A DNA stretch of 64,000 bases from Mycoplasmataceae bacterium (lineage in GTDB: Bacteria; Bacillota_I; Bacilli_A; Mycoplasmatales; Mycoplasmoidaceae). The stretch spans positions 248,001 through 312,000 of the forward strand of contig JAISBY010000010.1 in the NCBI GenBank assembly GCA_031265955.1, read 5' to 3'. The notes under the pieces were generated by a model, which worked only from the letters and a program-made list of their open reading frames with translations, was not told the DNA's origin and did no database searches. The first letter of the stretch is position 1; every line of letters begins with the position of its first letter. Shown here in pieces: positions 1 to 64,000 of this stretch. A program made the position numbers and the translations under genes.

Positions 1-262
1 AATCCATGGTATTAGGGTGTTCTATTGAAGTATCGGTTGCATTTCATTCAATCGTTACTTTAGCAGGAGCAAAGGTTTGAATAATGGCTAAATCAGTTAA
101 GTGTCCTTTGCCAGTCAAAGCTAGCGATCCGTATAGAATAACTTTGAATTCAGTGGCGATGGGATAATGATGTTTGTAGTATTTTGCAGCGTTAGCTGGT
201 CCCATCGTATGGCTAGAAGATGGACCGTGGCCAATTTTATATAAGGTTTTGATTGTTTCCAT
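1..262 (-). CDS. sdaAB: L-serine dehydratase, beta domain (partial, runs off left edge)
   Basis: L-serine ammonia-lyase, an Fe-S enzyme converting serine to pyruvate and ammonia in the cytosol. The first 87 codons are visible. They carry the family N-terminal signature IGHGPSSSHTMGPANAA (residues ~10-27), then YGSLALTGKGHLTD and, after an in-frame TGA (Trp), a HPN motif typical of the beta domain. The start is set at the ATG at 262; a TTG two codons upstream is less likely. No clear Shine-Dalgarno is visible. The rest of the gene, and whether the alpha domain is fused or separate, lies outside the window. It would supply pyruvate to the PFOR encoded at 8.5-12 kb. Confidence 0.9.
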
Positions 263-289
263 AATCAAGGATTATGACACATTAATAAA

Positions 290-1186
290 TTACGAAAAAA
301 GTTTTTCCTGCTTTGCAAACTTATATTTTTCAAAACCTGTGAAATGATAGCGATTAACTAATTCCTGAAATAGTTTTTGGTCAATTGGTCTTTTAACAAA
401 ATCATGAATATTAGTTCCATCAAGAACATTGGTTTGGATGGTTGATAATTGTTTGCACATCATTGCAAAAGCTTTAGATTCATTAAATTTGGTTTGTTGA
501 GGTAAGGTTAATTTATCGAGCGATTCATAAATACCTTCTAATGATCCGTATTTGGTAATTAATTCAGCCGCAGTTTTTGGCCCAATCCCTTTAACTCCTC
601 TTAAATTATCGCTGTTATCGCCAGAGACACCTTTGAAATCCACGACTTGGCAGGGTTTTAGACCAAAAAAATTATCGCCGAAGTTATGAATCGTTACTTT
701 TGTAGTGTTACTAATACCAGTTTTAAATAGATTTACAATAGTTTTATCATTTACAAGTTGTAATAAGTCTTTATCAGAACTATAAACATCAACTTCAATC
801 TCGTGACTATTCATTATTTTGACAAAACTGCCAATAATATCGTCTGCTTCAATTCCCGGAATAGATAGATGTTTTATTCCGATAATTTTCATTGCATCCT
901 TGATTAAAGGAAGTTGAGTGAATAAATCGGTGGGCATCGGTTTTCGCCCAGCTTTATATTCGGCAAAGGTATCATGACGTAAAGTTTTCTTTTCATGATC
1001 AAGTGCCATTAATACATAATCGTATTGTGTCTCGTTTAATAGTTTCAAAGTAATTAATAATACTAATTTCAAAGCGTTAACTGGTTGAAGGTTATGTTGT
1101 TTGTAATACTCTAATTGATTATGTGTAGCATAAAATGCTCGATAAATTAAAGAATTACCGTCGATTACTAATGCTTTTTTAGTCAT
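290..1186 (-). CDS. 5'-3' exonuclease (PolA N-terminal domain homologue)
   Basis: Standalone 5'-3' exonuclease/flap endonuclease of 298 aa, equivalent to the N-terminal nuclease domain of DNA polymerase I; it removes RNA primers and flaps. The sequence opens with KKALVIDGNSLIYRAFYA (metal-binding Asp in the VIDGN motif), has EADDIIGSF near residue 110 and a helix-hairpin-helix region SGDNSDNLRGVKGIGPKTA near residue 185. There is no polymerase domain, as in other mollicutes. The start ATG at 1186 lies inside the 3' end of dnaE (8-nt overlap), so the two are probably translationally coupled. An in-frame upstream start at 1225 would add 13 unlikely residues. Confidence 0.92.
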   Translation of the reverse strand: MTKKALVIDGNSLIYRAFYATHNQLEYYKQHNLQPVNALKLVLLITLKLLNETQYDYVLMALDHEKKTLRHDTFAEYKAGRKPMPTDLFTQLPLIKDAMKIIGIKHLSIPGIEADDIIGSFVKIMNSHEIEVDVYSSDKDLLQLVNDKTIVNLFKTGISNTTKVTIHNFGDNFFGLKPCQVVDFKGVSGDNSDNLRGVKGIGPKTAAELITKYGSLEGIYESLDKLTLPQQTKFNESKAFAMMCKQLSTIQTNVLDGTNIHDFVKRPIDQKLFQELVNRYHFTGFEKYKFAKQEKLFS

Positions 1187-4097
1187 GATATTCCTTGAAT
1201 GATAGAGCCTGGTAACCCCGGTCATTAGCTCTTATAGTAACAATAAAGTTATTGTTATTAATTAAAATGCCTTTAATTTTCTCGTATACTCCAGGAAAAA
1301 TAGCAACATCAATAATTTTACTATCATCCTCAATTTTAGCGAAGGCCATTGCCTGATTAGTTTTGGTTTTAATTTCGCGATGGCTTACTAATGTAACTAA
1401 AGCGTGGATTACATTAGGTCCATCCGCTTCACTTAAACTTAAAATTTGATAGTTACCCCTATATTTCTGTTTTAAACTTGTAAGCGGATGTTCGACAAAA
1501 GATATACCTAATAAATTAAATTGTTCATCATCCAATTGTTTTTTAATAGCTATCGTTTCCTCGACTTGTTTTAGAATTGGCTTAATAATAAATTCGCCAC
1601 TAGTGGTTATGGTTTGAATTTTTTTAAATAATTCTGTAAGGTTGGTCAATAAGAAATAACGTGTTTTGTCTTCCAATAGTTGATCAAAGGCACCAACTTT
1701 AATTAAAACTTCCATGGTTTTTTGGCCGATACCATTATTCGCAAGTATGGCAATTGCTTGTGTATAGTTAGTAAATTTTTTATTTTTAACACTTGCACGA
1801 GCTTCTAAAATTTTGTTAATGGTTTCGTTACCAATTCCTTTAATGGCGTTGAAACCAAAAACAATCGTTTTATCCTTAATTTGAAAACTGTAATCTGAGT
1901 CATTTAAGCACGGTGGTAAAACATTGATACCGATCGCTCGTGCACTTTGAACATATACAGCAACTTTATCAACGCTATTTTCACTAGTAGATAACAATAC
2001 TGTGAAATATTCTAACGGATAATGCGCTTTTAGATATGCCATTCAATAACTAACGTATGAATATGCTAATGAATGTGAATGGTTGAAACCATAATTAGCA
2101 AATTCATAAATGAAATCAAATATTTTATTTAATTCAGATTCACTATATTGATTTTTAATGCCGCCGGTAATAAATTGTTTTTTAAGTTGTCCTAGTTTAT
2201 CAGCATTCTTTTTGGAAATAGCACGTCGAAATAAATCAGCTTCAGCAAGTGTGAATCCAGCTACTCTTTGGACAATCTCAATAACTTGTTCCTGATAAAT
2301 AATGATGTTATACGTGGAAGCCAAAACTTCTTTGAAGTCATTGTTAAGGTAATTAATTGATTGCGGATCTGCTTTGTTTTTTAAATAATCAGGAATATTT
2401 TTTTGAGGTCCTGGTCTAAATAGAGCAGAGGTGATAGAAATATCTTCAATTGAGGTTGGTTTAATTTTCACAATTAATTTACGCATTCCTGGTGATTCTA
2501 ATTGAAAAATTCCAACCGTGTCACCTTTAGTTAATTGTGTAAACACTGTTTTATCGTGCAAATCAATTTTTGATAAATCAATATCAATGGAATAATTCTT
2601 TTTAATTAATTTTAATGTTTCATTAATGGTGGTTAAATTTACAAGACCCAAAATATCCATTTTAATTAAACCCAATGGTTCCAAGTATTCCATAGAGTAT
2701 TGAGTGGAATTGATTCCGTCCGTGCTTCCTTGAGTAGGGATAACATCGTCGGTTTGGGTACCAGTAATAATTACTCCGGCCGCATGTAAACCAACTTGTC
2801 TTGGTAAATTTAATAGTTTATTAGCAATGTCAAATAGTTCTTCGTATTTGTTTGCAAAAGAGGCAATTTGTTTATTGTCAGCAATAGCTCCTTTTAAATC
2901 CAAGTCATACTCCATTGAAATTAGTTTACTAATGTTATTAACAATTGGTAAGTCGATACCCAACACGCGTCCAGCGTCACGAATTGACATTTTAGCTTTT
3001 ATTCTTTGGAAGGTAACGATGTGAGCTACGTGCGAGGCTCCATAGCGTTCGTATAAATATTCAATGATTTCGTTTCGGCGATTATCCATAAAATCAATGT
3101 CAATATCTGGTAATGTTTGTCTCGACGGATTTAAAAAGCGTTCAAAGATTAAATCATGCTCAATCGGGTCAATATCTGTTATTCCCAATACATAGGCAAC
3201 TAGCGACCCGGCAGCGCTACCTCTACCTGGTCCAACAAGAATTCCATTACGTTTGGCAAAATTCACATAATCTTGCACAACTAAAAAGTAGTCATTAAAA
3301 TGCATTTGATCAATAATGCCTAACTCTTTTTTTAAACGCTCAATGTATGATGATGGTGCACTTGATGAATTTAATCTTTGTTTTAGCCCATCGCGACACT
3401 TGGTTTGTAATAATATCTTGCTAGACACACTTTTATCATATGTTGCAAAGTTAATTGTTTTATTAAGCGTGAGTGTTCACGAACATGAATTAACCAAATG
3501 CTCAAGATTTTTTAGAGCAGTAGTTGAAAATTTTTGACGAGCTTGTGTTTCGTTTAACATATAGCAATCGTCATAATCATGGTTTTCCTCAAAAGCAGAA
3601 AGTTGTTGATCGCTGCCAATCGCCATTAGTGCTTTAAGATACTTTACATCCCCTTTATTTTCAAAAAAACATTCTTGGAAGGCAATCGGAGCATCTTGTT
3701 GGGAATTAACGTAATAAACGTCTTTGTGGTGTTTGAGCCATTTACCATTTTGCTCGCATTCTAATATTACGTATACATCGCTTGTAAAGTCGTTGATGTC
3801 GTACTCAATGTTGCCCATAACACGTGAAGAGATTTTGACAAGATTATGATAACCATTATTATTTTTGGCAATTAAAACCACTTTATTTTCGGCATATGTT
3901 ATTTGTAAACCGATAATCGGAATTAATTTATTAGCGGTTGCTTTTAAATAAAATTCCATTGCGCCATACATGTTATTAATATCTACTAAAATAACATACT
4001 TTTGCTTTTGTCGGAGTGCATGATTAATAATGTCATCAATTGATATTGATGACATTAATAATGAATAATGCGAATGAACACCAAGGTTAACAAACAT
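1179..4097 (-). CDS. dnaE: DNA polymerase III alpha subunit, DnaE type
   Basis: Replicative C-family DNA polymerase, 972 aa, interrupted by two TGA codons read as Trp. The N-terminal PHP domain starts with VNLGVHSHYSLL (residues ~3-14). The polymerase core has GPGRGSAAGSLVAY near residue 292, PDIDIDF (two catalytic Asp) near residue 332 and KMDILGL (third Asp) near residue 479. The C-terminal part holds helix-hairpin-helix segments (KGIGNETI) and an OB-fold-like end. This is DnaE, not PolC, since no inserted 3'-5' exonuclease domain is visible. It lies directly downstream of a 78-residue gene, with no gap, and overlaps the exonuclease gene, forming a replication operon. Confidence 0.95.
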
Positions 4098-4334
4098 TTA
4101 TTTACGTTTTAGTTCTTTCATGCGCGCTTTAATTTTTGATATTTTTTCTTTATCAGTCACTTCAAAACGTAACATGTACTCTAGGTCAGCATAACTTTTA
4201 TTGACAATTTCATCATCAAAGTTGGCGCTTAAATTTAATTGGTTTGGATCAATTCTTGCTGTTTTTGGTACATCAATTCTTTCAAATTCGTCAGGATCAA
4301 TCGCTGCGATTTTAATAGTTTTTGTTTTACCCAT
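4098..4334 (-). CDS. small conserved-looking protein upstream of dnaE
   Basis: 78-residue soluble protein of unknown function. It is charged, with a Lys-rich start (MGKTKTIKIAAIDPDEFERI) and a basic helical C-terminus (KISKIKARMKELKRK). No domain is recognised. The start at 4334 is decided by a strong Shine-Dalgarno (AGGGGGTC, 4339-4346); a start seven codons upstream would place that site inside the gene. Its stop codon abuts the dnaE ATG with zero spacing, so dnaE translation is likely coupled to it. The strong ribosome site, rare in this window, suggests it is the well-translated first gene of the dnaE operon. Confidence 0.75.
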   Translation of the reverse strand: MGKTKTIKIAAIDPDEFERIDVPKTARIDPNQLNLSANFDDEIVNKSYADLEYMLRFEVTDKEKISKIKARMKELKRK

Positions 4335-4389
4335 AAGTGACCCCCTATTTGTCAAGTCTCCACTTATTATATAAAAATAATATTTTGGC

Positions 4390-5364
4390 TTATTGATTAT
4401 GTCCGAGCATTTGTTTTAAGTAATTAATGACATCTAGTCGCATTTTTTTGGCTTGTTTGATGTCCTTTAAGGTAAAACCTGCCGCTAATTTATGACCGCC
4501 GCCACCATATTTTTCAGCAATTTGATTAATTGGAAAGTTACGACTTCTTAACGAACCTCGCCAAGCTTTGATAGTATCGTCGTAATATACAGTCATTCAG
4601 ATTTCTAAACCTCTAATGTTATTAAGGATATGAACCATTGACATTCTTAATTCAATTTCATATTTTTCAAAAGAATTTTTTGACAAAACCGCATAAGCAA
4701 ATTTTAGTTCCGCCATAAATTTAACTTTGCCCATTACATATGAGTCAAATTTCGCTTCCCTTAACGATTTTAAATAAATCGCATCATTAATTCGCTGACG
4801 ATCAAAATTAGTAGTCAATAGTTTAGAAGCTAATTGAAAAGTAGATGGTTTTGTGTTTAAATATAGAAAGCGGTTAGTATCAGTTACGATCCCGGCATAT
4901 AAAAAGGTGGCAGTTGGAGCTAAAATGTATTTTGGATCTCAAAAATATAACAACTCACCAATCATCTCACATGTTGCAGGATACGTTTGATCAATCCATT
5001 CGATTTGACCAATTGATTCCACTTGTGGATGATGGTCAATTCTAATTAGCTCCTTACAATACTTATGTCGTCCTGTTCAAACACGTTGCTCATTAGCAGT
5101 ATCTAGAATAATTCCAAGTGAGTCAGTTAAGAAATCGTTAGGAACATGTTGTTTATCAAAAGAAAAAAAACCTTTAGAAAAAGATTCGTCTAGAACATCA
5201 AGCCCAATGATGGCAACTTCCTTTTCAGGAAAAAGATCACGAACGTAACGTTTTAAAGCATAACAAGCCCCTAGCGCATCAAAATCAGGGACTTCGTGAA
5301 AAAATAAAGAAATTTTTGCATATTCTGTAATTTTATTAATAATGGCAGTTTTTAAAAAATCCAT
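4390..5364 (-). CDS. DHH/DHHA1 phosphoesterase (nanoRNase/pAp phosphatase type)
   Basis: 324-aa DHH-family phosphoesterase, likely degrading short oligoribonucleotides and/or pAp (NrnA/MgpA type). Visible motifs are FHEVPDFDALGACYAL (motif I, residues ~22-37), LDTA near residue 88, RIDHHPQVE (the DHH motif, ~108), a VTDTNRF motif near residue 163, and a C-terminal DHHA1 domain with GGGGHKLAAGF. Five TGA codons are read as Trp. It is separated from the dnaE operon by about 55 nt. Family assignment is firm; the exact substrate (nanoRNA, pAp or c-di-AMP product) cannot be told from sequence alone. Confidence 0.9.
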
Positions 5365-5434
5365 ACGGCAATTATATGATATTCATTGGTTATGTGTTTT
5401 TGAAGAAATTCATTTATATTTATTAACTAATAAG

Positions 5435-5959
5435 ATGAATTATTTTACAACGCATAAAACTCCAATAGGAAAAATCACGTTAGGAAGTGACGGCAAGAGC
5501 CTTACTGGTTTGTGAATTGAAAATCAAAAATACCACGGTGGTACGATTTTCAAAGAAATGAAAGAAAATACGAATTTACCAATTTTTAGAGATACAAAGC
5601 AATGACTTGATGGATATTTTGCTGGTAAAAATCCAACGACAACTCAAATGTCATTTAAACCAGTAGGTAGTAAGTTCCAACTAAGGGTTTGAAAAATGCT
5701 TTGCGAGATACCTTATGGTAAGGTAACAACTTATGGTACGATTGCTAGGAGAATAGCTAAAAAGATGAACAAGAAAAACATGGCAAGTCAAGCGATTGGT
5801 AATGCTGTGAGTCACAATCCGATTTCAATAATCATTCCATGTCACCGAGTGGTAGGAAAAAACGGTAGTTTAACTGGTTATGCGGGCGGGATATCGATAA
5901 AAGCAAAATTACTTAAACTTGAAAAGGTTGATATGAGTAAATTATTTATTCCTAAATAA
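5435..5959 (+). CDS. ogt: methylated-DNA--protein-cysteine methyltransferase
   Basis: 174-aa suicide DNA repair enzyme that transfers alkyl groups from O6-alkylguanine to its own cysteine. The active-site motif IIPCHRVVGKNGSLTGYAGG is intact near residues 137-156. The helix-turn-helix region (PYGKVTTYGTIARRI) precedes it and the N-terminal domain is present but shortened (~85 aa). The start at 5435 gives MNYFTTHKTPIGKITLG, which matches the family opening. TGA appears as Trp three times. The gene runs divergently from the DHH gene and converges with thiI, whose stop lies 6 nt beyond its own. Confidence 0.93.
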
Positions 5960-5965
5960 TTGTCA

Positions 5966-7138
5966 TTATTCAACAACTAAATGTTTCTTGAATATGTTTT
6001 CAGCGATTCTGTCAGCCAAATCTAATTCTTTTTCTAGAGAAATTGCTTTATGAATCGTTGGTTTAGTTACCGGATTAGCTGGGACAAATAAACTACAAGC
6101 ATCAGCAAAAGGTAAAATTGATGTATCGTAAGTACCAATTTTTTTAGCGACATCAATTATTTCACTTTTATCCATAGCCAACAAAGGACGAAGCACTAAA
6201 AAATCACCACTAGCACTTTGAATTGTTTGCATGCTTTGAATTGTTTGACTAGCAACTTGTCCGATAGATTCTCCTGTTGCAATAGCGATATAACCTTCCG
6301 CTTGCGCCAATTGTTTAGCAATTCTAAAAAAATATCGACGCATAATGGTAATTTGATAGCTTGAATCATGGATGTGACTAATCTCATGCTGCAATTTAGT
6401 AAAATTTGCAATATATAGTTTGGATTTATACAATTTATTATTTAATGTCAATATTTTTTTCAATGTACGAACTTTGTCCAATGCTCGTTCATCAGTATGG
6501 GGTGGTGAAATAAAAGTGAGAAAATCTACATGCATACCTTTTTTCAACAATAAATAACTAGCAACTGGCGAATCAATGCCACCAGAAATTAATACTAATA
6601 CTTTACCATTAATTCCCAGCGGGAAACCACCCATTCCTTTTATTTTTTCAAAATAAAAAATAGCATCTTTATATTTAATTTCAATCGTAATCATCAGCCG
6701 GGGATGATGAACGTCAACCGAATATTTTTTGAATTTATGTAATATGTCTCTGCCAATTTTTGCAGAAATTTCCATGGAATTAAGCGGATATTGTTTATTA
6801 GTTCGCTTAGTATTTACCTTGAATGTTGTTTGCTTGATATCTTTTTTTATTAGTGATTGAATTATTTGATCGGACAATTTTTTAAATTTATGAGAACATT
6901 CATAAGCAGGAATAATTAAACCAATGCCCGGAATTTTTTGCAATAAATTTATTATTTTTTCATTATTTTTGCTAGTAATACCGTTAATGATTAATGCATC
7001 AAACTGTTTGATGAATTTAATTGTCTTAAATTCTACTAAAACTCTTTTCACATTATCAAATAGACAATTAATGAAAGCTATTTTATTTTTCCCTTTGAGT
7101 GTTAATTCTCCGTATTTAATGTAAATAATTGATCGCAT
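5966..7138 (-). CDS. thiI: tRNA 4-thiouridine synthase ThiI
   Basis: 390-aa enzyme that adenylates and thiolates U8 of tRNA and, in other bacteria, feeds thiazole synthesis. Domain order is an N-terminal ferredoxin-like domain (IIYIKYGELTLKGKN), a THUMP domain (~60-165) and a PP-loop ATP pyrophosphatase with LVLISGGIDSPVASYLLL near residue 185. The conserved cysteine motif DACSLFVPANPVTKP is near residue 345. There is no C-terminal rhodanese domain, so sulfur would come directly from a cysteine desulfurase, not seen here. Its ATG overlaps the stop of the nuclease gene upstream (TAATG), implying co-translation. Confidence 0.95.
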   Translation of the reverse strand: MRSIIYIKYGELTLKGKNKIAFINCLFDNVKRVLVEFKTIKFIKQFDALIINGITSKNNEKIINLLQKIPGIGLIIPAYECSHKFKKLSDQIIQSLIKKDIKQTTFKVNTKRTNKQYPLNSMEISAKIGRDILHKFKKYSVDVHHPRLMITIEIKYKDAIFYFEKIKGMGGFPLGINGKVLVLISGGIDSPVASYLLLKKGMHVDFLTFISPPHTDERALDKVRTLKKILTLNNKLYKSKLYIANFTKLQHEISHIHDSSYQITIMRRYFFRIAKQLAQAEGYIAIATGESIGQVASQTIQSMQTIQSASGDFLVLRPLLAMDKSEIIDVAKKIGTYDTSILPFADACSLFVPANPVTKPTIHKAISLEKELDLADRIAENIFKKHLVVE

Positions 7139-7989
7139 TATTTTCCTAATATTTCCAATTCAGATTTAAGTCAAGCATGATCATCTTCAGTCATTTCTGG
7201 GGAAATTCCAGTATCAATGTGTTGGTGGTATCATTTAGTGGCAAACTGAATGTATTTATCTAATAAATTACGGTCAATTTCAAAATTAGCAACTTGAATG
7301 TCGTGATTAGAAGCTTCAAATTCTTCGGGAGCAGCATAGTCTTTGCCTTCTAAAAAGCCAATTGCAAATATCCCTTTAGTCGTATTACGTAAGTATAGAT
7401 ATAAGGCTAATTGCATTTGATATTCTTTTGAGATTTCAATACCATTCTCATTAAATCATGTGTTTTTCTTAGCGTTTTTTTCTTTGATAACTGGTAAACC
7501 ATTAACATCTTTAGTCATCTTTAGTTGATTATTTACTCGTTTATAGACAAAAGAATCAATTGATGATGTTTTGATTTCTAACATTGGCATGTCGGTAGAA
7601 TAATCAACTATCTTAAGTTTATTTAATGGCTCACCATCAGGAATTCCACCAAAAATTTTATTTTCTTTAAAGGCATCTCAGCCAATTTCTTTGGGATCAT
7701 ATATTTTAAAATCTATATTTAGTAACTTAGAGATATATGTCCTGATTTTAGGTTCAATAACATTACCCGCTTTTGCTAAAGTTGGATCCATTACATCTTT
7801 GTAAAGGTTAACCATCGTCATTCAAGTTTTAAATGGTGAGTTGTATTTATTTAAACCGAAGATAGCGGCAAATCTTGTACCAGTAATTTTTTTGAAACAC
7901 CATTTTTGTGTTTTTAAATAATTCGCAGTTAGTTGCACATGATTATTCACAACTTGAAAATTATTAAGACTATTTAAATTGATTGGCAT
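7138..7989 (-). CDS. YqaJ/lambda-exonuclease-like PD-(D/E)XK nuclease
   Basis: 283-aa protein with the layout of YqaJ-type viral recombinase exonucleases. The motifs are KITGTRFAAIFGLNKYNSPFKTW near residue 35 (compare the family's G-x-S-x(4)-LG-x-x-PY), GGIPDGEP (acidic residue, ~110), MLEIKTS (E-x-K, ~133) and YQMQLALYLYL (the Gln helix, ~190). All catalytic positions of the fold appear present, so it is probably an active dsDNA exonuclease. Many mollicutes carry a related protein (MPN551 family; name from memory). The start at 7989 removes a basic Phe-rich stretch but no Shine-Dalgarno supports it. It is translationally coupled to thiI. Confidence 0.75.
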
Positions 7990-8216
7990 TTGATAAGTAT
8001 TATAGATATTCTTTAATAATTCATTAAATTTGTGAATAAGAATAACCGAAAAAAATCGGAAAAAATTCCGAAATGGTTTTTGAACTTTTTGTCTTATTAT
8101 TGTTTTCCAATCTAAACTAAGGAGAAACAATGAATTGAAAATAAAGCAAACACATAACTGCATCCAAATAAAAGTAGTATGCGAATAAAATCACAAAAAT
8201 GAATAGGATATAATAT

Positions 8217-8447
8217 ATGAGATACAAATACTCAATTACCAAAAGAATTGATGAAAATAATGGTGAGGTAGATGTAATGAAAATTGGAGCTAAAGAACCA
8301 ACACTAAGAGACTTGATTAACAAACAAGGAATCTTAATAAACAAAATTTTGATAACTTTAAACAAACACGGCGAGCAAATTATAAAATTAGAGAGACATA
8401 TGACAAAGTTTGACAATCGAATAACAAAATTAGAGGAAAATAAATAG
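8217..8447 (+). CDS. small coiled-coil protein, unknown function
   Basis: 76-aa charged protein without recognised domain. Its C-terminal two thirds (residues ~35-76) form a likely coiled coil with Ile/Leu every 3-4 positions (LERHMTKFDNRITKLEENK). An in-frame TAA precedes the ATG, fixing the start. A TATAAT lies at 8209-8214, only two bases before the ATG, and AGGA at 8205-8208 could act as a weak ribosome site. It resembles the coiled-coil gene at 23.7-24.2 kb in style only. It could be a DUF16-like mollicute protein, but I do not see that family's N-terminal sequence. Moderate confidence that it is translated. Confidence 0.5.
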   Translation: MRYKYSITKRIDENNGEVDVMKIGAKEPTLRDLINKQGILINKILITLNKHGEQIIKLERHMTKFDNRITKLEENK

Positions 8448-8454
8448 TTGTCAT

Positions 8455-8495
8455 AAATATAAAGCTGAACCAGTTGCTAGTCCAACTTTATATTT
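8455..8495. terminator. inverted repeat between convergent genes
   Basis: A 10-bp inverted repeat (AAATATAAAG, 8455-8464, and CTTTATATTT, 8486-8495) sits between the stop codons of the coiled-coil gene and nifJ. It is AT-rich and could serve as a bidirectional terminator, though the stem is weak. Confidence 0.4.
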
Positions 8496-8506
8496 ATTGC
8501 TTCTAA

Positions 8507-12028
<3,522 letters not shown>

Positions 12029-12074
12029 TTATTTTCCTTAAAATTTTTATTGTTTTTGTTAAATACTTTTTGTA

Positions 12075-12104
12075 ATTATATATACAAGTATATAAATGTG
12101 TAAA
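12075..12104 (-). promoter_or_regulatory. predicted nifJ promoter
   Basis: On the minus strand a TATAAT box (12075-12080) is preceded at 17 bp by TTACAC (12098-12103), or at 18 bp by TTTACA. It lies about 55 nt upstream of the nifJ start and points away from the CA-leader unit, making this a divergent promoter region. Confidence 0.55.
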
Positions 12105-12164
12105 ACGAATATATGATGTTTATGAAATTAAGCATAATTGTTTTATTAATAAAACATAACACTA

Positions 12165-12170
12165 TATAAT
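12165..12170 (+). promoter_or_regulatory. -10 box of CA-leader locus 1
   Basis: TATAAT ten bases before the leader ATG at 12181. A usual start site would fall at or a few bases before that ATG, so the leader ORF would be leaderless. No strong -35 is visible; TTGTTT at 12138-12143 is too far (21 bp). The same TATAAT-to-ATG distance recurs at the loci near 30.97 kb and 55.50 kb. Confidence 0.6.
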
Positions 12171-12180
12171 CTTTCTCAAG

Positions 12181-12402
<222 letters not shown>

Positions 12403-13986
12403 CAGGAGTTGCAGCAATAGGAGTGAGTTTAACCCAATGTGCCAAAGATGATCCGACACCTGCGAACGACTATTGATTAGTCAAAAGTCAAGACACATTA
12501 AAAGGAAAGGGAGATATCGCTGTACTAATTGCTTATCACAATGGCGACATTTATAATGGTGCTTATGAAACTACTTCTAAAAACATTGCTATTAGTGGTG
12601 ATATCATTACTTTAAACACACCACCAAGTGCTATAACTCCAGTCACAATAATCGAAACTACTCATAATATTACTACCACTATTACTTTATTACCAGATGA
12701 TCCTGTGCCCATCCCGTTTGGTGGTAACTATGCGACATGAGAAGAACTTGATAATGAGACTACTCAGATTTTTACTTTAGGTAATGATGGCACAATTATG
12801 GGAGTAAATTCGACTAATTTAAGTAGTAAGATGCAATCACTAGATAGAAATGGGATTGATTTTGGGGATAATGTTGCTTCCATTGGTGAAAACGCTTTCA
12901 GAGACTGTTCGAGTTTAGGTGAATCTGGCACGGTCCAATATCTTAAATTCACGAGTGTTTCATACGTTGATCGTGGTGCCTTCTGTAACTGTGCAGGTTT
13001 AAGACAGGTTTATTTAGGCGGTGGGGCTACTATTAATCACGAGCTCTCCATCGGCCGTGATGCCTTCTATGGTTGTGTGAATTTGGCTTATTTTGGAGTG
13101 GATGCCACAGCACGGTTTACCGCCATCGGTACTGATGCCTTCGCTGACTGTGCGAGTTTTACCAACCGTGATTTTTTCCAAGTTAGTGATGCCAATTTAA
13201 ATAATCTCGGTGCATGAGACATAAATACTAATGCCAATAAAGGCGGATGAATTAAGAATTTACAGACAGGTTCAGCACCACAAACCTGCTTGGGTTGCAT
13301 TGCCTTTGGCGAAATTGACATTAATGCACTTGATTTCATCGGTGAATCTGCCTTTGATAACTGCGCGAGTCTAAAAGTAGTAGATAGTTGAACGAACAAG
13401 GGTTTAGGTAAAAATTCAATCGGTAACTGAGCTTTCGAGAAGTGTGTGAATTTAGTGAACATTACCGTACCAAATTTTGTCACTCTCATTCATACTGGTG
13501 CCTTTTCTGACTGTGCGAATTTATCAACGATAACATTACCAACTAGCGTCACTATCATCGATAACTATGCCTTCTATAATTGTGCGAGATTAACCAATTT
13601 TGAATTTGTCGAAAGCGATAGTTCCTCTACCAGTCTTTCCATCGGCGACCATGCCTTTGTTGGATGTGCGAATTTGAAACTCATACAACTGGCGACAAAA
13701 ACAAGCACAACCTGAACTGGTGCCAATTGATTTGATAGTTGTCCAGTGTTTGGAACTATTAAATCAAATCAATTAGCAACTAGTGCTAATATGGTGGATT
13801 GAATTACCCGTTTGCCTGGTGAAGGTAATACGGCATGATACGGTTTGCAAAACCCTGCGGAATAATAAATTGATCTTTTAAAATATTTAATCCTTGGATT
13901 TTGGTAATTAGAGTGTTAAATAGTGTTTTTCCTTGTTTTAAGTAATTGTTAAATATAAATAATTAGATGTTTTATCTTTATGTTTC

Positions 13987-14754
13987 ATGTCAAATGAAAC
14001 ATATAATTTGCGGATGGGTTTATCTTATAAAACAGCGCATTTAACCAAAACTTGAGTGAAATTATTGTTTTGTAGTTTGTTATTAGTTGGTTTTTTAATT
14101 ATTTGATTATTAATTGGTGAAATCAATTTATTACACCAACAATGATTAATACCTTACAAAGGAGTAATGTGATCAGGCAAAATAAACGATACTAATTATC
14201 TTAGTATTTTTAATACCTATTCCCAAGACATTACGTATTGAGATTCATCTATTACTAATGCCGATCTTTTTAAAAGCTACGCACAAGATACAACCAAATT
14301 TCCTAACGGTATTAGTATTCTTTCGTCTAGTCTAAAATTTAATGCACTCATATTAATTCCGTTATTAGTAACATTTGTTATTTCCATAATTATTCCGTTA
14401 ATTACTAGAAAATTAAAATGAATGGAAATTGACATTTTAATTTTTACTATTCCATTTTCGTTAGCGGCAATTACTTTTATCTTTAGCGGGCTAATACCAC
14501 AAACATTTGGAGCGGGATGGTGTTGATTAGTTAAGTGTTTGATATTGTTGGTTTCGCTTATCATATTCTTCTTGTTAACTAATTATTTCATTAATGGATG
14601 AATTGGAAGAAGTGGTTTAGCTGAACAGGCTATTAACGATATCACCGCTGATGAACGTGATCGCAATCAATCACGTAAGACCTTACGCGATTTAACTAAC
14701 ACTGCGAAAAAGCAAGACAAAATGGAATATGTCGATATAGATAAAGACAATTAA
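13987..14754 (+). CDS. membrane protein of unknown function upstream of obgE
   Basis: 255-aa protein with about four predicted membrane segments (residues ~25-47, ~117-137, ~150-170, ~180-200), a Trp-rich outside segment containing several TGA-encoded Trp, and a charged cytoplasmic tail (~205-255) rich in Asp, Arg and Lys. No family recognised. The start at 13987 gives MSNETYNLRMG; an alternative ATG lies at 14014. It is 20 nt upstream of obgE and probably in the same operon. A role cannot be deduced from context. Confidence 0.7.
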
Positions 14755-14774
14755 TTTGTTATAGTAGGTTTCAT

Positions 14775-16064
14775 ATGCAATTTGTAGATGAATGTACGAT
14801 TAATCTAAAAGCTGGTGACGGCGGTAATGGTATTGTGGCATGAAGACGTGAACCTAATGTTCCGATGGGTGGACCGTATGGTGGTAATGGTGGCGACGGC
14901 GGCAATATTGTTTTAGTGGGCGATCATAACGTTAATACTTTATTTGAATGAAGAAGTCATAAGTCTATTAGTGCTCCAAGCGGTGAAAACGGCAGAACCG
15001 CTAAAGAAACTGGCCATGGTGGTAAGAATATTTATATTAATCTTCCGTTAGGAACGTCTGTTTACGACGCACAAACTAAAGAATTAATCGTAGATATTTT
15101 AGAATCAGGACAAACTCACATTATTTGTGAAGGCGGTAAAGGTGGACGAGGTAATGCCTTCTTTAAATCTTCCTTTAATCGTGCCCCAACCTTACACGAA
15201 CATGGTGACTTAGGCGAAGAAAAAAATGTACTACTAAAGTTAAAATATATCGCTGATGTAGGTTTGGTAGGTTTACCTAATGCAGGCAAATCAACTTTGG
15301 TTGGCAAAATTTCGAACGCCAAACCAAAAGTAGCCAACTATCAATTTACAACATTAACTCCTGTTTTAGGAATTGTGACTCGCAAACGAGACAAAATTGT
15401 TTTTGCCGATTTGCCAGGACTAATTGAAGGAGCGGCTGAAGGCAAAGGTTTAGGTCATGAATTCTTAAAGCACATTGAAAGGTGCTCTATTTTAATTCAT
15501 TTAATTTCATTAAATCCTAGCGATAACGAGAATGTAACTCAAGCTTACAAAGTGATTGTGAATGAATTAAAACAATACAGTAAAGCTTTATTTAGCAAAC
15601 CAATCATAGTGGTCGCTAATAAAATTGATGTTGATGGTTCTAATAAGATTTTAACTAAATTAAAGAAACATGTTAAAGGCAAAGTTTATGCCATTAGCGC
15701 CCTTGAGAGAATTGGTCTAGATGAATTATTAAAACAAGTATTTATTGATTTTGACAAAATTCAAACCGAAAATAAAAAGAAATTACTTGCACAAACAAGT
15801 AAAACAAAAGTCATTGAATTAAAACAACAGAAGGATTTTGCCAAAGATTTAAAAATAGTGCAAGTTGATACTAATAAATGAGAGGTTCATAGTGAATATA
15901 TGAAATATTGAACTAACAAAATACCACTTGACACCAAAGATAATATTGTTCGTTACAACCAAAAGATGCAAACTATTACCGTTGAAGAAACTGCTAAAAA
16001 ACTTGGTGCCAATCCAGGTGATATATTGTCAATATATGGCGCTGAGTTTATTGTTGATAAATAA
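14775..16064 (+). CDS. obgE: GTPase Obg
   Basis: 429-aa ribosome-associated GTPase acting in 50S assembly and stress signalling. An N-terminal glycine-rich Obg fold opens with [27 protein letters not shown]. The G domain starts near residue 160 with G1 [11 protein letters not shown]3 DLPGLIEGA and G4 NKID, and a C-terminal OCT domain (~360-429) follows. In-frame TGA codons fall at Trp. The start at 14775 matches the canonical N-terminus. It is the head of a run with rdgB and an ABC exporter, with gaps of 1-2 nt. Confidence 0.96.
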
Positions 16065-16066
16065 TT

Positions 16067-16693
16067 ATGAAAATAGTTATCGCTACTAACAATCCAGATA
16101 AATTTATACAGATGACGAAAGCATTAAGTATTCTTGGTAAAAAACATACCTTTCTTAGTTTGGATGATATTGGATACCATAAACCGATTAAAGAAAATGG
16201 CAAAACATTTGAGGAGAATAGTTTACTAAAAGCGAAACAGGTTTGTAAAGAGACTGGTTATGTAACGATTGCCGATGATAGTGGTCTTTGTGTTGACACA
16301 CTTAAAGGTAAACCAGGTGTTTATACAAACCGTTATGCTGGCGTTGATGCAACTCGTTTACAACAATTGCTAAAATTATTACACGCAGTGCAACACATTG
16401 ATGATCCTAAAAGAACTGCACAATTTGTTTGCGTCATTACTTGTATGTTTCCTGATGGTAAAATTATTCAAACAAAGGGAATTTTAAAAGGAAAGCTTTC
16501 TAAAAAAATTATAAACATTGAAAATGGTTTGACACATGACCCAATTTTTATTCCGAAAAATTACAATAAAACGATGTCAAAACTATCGCTTAAAGAGAAA
16601 CTTAAAATCAATCACCGCGGACAGGCAATTCGCAAATTAATTGCAATTTTACAAAAAAAAGAAAAAGAAAAATGTAGTATAAGTATTGCCTAA
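16067..16693 (+). CDS. rdgB: XTP/dITP diphosphatase (RdgB/HAM1)
   Basis: 208-aa house-cleaning nucleotidase removing non-canonical purine triphosphates such as dITP and XTP. The N-terminus KIVIATNNPDKF and the motifs FEENSLLKAK (residues ~45-54) and IADDSGLCVDTL (~67-78) are typical, as is the GVYTNRYAG substrate loop. The C-terminus ends with the family's SHR-like position as NHRGQA. It begins 2 nt after obgE and ends 1 nt before the ABC permease, so it is operonic. Confidence 0.93.
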   Translation: MKIVIATNNPDKFIQMTKALSILGKKHTFLSLDDIGYHKPIKENGKTFEENSLLKAKQVCKETGYVTIADDSGLCVDTLKGKPGVYTNRYAGVDATRLQQLLKLLHAVQHIDDPKRTAQFVCVITCMFPDGKIIQTKGILKGKLSKKIINIENGLTHDPIFIPKNYNKTMSKLSLKEKLKINHRGQAIRKLIAILQKKEKEKCSISIA

Positions 16694-16694
16694 T

Positions 16695-17399
16695 ATGAAC
16701 AAATTTAAAAGAATATTTTCGCTTTCATTCAAGCATTTATTAAATTCTCCATCAGTATATGTCTTCTTTTTTATCTGTTTACTTGTCAATCTTTTGATGG
16801 CTATTATTATACCGTCTGTCATCGGCCATGATAATAGAGACCACTGAAGATTTGATGACCAGTCATCAATTACCGTATTCACAGTAATAACTGTGTATGC
16901 ATCAATGATTGGTGAATCTAATGCTAATCCTGAAGAAAGAATATTTATTTTAACAAGACCTGTGAAGCGGTCAACATATTTTTGATCAAAAATATGTTGC
17001 ACATTAATTGTAACAACAACATTATTCTTATGTATTTTTATCATTTGATTAATATCTTATCTTGCAATTGCCAAAAGCGAATTTGTAGGAACAGCCGGTT
17101 ATAAGTATTTTCCGCAAGCAATGCTTGCTGTTTTTATTTTGGCTTCTATGGGTGCATTTGTCGGAACTAGTTTACGATATTATTTAAGGAACCGTGTTAC
17201 TTCATTGATTTTAATGTTCTCTGTACTGCTAGTGTTCCTATTATTTTCAATTGTTTATAAAACATCAAAAGGTGAACCTGATAAAACTTATTATCTCATT
17301 ATGTATACTGTACTCCCTTTAGTTGTTTTTATTCCAATTACAAGCATACTAACTAGAGTAGGTTTTGCCTTAAATAAAAGAGATGATATCAAGATTTAA
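16695..17399 (+). CDS. ABC-2 type transporter permease
   Basis: 234-aa integral membrane protein with about six hydrophobic segments, the usual topology of ABC-2 export permeases. The segment EERIFILTRPVKRSTYFWSK, near residues 78-97, resembles the cytoplasmic coupling helix region of this family. It overlaps closely with the ATP-binding subunit 2 nt downstream, forming an exporter of unknown substrate. Trp codons are TGA in the first half. The function is from family resemblance and gene pairing. Confidence 0.8.
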
Positions 17400-17401
17400 C
17401 T

Positions 17402-18235
17402 ATGAGAGTTCTAGAAGTCAAGAATTTAAATAAATCAATTAAGAACCAAGTGATTCTTGATAATATTTCATTTAATGTTGAGTCGAATTCTATTACAGCT
17501 TTAATTGGTGAAAATGGTGCTGGTAAAACCACTACCATTAAATGTATTGTCGGTCTTTATACCTATAACTTTGGAGATATTATCATTTCTGGAGTAAATA
17601 GTAAGAACATTGATAGTCATTATAAATTTGGTTACATTCCTGAAAAAGAAAACTTTCCCAACACGCCAGCTAATATCTTTTTATCCGAATCTGCTAAGTT
17701 GTATGGCATCAGCAGTAATGAAATTGATGAAAAAATTAAATATTACAGTAATCTTTTTGGCATAACAGAAAAGATGGATTTAAGATTGACCAAAATGTCT
17801 TCGGGTCAACGTAAAAAGATAATGGTAATGCAAGCATTTTTTCATGAAGCTGATTTATACATTATGGATGAACCAACTGAAAACCTTGATCCTCAGAATC
17901 GTCAAATATTTTACGACGAACTATTAAAGTTAAAAGAACAAGGTAAATCTATTTTGGTTTCCACCCATAATCTTGATGAGATTGCTAAATATGTTGACAA
18001 CGTCGTTATTATTGGGAACGGTAAAGTAACTTATACTGGACAAGTTAATAAGAATCATGATTTAGCCGGTATGTACTACGAATTTAAGAAAAGTGGTAAT
18101 GTTAATGTTTTCCACAGTAGCCATTCTAATGATCAAAGTAATGAATTATTGAAACGCTACGATGATTTATTACAAAAAAAATTAATAACTCGTGATGAAT
18201 ATAAATCATTAGTTAAAAATTTCGCTAAAGAATAA
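17402..18235 (+). CDS. ABC transporter ATP-binding protein
   Basis: 277-aa nucleotide-binding subunit. Walker A is LIGENGAGKTTTIK (residues ~35-48), signature KMSSGQRKKIMV (~137), Walker B LYIMDEPTENLDP (~157) and the switch histidine STHNLDEI (~187). An extra C-terminal tail of about 60 residues follows the NBD, ending in a charged helical part (SNELLKRYDDLLQKKLITRDEYKSLVKNFAKE) that resembles a SHOCT-like oligomerisation motif. Partner of the permease directly upstream. Substrate unknown; drug or lipid/peptide export are all possible. Confidence 0.93.
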   Translation: MRVLEVKNLNKSIKNQVILDNISFNVESNSITALIGENGAGKTTTIKCIVGLYTYNFGDIIISGVNSKNIDSHYKFGYIPEKENFPNTPANIFLSESAKLYGISSNEIDEKIKYYSNLFGITEKMDLRLTKMSSGQRKKIMVMQAFFHEADLYIMDEPTENLDPQNRQIFYDELLKLKEQGKSILVSTHNLDEIAKYVDNVVIIGNGKVTYTGQVNKNHDLAGMYYEFKKSGNVNVFHSSHSNDQSNELLKRYDDLLQKKLITRDEYKSLVKNFAKE

Positions 18236-18292
18236 TGTAATAATAAATTTACGAAATTTAGAGAGCATGCTTTATTATTGCTCATAGCTCGT

Positions 18293-18298
18293 TATAAT
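18293..18298 (+). promoter_or_regulatory. -10 box of cyuA, leaderless geometry
   Basis: TATAAT seven bases before the cyuA ATG (18306), so the transcript probably starts at or next to the start codon. No Shine-Dalgarno is present. An inverted-repeat-poor AT-rich spacer separates it from the ABC gene. Confidence 0.55.
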
Positions 18299-18305
18299 AA
18301 TAGAA

Positions 18306-19562
18306 ATGAAAAAACAGTCTCTCTTAAATCTATTAAATAGTCTTGTAACTCCTGCTTTTGGTTGCACTGAAATTGGTTGTATTGCTTATGCTTCAAGTAC
18401 TGCGGCTGAATACTTAAGTAATGATTTAAAAGAAATGCTTGTATATGTTTCGCCATTTATTTATCGTAATGTTGCTAATGTTGGTGTGCCAGAATTAGGA
18501 AAAGTTGGAGTTGATGGTATTGCAGCGGCAGGTTACGTAGTTAAGAAACCCGAGAAAAAATTAATGGTATTAAACGGAATTACTAAATCACAAATTCAGC
18601 AAACTCACAAATTATTAAAAAATGAATTAGTTAAATTTTTCATTTTAAAAAAATGTGATCCAGTTTACACTAAAGTAATTGCGAAAGATATTAAAGGAAA
18701 CATTTGCGAAGTTTTAATCGAACAAAAACATGATACAATTCAACACATCAAACTAAATGATTGCAAAATATTTGTTGAAAAACCGGCAGTAATTAAAGAC
18801 GCTGACGAAACGATTAATGTCAAGGATGTGTCTTTAACCGATATTTATAATGGAATTCAAATGCTAAATAGGAAAGATCTTCATTTCTTTATAAGAGGAA
18901 TTAATATGAATGAAGACATTGCTAAAGTTGGTGATCAAAAGCATTACTTTAAATTGAAAAACAAAAAAACTAATTGACGAGAACATATTTTGTTCCATGT
19001 TTGCAACGCTATCAGTGCTCGTATGGATGGTTGTCCGTTACCGGTAATGTCATCTAACGATAGTGGTGATCATGGAATTACCGTTAACCTTCCGCAATAT
19101 GTTTATCATTTGCAAAAACATACACAACCAATTGTTATGCTTCGAGCGATTGCTTTAGCTAACCTAATTACTTGGAAAATTAAGAAAAACATCGGTAGTT
19201 TATCGGCTTATTGTGGTAGCGTAGTTGCTGCCGCCACTGGTACGATTGTGGGTATTGGCTACCAAAGGAACTACACACTAAAGCAAATTAACGACTTGAT
19301 CAATTATTGTTTATGTTCTTATTCAGGTAGTTTATGCGATGGAGCTAAGTTATCGTGTTCTTGAAAAGTAGAATCTGCATTAATCATTGGTTTCAAAGTA
19401 TTAAAGCTTGTTGAAAGTAAACAATGTTTACCAAATGGTGAAGGGACCGTTAATAAAGATGCTTTTCAAACAATTAAATTATTAGGAATGTTATCTCAGA
19501 AAATCATGAATATAACTAACTCGAAAGTGATTGATATTATTAATTTCAATCGTACGAATTAA
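18306..19562 (+). CDS. cyuA: L-cysteine desulfidase-like protein (UPF0597/CyuA family)
   Basis: 418-aa protein of the CyuA/YhaM family, which cleaves cysteine to pyruvate, ammonia and sulfide with an Fe-S cluster. Visible motifs: VTPAFGCTEIGCIAYASS (residues ~13-30), NVGVPELGKVGVDGIAAAG (~60-78), a long middle region, then NAISARMDGCPLPVMSSNDSGDHG (~233-256), GSLSAYCGSVVAAATGTIVG (~298-317) and CDGAKLSCSWK (~343-353). The Cys residues of the last motifs fit cluster ligands. Two TGA codons read as Trp. It is a standalone unit with its own promoter. Together with serine dehydratase it would feed pyruvate to PFOR. The gene symbol follows the family. Confidence 0.85.
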
Positions 19563-19571
19563 ATATTTCAC

Positions 19572-19577
19572 TATAAT
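19572..19577 (+). promoter_or_regulatory. -10 box upstream of BspA-like gene 2
   Basis: TATAAT about 55 nt before the ATG at 19633, with a clear ribosome site AAGGAGAAA just upstream of the gene. Unlike loci at 12.2, 31.0 and 55.5 kb there is no CA tract and no leader hairpin. Confidence 0.5.
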
Positions 19578-19632
19578 TCTTTCTCATTTATTTTTACAAA
19601 TTGCCAAATAATTTTGCGAAGGAGAAATAGAA

Positions 19633-20907
19633 ATGAAATTTTCAAAATTAATTATTAATAATATCATAGGTATTTTTGATGCAATTAGTATTTCTGCATC
19701 AGTATTTGGCTTGACGCAATGTTCTAAGCCTAACCCCCCCCCTCCAGTTGCTTTAAATCTTTTATCACCAGAAAGCCCTGATTGAGCAACATACTTCGGT
19801 AACCAAACAAGTGACACAATGAATGGTTTTGAAGGCGGTGTAGGCGGCACTGGAGACATAGCTTTCGCCAATTCATCATACGATGGAATTGATTTCTCTG
19901 ATTTTGGTTCCATTGGTGAACGTGCCTTTGTTGATTGTCAAAGCTTATCAAGTGGAACTAAGAGTTTTACTATTTCTTTTGAAAATTTTGTTTCTACTAG
20001 TGATACTTCCATATCTTATGCTGCTTTCTGAGGTTGCGCAAGAATCACAAATATCATTCTCCCTAAGGCCACAACTGAAACAAACACTTTTTCCATCGGC
20101 GATAGTGCCTTCGCTAGATGTATGGGTTTAACAGAAGTTTCGTTACCAGATAATGGTTCGGCCTCCAAGATTTCCATCGGTGATAATGCTTTTGATGACT
20201 GTTTTAATCTTGAATATTTTTCTCTACCAAACGCCAACATTTCTATTGGCACTGATGTTTTTGACGATTGCGTGAATCTAAAAGCACTTAAATCAACAAC
20301 AGATTTAACTAAAATTATTTCTATTGGTAATGCTGCTTTTGAAAAATGTTCTAGCTTAACAATTGATGGAATTCGAAAACTTGAAAACAAAATTGATACC
20401 AATAACCTCAAATATGTAGGCGATGAAAACGGCGCGGCGATTGTAGCTGCTTTAGACAAAACGTGGCTCAATAGAGCCGGTATAGTTTCTGGCGATCTCA
20501 CAAACCTATTTGTAGAAAAAGGTTATTTTAACGGTTCAATGGTCACAGGCGCTTTTGCTAATTGCGATAGCTTAACTGGTATTGATTTGCAAGATGCTAA
20601 TTTGCCAACTCTCGGTACTGGTGCCTTTGATGATGCTACAGTACTCAATAGTGTCAAACTACCAAACAACACAACTTCTATTCCAATGGCTACTTTCGCG
20701 CATTGCAGCGGTTTAACTAATTTGTATTGATACGGTTCTTCTGCCCCTAGTGTGGAAACGCAAGCTTTTCTTGAATGCGCGCACAATGGTAAACTTCACA
20801 TAACTCTTTCCTATGCCTTGTCTCAAGACATAAGCGAAGGTCAAACTGTATCTAACTGAGCCGAACTTGATAGTTACGGCTGAACATACACTATAGATAA
20901 CATATAG
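19633..20907 (+). CDS. BspA-like leucine-rich-repeat lipoprotein with poly-C tract
   Basis: 424-aa predicted lipoprotein: an N-terminal signal ending SVFGLTQC (Cys ~30), then NPPPP encoded by a nine-C run, then BspA-type repeats from about residue 90 onward (SIGERAFVDCQSL, SIGDSAFARCMGL, SIGDNAFDDCFNL, SIGTDVFDDCVNL, SIGNAAFEKCSSL). The current run length keeps the LRR frame open; one base more or less would truncate the protein just after the lipobox, so this looks like a translational on/off switch. TGA-encoded Trp are frequent. Strong AAGGAG ribosome site. Paralogous to the proteins at 12.3, 31.1, 44.9, 49.3 and 55.7 kb. Confidence 0.85.
19734..19742 (+). repeat. poly-C tract (C9) in lipoprotein coding sequence
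   Basis: Nine consecutive C immediately after the lipobox codons, in a genome that is otherwise AT-rich. Coding as Pro-Pro-Pro-Pro in the present phase. Its position early in the mature protein is typical of contingency (phase-variable) loci. Confidence 0.95.
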
Positions 20908-20986
20908 TGAATAATATTGATTATTAAATTACACTAATATATTTTTGGAAACCAATTAAGAATTTCAGTCTTTTTTTACGAGTTGC

Positions 20987-20992
20987 TATAAT
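20987..20992 (+). promoter_or_regulatory. -10 box of topA
   Basis: TATAAT 12 bases before the ATG at 21005 and only 3 before an in-frame ATG at 20996. Its place argues for 21005 as the start and for a nearly leaderless mRNA. Confidence 0.5.
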
Positions 20993-21004
20993 ACTATGCA
21001 TATT

Positions 21005-23167
21005 ATGAGTAAAAATTTATTAATCATTGAGTCTCCAAATAAGATTGAGACTATTACTAAATACTTAAAGGGTGATGACTTTAAAATTATGGCTACGATT
21101 GGTCACATTCGTGATCTTTCAACGAGAGGAATGGGGTTTGACGAGAAAACATTAGAACCAAAATGAATTATCCCTACTGGTAAGAAAAAAGGAATTCGCA
21201 ATGAAAAAACGAAGCAGCAAATCATTAATGAAATTAAGGCTGCGGCAAATAAGGCTGAAAAAATTTACTTAGCCACCGACCCCGATCGTGAAGGCGAAGC
21301 GATTGCTTGACATGTCTATGAAGTTTTAAGCGATAAAGATAAAGCCAAATGTTTTCGTATTACCTTTAATGAAATTACCAAACCAGCCATCTTAAAAGCG
21401 TTGGAACAACCAAGAAAAATTGATATCCGTTGAGTGGAATCGCAATTCGCTAGACGTATTTTAGACCGTTTAGTGGGTTATCGCTTATCAAAATTAGTTC
21501 GCGACAAAATGCGCGGTACATCGGCTGGACGAGTTCAAACTGTCGCACTTAAATTCATTTATGACCGTGAAAAAGAAATTGAACGTTTCAAACAAAGCAA
21601 ATGATGAACGGTGGATGCTGTTTTAGAAAATAATGCTAAACTAATTTTGCGTGAATTATCTACTTCTTTGAAAGAAAAAGTCAACCTATTTAAAGGGGAA
21701 GATAGCGAAGGAAGTGGAATTGATTTTGCCGATGAGCCTAGTGCAAAACTTGTCGTTGATACGCTTGGCAAAGAATTTAAAATTTACGCCATTGATGATC
21801 CGACACAAAAAAATAGTAATCCGCGAGAACCTTACAAAACATCAACATTGCAGCAAGATGCTATTAATAAATTAGGCTGAAATGTTGGCAAAGTTACAAT
21901 GGTAGCTCAACATTTGTATGAAGGTATTAGAGTGAAGGGCGAGCATACAGCTTTAATTTCATACCCTCGTACAGATAGCGTTCGTATTTCCACTTCATTT
22001 AGTGATTTAGCAAAAGAATTCATTTTAAAAAAATATGGCGAGAAGTATTATCAAATGCGTTATTTTGCTAACAAAAAGAAAAACGATGATAATGTTCAGG
22101 ATGCTCACGAAGCAATTCGTGTGATTGATCCATTTACCACACCAGAGTCATTAAAAAGCATTATTACTCGTGAAGAATATTCGTTATACAAGTTAATTTG
22201 AATTCGCACTATTGCTGCCTATATGACACCAGCGCGTTACGAAACGACAATTGTACGTTTGCAAAATAAAGATTGTAAGTTTTATACATACAATCGTCGT
22301 TTGATTTTTGATGGATATAGAAGCATTTATCAGCATTATGAAGATAATGAAAAAGAATACGACATTCAAATTGCCAAACTAAAAGTTGGTCATATTCAAA
22401 AAATGTTATCCATTGAAGCAAAAGAACATACTTCCATGCCGCCGCCAAGATTTAATCAGGCTAGTTTAATTAAAGCTTTGGATGAAGCTGGTGTCGGTCG
22501 TCCTTCCACCTATCGTTCCATGGCTAACATGGCTGTAGAACGTGGTTATGCTAAACTAGAGAGTCGTGCTTATATGATGCTGCCAATCGGCAACACAGTT
22601 GTGGAAGGACTTAACCAATATTTTCCGGAAATTTTAGATAAAGAATTCACTAAAAAAATGGAAGAACATTTGGACGACATTGCTAATCATGATGAAAAAT
22701 GAAAAGAATGAATTCGTGATGACTTCAAACCAAAGTTTGATAAAGAATTAGTTACTGCACAAGATGAGATGAAAAAAGCAGAACCTGAAGAAGTAGGTCG
22801 TCCATGTCCAGTTTGTGGTAAACCATTAATCTACCGACGTTCTAAAAGAACTGGCGTTCAATTCATTGGTTGTTCTGGATTCCCTGCCTGTAAATACGCT
22901 GAATTTCCAAATTCACCAAAACGCGTGATTCTCGATGAGAAATGTCCACTTTGTGGTAAAAATTTAGTAGAAAGAACCAACAAGCGTGGCCAACCATTTG
23001 TTGGATGTTCCGGATTTCCGAAATGTCGTTACATTAAAAAAGTAGATAAGGATGGTAAGGTTATTGAATTTAAAAATATCGGTAATTCATTCAAAAAACG
23101 AACTGGGAAAATCAAAAAAAGTTCAAGAAAAGAAATTTCTACTAATAAAAAGAAAACGAAATCATAA
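21005..23167 (+). CDS. topA: DNA topoisomerase I (type IA)
   Basis: 720-aa enzyme relaxing negative supercoils. The Toprim domain opens with [18 protein letters not shown] and has the acidic triad [15 protein letters not shown] (residues ~91-105). The catalytic tyrosine lies in [12 protein letters not shown] near residue 320. Two C4 zinc fingers close the protein (CPVCGKPL...CSGFPACKY near 600 and CPLCGKNL...CSGFPKCRY near 645), followed by a basic tail. Many TGA codons read as Trp. The start at 21005 is preferred over 20996 because of the promoter position. trxA follows after one base, so the two are co-transcribed. Confidence 0.96.
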
Positions 23168-23168
23168 T

Positions 23169-23486
23169 ATGCCTGTCAAAAATATCGAAACTAAAGATGA
23201 GTTCTTAAATGTAATTGATAGCGGTTATGTTTTAGTTGATTTTTATGCGGTGTGGTGTGGCCCGTGTAAAATGCTATCACCTATTATCGAAAAAATTTCT
23301 TTGAAATTTAACGATATTATTTTTGCTAAAGTGGATGTGGATCAATTATCTGAGGTAGCACAAATGTTCCTAGTCCAAAGTATTCCGACTATTTACTTAT
23401 TTAAAGACGGTAAACCACTAGGGCATTTTACTGGCTTTTTACCAGAATCAGAATTCGTTAACTTTATTAATAAAAACAAAAGATAA
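23169..23486 (+). CDS. trxA: thioredoxin
   Basis: 105-aa thioredoxin with the redox motif FYAVWCGPCKMLSPI (Cys ~30 and ~33), cis-proline motif SIPTIYLFKDG near residue 73 and a standard length. It keeps cytosolic protein thiols reduced. It starts one base after topA and ends in a hairpin-plus-U-run terminator. No thioredoxin reductase is in the window. Confidence 0.96.
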   Translation: MPVKNIETKDEFLNVIDSGYVLVDFYAVWCGPCKMLSPIIEKISLKFNDIIFAKVDVDQLSEVAQMFLVQSIPTIYLFKDGKPLGHFTGFLPESEFVNFINKNKR

Positions 23487-23506
23487 TCCGAAGATTATCT
23501 TTTTTT
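23481..23506. terminator. bidirectional terminator between trxA and Cys-rich peptide gene
   Basis: Stem AGATAATC (23481-23488) and GATTATCT (23493-23500), loop CGAA, followed on the plus strand by a T run (23500-23506) and preceded by A-rich sequence that serves the minus strand. It overlaps the 3' ends of both convergent genes. Confidence 0.85.
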
Positions 23507-23560
23507 CTTACCACAACCACATGAGCTACATGATTTCTTGGCTTTTTTCTTAGCAGGCAT
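23495..23560 (-). CDS. 21-residue Cys/Lys-rich peptide
   Basis: Tiny ORF of 21 codons with Lys-rich ends (MPAKKKAKKS at the start, GKKKR at the end) around a four-cysteine cluster CSSCGCG (three Cys visible in CxxCxC spacing). A textbook ribosome site AAGGAG sits six bases before the ATG, much better than that of most genes here, which argues that it is translated. It converges on trxA and shares its terminator. No family recognised; the Cys spacing suggests metal or Fe-S binding, which is inference. It is too short for most gene finders. Confidence 0.6.
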   Translation of the reverse strand: MPAKKKAKKSCSSCGCGKKKR

Positions 23561-23667
23561 TTAATTCTCCTTCATTTAATATCTTTAACATCATCATTAT
23601 AGATTAATAAAACCATATTTAAATTGGTATTTCATAAATGATGATATACAAAAACGAGTGCGGTTAA

Positions 23668-24213
23668 TTATTCTTTTAAATTGTTGAGTTTAATAACCCT
23701 GGTCAATCGTTCATTAACGTTATCAATTTTAGTATCAAGTTGCTCAAATCTAACGAATACCAATTTTTGAAACTCCCGCATTTCCTTCTTAAATTCTAAC
23801 ATTTCCTTCTTGAATTCCAGCATCTCATTCTTAAACTCTATCATCTCGTTCTTGAATTTCAGCATCTCGTTCTTAAATACCAACATATCATCTTTAAACT
23901 CTAACATTTCACTTTTAAAATTAGTGAATCAAGTAGGTGGTGTCGGATCAATAATTGGCGGTTTCATCTGCTTTTCTATATTAACATATTTTGAAGATGA
24001 TTTAAAAATAACGTTATCAACTGTAAGTTGAATTTTTTCTTTTGCGCTCTTTCAAGACTTGCTATCATAGAAGTTAAACATTATTGTATCATTCTTGTCG
24101 TCGTTAATCTGGTCTGCATTATATTCTTGACAAATTTGTCTAATTATTTCAATTTCGTCGGTAAATTCATCTAGTGTCATTGCAAGAACTTTATAAATCT
24201 CTCTTTTACCCAT
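23668..24213 (-). CDS. coiled-coil protein with heptad tandem repeats
   Basis: 181-aa protein of unknown function. The N-terminal 80 residues form a small acidic domain (MGKREIYKVLAMTLDEFTDE). After a Pro-rich linker comes a block of seven consecutive seven-residue units of the type MLEFKNE, then a second coiled segment (FEQLDTKIDNVNERLTRV) that could trimerise. No membrane segment or signal peptide. The start at 24213 is preferred because the poly-G run directly upstream acts as an AGGGGG-type ribosome site; the reading frame continues upstream without ATG. The last 45 residues resemble DUF16-type coiled coils of mycoplasmas in style; not assigned. Confidence 0.65.
23761..23907 (-). repeat. 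seven 21-bp tandem repeats coding heptads
   Basis: Seven in-frame imperfect 21-bp units, each encoding a variant of MLEFKNE (positions 1 and 4 hydrophobic). Copy number could change by recombination without a frameshift, altering coiled-coil length. Confidence 0.85.
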
Positions 24214-24219
24214 TTCACG

Positions 24220-24228
24220 CCCCCCCCC
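24220..24228 (-). repeat. poly-G (G9) tract at the ribosome site of the heptad gene
   Basis: Nine C on the plus strand, hence nine G on the coding strand, ending seven bases (CGTGAA) before the ATG. The run doubles as the Shine-Dalgarno, and a TATAGT-like box lies just upstream, so slippage could alter initiation strength. Confidence 0.9.
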
Positions 24229-24376
24229 TACACTATAGTAATATGGGCGAAAAAATAAATTTGCTAAATTATTTTTAAAATTATTTAAATCTAAAGAATA
24301 ATCAATCAATAAAATTCATTGTTATTGATGTGATAAATAATCGTTTGGATTCTAAATAATTAATTAGAATTAATCC

Positions 24377-26008
24377 ATGGCTTTTCATAGAAAAAGAGAG
24401 ATTGAAAAATCTAAACAATTAAATAACAATCAAAATACGCTTAAGAATAAGCCGCTTTTTAAAAAGATGAGTTTTTTTTCGTCAATCATGATGGTGATTG
24501 GTTCTTCTGTTGGTGCCGGAATATTCATTAAAAACTGGAACATTTTGAATAATACCCAGGGGGCATTGTTTTATGCAATCCTAGCTTGAATGATTGCTAT
24601 TATCGGCATTTTGGCATTAGCTTTTGCTTTGATTGAAATTTGCAGTGGTTCAGGTAAAGCTAACAGTCAAGGTGTGATTGGCTGAGTTAGAGAATTTAAT
24701 GGTAAGTTTTTATATCGCACTTCCAAAAATTTTATGGCTTACTTACATATACCTATTATTTATGTCATGATGCCAATATATATGACGATGGTTTTGCAAC
24801 AAGCTTTTGGTTTTCAAATGCCTTGGTGAGGTTGTGCATTAATTACTTTCGGATTAGGGATGTACCACATCTGATTCGTTGGTTTCTTTTCCAAAGTGGC
24901 TAATATTTCCAATTGAATTGTTTCCATGATTGAATTTATCCCATTATTTTTTGCCTGCGTTTCCGGTTTTATCGTATTAGGTACAAGAGGAATGTATGAG
25001 AATGCTCATTGGTTTACTCCCAATGATAATGGCGAATCTCCAATTAAGTCTTTTGCACACATGTCTTTAATCTGCGGTGTTTTAAATTCAATTCCAGCTG
25101 TATTTTTCTCATTTGATGGTTTTTATTCCGCTGCTGGTTTGCAAACCGAAATGCGTGAACCGCGGAAAATGCCGAAGGCATTAACAATTGGTGTTACAGT
25201 TGTTGCCATCTTTGAAATATTTGTTTCTACTTCGCTTTTGATTGGCTGTCAAGATGGTTCGTTTTTTGGATTAACTCCAACCAACTCACCCTTTCCCACT
25301 ATCTTAATGCAAATCATGATGATATGTGTGGTTGTTGGTATGCTAAGTGTGATTACCGGTAGTGCTGTCTATGCGCCGAGGTTTTATGAATCATTAATTA
25401 AAAACGATGAATTACCATTTGGTAAGCCTTTTAAAAATAGTTTAAGTACTGACAAACCGTTTGTTGGTAGTGTTTATGCCACTATTTTATTTATGATTGT
25501 TTTTTTAATTACTTTTGGAGTTGGTCCTTGGTTTTGAGACATTGGTAACTACACAAGTATGACTTCGATTACAGGAAATGCTATTTATAATGGTGGTAGT
25601 ACAGTTTCCAATGATATGGCTAATGTTCTTTCGTTTGTCGATACCTATGGTAATTGAAACGCTCTTTTTGCTTTCGTTTGTGTCACGTTTGCTATCATTG
25701 GAGCATTACGTAACAGACGTACTCATAAAGTTAAAGTAGAAAAATCAAAAGTTTTTTTACCAGCAGCAATAATCGCAATCACCATAGTTGGACTTGGTAT
25801 TATTTTTGTTTTTATTAATTCGTTTGCTGATTTAGGAATTAGTATAAATAATTACAATAGATACGGCGGAGATGATTATAGTTACGATCTTATTGGTGCC
25901 ATTATTGCTGTTGTGATGCTATTTACTTTCATTGGAGTGAGTATGTTACCAGCTTTAATTCAAAATAGATACGACGCTCGTCACAATCGTTCTTCTGCCC
26001 ACTATTAA
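24377..26008 (+). CDS. APC-family amino acid permease
   Basis: 543-aa membrane transporter with about 12-14 hydrophobic segments. The first segment has the family hallmark MMVIGSSVGAGIFIKNW (residues ~36-52), corresponding to the substrate-binding GxGxGIF loop. Another conserved part, SFDGFYSAAGLQTEMREPRKMPKAL near residue 245, matches the helix 6 region. It probably imports an amino acid, but the substrate cannot be told. A charged N-terminal extension of ~30 residues precedes it. nadE starts 3 nt later, so the two form an operon. Confidence 0.88.
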
Positions 26009-26011
26009 ATT

Positions 26012-26740
26012 ATGAAAACCTTAAATAGTTATTTAACTTATTTAAACAAATGAATTACCGACTATTGTCGTGTTATACACACCGAGGGTATCGCTGTTGG
26101 CATTTCTGGCGGGATTGATTCAGCGGTGGTGGCAGCAATTGCTAATTTGCACAAAGATATCAAGGTGTTTGGTGTTTGAATGAATATCGACAATAGTGCT
26201 TTAGACATACAATGCATTAATGATTTGAAAAAACAAAATCGTTTTGCAATCATTGATGTTAATCTAGTCCCTATTTTCAATAGTTATAAAAAAATTTTAA
26301 AATTAAAAAGTAGTTTAGCTATCACAAATCTTAAGGCTCGATTAAGAATGGTAGCCCTATATGCGATTGCCCAAGAACATAATTTGCTAGTTGCCGGTAC
26401 GGGCAATGCGGACGAACTTTATATGGGATATTTCACTAAATTTGGTGATGGGGCTTGTGACATATTGCCGATCGCTAAATTAACAAAGCAACGTGTGTTT
26501 GAAGTTGCAAAATTATTGAAGTTACCAAATTCTATTGTACAAAGAGCACCATCTGCTAGTTTGTATGAAAACCAAACCGATGAAGATGAAATGGGAGTAC
26601 GTTACAATGTTATTGACGCTTTTTTATATGGTAAAAAAATACCACATCATCCTCTATCCGTTATTCAAAACTTTCATCGTATCAACGCGCATAAATTTAA
26701 AATGCCCTTGCGTCCAAAGGCATTTGAAAAGATAAAATAA
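26012..26740 (+). CDS. nadE: NAD synthetase (ammonia-dependent)
   Basis: 242-aa NAD+ synthetase. The PP-loop is GISGGIDSAVVAAIANL near residues 28-44, and LVAGTGNADELYMGYFTKFGDGACDI (~125-150) matches the ATP and deamido-NAD binding region. There is no glutaminase domain, so ammonia is the nitrogen source, which serine dehydratase and cysteine desulfidase would both release. Two TGA Trp are near the start. Follows the permease with 3 nt spacing. Confidence 0.94.
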
Positions 26741-26746
26741 TTTATT

Positions 26747-27016
26747 TTAGAACACTTGGATTCGTTCTCCAATTAGTTGCATATTTTGGTTAACACATCT
26801 AATCCTGCCTTTGATTCCAACGATACTACCCTTTGATAAAAATTTAATTTCTTCTTGAAAAATATCTTTGTCTAAATTTATCTTTACAAGTTCATATCAA
26901 TCTTCATCATTAGTTTCTAACATCGGTTTCTCCACTCTTACTTTTAAAGTAGAACTATTATCATTTTTAATTTGTCTTAAGGAATCGACGATTCCAATAA
27001 TGGCAATAAAATTCAT
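26747..27016 (-). CDS. SSB-like OB-fold protein
   Basis: 89-aa protein resembling a short single-stranded-DNA-binding domain: MNFIAIIGIVDSLRQIKNDN opening, a WYELVKINL strand and KGSIVGIKGRIRCVNQNMQLIGERIQVF in the second half, the order of strands in SSB/PriB OB folds. It lacks the acidic C-terminal tip used by full SSB to recruit partners. The strong ribosome site AAGGAGGTG lies nine bases before the ATG at 27016. It converges on nadE with 6 nt between stops. It could be a primosome-like or auxiliary SSB protein; a standard-length SSB is not in the window. Confidence 0.6.
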
Positions 27017-27087
27017 TTTCTCACCTCCTTTTTGGATTAGAGATTATGAATTAAAATCGTGAAAATCTTTCCGCAATTTTTTTGTAA

Positions 27088-27441
27088 TTATTTCGATTTT
27101 TTTTCGGATTCTTTTTTGTTTACAATATCTCGTAACGAGGACATTTCGCTTGATATTCGTTGATAATCGTAGCCATTAGCACGGTAGTATTCCACTTGTC
27201 CATTAAGTGTGGCGATAGTATTATTTTTTTGTTCTAACGATTCTTTTAGTTTTTGAACGTCGCCATCTTTTGCTTTTAATTCATTCTGTAAGCTAGAGAC
27301 ATCACGATTAACATCTTGCAAGTAAGAAATCACATAATCAAAAAAAGCGTCAACATCTTCGGGGTCATAACCAGAATGAATTCGCTTCCCAAATTTTTTG
27401 TTTAGAATTTCTTCCATCATTACTTCTAACTTGTTAGGCAT
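27088..27441 (-). CDS. DivIVA/GpsB-domain protein
   Basis: 117-aa cytoplasmic protein with the DivIVA N-terminal signature EEILNKKFGKRIHSGYDPEDVDAFFDYV (residues ~10-37), which in the family binds curved membrane, followed by a coiled coil (~45-90) and a charged tail. It may organise cell poles or division; the pathway is not shown. Starts at 27441 with weak ribosome site. Divergent from rnhC with a ~20-nt gap. Confidence 0.85.
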   Translation of the reverse strand: MPNKLEVMMEEILNKKFGKRIHSGYDPEDVDAFFDYVISYLQDVNRDVSSLQNELKAKDGDVQKLKESLEQKNNTIATLNGQVEYYRANGYDYQRISSEMSSLRDIVNKKESEKKSK

Positions 27442-27450
27442 ATTTTATTC

Positions 27451-27456
27451 TACAAT
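27451..27456 (+). promoter_or_regulatory. -10 box of rnhC, leaderless geometry
   Basis: TACAAT six bases before the ATG at 27463 (spacer TATAGT). A closely similar arrangement, TATTAC then TATAGT, precedes the C39 gene ATG at 29055. Confidence 0.45.
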
Positions 27457-27462
27457 TATAGT

Positions 27463-28374
27463 ATGCAAAATTTTACAACAATTTTAAGCAAGCATACAAT
27501 TAAAGAAATTGATAAGAGATTATCTCAATACCGTCTTAGGAAACCGAATAATCCCCATTTGTCGTATTTTTATAAGATTGATAATACTACTATTAGTATT
27601 TTTACTAATGGAAAATTATTAATACAAGGAGAAAATGCCAAACAATTGTACGATTCATTAATCGGCGATGAGAAGAAGATTGACTATAAAAAAGTTTATA
27701 AAAATACATCATTAGAAAGCGCTAACGGGTATATTGGGTGTGATGAAGTCGGAGTTGGTGATTACTTTGGCGGTTTAGTTACATGCGCAGTGTATCTCAA
27801 GAAAAAAAGTGAACAAATACTAAAGAGTATTGGCGTACGTGATTCAAAAGATTTATCGGATAGTGATATGCTTGCCATGTATCCGAAAATCATGAGAGTA
27901 TGTGAAATTGAGACTTATGTAACTTCGCCGAATGAATATAATCAACTTGTCAATAGATTTAAGAATACGCACATAGTTAAAGCATATATGCACGACACCA
28001 CCATTAAAAAATTGGTAAATAAAATTCGTTCAACAGAGAAATTAATCCCAATCGTGATGGATCAATTCGTTGCTAGAAATGCATATTATGCTTATTTTAA
28101 GAAATTTAATATCGAGCCATACGAAATCACACATTTCGAAACAAAAGCAGAAAATAAGTATCTTGCCGTTGCCGCCGCTAGTATTGTGGCACGAGTAATA
28201 TTTATTAAACAAGTTCAAGAATTATCAATTAAATCGCATATACCATTATTACTAGGAGCGTCTAATCCCAAAATTATTTCGCAAGCCAAATTGATTTATC
28301 AGCAAGGCGGAATGAATAAACTAAAACAATTTGCTAAGATTGATTTTGCTACCACTAAAAAAGTTATCGTTTAA
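27463..28374 (+). CDS. rnhC: ribonuclease HIII
   Basis: 303-aa RNase HIII that cuts RNA in RNA/DNA hybrids. N-terminal TBP-like substrate-binding domain (residues ~1-85), then the catalytic domain with YIGCDEVGVGDYFGG (~90-104, catalytic Asp and Glu) and VRDSKDL (~127), plus MDQF (~199) carrying another acidic residue. The stop codon overlaps that of the metallo-beta-lactamase gene on the other strand by 4 nt. Confidence 0.93.
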   Translation: MQNFTTILSKHTIKEIDKRLSQYRLRKPNNPHLSYFYKIDNTTISIFTNGKLLIQGENAKQLYDSLIGDEKKIDYKKVYKNTSLESANGYIGCDEVGVGDYFGGLVTCAVYLKKKSEQILKSIGVRDSKDLSDSDMLAMYPKIMRVCEIETYVTSPNEYNQLVNRFKNTHIVKAYMHDTTIKKLVNKIRSTEKLIPIVMDQFVARNAYYAYFKKFNIEPYEITHFETKAENKYLAVAAASIVARVIFIKQVQELSIKSHIPLLLGASNPKIISQAKLIYQQGGMNKLKQFAKIDFATTKKVIV

Positions 28375-29009
28375 AGTTTATTAATGAACTCGCTTCAGTT
28401 TTTGCTAGAGCGAATTGGTTCTCCATGTGCTGGGCATACCCAGTTAATGTTATTAACACGCAATGATTTAATACTATCAATGTTTTGGAGTTTGTTAAAG
28501 ACATACTTATCTGGTAGCAACGAAAAAGAATTGTCTTCAGTGCAAATTAAGTCACCTGCAAATAAAAAATCTTGATAAACATAACATACATGCTCTGGTG
28601 TGTGACCTGGGGTTCTAATGATTTTTATAGATTCAATTTCTGGTACAGGCAAGGGGATGACATTATTAAATTTAGGAATATGAAGTAAAATTTTAAACAG
28701 TCATTTTCTAAAACCATAAGATTTTTTCTTAGCAAGGTATGGTATTTCACTAGCATCTGCGTATACTTTGCAATTAAAGATATTCAGCAACTCTCTTAAG
28801 TTACCAATATGGTCAACGTCTCCGTGCGTTAATAATATAAATTTAATGTCGTTAGGTTTAATGTTGTACGAAGATAGTTCCGCAATGATTTTTGAGCTCA
28901 ACTTTGGAAATCCTGTATCAATCATTACCCAACCCGTTTTAACTTGAACTAGGTATACATAGGAACGATTGGCGCAGTCTAGTTTTATGACGTTATTTGA
29001 AAGTCTCAT
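28371..29009 (-). CDS. metallo-beta-lactamase fold hydrolase
   Basis: 212-aa MBL-fold hydrolase. The metal-binding motif LTHGDVDHIGN (HxHxDH variant, with Gly at the first position) is near residue 60 and the other ligands are TPGHTPEH (~128), CTED (~145) and PAHGEP (~193). The first His of the classic motif is present (THGDVDH). It may act on thioesters or a lactone; no specific substrate. TAAAAT box six bases before the ATG suggests a leaderless mRNA. It ends overlapping rnhC. Confidence 0.88.
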
Positions 29010-29054
29010 AAAAATATTTTAGCAAATTTTTTAATTTGCTTGTATTACTATAGT

Positions 29055-30926
29055 ATGGAAGTCACAAAGCAAACTAATCCAAATGAATGTGGCGTATGTG
29101 TCATTAGCAGTTTAGTTAAACATTTTTATCATCAGGATAATAAACAAGTTATTTTGAATGATGCTAACATTAGCGGCGATGGACTATCAATTTTTAATTT
29201 TGAACATTTAGCACAACAATACGGAATTTTTGTTGAAACATTTCAATTAGACTGGCAAGAGTTTATATCATTAAAGAACAATGATTATATGGTTTGTCCT
29301 ATCAAGAAAAATGGTGGGTTACATTATGTAATAGTGAAAAAGCACAAATACGAATTAGATATCTATGATTCAACGGATGGTAAATACCGGGTTAACATTC
29401 GTGAATTTGCTAAAAGTTTTTGTGGCATCATCATGATGATTGGTAAAATGTCTCGCAGAATTAATATTAGTTCCCTGCCTAAATTGGACTTATGACGAAA
29501 CTTAGATTGAAAATATTTGATTGTTAGCTTACTAATGGAAGTTGTCATTATAGGGTTAGGTGCTATTAGCGCAGACTATTTTAATATCATGATAAATCAT
29601 GCGATTGCTACCAAATCATTAAGTGATGGATTAACTTTTACTTTTATATTTTTAATATTTTATCTATTAGAAGAATTGGGACATTACATTTTATCATTGT
29701 ACACAAGTAAATATTTCAAAATTAATTTTCATTATCTAAGTCGTGAATTAATTTATGCTCTTAAACAAAAACGTAAATCATTTTTAAACAAAGTAGATAG
29801 TAATTACTTTTATTTGATTGATACATCAATGCAGTCGATTACCGTATTTTTAGTATCTGAGATATCGGGATTATGTTCAAACATTCTATTATTGTTTGTA
29901 ACGACAACAATTATTTCTATTATTAATCCTTGATTTTTAATCATCGTCATAATATCGGGAATATTGGCGATTGGTTTTAATTTTATTCAATATCATTACC
30001 GCAAGCACTTAATGAAAATAGGCATAGAGAATCAAAGAGTCAATAATTCCATTAATCACAATTACATTGATTATTTGAGGGATCAATGTAATTCTATTGT
30101 GGCTAGCGAATTAACCAGTCAATTGGAACAAAACTATAGTAACTACCAATGTATTTATTTATCTCAATCTAAATTCAATGGTGCCTTTAATTTTGCTGAA
30201 GGAATGGCGCAGAAACTAATCTATTTAGTTTTAGTGATGTTTGGTTCATATTTGATAATTGAACAAAAAAATTTAGATCTTGGGCAATTAATATTCTTAA
30301 TTAATTTAATGGTGATGATGAGTGGGGCGTTAAACGGAATTTGTGGATTCGTCGTTAAAAAAATTGAATATGTGCAAATGAGCGAAATCTATAAAAATTT
30401 TATTTCATTGGAAAACCACGAAAATAAATGCACAACAACTATAAGCAGTGTTCGAACAATTAAAATTGATGGTAAAAAAATAAAATCAGGTCAGATTTTA
30501 GAACGAACTAACGAATTGGTTGATGCATTACTATTAGGGCAATCAGACATCAAACTACAAATTAATGATGTGAATATTGATATGTTATCTAAGCAAAATT
30601 ATTTTTCAAAACTCTTTATCATCAACTACAACACTAAACTTAGCAAAGATTGATTACGTAAAAATTTTGATCAAACAAATAATATTTTTTTAGATGCTTT
30701 AACCAAATTTGATATTAACATATCTACAATGTCTCCGCCAAATATTTATGAACAAACGTTAATTAATATTTTGTGTTCGCTCTTACTACACGAACAAATT
30801 GTAGTGTTTGATGATAATTTACGCTATGTCACTGAGAATAATAAAAAATGAATTGAGAATGTAATTTTTCCATATATTAAAAAACACAATTATTTATTGA
30901 TCCTTAAAAAGGATGCGAACAGTTAG
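29055..30926 (+). CDS. C39-peptidase ABC exporter-like protein with degenerate ATPase domain
   Basis: 623-aa protein in the order of a bacteriocin exporter/processor. The C39 cysteine-protease domain has Cys12 in NECGVC, His90 in GGLHYVIV and Asp105 in YDSTDG, all catalytic positions kept. The transmembrane domain spans ~150-430. The last ~180 residues, where the NBD should be, lack a Walker A (no GxxxxGKS/T), have no LSGGQ, and show only a Walker B-like IVVFDDN near residue 582. So it is predicted to bind no ATP by itself. In-frame TGA as Trp. It could be a pseudo-exporter, a membrane protease, or partner of another ATPase. Confidence 0.8.
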
Positions 30927-30963
30927 TAACCACAAATAAATTTTTTTATTGGTATACAACATT

Positions 30964-30969
30964 TATAAT
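30964..30969 (+). promoter_or_regulatory. -10 box of CA-leader locus 2
   Basis: TATAAT eleven bases before the leader ATG (30981). The region 5' of it is T-rich and has no standard -35; the box position matches the other two CA leaders. Confidence 0.6.
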
Positions 30970-30980
30970 ACTCTCCGTTT

Positions 30981-31046
<66 letters not shown>

Positions 31047-31070
31047 TTTTTCTCAACCCAATAATTTAAC

Positions 31071-31102
31071 ACCAGTATCAAACACTGATGCTGGTATTTT
31101 TT
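31071..31102 (+). terminator. terminator-like hairpin in leader 2
   Basis: Ten-base stem ACCAGTATCA (31071-31080) with TGATGCTGGT (31086-31095), one G-U pair, loop AACAC, then six T (31097-31102). Located before the ribosome site of the BspA-like gene; attenuator geometry. Confidence 0.75.
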
Positions 31103-31145
31103 ATTGCCTCGTCAACAAAAGTTATTAATTATTGAAGGGAATAAT

Positions 31146-32786
31146 ATGAAAGATAAAAGGAAACAAAACAATAATTGAAAACCACACAAACATCGAATTG
31201 CTTTAATTACCACATTAGGTTGTTTAGTGACGACTGGTATTGGTGTCGGCGTAGGGTATGCGATTTGACATAGTAAGAATTCAAACCCAGATCCAATTCC
31301 ACCAGATCCTGTGGTAGTTCATACGTATACCTTAGAGCGAACCGCAAAAGTACTAGATTGAAATCGTGATCCCACAGAATCACTTTATACAGAATTTACG
31401 ATGAAAGTGGATGGCATAGCAATTGATAATCCAACTAATGTGATGCTTAGTATTGATACCGGTAGTGATTATGTAACTATTGACCAGCCTACTAATAGAA
31501 TAACTTACACAGGCAAAGATGTTGGTGGTGTTAAAACACCTGTTTACAACACTCTCCCAATTGATGTAACTGCAACATATGATGGACATACTGCTTCCAC
31601 CTATATTGTATTAGATGATTTTGAGCCAACAAATGTCTTGGAACCAAATGATCCAGCGTGAGAAAATTTATTTAAGACATCATCAGGTGTATTAGATTCT
31701 ACCGATATTGTTAATTCAGAAACTAATAATTGACTACAAGAACAAAACCAATACAATACGATTGATTTGTCATCTTTTTTATCTATCGGCACTAATGCTT
31801 TTTCTGGTTGTCCGAGTTTAACAACTGGGGGCAAAGATATTACAATTAGTTTTGAAAATTTTAATGCTACTGTCGCTACTTCTATTAGCGATTACGCTTT
31901 CCTCAATTGTGAGAGAGTAAAAGACATTATTCTTCCAAAAGAAACCACTGGTATAAATGTTTTTGACATTGATGACTATGCCTTTTCAGGATGTATTGAT
32001 TTGCAAAATGTTTCATTACCTACTGATAGTTCAACTGCCAATATTTCCATCGGTGTTAGTGCCTTCGAAAATTGTACAAATCTTAAGAATTTCGACTTAC
32101 CCAAAGGTAATGTTTCCATTGGCGTTGCTGGCTTTCGTAATTGTACGAAATTAGAAACACTTTCCTTGCCAATTATTTCTACTAATAGTGTAATTGCTTC
32201 TATAGGTGACGGGGCTTTTGATGGTTGTGCAAATTTATCGGTGGAAGGAATCCAAGCATTAGGTAACGACGGAGGTTCCAACCCTCATATTGATACAAAT
32301 AATCTTGTTTATGTAGGAAATGGAACTGGCACTTCAATTGTTGGTGCTGCGATTGTTGCGGCAGTAGGAAAACCGTGAATTTATGGAGCGGGTTTAATAT
32401 CAGGTAATCTTGCCAATAAACTTAGTGGACATTTTACGTCAGAAAACCCCATTAGTTTTGATGGCTTCTATAATTGTGCGAGTTTAACCGACATTGATTT
32501 GCGCGATGCTATTGCTTCCGACAGCTCCTCTGGTCTCTTCTATTATTGTGTAAATTTAGAAAACGTTTTTTTGCCAACAAATTTGGTTTCTATTGGACCT
32601 AGCGCCTTCCAACGCTGTACCAAATTAACGACTTTATCATGGTACCACGCTGGTAATCCTTCCTCCATTGGCAATTCTGCTTTCTTTGGTTGTGATAGTT
32701 TAGCCACTATTTATTATGCAAGTGGTGGTTCTCCATGATATCCCGAAATTGCAAATGCTCCTAGTTGTAATTACTTTCAAATATAG
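31146..32786 (+). CDS. BspA-like leucine-rich-repeat surface protein, membrane anchored
   Basis: 546 aa. A basic N-terminus (~20 aa) leads to one hydrophobic segment, TTLGCLVTTGIGVGVGYAIWH (~24-44), which lacks a good lipobox and probably serves as signal anchor. An Ig-like domain follows (HTYTLERTAKVLDWNR ... IVLDDFEPTNVL, ~60-170), then BspA-type repeats (SIGTNAFSGCPSL, SIGVSAFENCTNL, SIGVAGFRNCTKL, SIGDGAFDGCANL). The N-terminal part is nearly the same as in the genes at 44.9 and 49.3 kb. Ribosome site AAGGGA. TGA codes Trp. Its leader is in the early-stop phase, so I predict low expression in this clone. Confidence 0.83.
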
Positions 32787-32963
32787 TAAGGCCACCTTTT
32801 AAATTATTTTTAATAACCATAACTAGAAAACGAAGAAATTATATTCCTTTTATATTGTAAATATCACCATAAAAGTTTTTATAGCATTGTTCGCACTATG
32901 CAAACTACGTAGAATCATCAGAAAAAAAGAATAATGATATTTATACATATAAATACGATTAAG

Positions 32964-32969
32964 TATAAT
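32964..32969 (+). promoter_or_regulatory. -10 box of valS, leaderless geometry
   Basis: TATAAT seven bases before the valS ATG (32977). No ribosome site; no T-box motif is seen in the 190-nt gap. Confidence 0.5.
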
Positions 32970-32976
32970 GTACACC

Positions 32977-35562
32977 ATGTCTAAGGTGCTTATCTATGAT
33001 CATCAGGTTGTTGAAGAAGATTTATATGCCTTTTGAAAAAATAATGATTTTTTTGAACCAATAGCTTCATCTAAAAGTTCTAAAAATTTTTCAATTATTT
33101 TGCCACCACCAAACGTTACTGGCCATCTACATTTAGGTCATGCTTGGGATGGTGCGTTACAAGATACGATGATTCGTTATAAAAAACTTAACGGTTATCG
33201 TACGATTTGAATTCCGGGTACCGACCACGCTGGCATAGCCACTCAAACAAAATATGAAAAAGTTTTAAAAGACACTGGGGCTAATCGCCAAGCTATGAGT
33301 GATGAAACATTTTTAAAAAATCTTTTACAGTGATCAAAAGAACAAGCTCATTACATTCATGAACAATGAGCAAAATTAGGTTTTGCACTTTCGTATAAGA
33401 ATGAAGTGTATACATTGGATAAGCATGTCAATAATATCGTTAATAAAACTTTTAAAACATTGTATAACCAAAATTTAATTTATCGCGATTACAAATTAGT
33501 GAATTGAGATGTTGCTTTAAAAACCGCTATTAGCGATATTGAAGTAGTACATCGTGAAACTGTTTCCAAACTTTATTATTTTAAATACATGATTGTTGGG
33601 AGCAAAAACTTCATAACAGTTGCCACTACTCGTCCCGAAACTATGTTTGGTGATGTAGCGGTTTTCGTTAACCCTAAAGATAAAAAGTATCAAAAAAGTA
33701 TTGGTAAATTTGTTATTAATCCAATCAATGGCGAACAATTAAAAATCATGGTAGACTCATATGTTGATATGAAATTTGGCACCGGAGCAATGAAATGCAC
33801 ACCTGCTCATGATTTCAACGATTATCAATTAGCAATTAAGCATAAAATTACTGGTTATAAATCCATCATAAACGAAGACGGAACCTTAAATGCTGAAGCT
33901 AAATCAATTGAAAATAGCTATGCCGGTGTTGATCGTTTAATTGCAAGAGATGCAATCGTTGGCGAAATGCAGCAGAGAAATTTACTAATCAAGAGTGAAG
34001 AACACAAAAATGAAGTGTCATATAGTGAACGTAGTGGTGAGGTTGTTGAACCATTGTTGTCAAAACAATGGTTTGTAAAAATGGCACCACTAGCTAAACA
34101 AACAATTTCACTAATTCATAAACAACAGCCTAATTTTATTCCTAGTCGTTTTAAAAAAACAATGGATACTTGATTGGTAAACGTTCAAGACTGATGTATT
34201 TCGCGCCAATTATTATGGGGACATCGTATTCCGGTTTGATACCAAAAAGATAAAATCGTAGTTGGTGAAACGCCTAAGAATCTTAACGGTTGAACTCAAG
34301 ATAAAGATGTTTTAGATACTTGATTTAGCTCGGGATTATGGCCAACTGCTTTGACAACTCAACACAATTTAAATGATTTTTATCCGATAGATATGCTGGT
34401 AACAGGGTACGATATTTTATTCTTTTGGGTTGCAAGAATGTTCTTTCAATGTATTCATGTCACTAAAAAAATTCCCCTAAAAAATGTATTCTTTCACGGT
34501 TTGATTAGAGATGAAAGTAACCGTAAAATGTCTAAATCATTAAATAATGGTATTGATCCAATGAAAGTTATCAATGACCATGGTGCTGATGCTTTGCGTA
34601 TGTTTTTAATATCTACCGCGACAGTCGGTGAAGATTTAAGGTATTCTGAAGAGAAAATTAAACACCGTTGATCATTTATCAATAAAGTTTGAAATGCTAG
34701 CAATTTTTTAGAACAATTTAAACTTAATAAAATTAAACCATTAGTTAAAAAACAATTAAATCCGCTAAACAGTTGAATTATTGAGTGTTACAACCGAACT
34801 ATTGATAAAGTAACGAATAATATGGACAAGTACAATTTTGTTGTTGCTAATAAATACTTAGAGGATTTTATTTGGGAAGACTATTGCAATAAATACCTAG
34901 AATTTATTAAACCATTACTACGTAACCCAAAGCAACAAAGCGAAACAATTAGTGTTGCAAACACACTATTTAAGAACATTCTTGTAATGTTACATCCGTT
35001 CGCACCATTCGTTACAGAAAAAATTTATTTAAAAATGTACAGTGATCAAAAATCCATTATGCTGGAGAAATGGCCGACATTAATTAAAAAAACAATAAGT
35101 CCAAAAACAAAAATGTTGATGCAAGGTTTTAACAGTATTTATAGCTTTATTAGGGACTTAAGAATTAAGAACGGAATAAAACAAAGTGTTAAAATTGAAA
35201 CTAACTTAATTACCAATAATAAAATAAAAATAGATGATATTAATCGTTTGCTCGAACCATTTAATGTTCTTGTGAAAAAAATATCTTCTAAACGAATCGA
35301 TAAGAAGGCGAATCTATTTGTTATAGATAATCAAACCATTGAATATTTTGATAATTTCATTAGTGCGCCTGAACAGCTTAATAAACTAGAGATTGAGAAA
35401 AACCGTTTGGAAAATGAAATTAAACGTTCTCAAACAATTCTTCAAAATAAAAATTTCTTGGCTCATGCTCCTAGAGAAAAAGTGCAAGAAGAAGAAAAAA
35501 AATACGTTTCTTACAAAGAACAATACCAAAAGATTTTAGAGAATATTAAAAAAATAAATTAG
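32977..35562 (+). CDS. valS: valyl-tRNA synthetase
   Basis: 861-aa class I aminoacyl-tRNA synthetase. HIGH motif as PPPNVTGHLHLGHAWDGALQD near residues 44-64; the editing domain lies in the middle (TVATTRPETMFGDVAV ~210); KMSKS as NRKMSKSLNNGIDPM near residue 515; a C-terminal Leu/Lys coiled coil (EIEKNRLENEIKRSQTIL) typical of ValS. Numerous TGA codons at Trp positions. It stands alone with its own promoter between the BspA gene and comEC. Confidence 0.97.
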
Positions 35563-35594
35563 TCAAAAAAATATTTTCCCCATATTACATTAGT

Positions 35595-36686
35595 ATGGGG
35601 TTAACTCGCAAAAACAAAATAGAGAAACAGACATTCCATTTAGTTTGGATTTTTATTCTAGCATGTATTCTGCTATATAGTGTCCATGTTAGTTATTACT
35701 ACTTTGCTTTATTGTTAATTCCAATTTTCTATTTGATTACATACAAAGTCAAAATTAAAACCATCATCGTTGGTTTAATAGTTATTGGAGTGATTCTATT
35801 AATATACTTATTAATCAAACAAGTTGTTGTTTTTTCTTTTATTACACCAACGATTGATAAGATAACTCATTTTTCTATAAGAGATAGTGTTCAAAAATTT
35901 GTCCAAAATGAATATGATAGTAAAACGGCCACTTTTATAAATTTAGTTTTATTTAATATTAAAAAAGGCGCTGGTTATTTAATTTACCATCAAATGATTG
36001 ATCTTTCAATCGTTTATTTGATAGTCGTAAGTGGTTTTCATATCGCCATTTTAAAACGCATAGTTTCTTATTGTTTCAAACGTAATTTAGTGGTGGGTAA
36101 TATAGTCAATATATTACTGATAACCTTTTATTGTTATTTATTAAATTTTGCTGTTAGCGTTACTAGAGTTTTAATAATGTTTGTTATTACATTGATTTTT
36201 CGCAAACGTTTATCTAATCGCTTTGACATTTTAGGTATGTCTGGAGTGTTTTCATTACTATTAGGACCTAGTTCTGTTTTTAATGTTGGTTTTTGTATGA
36301 GTTATCTTTGCACCGCTGGGATAATTTATATTTATAAGTTGGAAATTACGAACTTCTTTCTAGAAAAAATATTAATTAATTTGGTGGCAGTTATTTTAAG
36401 CCTGCCATTTGTTATTGAAATTCAACATCAAATTAGTCTATGGGTCGTTATTAATTCATTTGCTTTTAGTTATTTATTCGCTTTTATCTTTGTTTATTTT
36501 TTATTAACGTTTTGAGTCGTGTGAATTGCGCCATTTCAAAGATTAATTGTCAATCTTGTTACCTTTTTAATTCACACAAGCTGGGAGTTGAATGTCGTCA
36601 TTCCAATCAAAAATCTACCAGGCATCATTGAAGTATTGTATTTTATTGTGTTTTATTTCTTAATTAGAATGATACAATTCTTATAA
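35595..36686 (+). CDS. ComEC/Rec2-like competence membrane protein
   Basis: 363-aa multi-span protein corresponding to the ComEC competence channel domain, with YLIVVSGFHIAILKR near residue 148 (family: H-L-x-A-I-S-G-x-H) and several following helices (~130-330). The usual N-terminal OB/DUF4131 and C-terminal MBL domains are reduced or absent; total length is about half of full ComEC. A DNA-uptake role in this organism is inference. Start at 35595 lies 5 bases after a TACATT box. Two TGA-encoded Trp near the end. Confidence 0.75.
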
Positions 36687-36714
36687 AAATATAAAAGAGG
36701 AAAGAAATAGGAAA

Positions 36715-37065
36715 ATGAATTCAATAAATGACACGATTTTATGGATATTTATCGGTATCGGTTTTGCTGGCGCTCTCGGCTTAACAACAGCGGCGATTTT
36801 CAATCTTTGAAAATGTTGAAAGGATCGCCACTTTAAACATGTTGATTTAAGAGTGGCATTAGCATTTACTGCAGCTAATTTAATGTTTTTTACATATTCA
36901 CTAGGTATTTCTCTAATAAATGTAAATACAATTCATTTTTGAAATAGCGCACCAACTTGGATTGGCAATTTAATACCTCTTTTTATAAATGGTTTCATGG
37001 TCGCTGGCAAGATAGTGGAAAACAAACGCATCCGTAACAATCAAACGAAAATTTCATCAAAATAA
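36715..37065 (+). CDS. small membrane protein, unknown function
   Basis: 116-aa protein with three predicted transmembrane helices (residues ~8-28, ~47-69, ~80-100) and a basic tail (ENKRIRNNQTKISSK). No family recognised. Preceded by AGAGGAAAG at 36696-36704. It sits between comEC and holA with a 1-nt gap before holA, so probably in one operon with them. Confidence 0.65.
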
Positions 37066-37066
37066 A

Positions 37067-37975
37067 ATGATTAATGTTTTTTATGGAGATGACAAAAATA
37101 ATCTAGCTTATGAAATACATAAGGTAGTTGATTATCATAATAACGCTCAAATTCAGCATCTTTATTTTGATGATAATCATCAAGAAATAATTGATCAAAT
37201 ATGTCAAACTGATTTATTTGCTACATCAAAAGTTTTTATTGTTCATGATGCAACATTTTTATTGAGTGATAAACCCAAGGAACTTGATTTGTCTCAGAAA
37301 ATATGTTCAGTTGCTGAACAAGACATCTATCTGAGTATTAATACAAAAAAGGAAACATTCAATAAATTTGCTAAACAGGTTAATTTAAAAAAAATTTCTA
37401 AGTTTACATTAGCAAGTAAAAAATCTTTAATTAATAATTTAATAAAACAGAGTAAAATGAGCTTTCAAAATAATTCTGCTTATGATTTGTTTGAAAATAC
37501 TGTTAGTAATGATCCGTTTATGATTGAGACAGAGGTAGACAAACTATTGTTAGCTGCGAATAATGGGATAATTTCCAAATCAATCGTAGAAAAATTAATT
37601 AATAATTCGGCAGAATTGAATATTTTTAAAATGACTAATTATTTATTAACAAATAATAAAGAGCAATTAATTAAACTCTACGACAGCCTGATTATGTTGA
37701 AGTATCAACCAATTGAATTGATTCAAATTATGTCGTCTCAATTGTTTAATCTTAAATTACTAAAACAAGCAGTGATTGAACATTATTCGCAAACAATGAT
37801 TGAAGAGCAACTAAAAATTACTAAATTTGTACAATATGCTAATCGCGATACATTAAACAACATTTCACTTGAAAAGATTGACCAAACTATTTTTGCTTTA
37901 ACCTTATTAGACTATAATATCAAACATAGTTTGATTAATCCTTATTTAGGGTTAAAATTAATGCTAACGAAATAA
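37067..37975 (+). CDS. holA: DNA polymerase III delta subunit
   Basis: 302-aa clamp-loader delta subunit. The opening INVFYGDDKNNLAYEIHKVV and the helical C-terminal parts (IETEVDKLLLAANNG, ~140-155; ELIQIMSSQLFNLKLLKQAV, ~222-241) match HolA organisation in low-GC Gram-positives: degenerate AAA-like domain I (~1-135), II (~136-205) and a helical collar domain. Works with tau to load the beta clamp for the DnaE/PolC replisome. Overlaps closely with its neighbours. Confidence 0.9.
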   Translation: MINVFYGDDKNNLAYEIHKVVDYHNNAQIQHLYFDDNHQEIIDQICQTDLFATSKVFIVHDATFLLSDKPKELDLSQKICSVAEQDIYLSINTKKETFNKFAKQVNLKKISKFTLASKKSLINNLIKQSKMSFQNNSAYDLFENTVSNDPFMIETEVDKLLLAANNGIISKSIVEKLINNSAELNIFKMTNYLLTNNKEQLIKLYDSLIMLKYQPIELIQIMSSQLFNLKLLKQAVIEHYSQTMIEEQLKITKFVQYANRDTLNNISLEKIDQTIFALTLLDYNIKHSLINPYLGLKLMLTK

Positions 37976-37979
37976 GAAT

Positions 37980-39128
37980 ATGTCAATTGATCTAAAAAAA
38001 GAACACCGTAAATTAATCAAGAATTTGGAAACTATTTTTGACGCTGTTTCTATGAAACCAGCTTTTTCACAGCCTAATTTACAATCAATCGTTGAAAAAC
38101 AATTAAATATTTTGTCTTATTTAGAAAATGTTAACAAAACAAAGATTATCAAATCTACTAAATTACTTACTAAATATAACGAATTAACTTCTAAACATTT
38201 CACAATTGATAGTAAAATCAAATATGATGATCAAGAAGTTTTAGTTGACGACATTAATTATTTACCTGTTTACATTCGCAATATTTTTAAAATTGATTTA
38301 GATGCTTTGGCTGAAGGCAAAGAAGCTAAAATAGTGATGCCAACTGTAAATGATGCGCCGCAGCAACAAAATTCTACTCCTGTGATGCCCTTTATGATGC
38401 CTGGAATGGCAGGAGCGATGGGGAATTTGCCTCCCGAACAAAATCCTATGTATACCGCTGCTGCAAACGCTCGCATTCATCAAGAATCAATCCAAGGTAA
38501 AGTTTATTTGTTTAAAACTAAACCAAAGTTTATTCCTTTACTTAAGTGAATTATTGCGGGATTATTAATTTTATTTTCTATTGCTTGTATTTTTGTCGGC
38601 ATGGGAATGATGTTTGCTAAAAATTCGGCTCACGCTTTAAATACTGATGAAGCGAATAATGGTTTTAATGCTGCACTTGGTCCGCTAGCTGCCATTTTCT
38701 ATTTCGTTATTGCTTTATTCGCTTTTTTTCTATGTTATAGAACTGCTAAACCTTTACTGATTAATACCAAGAATGAAAATGCGCTTTATTCTTTTCAGTG
38801 ACAATTTTATTTATTTTTGGGGATTTTATTTTTAATGCTTATTATTTTCGGCGGCTCAATGGGTCCAGATTTTTGAATATTTAAAAGCACAATGGTACCG
38901 TGAACTACTAGTACTGCGCCAGAAACCGGAGAACACGCTTTTGGCTTATGAGCTTGATTCATTGGTTATGTGTTAATCTTTGGTTCGGCTGTTTTATTGG
39001 TTGCTTGCATTGCTTTTGGTTCCCTTAAAGGGCCTAAAGTTGATACCGAAAGATTGCAAGCCTTAATGCGCCAATATATTAGTGAAGCCATCAAGGCTCC
39101 ACCACCCGCACCACCTATGCAAGCTTAA
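37980..39128 (+). CDS. membrane protein with Met/Pro-rich linker, unknown
   Basis: 382-aa protein. Residues ~1-115 are soluble and helical. A Met/Pro/Ala-rich stretch follows (VMPFMMPGMAGAMGNLPP, ~139-156). The second half has about four membrane segments (~195-215, ~225-250, ~275-300, ~320-345) and a Pro-rich end APPPAPPMQA. No family recognised. Several TGA-encoded Trp in the membrane part. It starts 4 nt after holA and ends 11 nt before the FolT-like gene. Confidence 0.7.
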
Positions 39129-39139
39129 GGAATTTAAAT

Positions 39140-40042
39140 ATGATTATGTCGGATCACAATCAACGTAGACGTAAAACAATAATTAAATTCTTCTTTCCAC
39201 TTTATCCAATTAAAGTATTTCGTTCTACCAAATTAATGTTTATCCTAGCATTATTATTTGCATTGCGTATTATTCTGCAATTGGTGTCCATCCCAATTCC
39301 CGGATTTGTTTTATCATTCTCTGTTTCTTATACAGCGGTGATGCTAATCGGTTGATATTTTGGTCCGGTATATGGACTAATATGTGGAGCTATTACCGAT
39401 ACATTAACTTATTTAATATTCCCAGGGGGTGTTTGATATTGGATGTACGCAATTCAAGAACCAATTGTAGGAATGCTAGCTGGTTTGTTTGCTTCGTGAT
39501 GTGCTTATCGTAAAACAAAAGATAAAATCAAAATTGGTGTTGATATCGCCATTCAACAAATGATTTTTTTAGCATTTGCCATTTGTTCATACACAGTTTT
39601 AATTATGTGACTATCAAATAGTGCGACTTACAATACTAAGATGTATGTAATTTATCGATGAATTGCTTTAGGATTGATTACCGCTTTTTTTGTTTTGATT
39701 GAGGTTTTTACTTTTTACAACGTTGTTTCCAATAAACATAATTTAAGACGCAATGTCACATTTATCTATACACTGATACTAGTGGCTTCATGCACATTAC
39801 TACTTTCATTCATGCTGGGGCCCATTTCATCGGTTTCATATCTTGAATATCTAAACAGCCGCCCACCAGATGCTTGAATAAAATTTGGGGCAGTCTATTA
39901 TTTAATACCGCGGGTTATTGTACAAAGCATCAAGACACCAGTTGAAGCATTATTATTAACTTCGCTAGTGTTAATGCTTGATCCAACCATTACCCGTGTA
40001 TTAGGTAATGTTAATAATCGTTGGGAAAACATTAAAGCGTAA
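39140..40042 (+). CDS. ECF transporter S component, FolT-like
   Basis: 300-aa membrane protein, six helices. It matches FolT-type ECF substrate-binding components: LALLFALRIILQLVSIPIPGF (~32-52), then GPVYGLICGAITDTLTYLIFPGG (~74-96), the conserved glycine-rich loop. Folate or a related vitamin is the likely ligand, from family; ECF ATPases and T component are not in the window. Starts at 39140 (MIMSD); 39146 is an alternative. Its 3' end overlaps cutC by 11 nt on the opposite strand. Confidence 0.78.
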
Positions 40043-40646
40043 TTGCTAATTTACGTCCGTGGTATCTCTGAATTTTAGTAGCGTTAGCGATTGCTTTATA
40101 GTTTTCCTCAGCGACACTACCACCAACAATTAATTGAATTCGTCCTTTGGCATATTCATTTAATGCTTTTAGTTGTTCCAAATTATTCATTGCTGGAGTC
40201 TTGCCGCCTTTAGTGAGAATTCTAGTAATTCCTAATTCAACCAATGTATCAATTCCCGCTTTTGGGTCTTGTAGCTCATCAAATGCCATGTGAAAGATAG
40301 TTTCTTTACCACCAGTTACTTTCAGCAGGCTTTTGACGGTTTTCTTATCAATTTCATTATTTTTTAAAAAACCAAATACAAATCCCTGTATTTTTGTTTT
40401 GGCATATTTTTTGATAATCCTTTTGAGTTTAAAAGTATTTCATCAAGACGTAGTGTAATCTGGACGATTGCGAATCATCATAATGGTATTTAAAGAATTA
40501 TCTAATGAATATTGGATTAATTCATCAGATGGGGTGTAACCACCTAAATCCAATCTTGAGCATAATTCAATTTGTTCAGCTTTATTTTTAATCGCATTGT
40601 CAATTTGTGCTTTTGTTTCAACACAAGCTTCTCTAATAAGTTTCAT
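40032..40646 (-). CDS. cutC: CutC-family protein
   Basis: 204-aa TIM-barrel CutC protein. The start KLIREACVETKAQIDNAIKNKAEQIELCSRLDLGGYTPSDEL matches the family signature (A-D-R-I-E-L-C-x-x-L-x-x-G-G-x-T-P-S) near residues 23-40. ELGITRILTKGGK near residue 140 and IQLIVGGSV near 170 are also typical. The family was linked to copper tolerance, later questioned; precise activity unknown. Convergent with and overlapping the FolT-like gene. Confidence 0.88.
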
Positions 40647-40726
40647 AATAGTTGAATTATAGAATTAATCAAATGTAAACACATAATTGAAATTAATTTT
40701 ATTTAAAATGTAATAATGAGTGGTTT

Positions 40727-41443
40727 ATGAATTCAAGAAATATATCCATAAGATTAAGAGAATTTAGAAACCTTCTAACTGATATAGTCTTTGAAGGAGC
40801 AGAGTTAGAAGGTTTGGGCTTAACATATGCCAAGACATATGAAATTTTACATTTTAGTAATCTTTCTAGAAAAAAATATCCACAAGAGCAAATTGAAGCT
40901 GTTAATGGCGTTTTAAAAGCTTATGAATTTGTTGCAAAGCTTATTAGCGGACAAAAAGAACTGGGAATTCTTGAATACAAGAAAATTAATGAACTGGTTG
41001 ATAAATATGAAGAAACCAAACAATTTTGACATCCTGATGATGTGGCTGGCAAATGAAGAAAAACACCTAAGTCAATTGGGGGAACAAAAAAATACAGACC
41101 ACTTATTTTGCGTGGCTCTGAATATGCAACAATTGTTGAAACTTGTTTAAGAAAAAAAGTGAATCTTGAAAATGAAATTGTAAATTTAGCTAAATTATCA
41201 AAAACACAACCGTTTCCTGACGGAAATAAACGCTCATCATTAATATTTTGTAATGCTTTACTACTCAAGAATAATTTACCGTTAATCAGGATTAAGAGTC
41301 ATGCAACATATGCTAAATTGTTGGTGGATTATTATGACGATGATAAGAAAATCAATAAGTTCGCAAATTATGTTAAAACTAATTCTCTAAAACTTCAAAA
41401 GATAGCTAATGTTAAATACCGTTCATCTTCAGCAAAAAAGTAA
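40727..41443 (+). CDS. Fic-domain protein with Gln in place of the catalytic His
   Basis: 238-aa Fic/DOC-fold protein. The N-terminal segment FEGAELEGLGLTYAKTYEI (~21-39) resembles the inhibitory-helix region of class II Fic proteins. The Fic core motif reads TQPFPDGNKRSSL (from residue ~160), in which the usual catalytic His of HPFxxGN(G/K)R is Gln161 (codon CAA). The remaining Gly-Asn-Lys-Arg positions that bind phosphates are kept. AMPylation is therefore not expected, though a de-modifying, kinase-like (Doc) or binding role is possible. No paired toxin/antitoxin gene is visible. A single TGA Trp is at residue ~101. Divergent from cutC. Confidence 0.8.
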
Positions 41444-41487
41444 AACCATATTTGTATAATGGAGTTAATACAAAATGCGGAGAAATA

Positions 41488-42663
41488 ATGTCAAATAAAT
41501 TACAAATCATACCCACTTACTATTTCGGCAGAGATGTTGTAAAGCAAAAGTTAGGCGATGAATTAAAAACTAGAAAAATTAAAAAAATCTTGTTGGCTTA
41601 TGGTGGAGGTTCCATAAAAAAGAATGGTTTGTACCAGGAAATTTTAGAAGTGGCTAAAAAATATCGTGTAACCGTAATAGAACATCAGGGGATTGAACCT
41701 AACCCAAGAGACGTTGGTATTTACCAAGCATCATTAAAATGTCGCTTGAATAAAGTTGATTTGATCATTGCTGCTGGTGGTGGCAGTGTAATTGATGCTG
41801 CTAAGGTAATTGGAATCTTGGCTACTAACCCACAATATAAAAATACTTGGGATTACATTGAAAACCCCATGCGTGTGACTAAGCCAAGCATCCCTTTATT
41901 TTCCATTATTACATTAGCTGCAACTGGAAGTGAAAACAATTCTGGTAGTGTAATCACTAATGCAAAAACACATTACAAGCAATCTGTAGGCACGCCAACT
42001 GCTACACCAATAGTTTGTTTTGAAGATCCAAAATATACATTAACCTTGTCGTATTGACAAACGGCTTGTGGTATTTTTGATATCTTTAGTCATTTGTGCG
42101 AACAATATTATGATTTGACTAAAACTTTTAATTGGACTAAAGAATACTTACTAGCGAATATGCGCGTGTTATTAAGTTGCGCAAAAAAACTAGCTAAAAA
42201 CGATAAAGATTATGATGCTCGTAGTAACTTATTATGAACTTCATCATGAGCTTTGAATGATTTAGCACATTTCGGCACTGCCGGTGGCGATTGAACGGTT
42301 CATAGATTTGAGCATGCTGTTAGTGGTTTATGGGATGTGGAACATGGTGCTGGTTTGGCTTTAATTACTCCAGTCTATCTAAAATATATGTGTAGACACA
42401 ATAAGCTATTTCAAAAATATTCTTTGGAGATAGCCAGAAGCGTTTTTGAAGTTAATACATTACCACTTTTCTTTAGAAAACTTGAAGAGTTTATTAAGTT
42501 ATTAAAATTACCAACTAAATACACGGACTTTAAGCAAATCAACAAAGTTAGCGCCGCTGATATGAATTGATTAATTAATCATTATTCAAATGTAAATGAA
42601 AATGGTAAGAATGGTCCTAAAACAAAGTTAGCCAGAATTATTTTTAATACGATAAAAAAATAA
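41488..42663 (+). CDS. iron-containing alcohol dehydrogenase (BdhA/YqdH type)
   Basis: 391-aa NAD(P)H-dependent Fe-ADH. Nucleotide-binding LLAYGGGSIKKNGLY near residue 35 and IIAAGGGSVIDAAKVIG near 97. The metal ligands lie in HRFEHAVSGLWDVEHGAGLALITP near residues 272-295 (His/His/Glu/His pattern). The start at 41488 follows GGAG six bases upstream; an earlier ATG at 41452 has no ribosome site. As an aldehyde reductase it would reoxidise NAD(P)H alongside PFOR. Convergent with the U32 pair, with stops 1 nt apart. Confidence 0.92.
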
Positions 42664-42664
42664 G

Positions 42665-43846
42665 CTACTTTTTAATTCTTAACATATCCATCGGATACAA
42701 ATCTAATGGTTTATTGAATTTAACAATGAGTTTACTCATTGGTGTATTCACAATTTCAATTGATTCATTGGTTGCATCTTTAATGGAAATTAGTTTTACA
42801 TCTTCAATATGTTTTAATTTCTTTCCTAGGACTTGAAAGGTATCACTTGATCTAAAATAGTTTTTAGAAAAAACTTGATATGTATCATCACCAATTTTTT
42901 TATCAACAATCATCGCAAATAACTGATTGACATTTTTAGGAATTTCGTGATAAAGCATTTCGTTTTTAGTAGGTTCACCATTAAATCAAGCAACTGAAGT
43001 ATCGCGATTAGCAGCAGTTAAAACATCGTTAATGTATTCAGCTGAAATACCATTATTTAGAACTTTACTATAAGCATTAATGATAGTAGCAATATAGTGT
43101 TCTGATTTCATCCGTCCTTCTATTTTTATTGAACTTATTCCAATGCTTTTGATTTTATCTATGTAATTAATTAAACACATATCTTTCGCAGACATACTGA
43201 ATGTATTAGACAAAGAGTTATTTTCTTTTAGAAGTTCACTAACCCAACGACACGATTGAGCACAACCACCATTATTAGCATCACGCAAGCACATATTACT
43301 ACTTAGCATGCAGCGACCGCTATAGGCAATACAAACAGCGCCATGTACAAACATTTCAATTTCAATTTGGTTTTGTACATTACTTACCATTGATTTTATT
43401 TCTTCAAACGATACTTCCCGTGCTGTGACAATCCGACTGGCACCATTTCGTTTTCAGAATAAAGTCGCCTTAGAGTTAGTGACCGATTGTTGTGTAGAAA
43501 CATGAATAACGGCATTAGGAACGTTTTTTTTGATTTTTTGAATAACGGCAGGATCGGCACACAAAAAAGCGTCAGGCGGGGTTTTATTTACTTCTTCTAA
43601 AAATTTGTCAAATTCCTTTAACATATGATTGTGACAAATGATATTGGTAACTAAATATGCTTTCTTGTTGTGTGCATGTGCATAGTTAATAATTTCGTGT
43701 AGCTGTGGAACGTCAAAATTAGAGGCGCGTGCACGCAACGAGTATTGTTTCCCACCAAAATAAATGGTATCAGCTCCGAAATCTAAAGCGATTTTACCGC
43801 GATTGATATCTCCTGCTGGTGCTAGTAGTTCTATCTTATTACTCAT
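42665..43846 (-). CDS. U32 family protein, YrrO/TrhP2-like
   Basis: 393-aa U32 protein. The N-terminus IELLAPAGDINRGKIALDFGADTIYFGGKQYSLRA is canonical. Cluster ligands are present in HGAVCIAYSGRCMLSSNMCLRD and NNGGCAQSCRW near residues 155-195. The tail (residues ~300-393) is a beta-rich C-terminal domain. In B. subtilis YrrN/YrrO a pair of this kind is needed for tRNA U34 hydroxylation; this is the likely role, by homology and pairing. Its ATG lies within the stop region of the paired gene (8-nt overlap). Confidence 0.82.
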
Positions 43847-44750
43847 ACACGCTGCCATTTTGTTTTAAATAAATTAAATCTTTAATATCCATCAAATAAA
43901 AACCACGAGAATACTTATCTGCTGGCAATTCTTTGATTAACGATTTTACATCCATGTTACTATCGAGGAGATTTAAAGCCTTTAAATACACTCTAGTAGT
44001 TTGTGTGGTTCATAAGTCATCATGTAAAAAACTATCAATCCGAATTGTATCTACACCAAATTTACATAATTCCGATAAGTAATCTAGTAAACATAAAGAG
44101 TAGCTTGTAAAAACATGTGCGCCTCATTTATCTTCATAGATGTATGCTTTTTCTTTTCGTGAAACTTCCCGGATTTCTAACTTAGTATTTGCTAATTTAT
44201 TAGAAATGTTTTGTGTTTGTTTAAAGTTAGATACTAGGTTTCAACGTGAATGCATCATATAAGCATATCCCGCTACTTGTACTTGCAATTTCATTTGATT
44301 TTTGTTTGCACACATATCTTTAATCTCATGATGGTTAAGCTCTCGTGCTAGTGACACTTCTTGAATCCCATTTTCTATATAAAAAGGGAATTGTTCATAG
44401 TTACAAATGAGTGTTTCAGGATTATAAATGAGTGGAATATTAATTTTTCTTTCGTGGCATATTTGCTTTATAGCAAAGTCGCCAAAAATTATTCCGTCAA
44501 CTTGTATTTTGGAAAGAGCTATTAAATGTTTATCCAAGTCAATTAAATCTTGCTCAAAGAAAAACCGGTTTACTAAAACTATCACTTTTGTGTTTCGCTT
44601 ACTACTACACAAAGTTTTAAGTTGGTCTAATGTAATGTGACAGTTATTTCGAACGCAGAATTGATTATCTCCTACAAATATTTGATGAACACCGAGATTA
44701 ATCAATTCTAGAGCATTTGAATAACTTGCAGGGTTAACCAAAAGTTCCAT
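43839..44750 (-). CDS. U32 family protein, YrrN/TrhP1-like
   Basis: 303-aa U32 protein shorter than its partner. Opening MELLVNPASYSNALELINLGVHQIFVGDNQF; a second half with YSLCLLDYLSELCKFGVDTIRIDSFLHDD and TTRVYLKALNLL. It lacks the Cys-rich cluster of the downstream partner, as YrrN-type members do. Several Trp from TGA. It is the first gene of the two-gene operon. Likely part of tRNA wobble-uridine hydroxylation, by comparison. Confidence 0.78.
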
Positions 44751-44946
44751 TATGAAACAATTGTATCAAATTTAATGATGCCTGTATTTTTGTTTTTTTC
44801 TAAAAATTTACTTTAGTAAATATTTACATTGTATGTTCTTTGTATTACAAAAACATTTTTTAAGCTGTAAGTTTTTTAAAAGATGCAGAAAAATAAAAGC
44901 AATAAAAGAAAATAACGAAGCATTAAATTTAGAAAGGGAAAAAATA

Positions 44947-46572
44947 ATGACAAATAAAAGTAAATCTACAAGCCAATTAGCATCTGATAAAAAACTATCG
45001 GTTATCTACCGCATGTGAAAAAGACACAAGCGTTCCATTGCCTTAGTTACAACACTAGGTTGTTTAATGGCAACTGGAATTGGCGTTGGAGTAGGTTATA
45101 TTATTTGACATAATAAGAATTCTACTCGTGCAGATCACACTTACACACTTGAAAGAACGGCAAAAGTATTAGATTGAAACAGAAACGCTCCGCTTTCAAC
45201 ACAATTTACAATGAAAAAAGATGGGGCAGCAATTGAATCAGATGATGTAATGCTTAGTATAAATACTGGTAATGACTATGTGACTATAAACAACGATACC
45301 AATACCATAACCTATGATAAAACAAAAGCTGATACATTAGCAATTGATGTCACGGCGACATCTAACGGACATACTGCTTCTACTTATATTGTTTTAGACG
45401 ATTTTAATCCAACGAATGTTTTGACACAAGATGATCCAGCTTGAGTTAATTTATTCCCAACTAATAAAACGTCGGGAGTATTAAACGGTCAAGACATTGA
45501 TAAAACAACAACTTGACTGCAAACTCAAAACCAATATGATACGGTTGACTTGTCTTCCTTTTCATCTGTTGGTGTTATAGCTTTCGCTGGTTGTGCGAGT
45601 CTAAATAGTGATATTGGAGCGAAAGATATTACCATTAGTTTTGAAAATTTTGTGTCTCAAACAGGCACTACCTCTATTGATGAAGGTGCCTTTGCTAACT
45701 GCACGGGTATTAAAAATCTTATTCTCCCTAAAGCAACGGCTGAATCAAATGTTTTTTCTATCGGCATTGGTGCTTTTGAAAATTGTGAAAATTTAGAGAA
45801 AGTTTCGTTGCCGAATGGAACTTCAACCGCTAATATTTCCATAGGTAATATTGCCTTCTACAATTGCACTAGTCTTGATGATTTTGCCTTACCAAACGGA
45901 ATTATTACATCTATTGGTGTCAGCAGTTTTGGAGATTGTATAAATTTAAAAACACTTTCATTATCACTTGATTCATCTGATACTTTGATTACTTGCATTG
46001 AAGGCGATGCCTTTTGTAACTGTAAAAGTTTATCAATTTCAGGAATCCAAGCACTTCAAAACAAAATTAATACTGAAAACCTTGCCTATGTAAGCAATAA
46101 CACAACCGGTGCAGCAATCGTAGCTGTACCAACTAAGGAATGAATTGATGGTGCTGGTTTATTGTCTGGTAATATCGGCCAGCAATTTAATGATGATTAT
46201 TTTAAAGTAGTAAATTCTATTAGCAACCATGCTTTTGAGGGCTGTGCGAGTTTGACAAATATTGATTTAAGTACTGCTAATGCATCTGGCTCCATCGGTG
46301 ACAACGCTTTTAGTGGTTGCACTAATTTGGAAAACATTTCTACGCCACTCGGAGTTGTTTCCATCAACGACAATGCTTTTGAGAATTGTGCGAAATTGTC
46401 AACTTTACATTGATATAACGAAAACAACCCAACTTCCATTGGTAATAACGCTTTTCTCGGTTGCCCGACTGGTGCCAATAATAATCTTTATTTTAGAGGA
46501 ACTTACGGTTCTTCTTGGGAAGTTTCTCAAATACCTAATCGTCCTATTGACTGAACATATACTGCTTTTTAG
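44947..46572 (+). CDS. BspA-like leucine-rich-repeat surface protein, membrane anchored
   Basis: 541 aa. Basic N-terminus, anchor TTLGCLMATGIGVGVGYIIWH (~38-58), Ig-like domain HTYTLERTAKVLDWNR ... VLDDFNPTNVL (~65-160), and BspA repeats (VGVIAFAGCASL, SIGIGAFENCENL, IGVSSFGDCINL, SIGDNAFSGCTNL). It is close to the 31.1-kb protein in its first 200 residues. The ATG at 44947 has GAAAGGGA upstream; an in-frame ATG at 44833 would add 38 unlikely residues. No CA tract, but a T-rich stretch at 44787-44807 (CCTGTATTTTTG...) resembles the 3' half of the leader hairpin plus U-run. Confidence 0.82.
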
Positions 46573-46789
46573 AATTGCATTACTCTAATGGTAATATTTT
46601 AACGCGATGGATTTCTTTCTATATAATACCATTCGCACAACAGCAACGTGGTATGAGTTCACCAATAGCTAGTAGCAAAGCTTTAGTAGTAAGTTAGGCT
46701 GATTTAACCGAACCTATTAGTACTAGATAATGAACTTAGAATCATTTCATCTTTTGTGCCTAAATAATTAGGAGAATAATAAAAATATA
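46573..46789 (+). promoter_or_regulatory. rpsD leader: promoter and structured 5' UTR
   Basis: A TATAAT box lies at 46621-46626 and the transcript would have a leader of about 155 nt. A stem of TAGTA-GTAA-GT-TAGG (46684-46698) with CCTATTAGTACTA (46713-46725) has one mismatch and one bulge. This may be an S4-binding autoregulatory leader as in other Firmicutes, which I cannot verify by alignment. A ribosome site TAGGAG precedes the ATG. Confidence 0.4.
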
Positions 46790-47398
46790 ATGAGATACAC
46801 TGGAAGTGTGAATCGAAAATCACGTAGATTAGGTTTTTCGATTCTAGAAAACAACAAAGAATTTTTAAAAGGTAAGAAAAGAGTCTATGCTCCGGGTCAA
46901 CACGGCCAAGCTAATCGTAAACTTAGCGGTTATGGGGAACAATTAACGGAAAAGCAAAAGATTGCTTATTTATACGGAGTAACTGATCGTCAATTGCGTC
47001 GTTTATTTACAGTTGCTAAAAAAATGAAAGGATCTAATGCCTTAAATCTTTTAATTGTATTAGAATCTCGTCTAGACAACTTAGTTTATCGAATGGGTTT
47101 TGCACCGACAAGACGTAGTGCTAGACAACTTGTAAGCCATGGACATATATTAGTTAATGGTAAAAAGATTGATATCCCAAGTACGATTATTCAACCGAAA
47201 TCCGTTATTACTATTAAAGAAAAATCTCGCAAGATGCCTTTAATTGCTCGTGAAGAGAAAATTGGTACATTAGCTTTTGTTAAGGTTGACAATGCTACAA
47301 TGTCCGGTGAATACTTACGTTATCCAGAACGTCCTGAATTAAACCAAGAAATTAACGAGACATACGTCGTTGAATGATATAACCGTTTGGTTAAATAA
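46790..47398 (+). CDS. rpsD: 30S ribosomal protein S4
   Basis: 202-aa S4. RKSRRLGFSILENNKEFLKGKKRVYAPGQHG at the N-terminus, a central S4 RNA-binding domain LESRLDNLVYRMGFAPTRRSARQLVSHGHILVNGKK (~85-125) and a C-terminal VEWYNRLVK end with TGA Trp. It binds 16S rRNA first in assembly and may repress its own translation. Single-gene unit. Confidence 0.97.
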
Positions 47399-47401
47399 AA
47401 A

Positions 47402-48583
47402 TTATTTTTTAAAAATAGGTTTCTTATTTTTGACACTTTTTGCAAAGCTACTTAAATAGAAACAAAAGCCACCGATGCCATAAATTGCTGGTAGATATGC
47501 CGTAAAGAAACGCCAAGTGAAAATCGCATTATCCACACCGCTATCGGTGGTTTTGTTTTCATAAGATAATAAAATATGCATTTGTAACTGCATAGTACCT
47601 TCACCACCTGGTAAAGGTAAGTAACGGTTAGCTGTAGTAATGACAGCTACATTACCAATAACTTTTATAAAAGTTAAACCATTAAAGAAATCAGCGCCTT
47701 GGTAATGAACTAAAACCAAAGAGGCGTAAACCATTACAAATCAAATAATGGAAGTGAATAGATAACAAAGTAAAACATAGACATTATCTTTGTATTGTTT
47801 TAAATAATGCTTGGCATATCGATATAAGAAAGCACTACTAATATATTTTGAATATGTTTGACTTTTAGTGTGGTAATGTAAATGTAAAATCTTTTTAGTC
47901 CAATTAAACGTTCGGGATAAGTAATAATGTACTTTTTTACTAAAACCAGAAACGATATAAAAGGAAAACATGAAAATATCGATTCCCATCCCCACTGACG
48001 CCAAAATGATTACCGTTCATCCTTCGCCTGAATTAAAAGCGATGATTTGATTAAATTGTGTTGTTAATCAAATGAAGGCTGGTAGAGTAATAATTATTAA
48101 AATAGTGTGATTGATGAATTCATTGATCCAAATTAAGGCAGTAGCTTGTGCCGTAGTCACGCCTTGGGTTTTTAATCAAAACATTGTATATGGTTCGGTA
48201 ATTAAAATGCTTGGCGAAATCGCTGAAAAGAATAAAGATGTCAAATAATATAAAGTGGCATCTTTAGAAGAAACTTTAATTCCCAAATGTTTTAAACGAA
48301 TCATATAAGGAACAGTCATATTAAAAAACTTGAAAAAGAAAAACAATATTAACAAACACAACATGATAGAGGCCATTAAACGTGTTTTGGAATCAACAAA
48401 AGCATCGTGAACATCACTTAAAAGTTTGCTAAAGCTAAACTCGTGTAAAATACTAGTTACCGAAACTACAACCAACCCAATCATTACTAAAAAGGCAAAA
48501 ACAATAATTAGTATTTTTTTATTGCTTAAGAATTTACCGTTTTTATTATTGCTAGATTTCTGTTGGAGTGTTTCGGTTGGCAT
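47402..48583 (-). CDS. lysylphosphatidylglycerol synthase-like/flippase membrane protein
   Basis: 393-aa membrane protein of the UPF0104/LPG synthase transmembrane family: about 8 segments, with the conserved loop NRYLPLPGGEGTMQL near residue 310 (family: P-x-P-G-G-x-G). No soluble aminoacyl-transferase domain, so a lipid flippase or membrane-lipid role is likely, not lysine transfer. N-terminal 20 residues are charged/Asn-rich. TGA Trp several times. Stops 4 nt before the rpsD stop, convergent. Confidence 0.8.
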
Positions 48584-48643
48584 AAATATTTTTTCGCTAA
48601 CGTATGATTCATTATGCTACAAGAATCAATAAAACAAAAACCA

Positions 48644-48666
48644 TCTTTGTAAAGATGGTTTTTTAG
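48644..48666 (-). terminator. terminator downstream of degenerate tRNA-Arg copy
   Basis: Hairpin AACCATCTTTGTAAAGATGG(TT) followed by T on both sides, just downstream of the left tRNA-Arg copy. The right copy carries its counterpart (ACCATCTCGTCAAGAGATGG), so the terminator is part of the duplicated segment. Confidence 0.7.
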
Positions 48667-48667
48667 G

Positions 48668-48742
48668 CGCGCTCCAAGGGAGCCAAACCCTCTAGTCTTC
48701 TAATTCGAAGTCAGACGCTCTATTCAACTGAGCTAAGAGCGC
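48668..48742 (-). tRNA. tRNA-Arg (TCG) copy, probably degenerate
   Basis: Folds as a cloverleaf with acceptor GCGCTCT/GGAGCGC, anticodon TCG and AC stem TCTGA/TTAGA containing one G-T pair. The differences from the copy at 51.1 kb are a T-loop TTTGGCT where the other has TTTGACT (position 58 should be A), no encoded CCA (CCT instead), a U7-G66 pair at the acceptor base, and A at position 37. These suggest a decaying duplicate that may or may not be functional. Confidence 0.6.
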
Positions 48743-48752
48743 AATGTTTTTT

Positions 48753-48945
48753 ATTTTAATTTACTCATTTGTGGTTTCATATAAATTTTGTAACCAAAGA
48801 GAGAAGGAATGATTTGCAGATGATATTTTAATAACTTCGGTCGATTTGCTTATATGATAATTTGTATTTATTGTTTGGTTCGTTAGCATTAAGTAATAAA
48901 AAGTCATAAGTTTCACCAACCGTTAAAAGATTGAATAAAAATAAA
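48753..48945 (-). pseudogene. remnant of S1-domain gene (duplicate of 51.2-51.5 kb)
   Basis: On the minus strand the sequence matches the last third and more of the S1-domain gene: it ends with the same AAATTAAAATAA and the same TACAAA..TATATGAAACCACA region, but carries at least one single-base deletion and one insertion, so the frame is broken. The upstream part (toward 48945) decays until resemblance disappears. No start codon region is kept. Confidence 0.75.
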
Positions 48946-49268
48946 AAAATGCATAGTAAAAATTAAGGTATATGCAAATAGTTTTTCAAATTAATCTACA
49001 TTAAAATATTATTAAATACCCGCTCTTTACAAGTCTCGTAGTTATTTAATAAATAGCGACAGAATAAATATTGTTTTACAAAGTTCATACAATTTATATC
49101 GTTTGTATACTTTTAAAATTTTTTTTAGTAAGAAATTTGCCGAATCCAAATAACAAATAAATCATTATTTATACTTTGTGTAATGCCTATTTCAACATTT
49201 GAAAAGACAATCATAAGTTTACTGATTTCTACATGTTCAAATAGCAATTTTTAAAAAGAGGATTAATA
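48946..49268. other. gene-free AT-rich stretch before BspA-like gene
   Basis: About 320 bases of AT-rich sequence with no credible ORF in table 4. It contains the unidentified promoter of the 49.3-kb gene; an AGAGGAT ribosome site precedes its ATG. No hairpin/U-run like the CA leaders, no tRNA, and no simple repeat beyond short A/T runs. Confidence 0.6.
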
Positions 49269-50735
49269 ATGACAATTAAAAATAAAAATGATCAATTTTC
49301 CATTACTAGAATGTGAAAAAAACATCGACAAAAAATTGCTTTAGCCACTACAATCAGTTTACTAGCGATGGGAGGAGCGGGTATTGGAATCGGTTACGCC
49401 ATATGGCATAACAATTCTGATGCTATCCCTGTCGAAACATCAATAAAAATTTACGGACCAAATTCAACAAATGGGTACCAGGGAGTGGCCGGCTCAATCA
49501 ATTACAATGCCATTAATAATATTGGCAAAAATATAACAGCCAATGCTAAATGAAAAATATTCAATCAACCAAAAGGAGTAAGTATTTTTGCGGGCGTATT
49601 AAGTTGAGATGATAAAGTGCCGGCTGGCACCTATAATTTCCTTATTAGTTGCATCTCTAATTCATTTTTTAGTTCTGCTTTAAAAGTAACGCTGATCTTA
49701 GAAAAGGCGACGCACACTTACACCCTTGAAGGAAATGCCAAGGTTTTAGACTGAAATCGCGAAAAACCGTTTAAAGCAGAATTTACCATGAAAGTAGATG
49801 GAACGATAATTGATGAAAAAGATGTAACTCTTTCAATCTCTGAAGGGGATAGTAACGTAACTATCACTAACAATACAATCACTTATGATAAAATACCAGT
49901 TAATAGTATCTTACCGATTGATGTTATCGCCACGTACGATGGAAATGTGGCGATGGCCTACATAATTTTGGATAATTTCATTCCGACCAACATTTTACTT
50001 CCGAACGATCCAGCTTGAGTTAATCTATTCAATATATCATCAGGTACATTGAATCCTACAAATATTGTAGATTCAAATCATTGGTTACAAAACCAGAACC
50101 AGTATGACACCATTGATTTATCTTGTTTTGATGTCATTTATGGTGGGGCCTTTGCTACTTTTGATGACTTAGACTCTTATGGTACAAAAAACTTTACTAT
50201 CACATTAAAAAATCAAACTAAAAAAACTACCATTGATAATGGCGCCTTCAATAGTTGTACAAAAATTATCGATTTCATTCTTCCTAATTCCGAAGTTTCT
50301 ATTGGCAGTAATACTTTCGGTAACTGTAAAAATTTAAAGAAAATTACTGCTGGTAGTTCTACCGACGTCACTTCTTTAGGCACTGGCAGTTTCATGAACT
50401 GTGAAAGTTTAGAGGAAATTGACTTTACAAATAGTACTCTTACAACTCTCGCCACTTCAGCATTTCAAAATTGCAAAAATCTTAAGATGATAAAACTTCC
50501 ATCAACTTGTACCATTTTCAATTACAGTACTTTAAGTAATTGCACTAATCTGACCGACTTATACTATCGCGCCGATAGCGCTCCCTCAATTTACAGCGGT
50601 GGTGCTTTCTTTGACGTTGCAGAAGGTGGTACACTCCACATTAACGCCACCTATGCTAAAACACTGGGAAAGACGACTGGTAATGCTGTGACTGAATGGA
50701 ACGGTTTAACGAAATGAACATATGCTGTAGACTAA
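49269..50735 (+). CDS. BspA-like leucine-rich-repeat surface protein, membrane anchored
   Basis: 488 aa. Anchor ISLLAMGGAGIGIGYAIWH (~29-47), a first beta-rich domain unlike its paralogues (~50-150), then the shared Ig-like domain (HTYTLEGNAKVLDWNRE ... ILDNFIPTNILL) and only about five LRR_5 repeats (GAFNSCTKI, TFGNCKNL, SFMNCESL, AFQNCKNL). TGA Trp. It lies between two copies of a tRNA-Arg/S1 segment, suggesting that it came in, or was moved, by duplication. Confidence 0.82.
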
Positions 50736-51062
50736 CTTTAAATTAAAATACAATAATCGTAACTATTCATCGCCGTACGCATGTGAGGTTCGCTTAATTA
50801 CATTAAGTGTAATTGAATCAATCAGTATGAACTTATGACAAAAACGATCATTTTTCATATTTTCCAACCGTTCACATTGACATGCATATTTGCAATATGA
50901 ATATGAGTTAAATTTATTTTTCGGTAAATAGTTATATTTAAATTAATCAAGTGATTTCGGCGCAAGGTGTGTTTATTCTTTTGCATACTATTAAATTTCT
51001 ATTGCACAATTATGCTAATAAATAGGCAATAAAAATTATTTTACAAGACCTAACTTCCGTCA
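50736..51062. other. gene-free stretch after BspA-like gene
   Basis: About 330 bases with no credible gene. A short inverted repeat AATTACA (50796-50802)/TGTAATT (50808-50814) with a five-base loop may be a weak terminator for the upstream gene. I see no tRNA, repeat family or promoter. Confidence 0.5.
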
Positions 51063-51068
51063 ATTAAA

Positions 51069-51091
51069 AACCATCTCGTCAAGAGATGGTT
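51069..51091 (-). terminator. terminator downstream of tRNA-Arg
   Basis: Stem ACCATCTC/GAGATGGT with loop GTCAA, T-rich on the minus-strand 3' side. It ends the S1 gene-tRNA transcript. Confidence 0.7.
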
Positions 51092-51095
51092 TATT

Positions 51096-51172
51096 TGGCG
51101 CGCTCTAAGGGAGTCAAACCCCTAACCTTCTGATCCGAAGTCAGACGCTCTATTCAATTGAGCTAAGAGCGC
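51096..51172 (-). tRNA. tRNA-Arg (TCG)
   Basis: Complete cloverleaf, CCA encoded. Acceptor GCGCTCT/AGAGCGC, D stem GCTC/GAGC, anticodon stem TCTGA/TCAGA with anticodon TCG (reads CGN), T stem AGGGG/CCCTT and T loop TTTGACT with the conserved A58. Lies 7 nt downstream of the S1-domain gene on the same strand. Confidence 0.93.
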
Positions 51173-51179
51173 AGTAGTT

Positions 51180-51497
51180 TTATTTTAATTTACTCATTGT
51201 GGTTTCGTATAGATTTTTGTAACCAGAGAGGGAAGGAATGATTTCCCGATGATACTTTAATAATTTAGGGCGGATTTGCTTGTAAGACAACTTGTATTTG
51301 TTAGTTTGTTCATTACCGTTAAGTAATAAAAAATCATAAGTTTCACCAACTTTGAAAAAATTATGAATATTACTAATGTGATAATCACTAATTTCTGAGA
51401 TATGACAAATCCCTTGAGATTCATTAAATGATAAAATGGCAAAAGTTGGTTCAATCCGAACCACTTTACATTTAATAATATTTTTGAAGTCAATCAT
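51180..51497 (-). CDS. S1 RNA-binding domain protein (GSP13/CvfD-like)
   Basis: 105-aa protein with one S1 domain: MIDFKNIIKCKVVRIEPTFAILSFNESQGICHISEISDYHISNIHNFFKVGE (~1-52), followed by a C-terminal tail (YKLSYKQIRPKLLKYHREI). The length and architecture match the single-S1 general stress/ribosome-associated proteins (YugI, CvfD). Upstream of tRNA-Arg and co-directional; divergent from nfu. A decayed copy lies at 48.75-48.95 kb. Confidence 0.85.
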   Translation of the reverse strand: MIDFKNIIKCKVVRIEPTFAILSFNESQGICHISEISDYHISNIHNFFKVGETYDFLLLNGNEQTNKYKLSYKQIRPKLLKYHREIIPSLSGYKNLYETTMSKLK

Positions 51498-51546
51498 ATT
51501 TTGGATAAGACAGATTATATTTGTTCTTTTATAATTGTTAAACTAA

Positions 51547-51813
51547 ATGCCCAAGAAGTTATCCTCCAGCGAATTATTAACCCAAATCCATGATACAGTA
51601 GAATCACTACGTGTTTTTATTAACAATGATGGTGGAGACTTAACGTTTGTAAGTTTCCAAAACAAGATATTAACATTATCTATTTCTGGAGCCTGTGTTG
51701 GTTGTAGTTCTTTTAGCATTACTTTTGATCAAGGAGTAAAAGAAGTGTTTTTAACTGAATTTGCCGGTTACATTAAAGACGTGAAATTTGAGTTAGCTAG
51801 TAAAAAACCCTAA
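51547..51813 (+). CDS. NifU-like (Nfu) Fe-S carrier
   Basis: 88-aa Nfu-domain protein: ESLRVFINNDGGDLTFVSFQNKILTLSISGACVGCSSFSITFDQGVKE with the cluster-binding CxxC (Cys ~57 and ~60). Delivers 4Fe-4S clusters to client proteins; PFOR, serine dehydratase and CyuA are potential clients in the window. Shares a bidirectional terminator with rpsU. Confidence 0.93.
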   Translation: MPKKLSSSELLTQIHDTVESLRVFINNDGGDLTFVSFQNKILTLSISGACVGCSSFSITFDQGVKEVFLTEFAGYIKDVKFELASKKP

Positions 51814-51827
51814 GGTTCTTAGGGTTT
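51805..51827. terminator. bidirectional terminator nfu/rpsU
   Basis: Stem AAACCCTAAG (51805-51814) and CTTAGGGTTT (51818-51827), A-rich and T-rich flanks; overlaps the nfu stop and the rpsU 3' end. Confidence 0.75.
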
Positions 51828-52004
51828 GAATTGACGTGTCTTTTTTTGGAATTTACGAGCTTCTTTAGATTTCTCTTTTGCTCTTAATCCTGGACGCAAA
51901 TAGTATTCGTGTCTTTTGGCAACACGTCGTGTTTCGGCGGTAATACGCGAAAAACGTTTTAAAGCTTCATTTAGTTCGCCATCCTTTACGATTATTTTAG
52001 GCAT
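51819..52004 (-). CDS. rpsU: 30S ribosomal protein S21
   Basis: 61-aa S21: PKIIVKDGELNEALKRFSRITAETRRVAKRHEYYLRPGLRAKEKSKEARKF, the expected length and the basic C-terminus. Needed for initiation on the 30S subunit. Convergent with nfu. Confidence 0.95.
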   Translation of the reverse strand: MPKIIVKDGELNEALKRFSRITAETRRVAKRHEYYLRPGLRAKEKSKEARKFQKKTRQFKP

Positions 52005-52112
52005 TTAATTAATTCACCACTTTCTTAATAAAGTTTGAAGATTATATCTAAAAAATAGCAATCCTTTAAATTGTTAACTTTAACTCGTACGGTGAATAGT
52101 TACAACATTATC

Positions 52113-52130
52113 TTTTTTTTTTTTTTTTTT
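52113..52130 (+). repeat. poly-T (T18) tract
   Basis: Eighteen T immediately upstream of a TATCAT box (52132-52137) in front of the leader at 52145. Length change would alter the spacing of promoter elements. Confidence 0.93.
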
Positions 52131-52144
52131 ATATCATTAGTATT

Positions 52145-52171
52145 ATGAAATTGATCGGGGGGGGGGACTAA
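52145..52171 (+). CDS. poly-G leader peptide (early-stop phase)
   Basis: Eight-residue ORF MKLIGGGD, stop TAA at 52169-52171. The ATG is seven bases after TATCAT, like the CA-leader loci. With one G less the frame stays open through the left arm of the hairpin to TAA 52230-52232; with one G more it ends at TAG 52183-52185. The peptide itself is probably not the point of translation. Confidence 0.45.
   Translation: MKLIGGGD
52157..52166 (+). repeat. poly-G (G10) tract in leader ORF
   Basis: Ten G in an AT-rich region, coding Gly-Gly-Gly plus the first base of Asp in the current phase. Slippage-prone. Confidence 0.95.
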
Positions 52172-52247
52172 ACGTAACGTCGTAGGCGTTTATTTTGTTC
52201 TCTTTCTAGAAACAAGACCATTACGTTTGTAAAGTCTTGTTTTTTTG
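52170..52247 (+). terminator. attenuator-like hairpin with competing upstream pairing
   Basis: Terminator: AAACAAGAC (52210-52218) pairs with GTCTTGTTT (52234-52242), 15-base loop, eight T (52240-52247). The loop's TTACGTTT (52221-52228) is exactly complementary to AAACGTAA (52170-52177) just after the leader stop, giving a possible alternative structure. Confidence 0.65.
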
Positions 52248-52281
52248 CAATTTTAAGATTAATTCATAAGGGAGAATAACA

Positions 52282-53043
52282 ATGAAAAAAATTAAATGAA
52301 TTAAAACGATAGGTGTGGTTAGTACTATAGGAATTACTAGTGTTGTACTTTCAGCATCTTTAGCAAGTTGTAGCGAGACTCAACCGAATTTAATCGTAAA
52401 TTCATGAGAAGAATTTAATCAATATTTTGAAACTCACCATGACGAATATAAAACTCCAGACACTCCATTGAATCTCAATAGTGCCACGTCAGATGAGATA
52501 ATTGATTATTTTTTTAGTCACAAGCGAATTAGTGGCCAAAATCTTTTATATTCAATATTTTTAGAGTTAGGAACTACTTATTATGATAATTACGATACAC
52601 CATTAAAGTTAAAAATAAGTACCACCGATAATAGTGTTTCCGCTAAATTCGCTAGTGACTTTGAATTTGACTTTGGATTGTCACCATTAGGTTCCAGCAA
52701 GCAACAAATAAAAAGAGGAATTGATATGATTTTAAAGGACTCATATATCAAAATTCAAGTTTCTCAATCAGAGATTTGTGTTGAGGCAAGCGTAACGCAA
52801 CGGGTATGATTGGATAATTCAAATCAAGACTATGCTCAACGAAAGTTAAATGAAAAATTCAAATACAATTTTAATAATTCTTCTTTTGATGTTTATGGAA
52901 ACCAAGAAACCGATAGCCATGATGAACCGTTATTTTATTTGAGTTTTTCTGATCGTGGAGAGTCAAGATCAACCAGTTTACATTTGAAATCTGCTTGATA
53001 TCCAGATGTCAATTTTGCTGATATAACAGCAAACAAAAATTAG
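52282..53043 (+). CDS. lipoprotein, paralogue pair member 1
   Basis: 253-aa predicted lipoprotein with signal peptide and lipobox VLSASLASC (Cys ~35). The extracellular part has a segment shared with the gene at 53.06 kb (EFNQYFETHHDEYKTPDTPLNLN and DEIIDYFFSHKRISGQNLLYS, residues ~48-95). The rest is beta-rich and unassigned. Strong ribosome site AAGGGAGAA. TGA Trp. Likely under the poly-G leader attenuator upstream. Role unknown; surface exposure is inferred. Confidence 0.78.
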
Positions 53044-53060
53044 GCGAACGGAAGGACAAA

Positions 53061-53915
53061 ATGAAAAGCGATATTTTAAATTCAAAAAAATACAAACAAT
53101 GATTAAGAGAAAAAAGAACTAAAAGGCTATTATTTGGAGCGTGCGTTGGGTTGGTAGGAATCGGAGTAGGAATAGGTGTTGGGTATCCCATCTTTAGTTC
53201 TAATCAAAACGGTTCAAACTTGACTATAAATTCGTGAGTAGATTTTGATCAATATTTTGAAACTCACCACGATGAATATAAAACTCCAGACACTCCATTG
53301 GACCTCAACGATGCCTCACAGGATGAGATTATTGATTATTTTTTTAGCCACAAGCGAATTAGTGGCCAAAATCTTTTATATTCAATGTGTTTGGATTGGG
53401 CAAACATGACATACAGTGATTTTGATTCACCATTGAAGTTGAAGACAAATGTTACCGACAACAGTGCTTCTGTTAAATTGGTTAGTGATTTTGAAACCAG
53501 TAGAGTTTCATCACGAAATGGTTCTGAAACGTCATTTGGTATTACAGAGTACGCTCTTTTTAAGAAAGGTTCATCAATGAAGGTAGAACTTTCAAGATAC
53601 AGTATCAATTATGAATTAAATTTGACATATGTCACTTGAGCAAAAACGACTAATATTTATGAATCGAGTGAAATCTTTTATGGTAATCAAAATGAAAATT
53701 ATAGTGAGACAAAATATTACAACAACGATTCAATAAGGCTTAATGATGATGTGTCAATCACCGCTTCTCCTTCAAATCTTGGGCTGAATATAAAAATTGA
53801 TTGAGGCAATGGGTTAAAAAATATTCCAAATCCATACAACATCGATATCTTGAATCTTTATTTTAATCCTGAATGGTATCCAAATGTTATTCCGGGTGCA
53901 GACCCTAAAATATAA
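53061..53915 (+). CDS. membrane-anchored surface protein, paralogue pair member 2
   Basis: 284 aa. Basic start, then anchor FGACVGLVGIGVGIGVGYPIFSS (~25-47) of the same glycine-rich type as in the BspA-like proteins, though no LRR is present. The region DFDQYFETHHDEYKTPDTPLDLN ... DEIIDYFFSHKRISGQNLLYSM is almost identical to the neighbour upstream. GAAGGA ribosome site. Starts 18 nt after that gene, so co-transcribed. Confidence 0.78.
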
Positions 53916-53945
53916 GTTTTACAAAACACATATTTTTAACAATTG

Positions 53946-53951
53946 TATAAT
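53946..53951 (+). promoter_or_regulatory. -10 box of the ytpR-like gene, leaderless geometry
   Basis: TATAAT six bases before the ATG (53958). Confidence 0.5.
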
Positions 53952-53957
53952 CAATTA

Positions 53958-54593
53958 ATGGTTACATTTTTTTATAACAAATCTACTTTAAACGACACAT
54001 TATTAATATCTATTAATAACAAACCCACAATTAAAGTTAATTCTAAAAATAATTTTACTTATGGGGTTGATAGTGACAACCAATTAACTTTTATTAATAT
54101 TTTTGAATGTTCCAAGTTATTACAAATACCTGAAGGATATTTATTTCTTGACGAACCAATTAAAAAACTTATTCAAGACAATTTACAAATTGATTTATCA
54201 AAATATGATATTAAAACATTTAAAGTTGGTGAAGTAGTTAAGTGTGAAATAATACCAAATACTCATCTACACATTTGCAAAATAAATATTAAGAATAAGG
54301 TTTTACCCATTGTTTGTGGCGCTGAGAATATTGCTCTTGGTTTAAAAGTGGTGGTAGCACAAATCGGAACAATCATGCCTAATGGATTATTAATTAAACC
54401 AAATAAACTAATGAACTATGAATCAATGGGAATGATTTGTAGTAAACGAGAATTATTAATTACTGATCGTCAATTTAATGATGAAGGCATTATAAAATTA
54501 CCGAATCATTTTAACGTTGGTGATGATTTTATGAACGTTTATAAAAACTATTTACTGGTGACCAAACAATTTTTTGCAAGAAGTTTTGATTAA
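53958..54593 (+). CDS. YtpR-like tRNA-binding-domain protein
   Basis: 211-aa protein with a C-terminal tRNA-binding (EMAP/OB) domain: FKVGEVVKCEIIPNTHLHICKINIKNKVLPIVCGAENIALGLKVVVAQIGTIMPNG (~88-142), as found in YtpR and at the N-terminus of PheT. The first ~85 residues are variable. Possibly a tRNA chaperone; function unproven. Its last 42 nt overlap the convergent membrane gene. Confidence 0.85.
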   Translation: MVTFFYNKSTLNDTLLISINNKPTIKVNSKNNFTYGVDSDNQLTFINIFECSKLLQIPEGYLFLDEPIKKLIQDNLQIDLSKYDIKTFKVGEVVKCEIIPNTHLHICKINIKNKVLPIVCGAENIALGLKVVVAQIGTIMPNGLLIKPNKLMNYESMGMICSKRELLITDRQFNDEGIIKLPNHFNVGDDFMNVYKNYLLVTKQFFARSFD

Positions 54594-55454
54594 CATTGCA
54601 AATTTGTAAGGTAAGCTTTTCGGTTCTTTGATAACATCTGGTTTTAGTTGATATCAACCAATGTACCATTTTTCTTTGTTCCACATGTTGTACCAGCGAT
54701 AGCGTTTCATTAGTTGCAAACGATTGGAACCAAAAATAATTAAAGTGATACCCGAGTAGCTTAATATGAAACCAAGCGCACAAGCAACAGCAGGTGAGGA
54801 ATTGAATATTGTAGCGACTCCATCATATTCGCCACCCGAAGATCAATCGTTTATGTTTAAACCACTAACGTTGTATTGTACATGTAAAGTTAACATGCAA
54901 ATCGCTACATAAGAGTAATATGCTCCTGCAAACAAATTACAATAGATTCAATCAGCAAAACGCATTTTCGGAACACTTACTAGCACTAACGAACCGACTA
55001 AGACATTAATGTAATGCATCATAAAGTACATTGGATTAAGTGAATCACCCATAAAAATGTAACGTGCTGTGGAAACGTCTGAAAGCTGTAATTCGTCTCC
55101 AATACCGCCAAGAATTGTGATTAGTCCGCCGAAAATAGCGAACGGAGCGATAATTTTAGCGAATTTACGAGTAGGATCAACCGCTATAGCGATACAAATA
55201 CTAAATGCACAAAATGGGCATATATCTAATAATAAGCCCCGCGAAGTTCCGATACCATTATCGTTACCATTTTTAGCAAAATCTGATAGTTGTTCGTAAA
55301 ACCTACCAACCATTAAATAAACAAATAATCCTGTTCCTAAAACTAATCAGAAGAAATAATTGTTGGTAACACGTTTAATGTAAGGGCCTACACCAACAAC
55401 GATAATGATTGTTAATACTGTTCATAAATCAAGCCCTACAATAGTTGCAGTCAT
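54552..55454 (-). CDS. integral membrane protein, YwaF/TMEM164-like
   Basis: 300-aa protein with about seven membrane helices. Features resembling the YwaF (TIGR02206) family are RGLLLDICPFCAFSICIAIAV (~73-93) and SLNPMYFMMHYINVLVGSLVLVSV (~137-160), where family members carry His in equivalent places. TGA Trp throughout, with a basic C-terminal tail. Function unknown. Divergent from the CA-leader of the 55.7-kb gene. Confidence 0.65.
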
Positions 55455-55472
55455 TTAACAATTTTAACACAT

Positions 55473-55501
55473 TTGTATTAATTAGAATATGTTTGTATAA
55501 T
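55473..55501 (+). promoter_or_regulatory. promoter of CA-leader locus 3
   Basis: TTGTAT (55473-55478), 17 bp, TATAAT (55496-55501); the leader ATG at 55509 is seven bases downstream. The best-formed promoter of the three CA leaders. Confidence 0.65.
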
Positions 55502-55508
55502 GTGCTTT

Positions 55509-55586
<78 letters not shown>

Positions 55587-55608
55587 TTTTTCACAACACA
55601 CTAATTTA

Positions 55609-55641
55609 ATACAAGCAGTAAACACTACTGCTTGTATTTTT
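55609..55641 (+). terminator. terminator-like hairpin in leader 3
   Basis: Perfect 12-bp stem ATACAAGCAGTA (55609-55620) with TACTGCTTGTAT (55626-55637), loop AACAC as in leader 2, then five T (55637-55641). The stem core differs from leaders 1 and 2 but pairing is kept. Confidence 0.8.
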
Positions 55642-55681
55642 ATTTTCTCATTAAAAATTTTAATAAATTAGGAGAAATAAA

Positions 55682-57463
55682 ATGAAAATAAATAAAGTAG
55701 ATAGTAACGAGAAACATCAGATTAAAAACCGTCGTAAAGGGATTAAAACCATGCTTGCCATTAGTGCGTCTGTAGTCGGCGCTGGCGCTGGTATTGGAAT
55801 TGGTTATGCAATATGACATACAAATAAAACTGAACCTGTCGCAGTGATTCATGCTCCCAACACTTTAACATCAACAGTTAATAAATCAGGAAGTTTCACA
55901 TTAACGGCTACCGATAGTTTAAATCATCCTTTAATTAACGCTCAATGGCACATAATAACTGATTATTCAAATTTGTTTAGCGTTAACGAAACCACTGGAG
56001 AACTTTCATGAACCAATCGGTTGGATCCAAGTTTAACATACAATATTTTGATAACATGCTCTAGTGACAATTTACCAGATGCAACGCACGAACTGCAAAT
56101 CATTGTACAAACACCACCAGGATATAACGTCATACCATTTTCTCAATTAGTCATTAGTGGCGGGATTTTCGAAGGTTTACAAAGAGATGGTGATTATATT
56201 GCTCCACCTGGAGCATCATTAATTTTTCCTGAAGAAGAACATGTTTACGCCATCTATAAAAATGCTTTGGATGTTAGCAAATACTCATCAGATATGCAAT
56301 TACAAAATATTTCATACATTGATTTCGATAATATCGTTGATGTGGGTGATTATGCTTTCAATGGTCTAACAGGATTAACGGGCGAATTAAAAATTTCCGA
56401 TAACATCAGTCATATTGGTGTTAATGCATTTGCGAACACATCTTATACGACAAACAACATAAGCGGTTTATCTTATTCTTATACCGATGATGTACACCAC
56501 AACCAATGATTAATCAAGTCTACATTAGAGGACACTGTAAATTATTTGAAAATTGATGTGTTTGGAATTGCTGATCAAGTATTTAAAAATAATACACATA
56601 TTAAAACTGTCGAAATTACTACAAAGTTAATGATCACAGGTAACGAAACATTTAGTGGTTGCTCAGCGCTTGAATCATTTGATTTGGCAACAGGAGAGAG
56701 TTGAGAGGTTTTAAGAATTGGTGCTTATTGTTTTCAAGATTGTGCCAGTTTAACTTCCATAGATTTTCATAGCGCCGTTGAGTTTGTTGATATTCGAGCT
56801 TTTTTTGGGTGCGCAGGTTTGCAACATATTTATAATATGGATTACGTTCGAACAATTGCTTCTGGGGCATTTATGAGTTGTACTTCACTGCGTTCCATTT
56901 CATTACAATCTTGTCAAACTATTGCTCAAGGTGCTTTTAGAAATTGTACAAATTTACAGGAAATATGAATCAATACTAACCAAACCCCACAAAACATGAA
57001 TGTTAGCAGTAATGCGTTTACGAATAGTGCTAGTGGAAATAATCAACTTGGTAGATTTATTGATTTGAACAACGGTCCAAATCGCGATGCAATGAAAACA
57101 TTTTTTAATAATCTATCTACCGATACTTATTTAAAAGAATGAGGTTATATAACTGGGGTAACAATTACCGATGCTCCTAGTACAATTTCTGGAATTAAAG
57201 ATAGTTCAATTACATCAACCGACGAAATTATTACACAAGATAATTTTGGTATTGCCATGGACAATGGTTATTCGGTACAATATTCCGTTGACGGAACATT
57301 ACCAGATGGATTATCCATAAATTCTAATACCGGAGTAATTTCTGGTACTCCAAGTGTAGTTGGAACATCTACTATTAAAATTCAAGTAATTACTAAATAT
57401 CCGTTCCCTGCTGCATCTTTTACTTTTTTAAGCGGAGATATATCCATCAGTATCACCGAGTAA
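55682..57463 (+). CDS. BspA-like leucine-rich-repeat surface protein with putative Ig domain
   Basis: 593 aa. Anchor ASVVGAGAGIGIGYAIWH (~26-43), a beta domain (HAPNTLTSTVNKSGSFTLTATDS...), two scattered blocks of LRR_5 repeats (SHIGVNAFANTS, NETFSGCSAL, GAYCFQDCASL, SGAFMSCTSL, QGAFRNCTNL), and a C-terminal putative Ig domain DGTLPDGLSINSNTGVISGTPSVVGTS of the He_PIG type (~535-565). The CA-leader upstream is in the early-stop phase. GGAG ribosome site. Longest of the family in the window. Confidence 0.83.
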
Positions 57464-57492
57464 TTGTATATGTTAGACCATATCAATTAAGT

Positions 57493-57521
57493 TTGACAAA
57501 AGACTATATGTATAGTATTAT
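57493..57521 (+). promoter_or_regulatory. S10 operon promoter
   Basis: TTGACA (57493-57498), 17 bp, TATTAT (57516-57521), the closest to consensus in the window. The transcript would have a leader of about 105 nt before rpsJ. Confidence 0.8.
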
Positions 57522-57548
57522 TTATGTCCCCTTGGCGTTTTAAGATTG

Positions 57549-57580
57549 CCGATACACCATAAAGTGTTGTCGAGTATCGG
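57549..57580 (+). promoter_or_regulatory. hairpin in S10 operon leader
   Basis: CCGATAC (57549-57555) pairs with GTATCGG (57574-57580), with further pairing inside possible (ACAC/GTGT). It could be a target for autoregulation by an r-protein such as L4. No U-run, so not a terminator. AAGGA follows near 57617. Confidence 0.45.
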
Positions 57581-57635
57581 GTAACTTAGAATCAAGGTTA
57601 AATTCAACACATCGTAAGGACAGCCAACACACATT

Positions 57636-57938
57636 ATGAATCCAGAATTAAGAATAAAATTATTTTCTTATGATCATGATTTATTAGATAAATCGGTTAA
57701 GAAAATAATTGAAATAGCCCGAAACTGCAATTGCGGTATTAAAGGCCCGATTCCTTTACCAACCAAAAAGGAAATTTTTACTATTTGTCGTTCTGTGCAC
57801 GTAGATAAACCATCTCGCGAACAATTTGAACGTCGTACTCATAAACGTCTAATCATCTTAAGCAAAACTAATGCCCAAACTATTGATGCTCTTAGACGTT
57901 TAATCATTCCATCAGGAGTAAGCATTGAACTACACTAA
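57636..57938 (+). CDS. rpsJ: 30S ribosomal protein S10
   Basis: 100-aa S10; [25 protein letters not shown] opening, [39 protein letters not shown] central signature. First gene of the S10 operon. Confidence 0.97.
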
Positions 57939-57961
57939 GTGTAGTTCAATAGGAGAAACTT

Positions 57962-58858
57962 ATGAAATATATAATGGGAACAAAAGTAGGCATGGTGCAA
58001 TTGTTTGACACTACTGGCAAACAATTAGCTGCTACTGTTGTTCATTGTGAACCAAATAAAGTTTTAGAAATTAAGTCTGCAAGTAAGCACGGTAGAGACG
58101 GTGTAAAAGTTGGTTACCTAACGACAAATGAAAAGAAACTTAATAAAGCCAAAGTTGGTATCTTTAAAAAAGTTAATTCACCAGCGAAACAACATATTGC
58201 TACTTTTAGCGACGTGAAAGGATTTAACGTTGGTGATGAAATAAAGGTTAGCAGTTTCACTAAAGGTGAATATGTAGATGTCCAAGGCGTTACTAAAGGT
58301 CGTGGTTTTACTGGAGCTATTAAACGTTGAAACTTTAAGATTGGCCCATTATCTCATGGTGCTGGATACGTACACCGTTATCAAGGTTCGGTAGCCTTTG
58401 GTCGTGGTGGTAGTGCACCACAACGTGTACCGAAAGGTAAAAAAATGGCTGGCCAATACGGTCATGAAACTAGAACCGTTCAAAATTTAATCATCATTGA
58501 TGTCATGGATAAACGTGATTTAATTTTAATACTTGGCGCAATTCCAGGACCTGCTGGAAGTGTTGTTACTATTAAATCTTCTTATAAGAAAGCTGATAAG
58601 AAAAAAGAATTTGTAATTATTACTAAAGAAATCCAAGAAGAAATTTTAAAGCAAAATGAAAACCTTGAAAACAAAGAAGCTCTACACGCAGCGAACGAAG
58701 CTGCCGAAGCTGCTGCTAAAAAAGAAGCGGAAGCTGAAGAAGCGAGAAAAACTGCTGAAGCTGTGGCGCGTACAAAAGAAAAAGAAGCGGCTGAAAAAGC
58801 GGCTAAGGCTGCAGCAGCTAAAGCTGGTACGACACCAGCCGGTGGAGAAAAGAAATAG
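57962..58858 (+). CDS. rplC: 50S ribosomal protein L3 with long C-terminal tail
   Basis: 298 aa. Canonical L3 up to about residue 215 (MGTKVGMVQLFD; GFTGAIKRWNF with TGA Trp; QRVPKGKKMAGQYG), then an Ala/Glu/Lys-rich helical extension of about 80 residues absent from standard L3. The tail is long as in M. pneumoniae-type mollicutes. rplD starts 8 nt later. Confidence 0.96.
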
Positions 58859-58866
58859 GAGCATGT

Positions 58867-59502
58867 ATGTCTAAAATTAAATTAATTGATCTTACTGGAA
58901 AAATAATTGGCGATGTTGATACTCCTAAATCATTGTTAATTGATAAGCCTCATAACCAAGCTATCTTTGAAAGTGTGATTGCCGAAAATGCTAGTCAACG
59001 CCAGGGAACGCATTCAACTTTAACCAAAGGCGAAGTTCGCGGTGGTGGTAAGAAACCTTATGCGCAAAAGCATACTGGTAATGCGCGTCAAGGTTCCGTT
59101 CGTAACCCGCACTATGTTGGTGGTGGTGTCGTTTTTGGCCCAAAGCCAACCCGTAACTACAAACTTAAAGTGAATAACAAAGTAACTAAATTGGCTTTAG
59201 CTAGTGCTTTTAGTGAGAAAGTTAAAAATGCGAGTATCTACGCTTTGGATGATAAGGCTAATGTTACTAAACCAAACACTAAATCCATTAGTAACTTATT
59301 AAAAACATTGAAAATAAACAACAAGAAAATTTTATTTATTTTCAATAATGATAAAACTGAAAAATTAGTGAAATCAGCAGACAATATTGATCGTGCCTGT
59401 GCCAAACTTGTTAAACAAGTTTCCACTAAAGATGTTTTGCATGCTAATTTCATTATTGCGCAACAAAGTGCTTTAGCAGCATTGGCAAAGGTGGTGGCTT
59501 AA
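58867..59502 (+). CDS. rplD: 50S ribosomal protein L4
   Basis: 211-aa L4. LTKGEVRGGGKKPYAQKHTGNARQGSVRNPHYVGGGVVFGPKPTRNY (~55-101) is the universal loop lining the exit tunnel. Ends with an alanine-rich helix. Candidate autoregulator of this operon. Confidence 0.97.
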   Translation: MSKIKLIDLTGKIIGDVDTPKSLLIDKPHNQAIFESVIAENASQRQGTHSTLTKGEVRGGGKKPYAQKHTGNARQGSVRNPHYVGGGVVFGPKPTRNYKLKVNNKVTKLALASAFSEKVKNASIYALDDKANVTKPNTKSISNLLKTLKINNKKILFIFNNDKTEKLVKSADNIDRACAKLVKQVSTKDVLHANFIIAQQSALAALAKVVA

Positions 59503-59504
59503 TT

Positions 59505-59954
59505 ATGGAATTTACAAGAATTATTTTATATCCGTTACATACTGAAAAAACTTATACATTTGGTTCTTTACCGTTAAAAAAGTATGCTTTTGTAGTTGAT
59601 GTTAAAGCCACAAAACATGATATTGGTATTGCCTTTGAATCCATTTATGGAATTCATCCTACCAAAATCGCCACCCAAATTCGTAAACCGGCTCGTGTCC
59701 GCACTGGTACAGCTAAACCTGGTTTCTCCAAACTAATGAAGATTGCTTACATTACCTTACCAGCTGGTAGCGATATCGCGGCAAGCAACAAAGAACTTCC
59801 AAAAGAAACCGCAACAAAAGAGGCTGTAAAAGAAACAACTCCTGTTAAAAAGAGTGAAACCACTAAGAAAGAAATTACTAAAAAAGAAGTGGTAAAAAAA
59901 GCTGCGACAGACGAAGCGAAAACGAAATCATCTAAACCAAAGGAGACGAAGTAG
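59505..59954 (+). CDS. rplW: 50S ribosomal protein L23 with basic tail
   Basis: 149 aa, of which about 95 form the L23 core (IILYPLHTEKTYTFGSLPLKKYAFVVDVKATKHDIGIAFESIYG). The last ~50 are Lys/Glu/Thr-rich and low complexity (VKKSETTKKEITKKEVVKK). Binds near the tunnel exit. Confidence 0.95.
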   Translation: MEFTRIILYPLHTEKTYTFGSLPLKKYAFVVDVKATKHDIGIAFESIYGIHPTKIATQIRKPARVRTGTAKPGFSKLMKIAYITLPAGSDIAASNKELPKETATKEAVKETTPVKKSETTKKEITKKEVVKKAATDEAKTKSSKPKETK

Positions 59955-59957
59955 TTT

Positions 59958-60797
59958 ATGGCAATTAAGCATATTAAAACCCGTAGTAAAGGGAAACGAA
60001 CGACTATTTTAGTTGATTACAGCAAACACTTGACAACTGATATTCCTGAGAAATCTTTAACTCGACATATTCACAATCAATCAGGTCGTAATAATCGTGG
60101 TATTATCACCACTCGTCATCAAGGCGGGCGTCAAAAACGTCAATACCGTGTAATTGATTTTATGCGTAGTAATCCCAATAAAGCAGTTGTCAAAACCATT
60201 GAATATGATCCCAATCGCACTGCTTTTATTTCTTTAGTTGTTTATAGCAATGGCGAAAAAGCTTACATCATCGCCCCACAAGGTATTAAAGTCGGTGACG
60301 AAATCATTTCTGGTGACAAAGTTGATATTAAAGTTGGTAATGCAATGTTAATCAAAAACATTCCTGAAGGAACTTTTATCCATAATATTGAATTATCACC
60401 ACACAAGGGTGGTCAGATGGCTCGTAGTGCTGGCAGTAGTGCACAAGTTTTAGGAAAAGATGAAACCGGTGCTTACACCATCGTGAAACTATCCAGCGGT
60501 GAAGTTCGTAAAATTTTAAATGACTGTCGCGCTAGCATTGGTGCGGTAAGTAATGAAAACCACAACCTAATTAATTTAGGCAAAGCTGGTCGTAGCCGTC
60601 ATTTAGGCATTCGCCCAACTGTTCGTGGTAGTGCCATGAACCCAAATGATCACCCACACGGTGGTGGTGAAGGTCGTCAATCCATTGGTTATGACGCACC
60701 ACGAACCCCATGAGGTAAACGTCATATGGGCGTTAAAACACGTAAACAAAAGAAAACCTCTAGCGCCTTAATTGTTCGTAGACGGAATGATAAGTAG
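59958..60797 (+). CDS. rplB: 50S ribosomal protein L2
   Basis: 279-aa L2; [30 protein letters not shown] near residues 40-70 and the catalytic-core loop [30 protein letters not shown] (~219-250), the Trp of TPWG coded by TGA. Operon start spacing 3 nt. Confidence 0.98.
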
Positions 60798-60805
60798 GAG
60801 TAACC

Positions 60806-61114
60806 ATGTCAAGAAGTAATAAAAAAGGTTTATTTGCTGATAAACATTTAATGAAGAAAGTCACCGCAGCCAAAGCTGATCCTAAACACAAAGCGATCAA
60901 AACTTGATCACGTCGTAGTGCGATTTTCCCTGAATTTGTTGGACTTAACTTTAGTGTTTATAACGGTAAGTCATTTGTCAATGTTTATGTTAGTGACGAC
61001 ATGGTTGGCCACAAGTTAGGCGAATTTGTGCCAACCCGTACTTTCAAAGCACACTCTTCTAACAACAAAGCTGAAGACTCTGCTAAAGAAGCAACGGGAA
61101 CGGCTGTTAAATAG
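60806..61114 (+). CDS. rpsS: 30S ribosomal protein S19
   Basis: 102-aa S19: [74 protein letters not shown] codes Trp in KTWSRR. Ends with a short Ala/Glu/Lys tail. Confidence 0.96.
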
Positions 61115-61125
61115 GAGACGAATGT

Positions 61126-61626
61126 ATGAAAGCATATGCAATTCAAAGAAATGTTCATATCTCAGCTCGTAAAGCGAACTTAATTTGTGATTTAATTCGC
61201 TACAAAAAAGTTAACGAAGCTTTAGTCATTTTAGATAATGCCGAAAAGAAAACAGCTGGCATTATCAAAAAATTATTAAATAGTGCAGTCGCTAATGCGA
61301 CTAATAACCACCAAATGGTTGGTGAAAAACTTTACATTTATGTGGTGACTGCCAATCAAGGTTCGACGATTAAACGTAGTTTGCCAAGAGCCAAGGGTAG
61401 TGCTAACATGATTCGTAAACGTCATAGTCATTTACAAATCATATTATCAGACGATCCAAAACAACGTGAGCTGGATCGTTTGGCAACTAATGTGCCACAA
61501 AAAAATAAAGCGAAAGTTGACCCTAAAATTATTTCTACTAAAAAGAAACCAGAGATAAAACCAATCGTAACCGAAAAAACTAAAGTGAAATTACACACAA
61601 CGACAAAAGAAGAGGAGACAAAATAA
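61126..61626 (+). CDS. rplV: 50S ribosomal protein L22 with tail
   Basis: 166 aa. L22 core to about residue 112 (VHISARKANLICDLIRYKKVNEALVILDN; SLPRAKGSANMIRKRHSHLQIIL), then a Lys/Thr-rich extension of ~50. Its TAA overlaps the rpsC ATG (TAATG). Confidence 0.96.
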   Translation: MKAYAIQRNVHISARKANLICDLIRYKKVNEALVILDNAEKKTAGIIKKLLNSAVANATNNHQMVGEKLYIYVVTANQGSTIKRSLPRAKGSANMIRKRHSHLQIILSDDPKQRELDRLATNVPQKNKAKVDPKIISTKKKPEIKPIVTEKTKVKLHTTTKEEETK

Positions 61627-62459
61627 TGGGACACAAAGTAAATCCAAATGGTTATCGTTACGGTGTCAACCGTAATTGAGAATCCCGTTGAATCGCTCGC
61701 GATGACGGTCAAATGGCCAAGTGATTAGTTGAGGATGAAAAAGTTCGTCTTTACTTTATTAAAAATTATAAGACCGCTCAAGTAGTGCGCACCGAAATTG
61801 AACGTACTGAAAAAACAATTTATATTTTCGTTTATGTCGGACAACCTGGTGGTGTCATCGGTAAAGACGGAACTAATATTCCAATCATTACCAAAGCCAT
61901 TAACAAGATTGTCGGACGTAAAATTAAAGTAAATGTGAACGTGATTCCTTATGAGAACACCGCTTGAAGCGCTAGAGTAATTGCTCGTGAAATTGCTGAT
62001 GCCATTGAGAACCGTGTTTCGTTCAGAAATGCACAAAAAATGGGCATTAAAAAAGTGATGGGCGCACATGTCATCGGTGTAAAGACTAGAGTGTCAGGAC
62101 GACTGGGTGGTGCGGAAATGGCGCGCGAAGAAGGTTATAGTGAAGGTATTATTCCGCTAACTACTTTACGTGCTGACTTAGATTACGCGCTAGAAGAAGC
62201 TCATACTACCTATGGTAAAATCGGTGTAAAAGTTTGAATCAACCGTGGTGAAATTTTTGGTAAGGGCTTAAACAACCAAGTAAAACCACAAAAACCAGAA
62301 TTCAAACCAAGAGGTGACCGAGGACCAAGACGACCACGAACATTGATTCCAGGAGCAACTACTAATGTGGAACACTTTAATATTGCTAAACCAGTTTCTA
62401 GCGCAACTAAAGTAGAAGCTGCTAAAAAGCCGGAAGTTTCTAAAAAGGATGGTGAATAA
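61626..62459 (+). CDS. rpsC: 30S ribosomal protein S3 with tail
   Basis: 277 aa. [25 protein letters not shown] (three TGA Trp near the start), KH domain [26 protein letters not shown] (~78-103) and C-terminal domain [54 protein letters not shown]. The last ~65 residues are a basic Pro/Arg-rich extension. Confidence 0.97.
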
Positions 62460-62461
62460 TT

Positions 62462-62992
62462 ATGATGCAGCCAAAACGAACAAAGTATCGCAAACCACAC
62501 CGTACCCGTTACGAAGGGAAAGCCAAAGGTAATAAATTTGTCGCTTTCGGAGAATACGGTTTATTAGTAATGTCTGGCAAAGGACGTAATTGTAACGGTC
62601 GTCAAAAAACCGGTAATTGAATTACGGATAAACAATTAGAAGCGGCTCGTGTGGTGCTAGCTAAAACCCAAACGAAGTATTTGAAACAAGGCGCGAAATT
62701 ATGAATTCGGGTATTCCCACAATTATCACGTACTAAAAAACCATTAGAAGTACGTATGGGTAGTGGTAAGGGTAATCCCGAAATTCAATGTGCGGTTGTT
62801 AAAGCTGGTACAGTTATTTTTGAATTAGCCAATATTCCAGCTGATGAAGCGAAAGACACTTTAAGAAAAGCTGGTAATAAATTAAATGTGGTTTGCCGTG
62901 TGGTTTCCAAAGCTGATTTGCCGAATGAAACGGTAGCAGAGCAATTGTTAAAGCAAACATTTCGTAAGCCGAATGTGATTGAGAGGAGATAA
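62462..62992 (+). CDS. rplP: 50S ribosomal protein L16
   Basis: 176 aa; PKRTKYRKPHRTRYEGKAKGNKFVAFGEYGLLV, then GNWITDKQLEAARVVLAKTQ and PLEVRMGSGKGNPEIQCAVVKAGTVIFEL. A C-terminal extension of about 35 residues beyond the usual ~140. Start at 62462 or at the next codon (62465). Confidence 0.96.
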
Positions 62993-62995
62993 ATT

Positions 62996-63490
62996 ATGAA
63001 TAAAGAATTAAGAGCGAAAACTAACGAAGAACTTTGTTCACTGATCATGCGACTCAAATTACAATTATTGGAATCTCGTTTCCGTATGGCTAGTGGTGAA
63101 TTAGAAAAAACGAATACACTACCAGAAATTCGTAAAACGATTGCCAGAGCATTAACCATTTTAAATGAACGTCACATTAAATTATCGATTGGGACTCACG
63201 GTATTACGATGCGTAATTTAAAAACTAATGAAATTAAATCCATTACTAACGTTGTTCAAGACGCTTTAAAAGCAGTGGCACCAAAAGAAAGCAAGAAGAG
63301 TACTTTGACACAAGGCGAAACTGTGAAGCAGGCTATCAATGATGCAACCACATCTACCAAGATGAAAAAAGAAGATGTTGATAAACCAGCAGCACCAACT
63401 CCAATTGTGGTGAAGAAAGAATTAAAGTCACATATGGATAAGAAAGTAGAAAAACAAATTATTCGTAAAACTGTAGGAGGCGGATCTTAA
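62996..63490 (+). CDS. rpmC: 50S ribosomal protein L29 with long tail
   Basis: 164 aa, while normal L29 has about 65. The core is [57 protein letters not shown] (~1-62). The remaining ~100 residues are low-complexity, Lys/Thr/Ala-rich and end in a glycine-rich GGGS. Similar but shorter tails occur in pneumoniae-group mollicutes. Confidence 0.92.
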
Positions 63491-63491
63491 T

Positions 63492-63749
63492 ATGGAAAAG
63501 CGCAATGCAAAAAAAGTTTTTACTGGAATTGTCGTTTCAGTTAAAATGGCAAAAACAGTAACAGTGGAAGTGGAACGGAAGAACTTACACCCACGTTATA
63601 AAAAATTAGTTATTACACACAAAAAATATCATGCACATGATGAAACAGGGATTGCTAAATTAGGTGACAAAGTACGAATTGTGGAAACGCGTCCGATTAG
63701 CAAAACAAAGTTTTATCGTGTCCAAAGTGTATTGGTAAAGGCGAAATAG
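63492..63749 (+). CDS. rpsQ: 30S ribosomal protein S17
   Basis: 85-aa S17: [44 protein letters not shown], then [23 protein letters not shown]. Expected length. Starts 1 nt after rpmC. Confidence 0.96.
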
Positions 63750-63758
63750 GAGACTGCT

Positions 63759-64000
63759 ATGATTCAATTTATGACAAGATTAAATGTCGCTGATAATTCC
63801 GGAGCTCGTCGGGTTGGCGTGATTAAAGTTTTAGGCAACACGCGTCAACGTTACGCAACCGTTGGTGATGTCGTGAAAGTTTCTGTAAAAGATTGTTTGC
63901 CAGAAGGTGGTGTTAAAAAAGGTCAAATGTTTTTGGCAGTTATCGTTCGTACTCGTAAAGGAATTAAACGTGCTAATGGTAACAAAGTCGTCTTTGATGA
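63759..64000 (+). CDS. rplN: 50S ribosomal protein L14 (partial, runs off right edge)
   Basis: First 80 residues of L14: [26 protein letters not shown] and [36 protein letters not shown]. Truncated by the window end. Confidence 0.95.

Follow-up and report, generated by a model that had tools for sequence, protein, structure and literature searches.

The closest described counterpart of the leader analysed here is found in Streptococcus gallolyticus, in which pilus operons are placed under the control of GCAGA repeats located in a leader-peptide gene (Danne et al. 2014, PMC3894217). As described there, the wild-type leader peptide ends 39–49 bp before the terminator and expression is low, longer peptides that end at or within the terminator are accompanied by high expression, and chloramphenicol as well as mutations of the ATG and of the terminator behave as expected. 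The principle of attenuation governed by a repeat-bearing leader peptide is already demonstrated in this organism. In the literature searched, such attenuators have so far been confined to this one streptococcal species and its two pilus loci, and the titles and abstracts of the open-access literature searched contained no description of one in a mollicute.

Ribosome and RNA polymerase are coupled in Mycoplasma pneumoniae, and mycoplasma phase variation by a promoter tract is known from the poly-A tract of vlp genes. The GAA repeats of vlhA (PMC6258824) are another Mycoplasma repeat switch that acts at the promoter.

Organization of the leader and its operon

The window, i.e. the whole stretch of 64 kb that was analysed, belongs to a genome of 0.98 Mb (11 contigs) in which TGA encodes tryptophan, as the lipoprotein genes are open under genetic code 4 only. 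The leader and its operon are located on the plus strand. A T18 homopolymer in the promoter (52113–52130) precedes the −10 hexamer TATCAT (52132–52137; TATAAT in most family members), as established by a base-by-base check and, for the hexamer, by sister loci. The original prediction had placed the T tract directly upstream of the hexamer; the order of the two elements holds, but not their adjacency, as a single A intervenes. The ATG at 52145, seven bases past the hexamer, opens a leader ORF (52145–52171) that in its current G10 frame encodes MKLIGGGD and ends with TAA at 52169–52171. The G10 tract (52157–52166), a putative slippage site, supplies glycine codons and also the 5′ arm of an RNA helix. 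On the plus strand of the window, T18 is the sole run of at least 11 T and G10 the sole run of at least seven G, while G10 runs occur at five places in the genome.

The stop codon that a leader ribosome would reach depends on the length of this tract. A G11 or G8 frame ends at TAG (52183–52185) within a hairpin, P1 (52158–52207), the predicted fold of which comprises an outer stem between the poly-G and a pyrimidine tract (52197–52207) and an inner stem (52176–52181/52185–52190). The long G9 or G12 frame ends at TAA (52230–52232) in the loop of an intrinsic terminator with its T run (52208–52244). The presence of this terminator had been correctly predicted, while its extent had not: the predicted stem (52208–52218/52234–52244) is slightly wider than suggested by the earlier boundaries of 52210–52247. 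The leader ORF was reproduced base by base as originally read, and so were the stops of the G11 and G9 frames under code 4. From this geometry the window leader is predicted to be OFF at G10, which gives the shortest frame, and ON at G9.

The gene past the terminator, unlike the leader ORF, has a ribosome-binding site (GGGAG, 52270–52274, by direct reading of the sequence). It encodes a lipoprotein of 253 aa under code 4 with the lipobox SLASC (52282–53043), and is followed by a gene for a paralogous surface protein of 284 aa with an N-terminal membrane segment (53061–53915), which is 44% identical to the former over the matched part. A Pfam search with both proteins returned no match. The original view of a leader peptide controlled by repeat length, placed ahead of a terminator and upstream of surface proteins, is supported.

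The predicted RNA fold of the window leader is more stable than all 200 of 200 shuffles (z −3.55) and consists of P1 with the terminator directly adjoining. When the window was compared with Rfam covariance models, two tRNAs were the only matches at gathering score, and the leader matches no curated family. Within 2.5 kb of each other lie two genes for tRNA-Arg (48666–48742 and 51096–51172) that share the anticodon TCG.

Homopolymers were also noted at other positions relative to genes. In the window, a C9 run (19734–19742) lies just past the lipobox cysteine of a lipoprotein ORF (19633–20907) and is a candidate for coding-frame slippage, and a second C9 (24220–24228; G9 on the minus strand) is located shortly upstream of a minus-strand ATG, possibly as a 5′-leader or promoter tract. 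At locus L001 (G000:C2, minus strand), a G10 tract (821–830) lies in the signal peptide of a lipoprotein ORF. On visual inspection, the frame is broken ahead of the lipobox at the present length and would be regained on loss of one G, a picture that resembles classical coding-frame phase variation within the same genome.

Recurrence of the leader within one genus

A DNA search of the genus returned 10 matches in the genome of the window and eight each in genomes G006 and G013. Their common layout comprises a −10 hexamer, 5–7 nt, an ATG, approximately 10–15 nt, the repeat, P1, the pyrimidine tract, the terminator, a ribosome-binding site and a gene encoding a membrane protein. At E≤0.1, a covariance model built on 19 poly-G copies found matches in 11 of the 36 genomes of the genus, with echoes counted among its 150 rows; across the family, at E≤0.001, it matched 7 of 95 genomes, all of which belong to one genus out of 11. 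The model, although built on poly-G copies, also recovers leaders with (GA)n repeats, and the total by this model is approximately 100 copies. To call the window leader an independent analogue, as the original prediction did, is too weak, as it is a member of these poly-G and (GA)n copies united under one covariance model.

Of 320 genomes of the order, four contain a pattern for leaderless poly-G leaders, and these four belong to the same genus; a reversed control pattern gave two matches. In a public collection, 33 of 40 stretches with the shape of the leader came from the Mycoplasmataceae metagenome-assembled genomes Pcl387_bin181 and Cc175_bin84, and the remaining seven were scattered over unrelated taxa, at chance expectation. 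Isolate names such as Pcl387 and Cc175 presumably denote a termite-gut origin.

The 150 rows were reduced to 106 places, with 44 rows omitted as nine weak matches (E about 0.01–0.07) and as opposite-strand or overlapping echoes; one place (G013:C63, 27 bits) had no fetched locus, hence 105 were analysed. An ATG before an intact tract makes 84 of them scorable, comprising 56 poly-G leaders (7–11 G) and 28 (GA)n leaders (6–20 units), while 21 are unscorable (15 with no intact tract, five with no preceding ATG and one at a contig end with no hairpin). The copies are related, and family counts are thus not independent. In the genome of the window, the scorable poly-G leaders number 10 and the (GA)n leaders at least three, and a CA-leader pattern is matched at 13 places. 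The downstream frames begin with a hydrophobic stretch in 91 of the 105 members, and 52 of these 91 include a lipobox-like motif, although crude rules were used for lipobox and hydrophobicity, and chance cysteines probably account for some of the lipobox calls. Gene starts are mostly located 20–50 nt past the terminator, which leaves little space for a second promoter.

The window also contains three leaders of the same layout with (CA)n repeats, all on the plus strand. The current frame of the first, with (CA)15 (12181–12300), runs far past the terminator to a stop at 12400 and is predicted to be ON, while those of a second (CA)15 leader (30981–31100) and of a (CA)21 leader (55509–55640) are short, with stops at 31044 and 55584, respectively. 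The logic that the window leader had been proposed to share with these CA leaders is borne out by the layout. The CA-leader pattern occurs in 7 of the 36 genomes of the genus (reversed control, 0); it has 13 distinct places in the genome of the window, and the search for a terminator covered the three that lie in the window. The CA leader fold is not unusually structured (z −0.57), and the structured hairpin of the poly-G and (GA)n family was not found in it. Genome G021, which has no covariance-model matches, contains seven near-identical (CA)n leader-like sites, two of which lie on its contig C10, 116 bases apart and on opposite strands. The two classes, CA and poly-G, may have spread independently of each other.

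Probable leaderless start and promoter tract

In bacteria, transcription normally starts about 5–7 nt after the −10 hexamer. Among the members with a tract and an ATG whose match starts at the −10 hexamer, the distance from hexamer to ATG is 5–7 nt in 58 of 62. Since the ATG occupies the usual position of the start site, the 5′ end of the transcript would coincide with it or nearly so.

The proposal of a second tract at the promoter is supported by the family: a homopolymer (C or G ≥8, T ≥10) lies no more than 70 nt upstream of the match in 17 of the 105 leaders, compared with 0 of 105 in a downstream control stretch of the same size. Examples are the T18 tract of the window, which lies in or near the −35/−10 spacer, and C8–C12 tracts in genomes G006 and G000. 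Two putatively slippery tracts per gene are a recurring design. A −35 box clear enough to predict the direction in which tract length would affect initiation was not found at the promoter tract.

Reading frames and tract lengths

In all 84 scorable leaders, the ORF is open through the tract in all three frames, with at least one frame that extends to the terminator and at least one that stops well short of it. Exactly one long frame is present in 53 of the 56 poly-G leaders, while a mean of 24.0 and a maximum of 35 were obtained when the sequence from tract to terminator was dinucleotide-shuffled (300 rounds). Among 18 dissimilar cluster representatives of the poly-G leaders, 16 have exactly one long frame (shuffles, mean 7.9, maximum 13), while the count with at least one long frame, 18 of 18, does not exceed shuffles (mean 15.3, maximum 18). 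In (GA)n leaders, exactly one long frame was found in 9 of 28 compared with 9.1 in shuffles, so that the frame argument for this class is drawn solely from the layout. The stop of the long frame is often located in the terminator loop. The repeat number shifts the leader stop from a position 5′ of the terminator to one within or past it, a pattern that exceeds shuffles for poly-G but not for (GA)n.

In the assemblies, 17 of the 56 poly-G and 9 of the 28 (GA)n leaders are currently in a long frame, and in the genome of the window 2 of 10 and 0 of 3 scorable leaders, respectively. These states appear mixed, as would be the case under random switching. When leaders of one genome whose flanks are 90% alike or more were paired, the tract length differed in 53 of 58 pairs. 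Most of these pairs come from one cluster in genome G007 and are not independent, and they compare paralogues rather than sister cells, with tract lengths taken from metagenome assemblies. Two (GA)n leaders with identical flanks have 10 and seven units. Such a spread of tract lengths among near-identical paralogues is what fast slippage would leave.

An association of ATG loss with tract loss, noticed by eye at loci L051, L059, L060 and L063, was dismissed as not significant (Fisher p = 0.088).

Conserved structure of the leader RNA

In the RNAalifold consensus, P1 is enclosed by a helix whose arms are the G tract itself and the pyrimidine tract further downstream. In an alignment of 19 sequences, 14 pairs are changed on both sides, compared with 6.8 in shuffles (none of 500 as high) and 2–4 with slid partners. 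Covarying pairs are located at the junction beside the G tract, within the inner stem of P1 and within the terminator; in the pairs formed by the G tract itself, just one of the two sides varies. The same fold is predicted for (GA)n leaders (z −4.90 and −4.47) and for the sister leader L043 (z −4.50), and the pyrimidine tract is the pairing partner of either repeat type. In the consensus fold, P1 and the terminator lie side by side with no overlap, and P1 is read here as a pause hairpin that would let the ribosome catch up.

Proposed mechanism and alternative explanations

The features described above make it likely that the leader is a phase-variable transcription attenuator that is controlled by translation and depends on the ribosome. 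RNA polymerase would start at the ATG or immediately beside it, 5–7 nt past the −10 box, and thus produce a leader ORF with no 5′ untranslated region, the translation of which would be leaderless. Slipped-strand mispairing in living populations would alter the length of the poly-G tract and set the downstream reading frame. With G10 or G11, the ribosome would stop before or in P1, the terminator would fold and the lipoprotein operon would be silent. With G9 or G12, the ribosome would continue to the TAA located in the terminator loop and, by its footprint, block pairing of the terminator 5′ arm, and transcription would enter the operon. P1, with its outer stem of poly-G and pyrimidine tract, probably pauses the polymerase such that the ribosome can catch up, and initiation is probably tuned independently by the promoter T tract as a second element.

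It may alternatively be supposed that translation of the leader is unneeded and that tract length acts structurally, as a rheostat, by altering the helix between repeat and pyrimidine tract beside the terminator. The pairing of both poly-G and (GA)n with the pyrimidine tract and the covarying junction pairs are in keeping with this explanation. However, it leaves aside the conservation of the ATG, with its fixed spacing to the −10 box, and the frame pattern of one long and two short frames, CA leaders have the same layout with no such structure, and no base of the terminator stem takes part in the helix, all of which make a purely structural switch unlikely. A different role of RNA pairing was favoured by the original prediction, in which the terminator loop competes with AAACGTAA, the segment after the G tract (52170–52177), and a stopped ribosome decides the outcome by covering that segment. 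The complementarity itself was reproduced: TTACGTTT (52221–52228) is the exact reverse complement of AAACGTAA over eight bases, among 56 loops, that of the window copy fits the segment of this copy best, and the closest sister leader, L043, keeps a nine-base pairing with one compensatory change. Nevertheless, over the 56 poly-G copies a leader's own pairs scored a mean of 10.14, compared with 10.41 for mismatched pairs and 10.47 for shuffled loops, 42 of 1000 loop shuffles equal the window copy, so that complementarity over eight bases is weak evidence by itself, and the predicted fold places the AAACGTAA segment in P1. Frame and stop geometry also accounts for the switch with no loop pairing. 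A switch by loop competition is very improbable; it was rejected as a family mechanism because it is not conserved over the 56 copies, and would at most be a local addition. The pairing of 52170–52178 with 52221–52229 is a feature of the window copy and L043 only, with one compensatory change between them.

Expression might also be set solely by the poly-T (or poly-C) tract, as ordinary promoter phase variation, with the leader being incidental. Promoter-tract switching of the vlhA and vlp type is established in mycoplasmas, and the promoter homopolymers of the 17 leaders would be compatible with it, but the other 88 of the 105 have no promoter tract, yet 84 of the 105 keep leader tract, ATG and terminator. 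This explanation is considered the least probable of all, and ribosome-dependent attenuation remains the preferred one.

Implications

Compared with the system of Danne et al. (2014), the putative novelty lies in the scale, the leaderless start, the use of several repeat types and the frequent second homopolymers at the promoter, together with a conserved hairpin in which the repeat itself would be an arm of the helix. A broader interpretation, which we regard as possible but somewhat doubtful, is that the family represents genus-restricted, structured and phase-variable attenuators in which the repeat both counts the leaderless frame and forms the helix arm that times the polymerase. They would control dozens of lipoprotein genes in each genome, often in combination with a slippery promoter tract, and could generate a combinatorial surface by two switches per gene. 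Phase variation by a repeat-bearing leader peptide would in the present genomes be the general wiring of the surface proteome in several mollicutes, and attenuation could then be a principal way in which reduced genomes, poor in regulators, generate phenotypic diversity. The approximately 100 attenuators may also be used as a natural library for determining the distance that a ribosome has to cover in order to disrupt a terminator. They raise the question of why a gut symbiont needs antigen-like variation.

Comparison with known systems

The present leaders share with pil1 and pil3 a short tandem repeat in a leader-peptide ORF and an intrinsic terminator between the leader and an operon for surface structures. 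In both, one frame stops tens of bases 5′ of the terminator (OFF) and others stop at or in it (ON), which is predicted for the present leaders. The pil1 and pil3 leaders differ in their GCAGA repeats, their ribosome-binding site, their restriction to two pilus loci and their experimental proof. The present leaders, known from sequence, contain poly-G, (GA)n or (CA)n, begin with a putatively leaderless ATG and read TGA as tryptophan; they also have a conserved P1 that contains the repeat, occur in approximately 100 copies in seven genomes and frequently have a second tract in the promoter.

A likeness also exists to the pyrBI attenuator of E. coli, in which a leader ribosome near the polymerase prevents terminator formation. 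The same holds for E. coli trp (PMC3894217). A further likeness to both is that an upstream hairpin may time the polymerase. However, trp and pyrBI sense a metabolite, while in the present leaders a hypermutable tract would set the outcome, and the mutually exclusive antiterminator pairing of the trp type was not found, with no conserved pairing of segment and loop over the 56 copies.

With the Mycoplasma promoter switches, the leaders have in common the apparent control of mollicute surface lipoprotein families by repeat length and the presence of a homopolymer near the −35/−10 spacer. Those switches act on initiation, whereas the main repeat of the present leaders is located in the transcribed leader, before a terminator. 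The leaders display the sequence features of a pil1-type attenuator, to which they may be assigned on these grounds.
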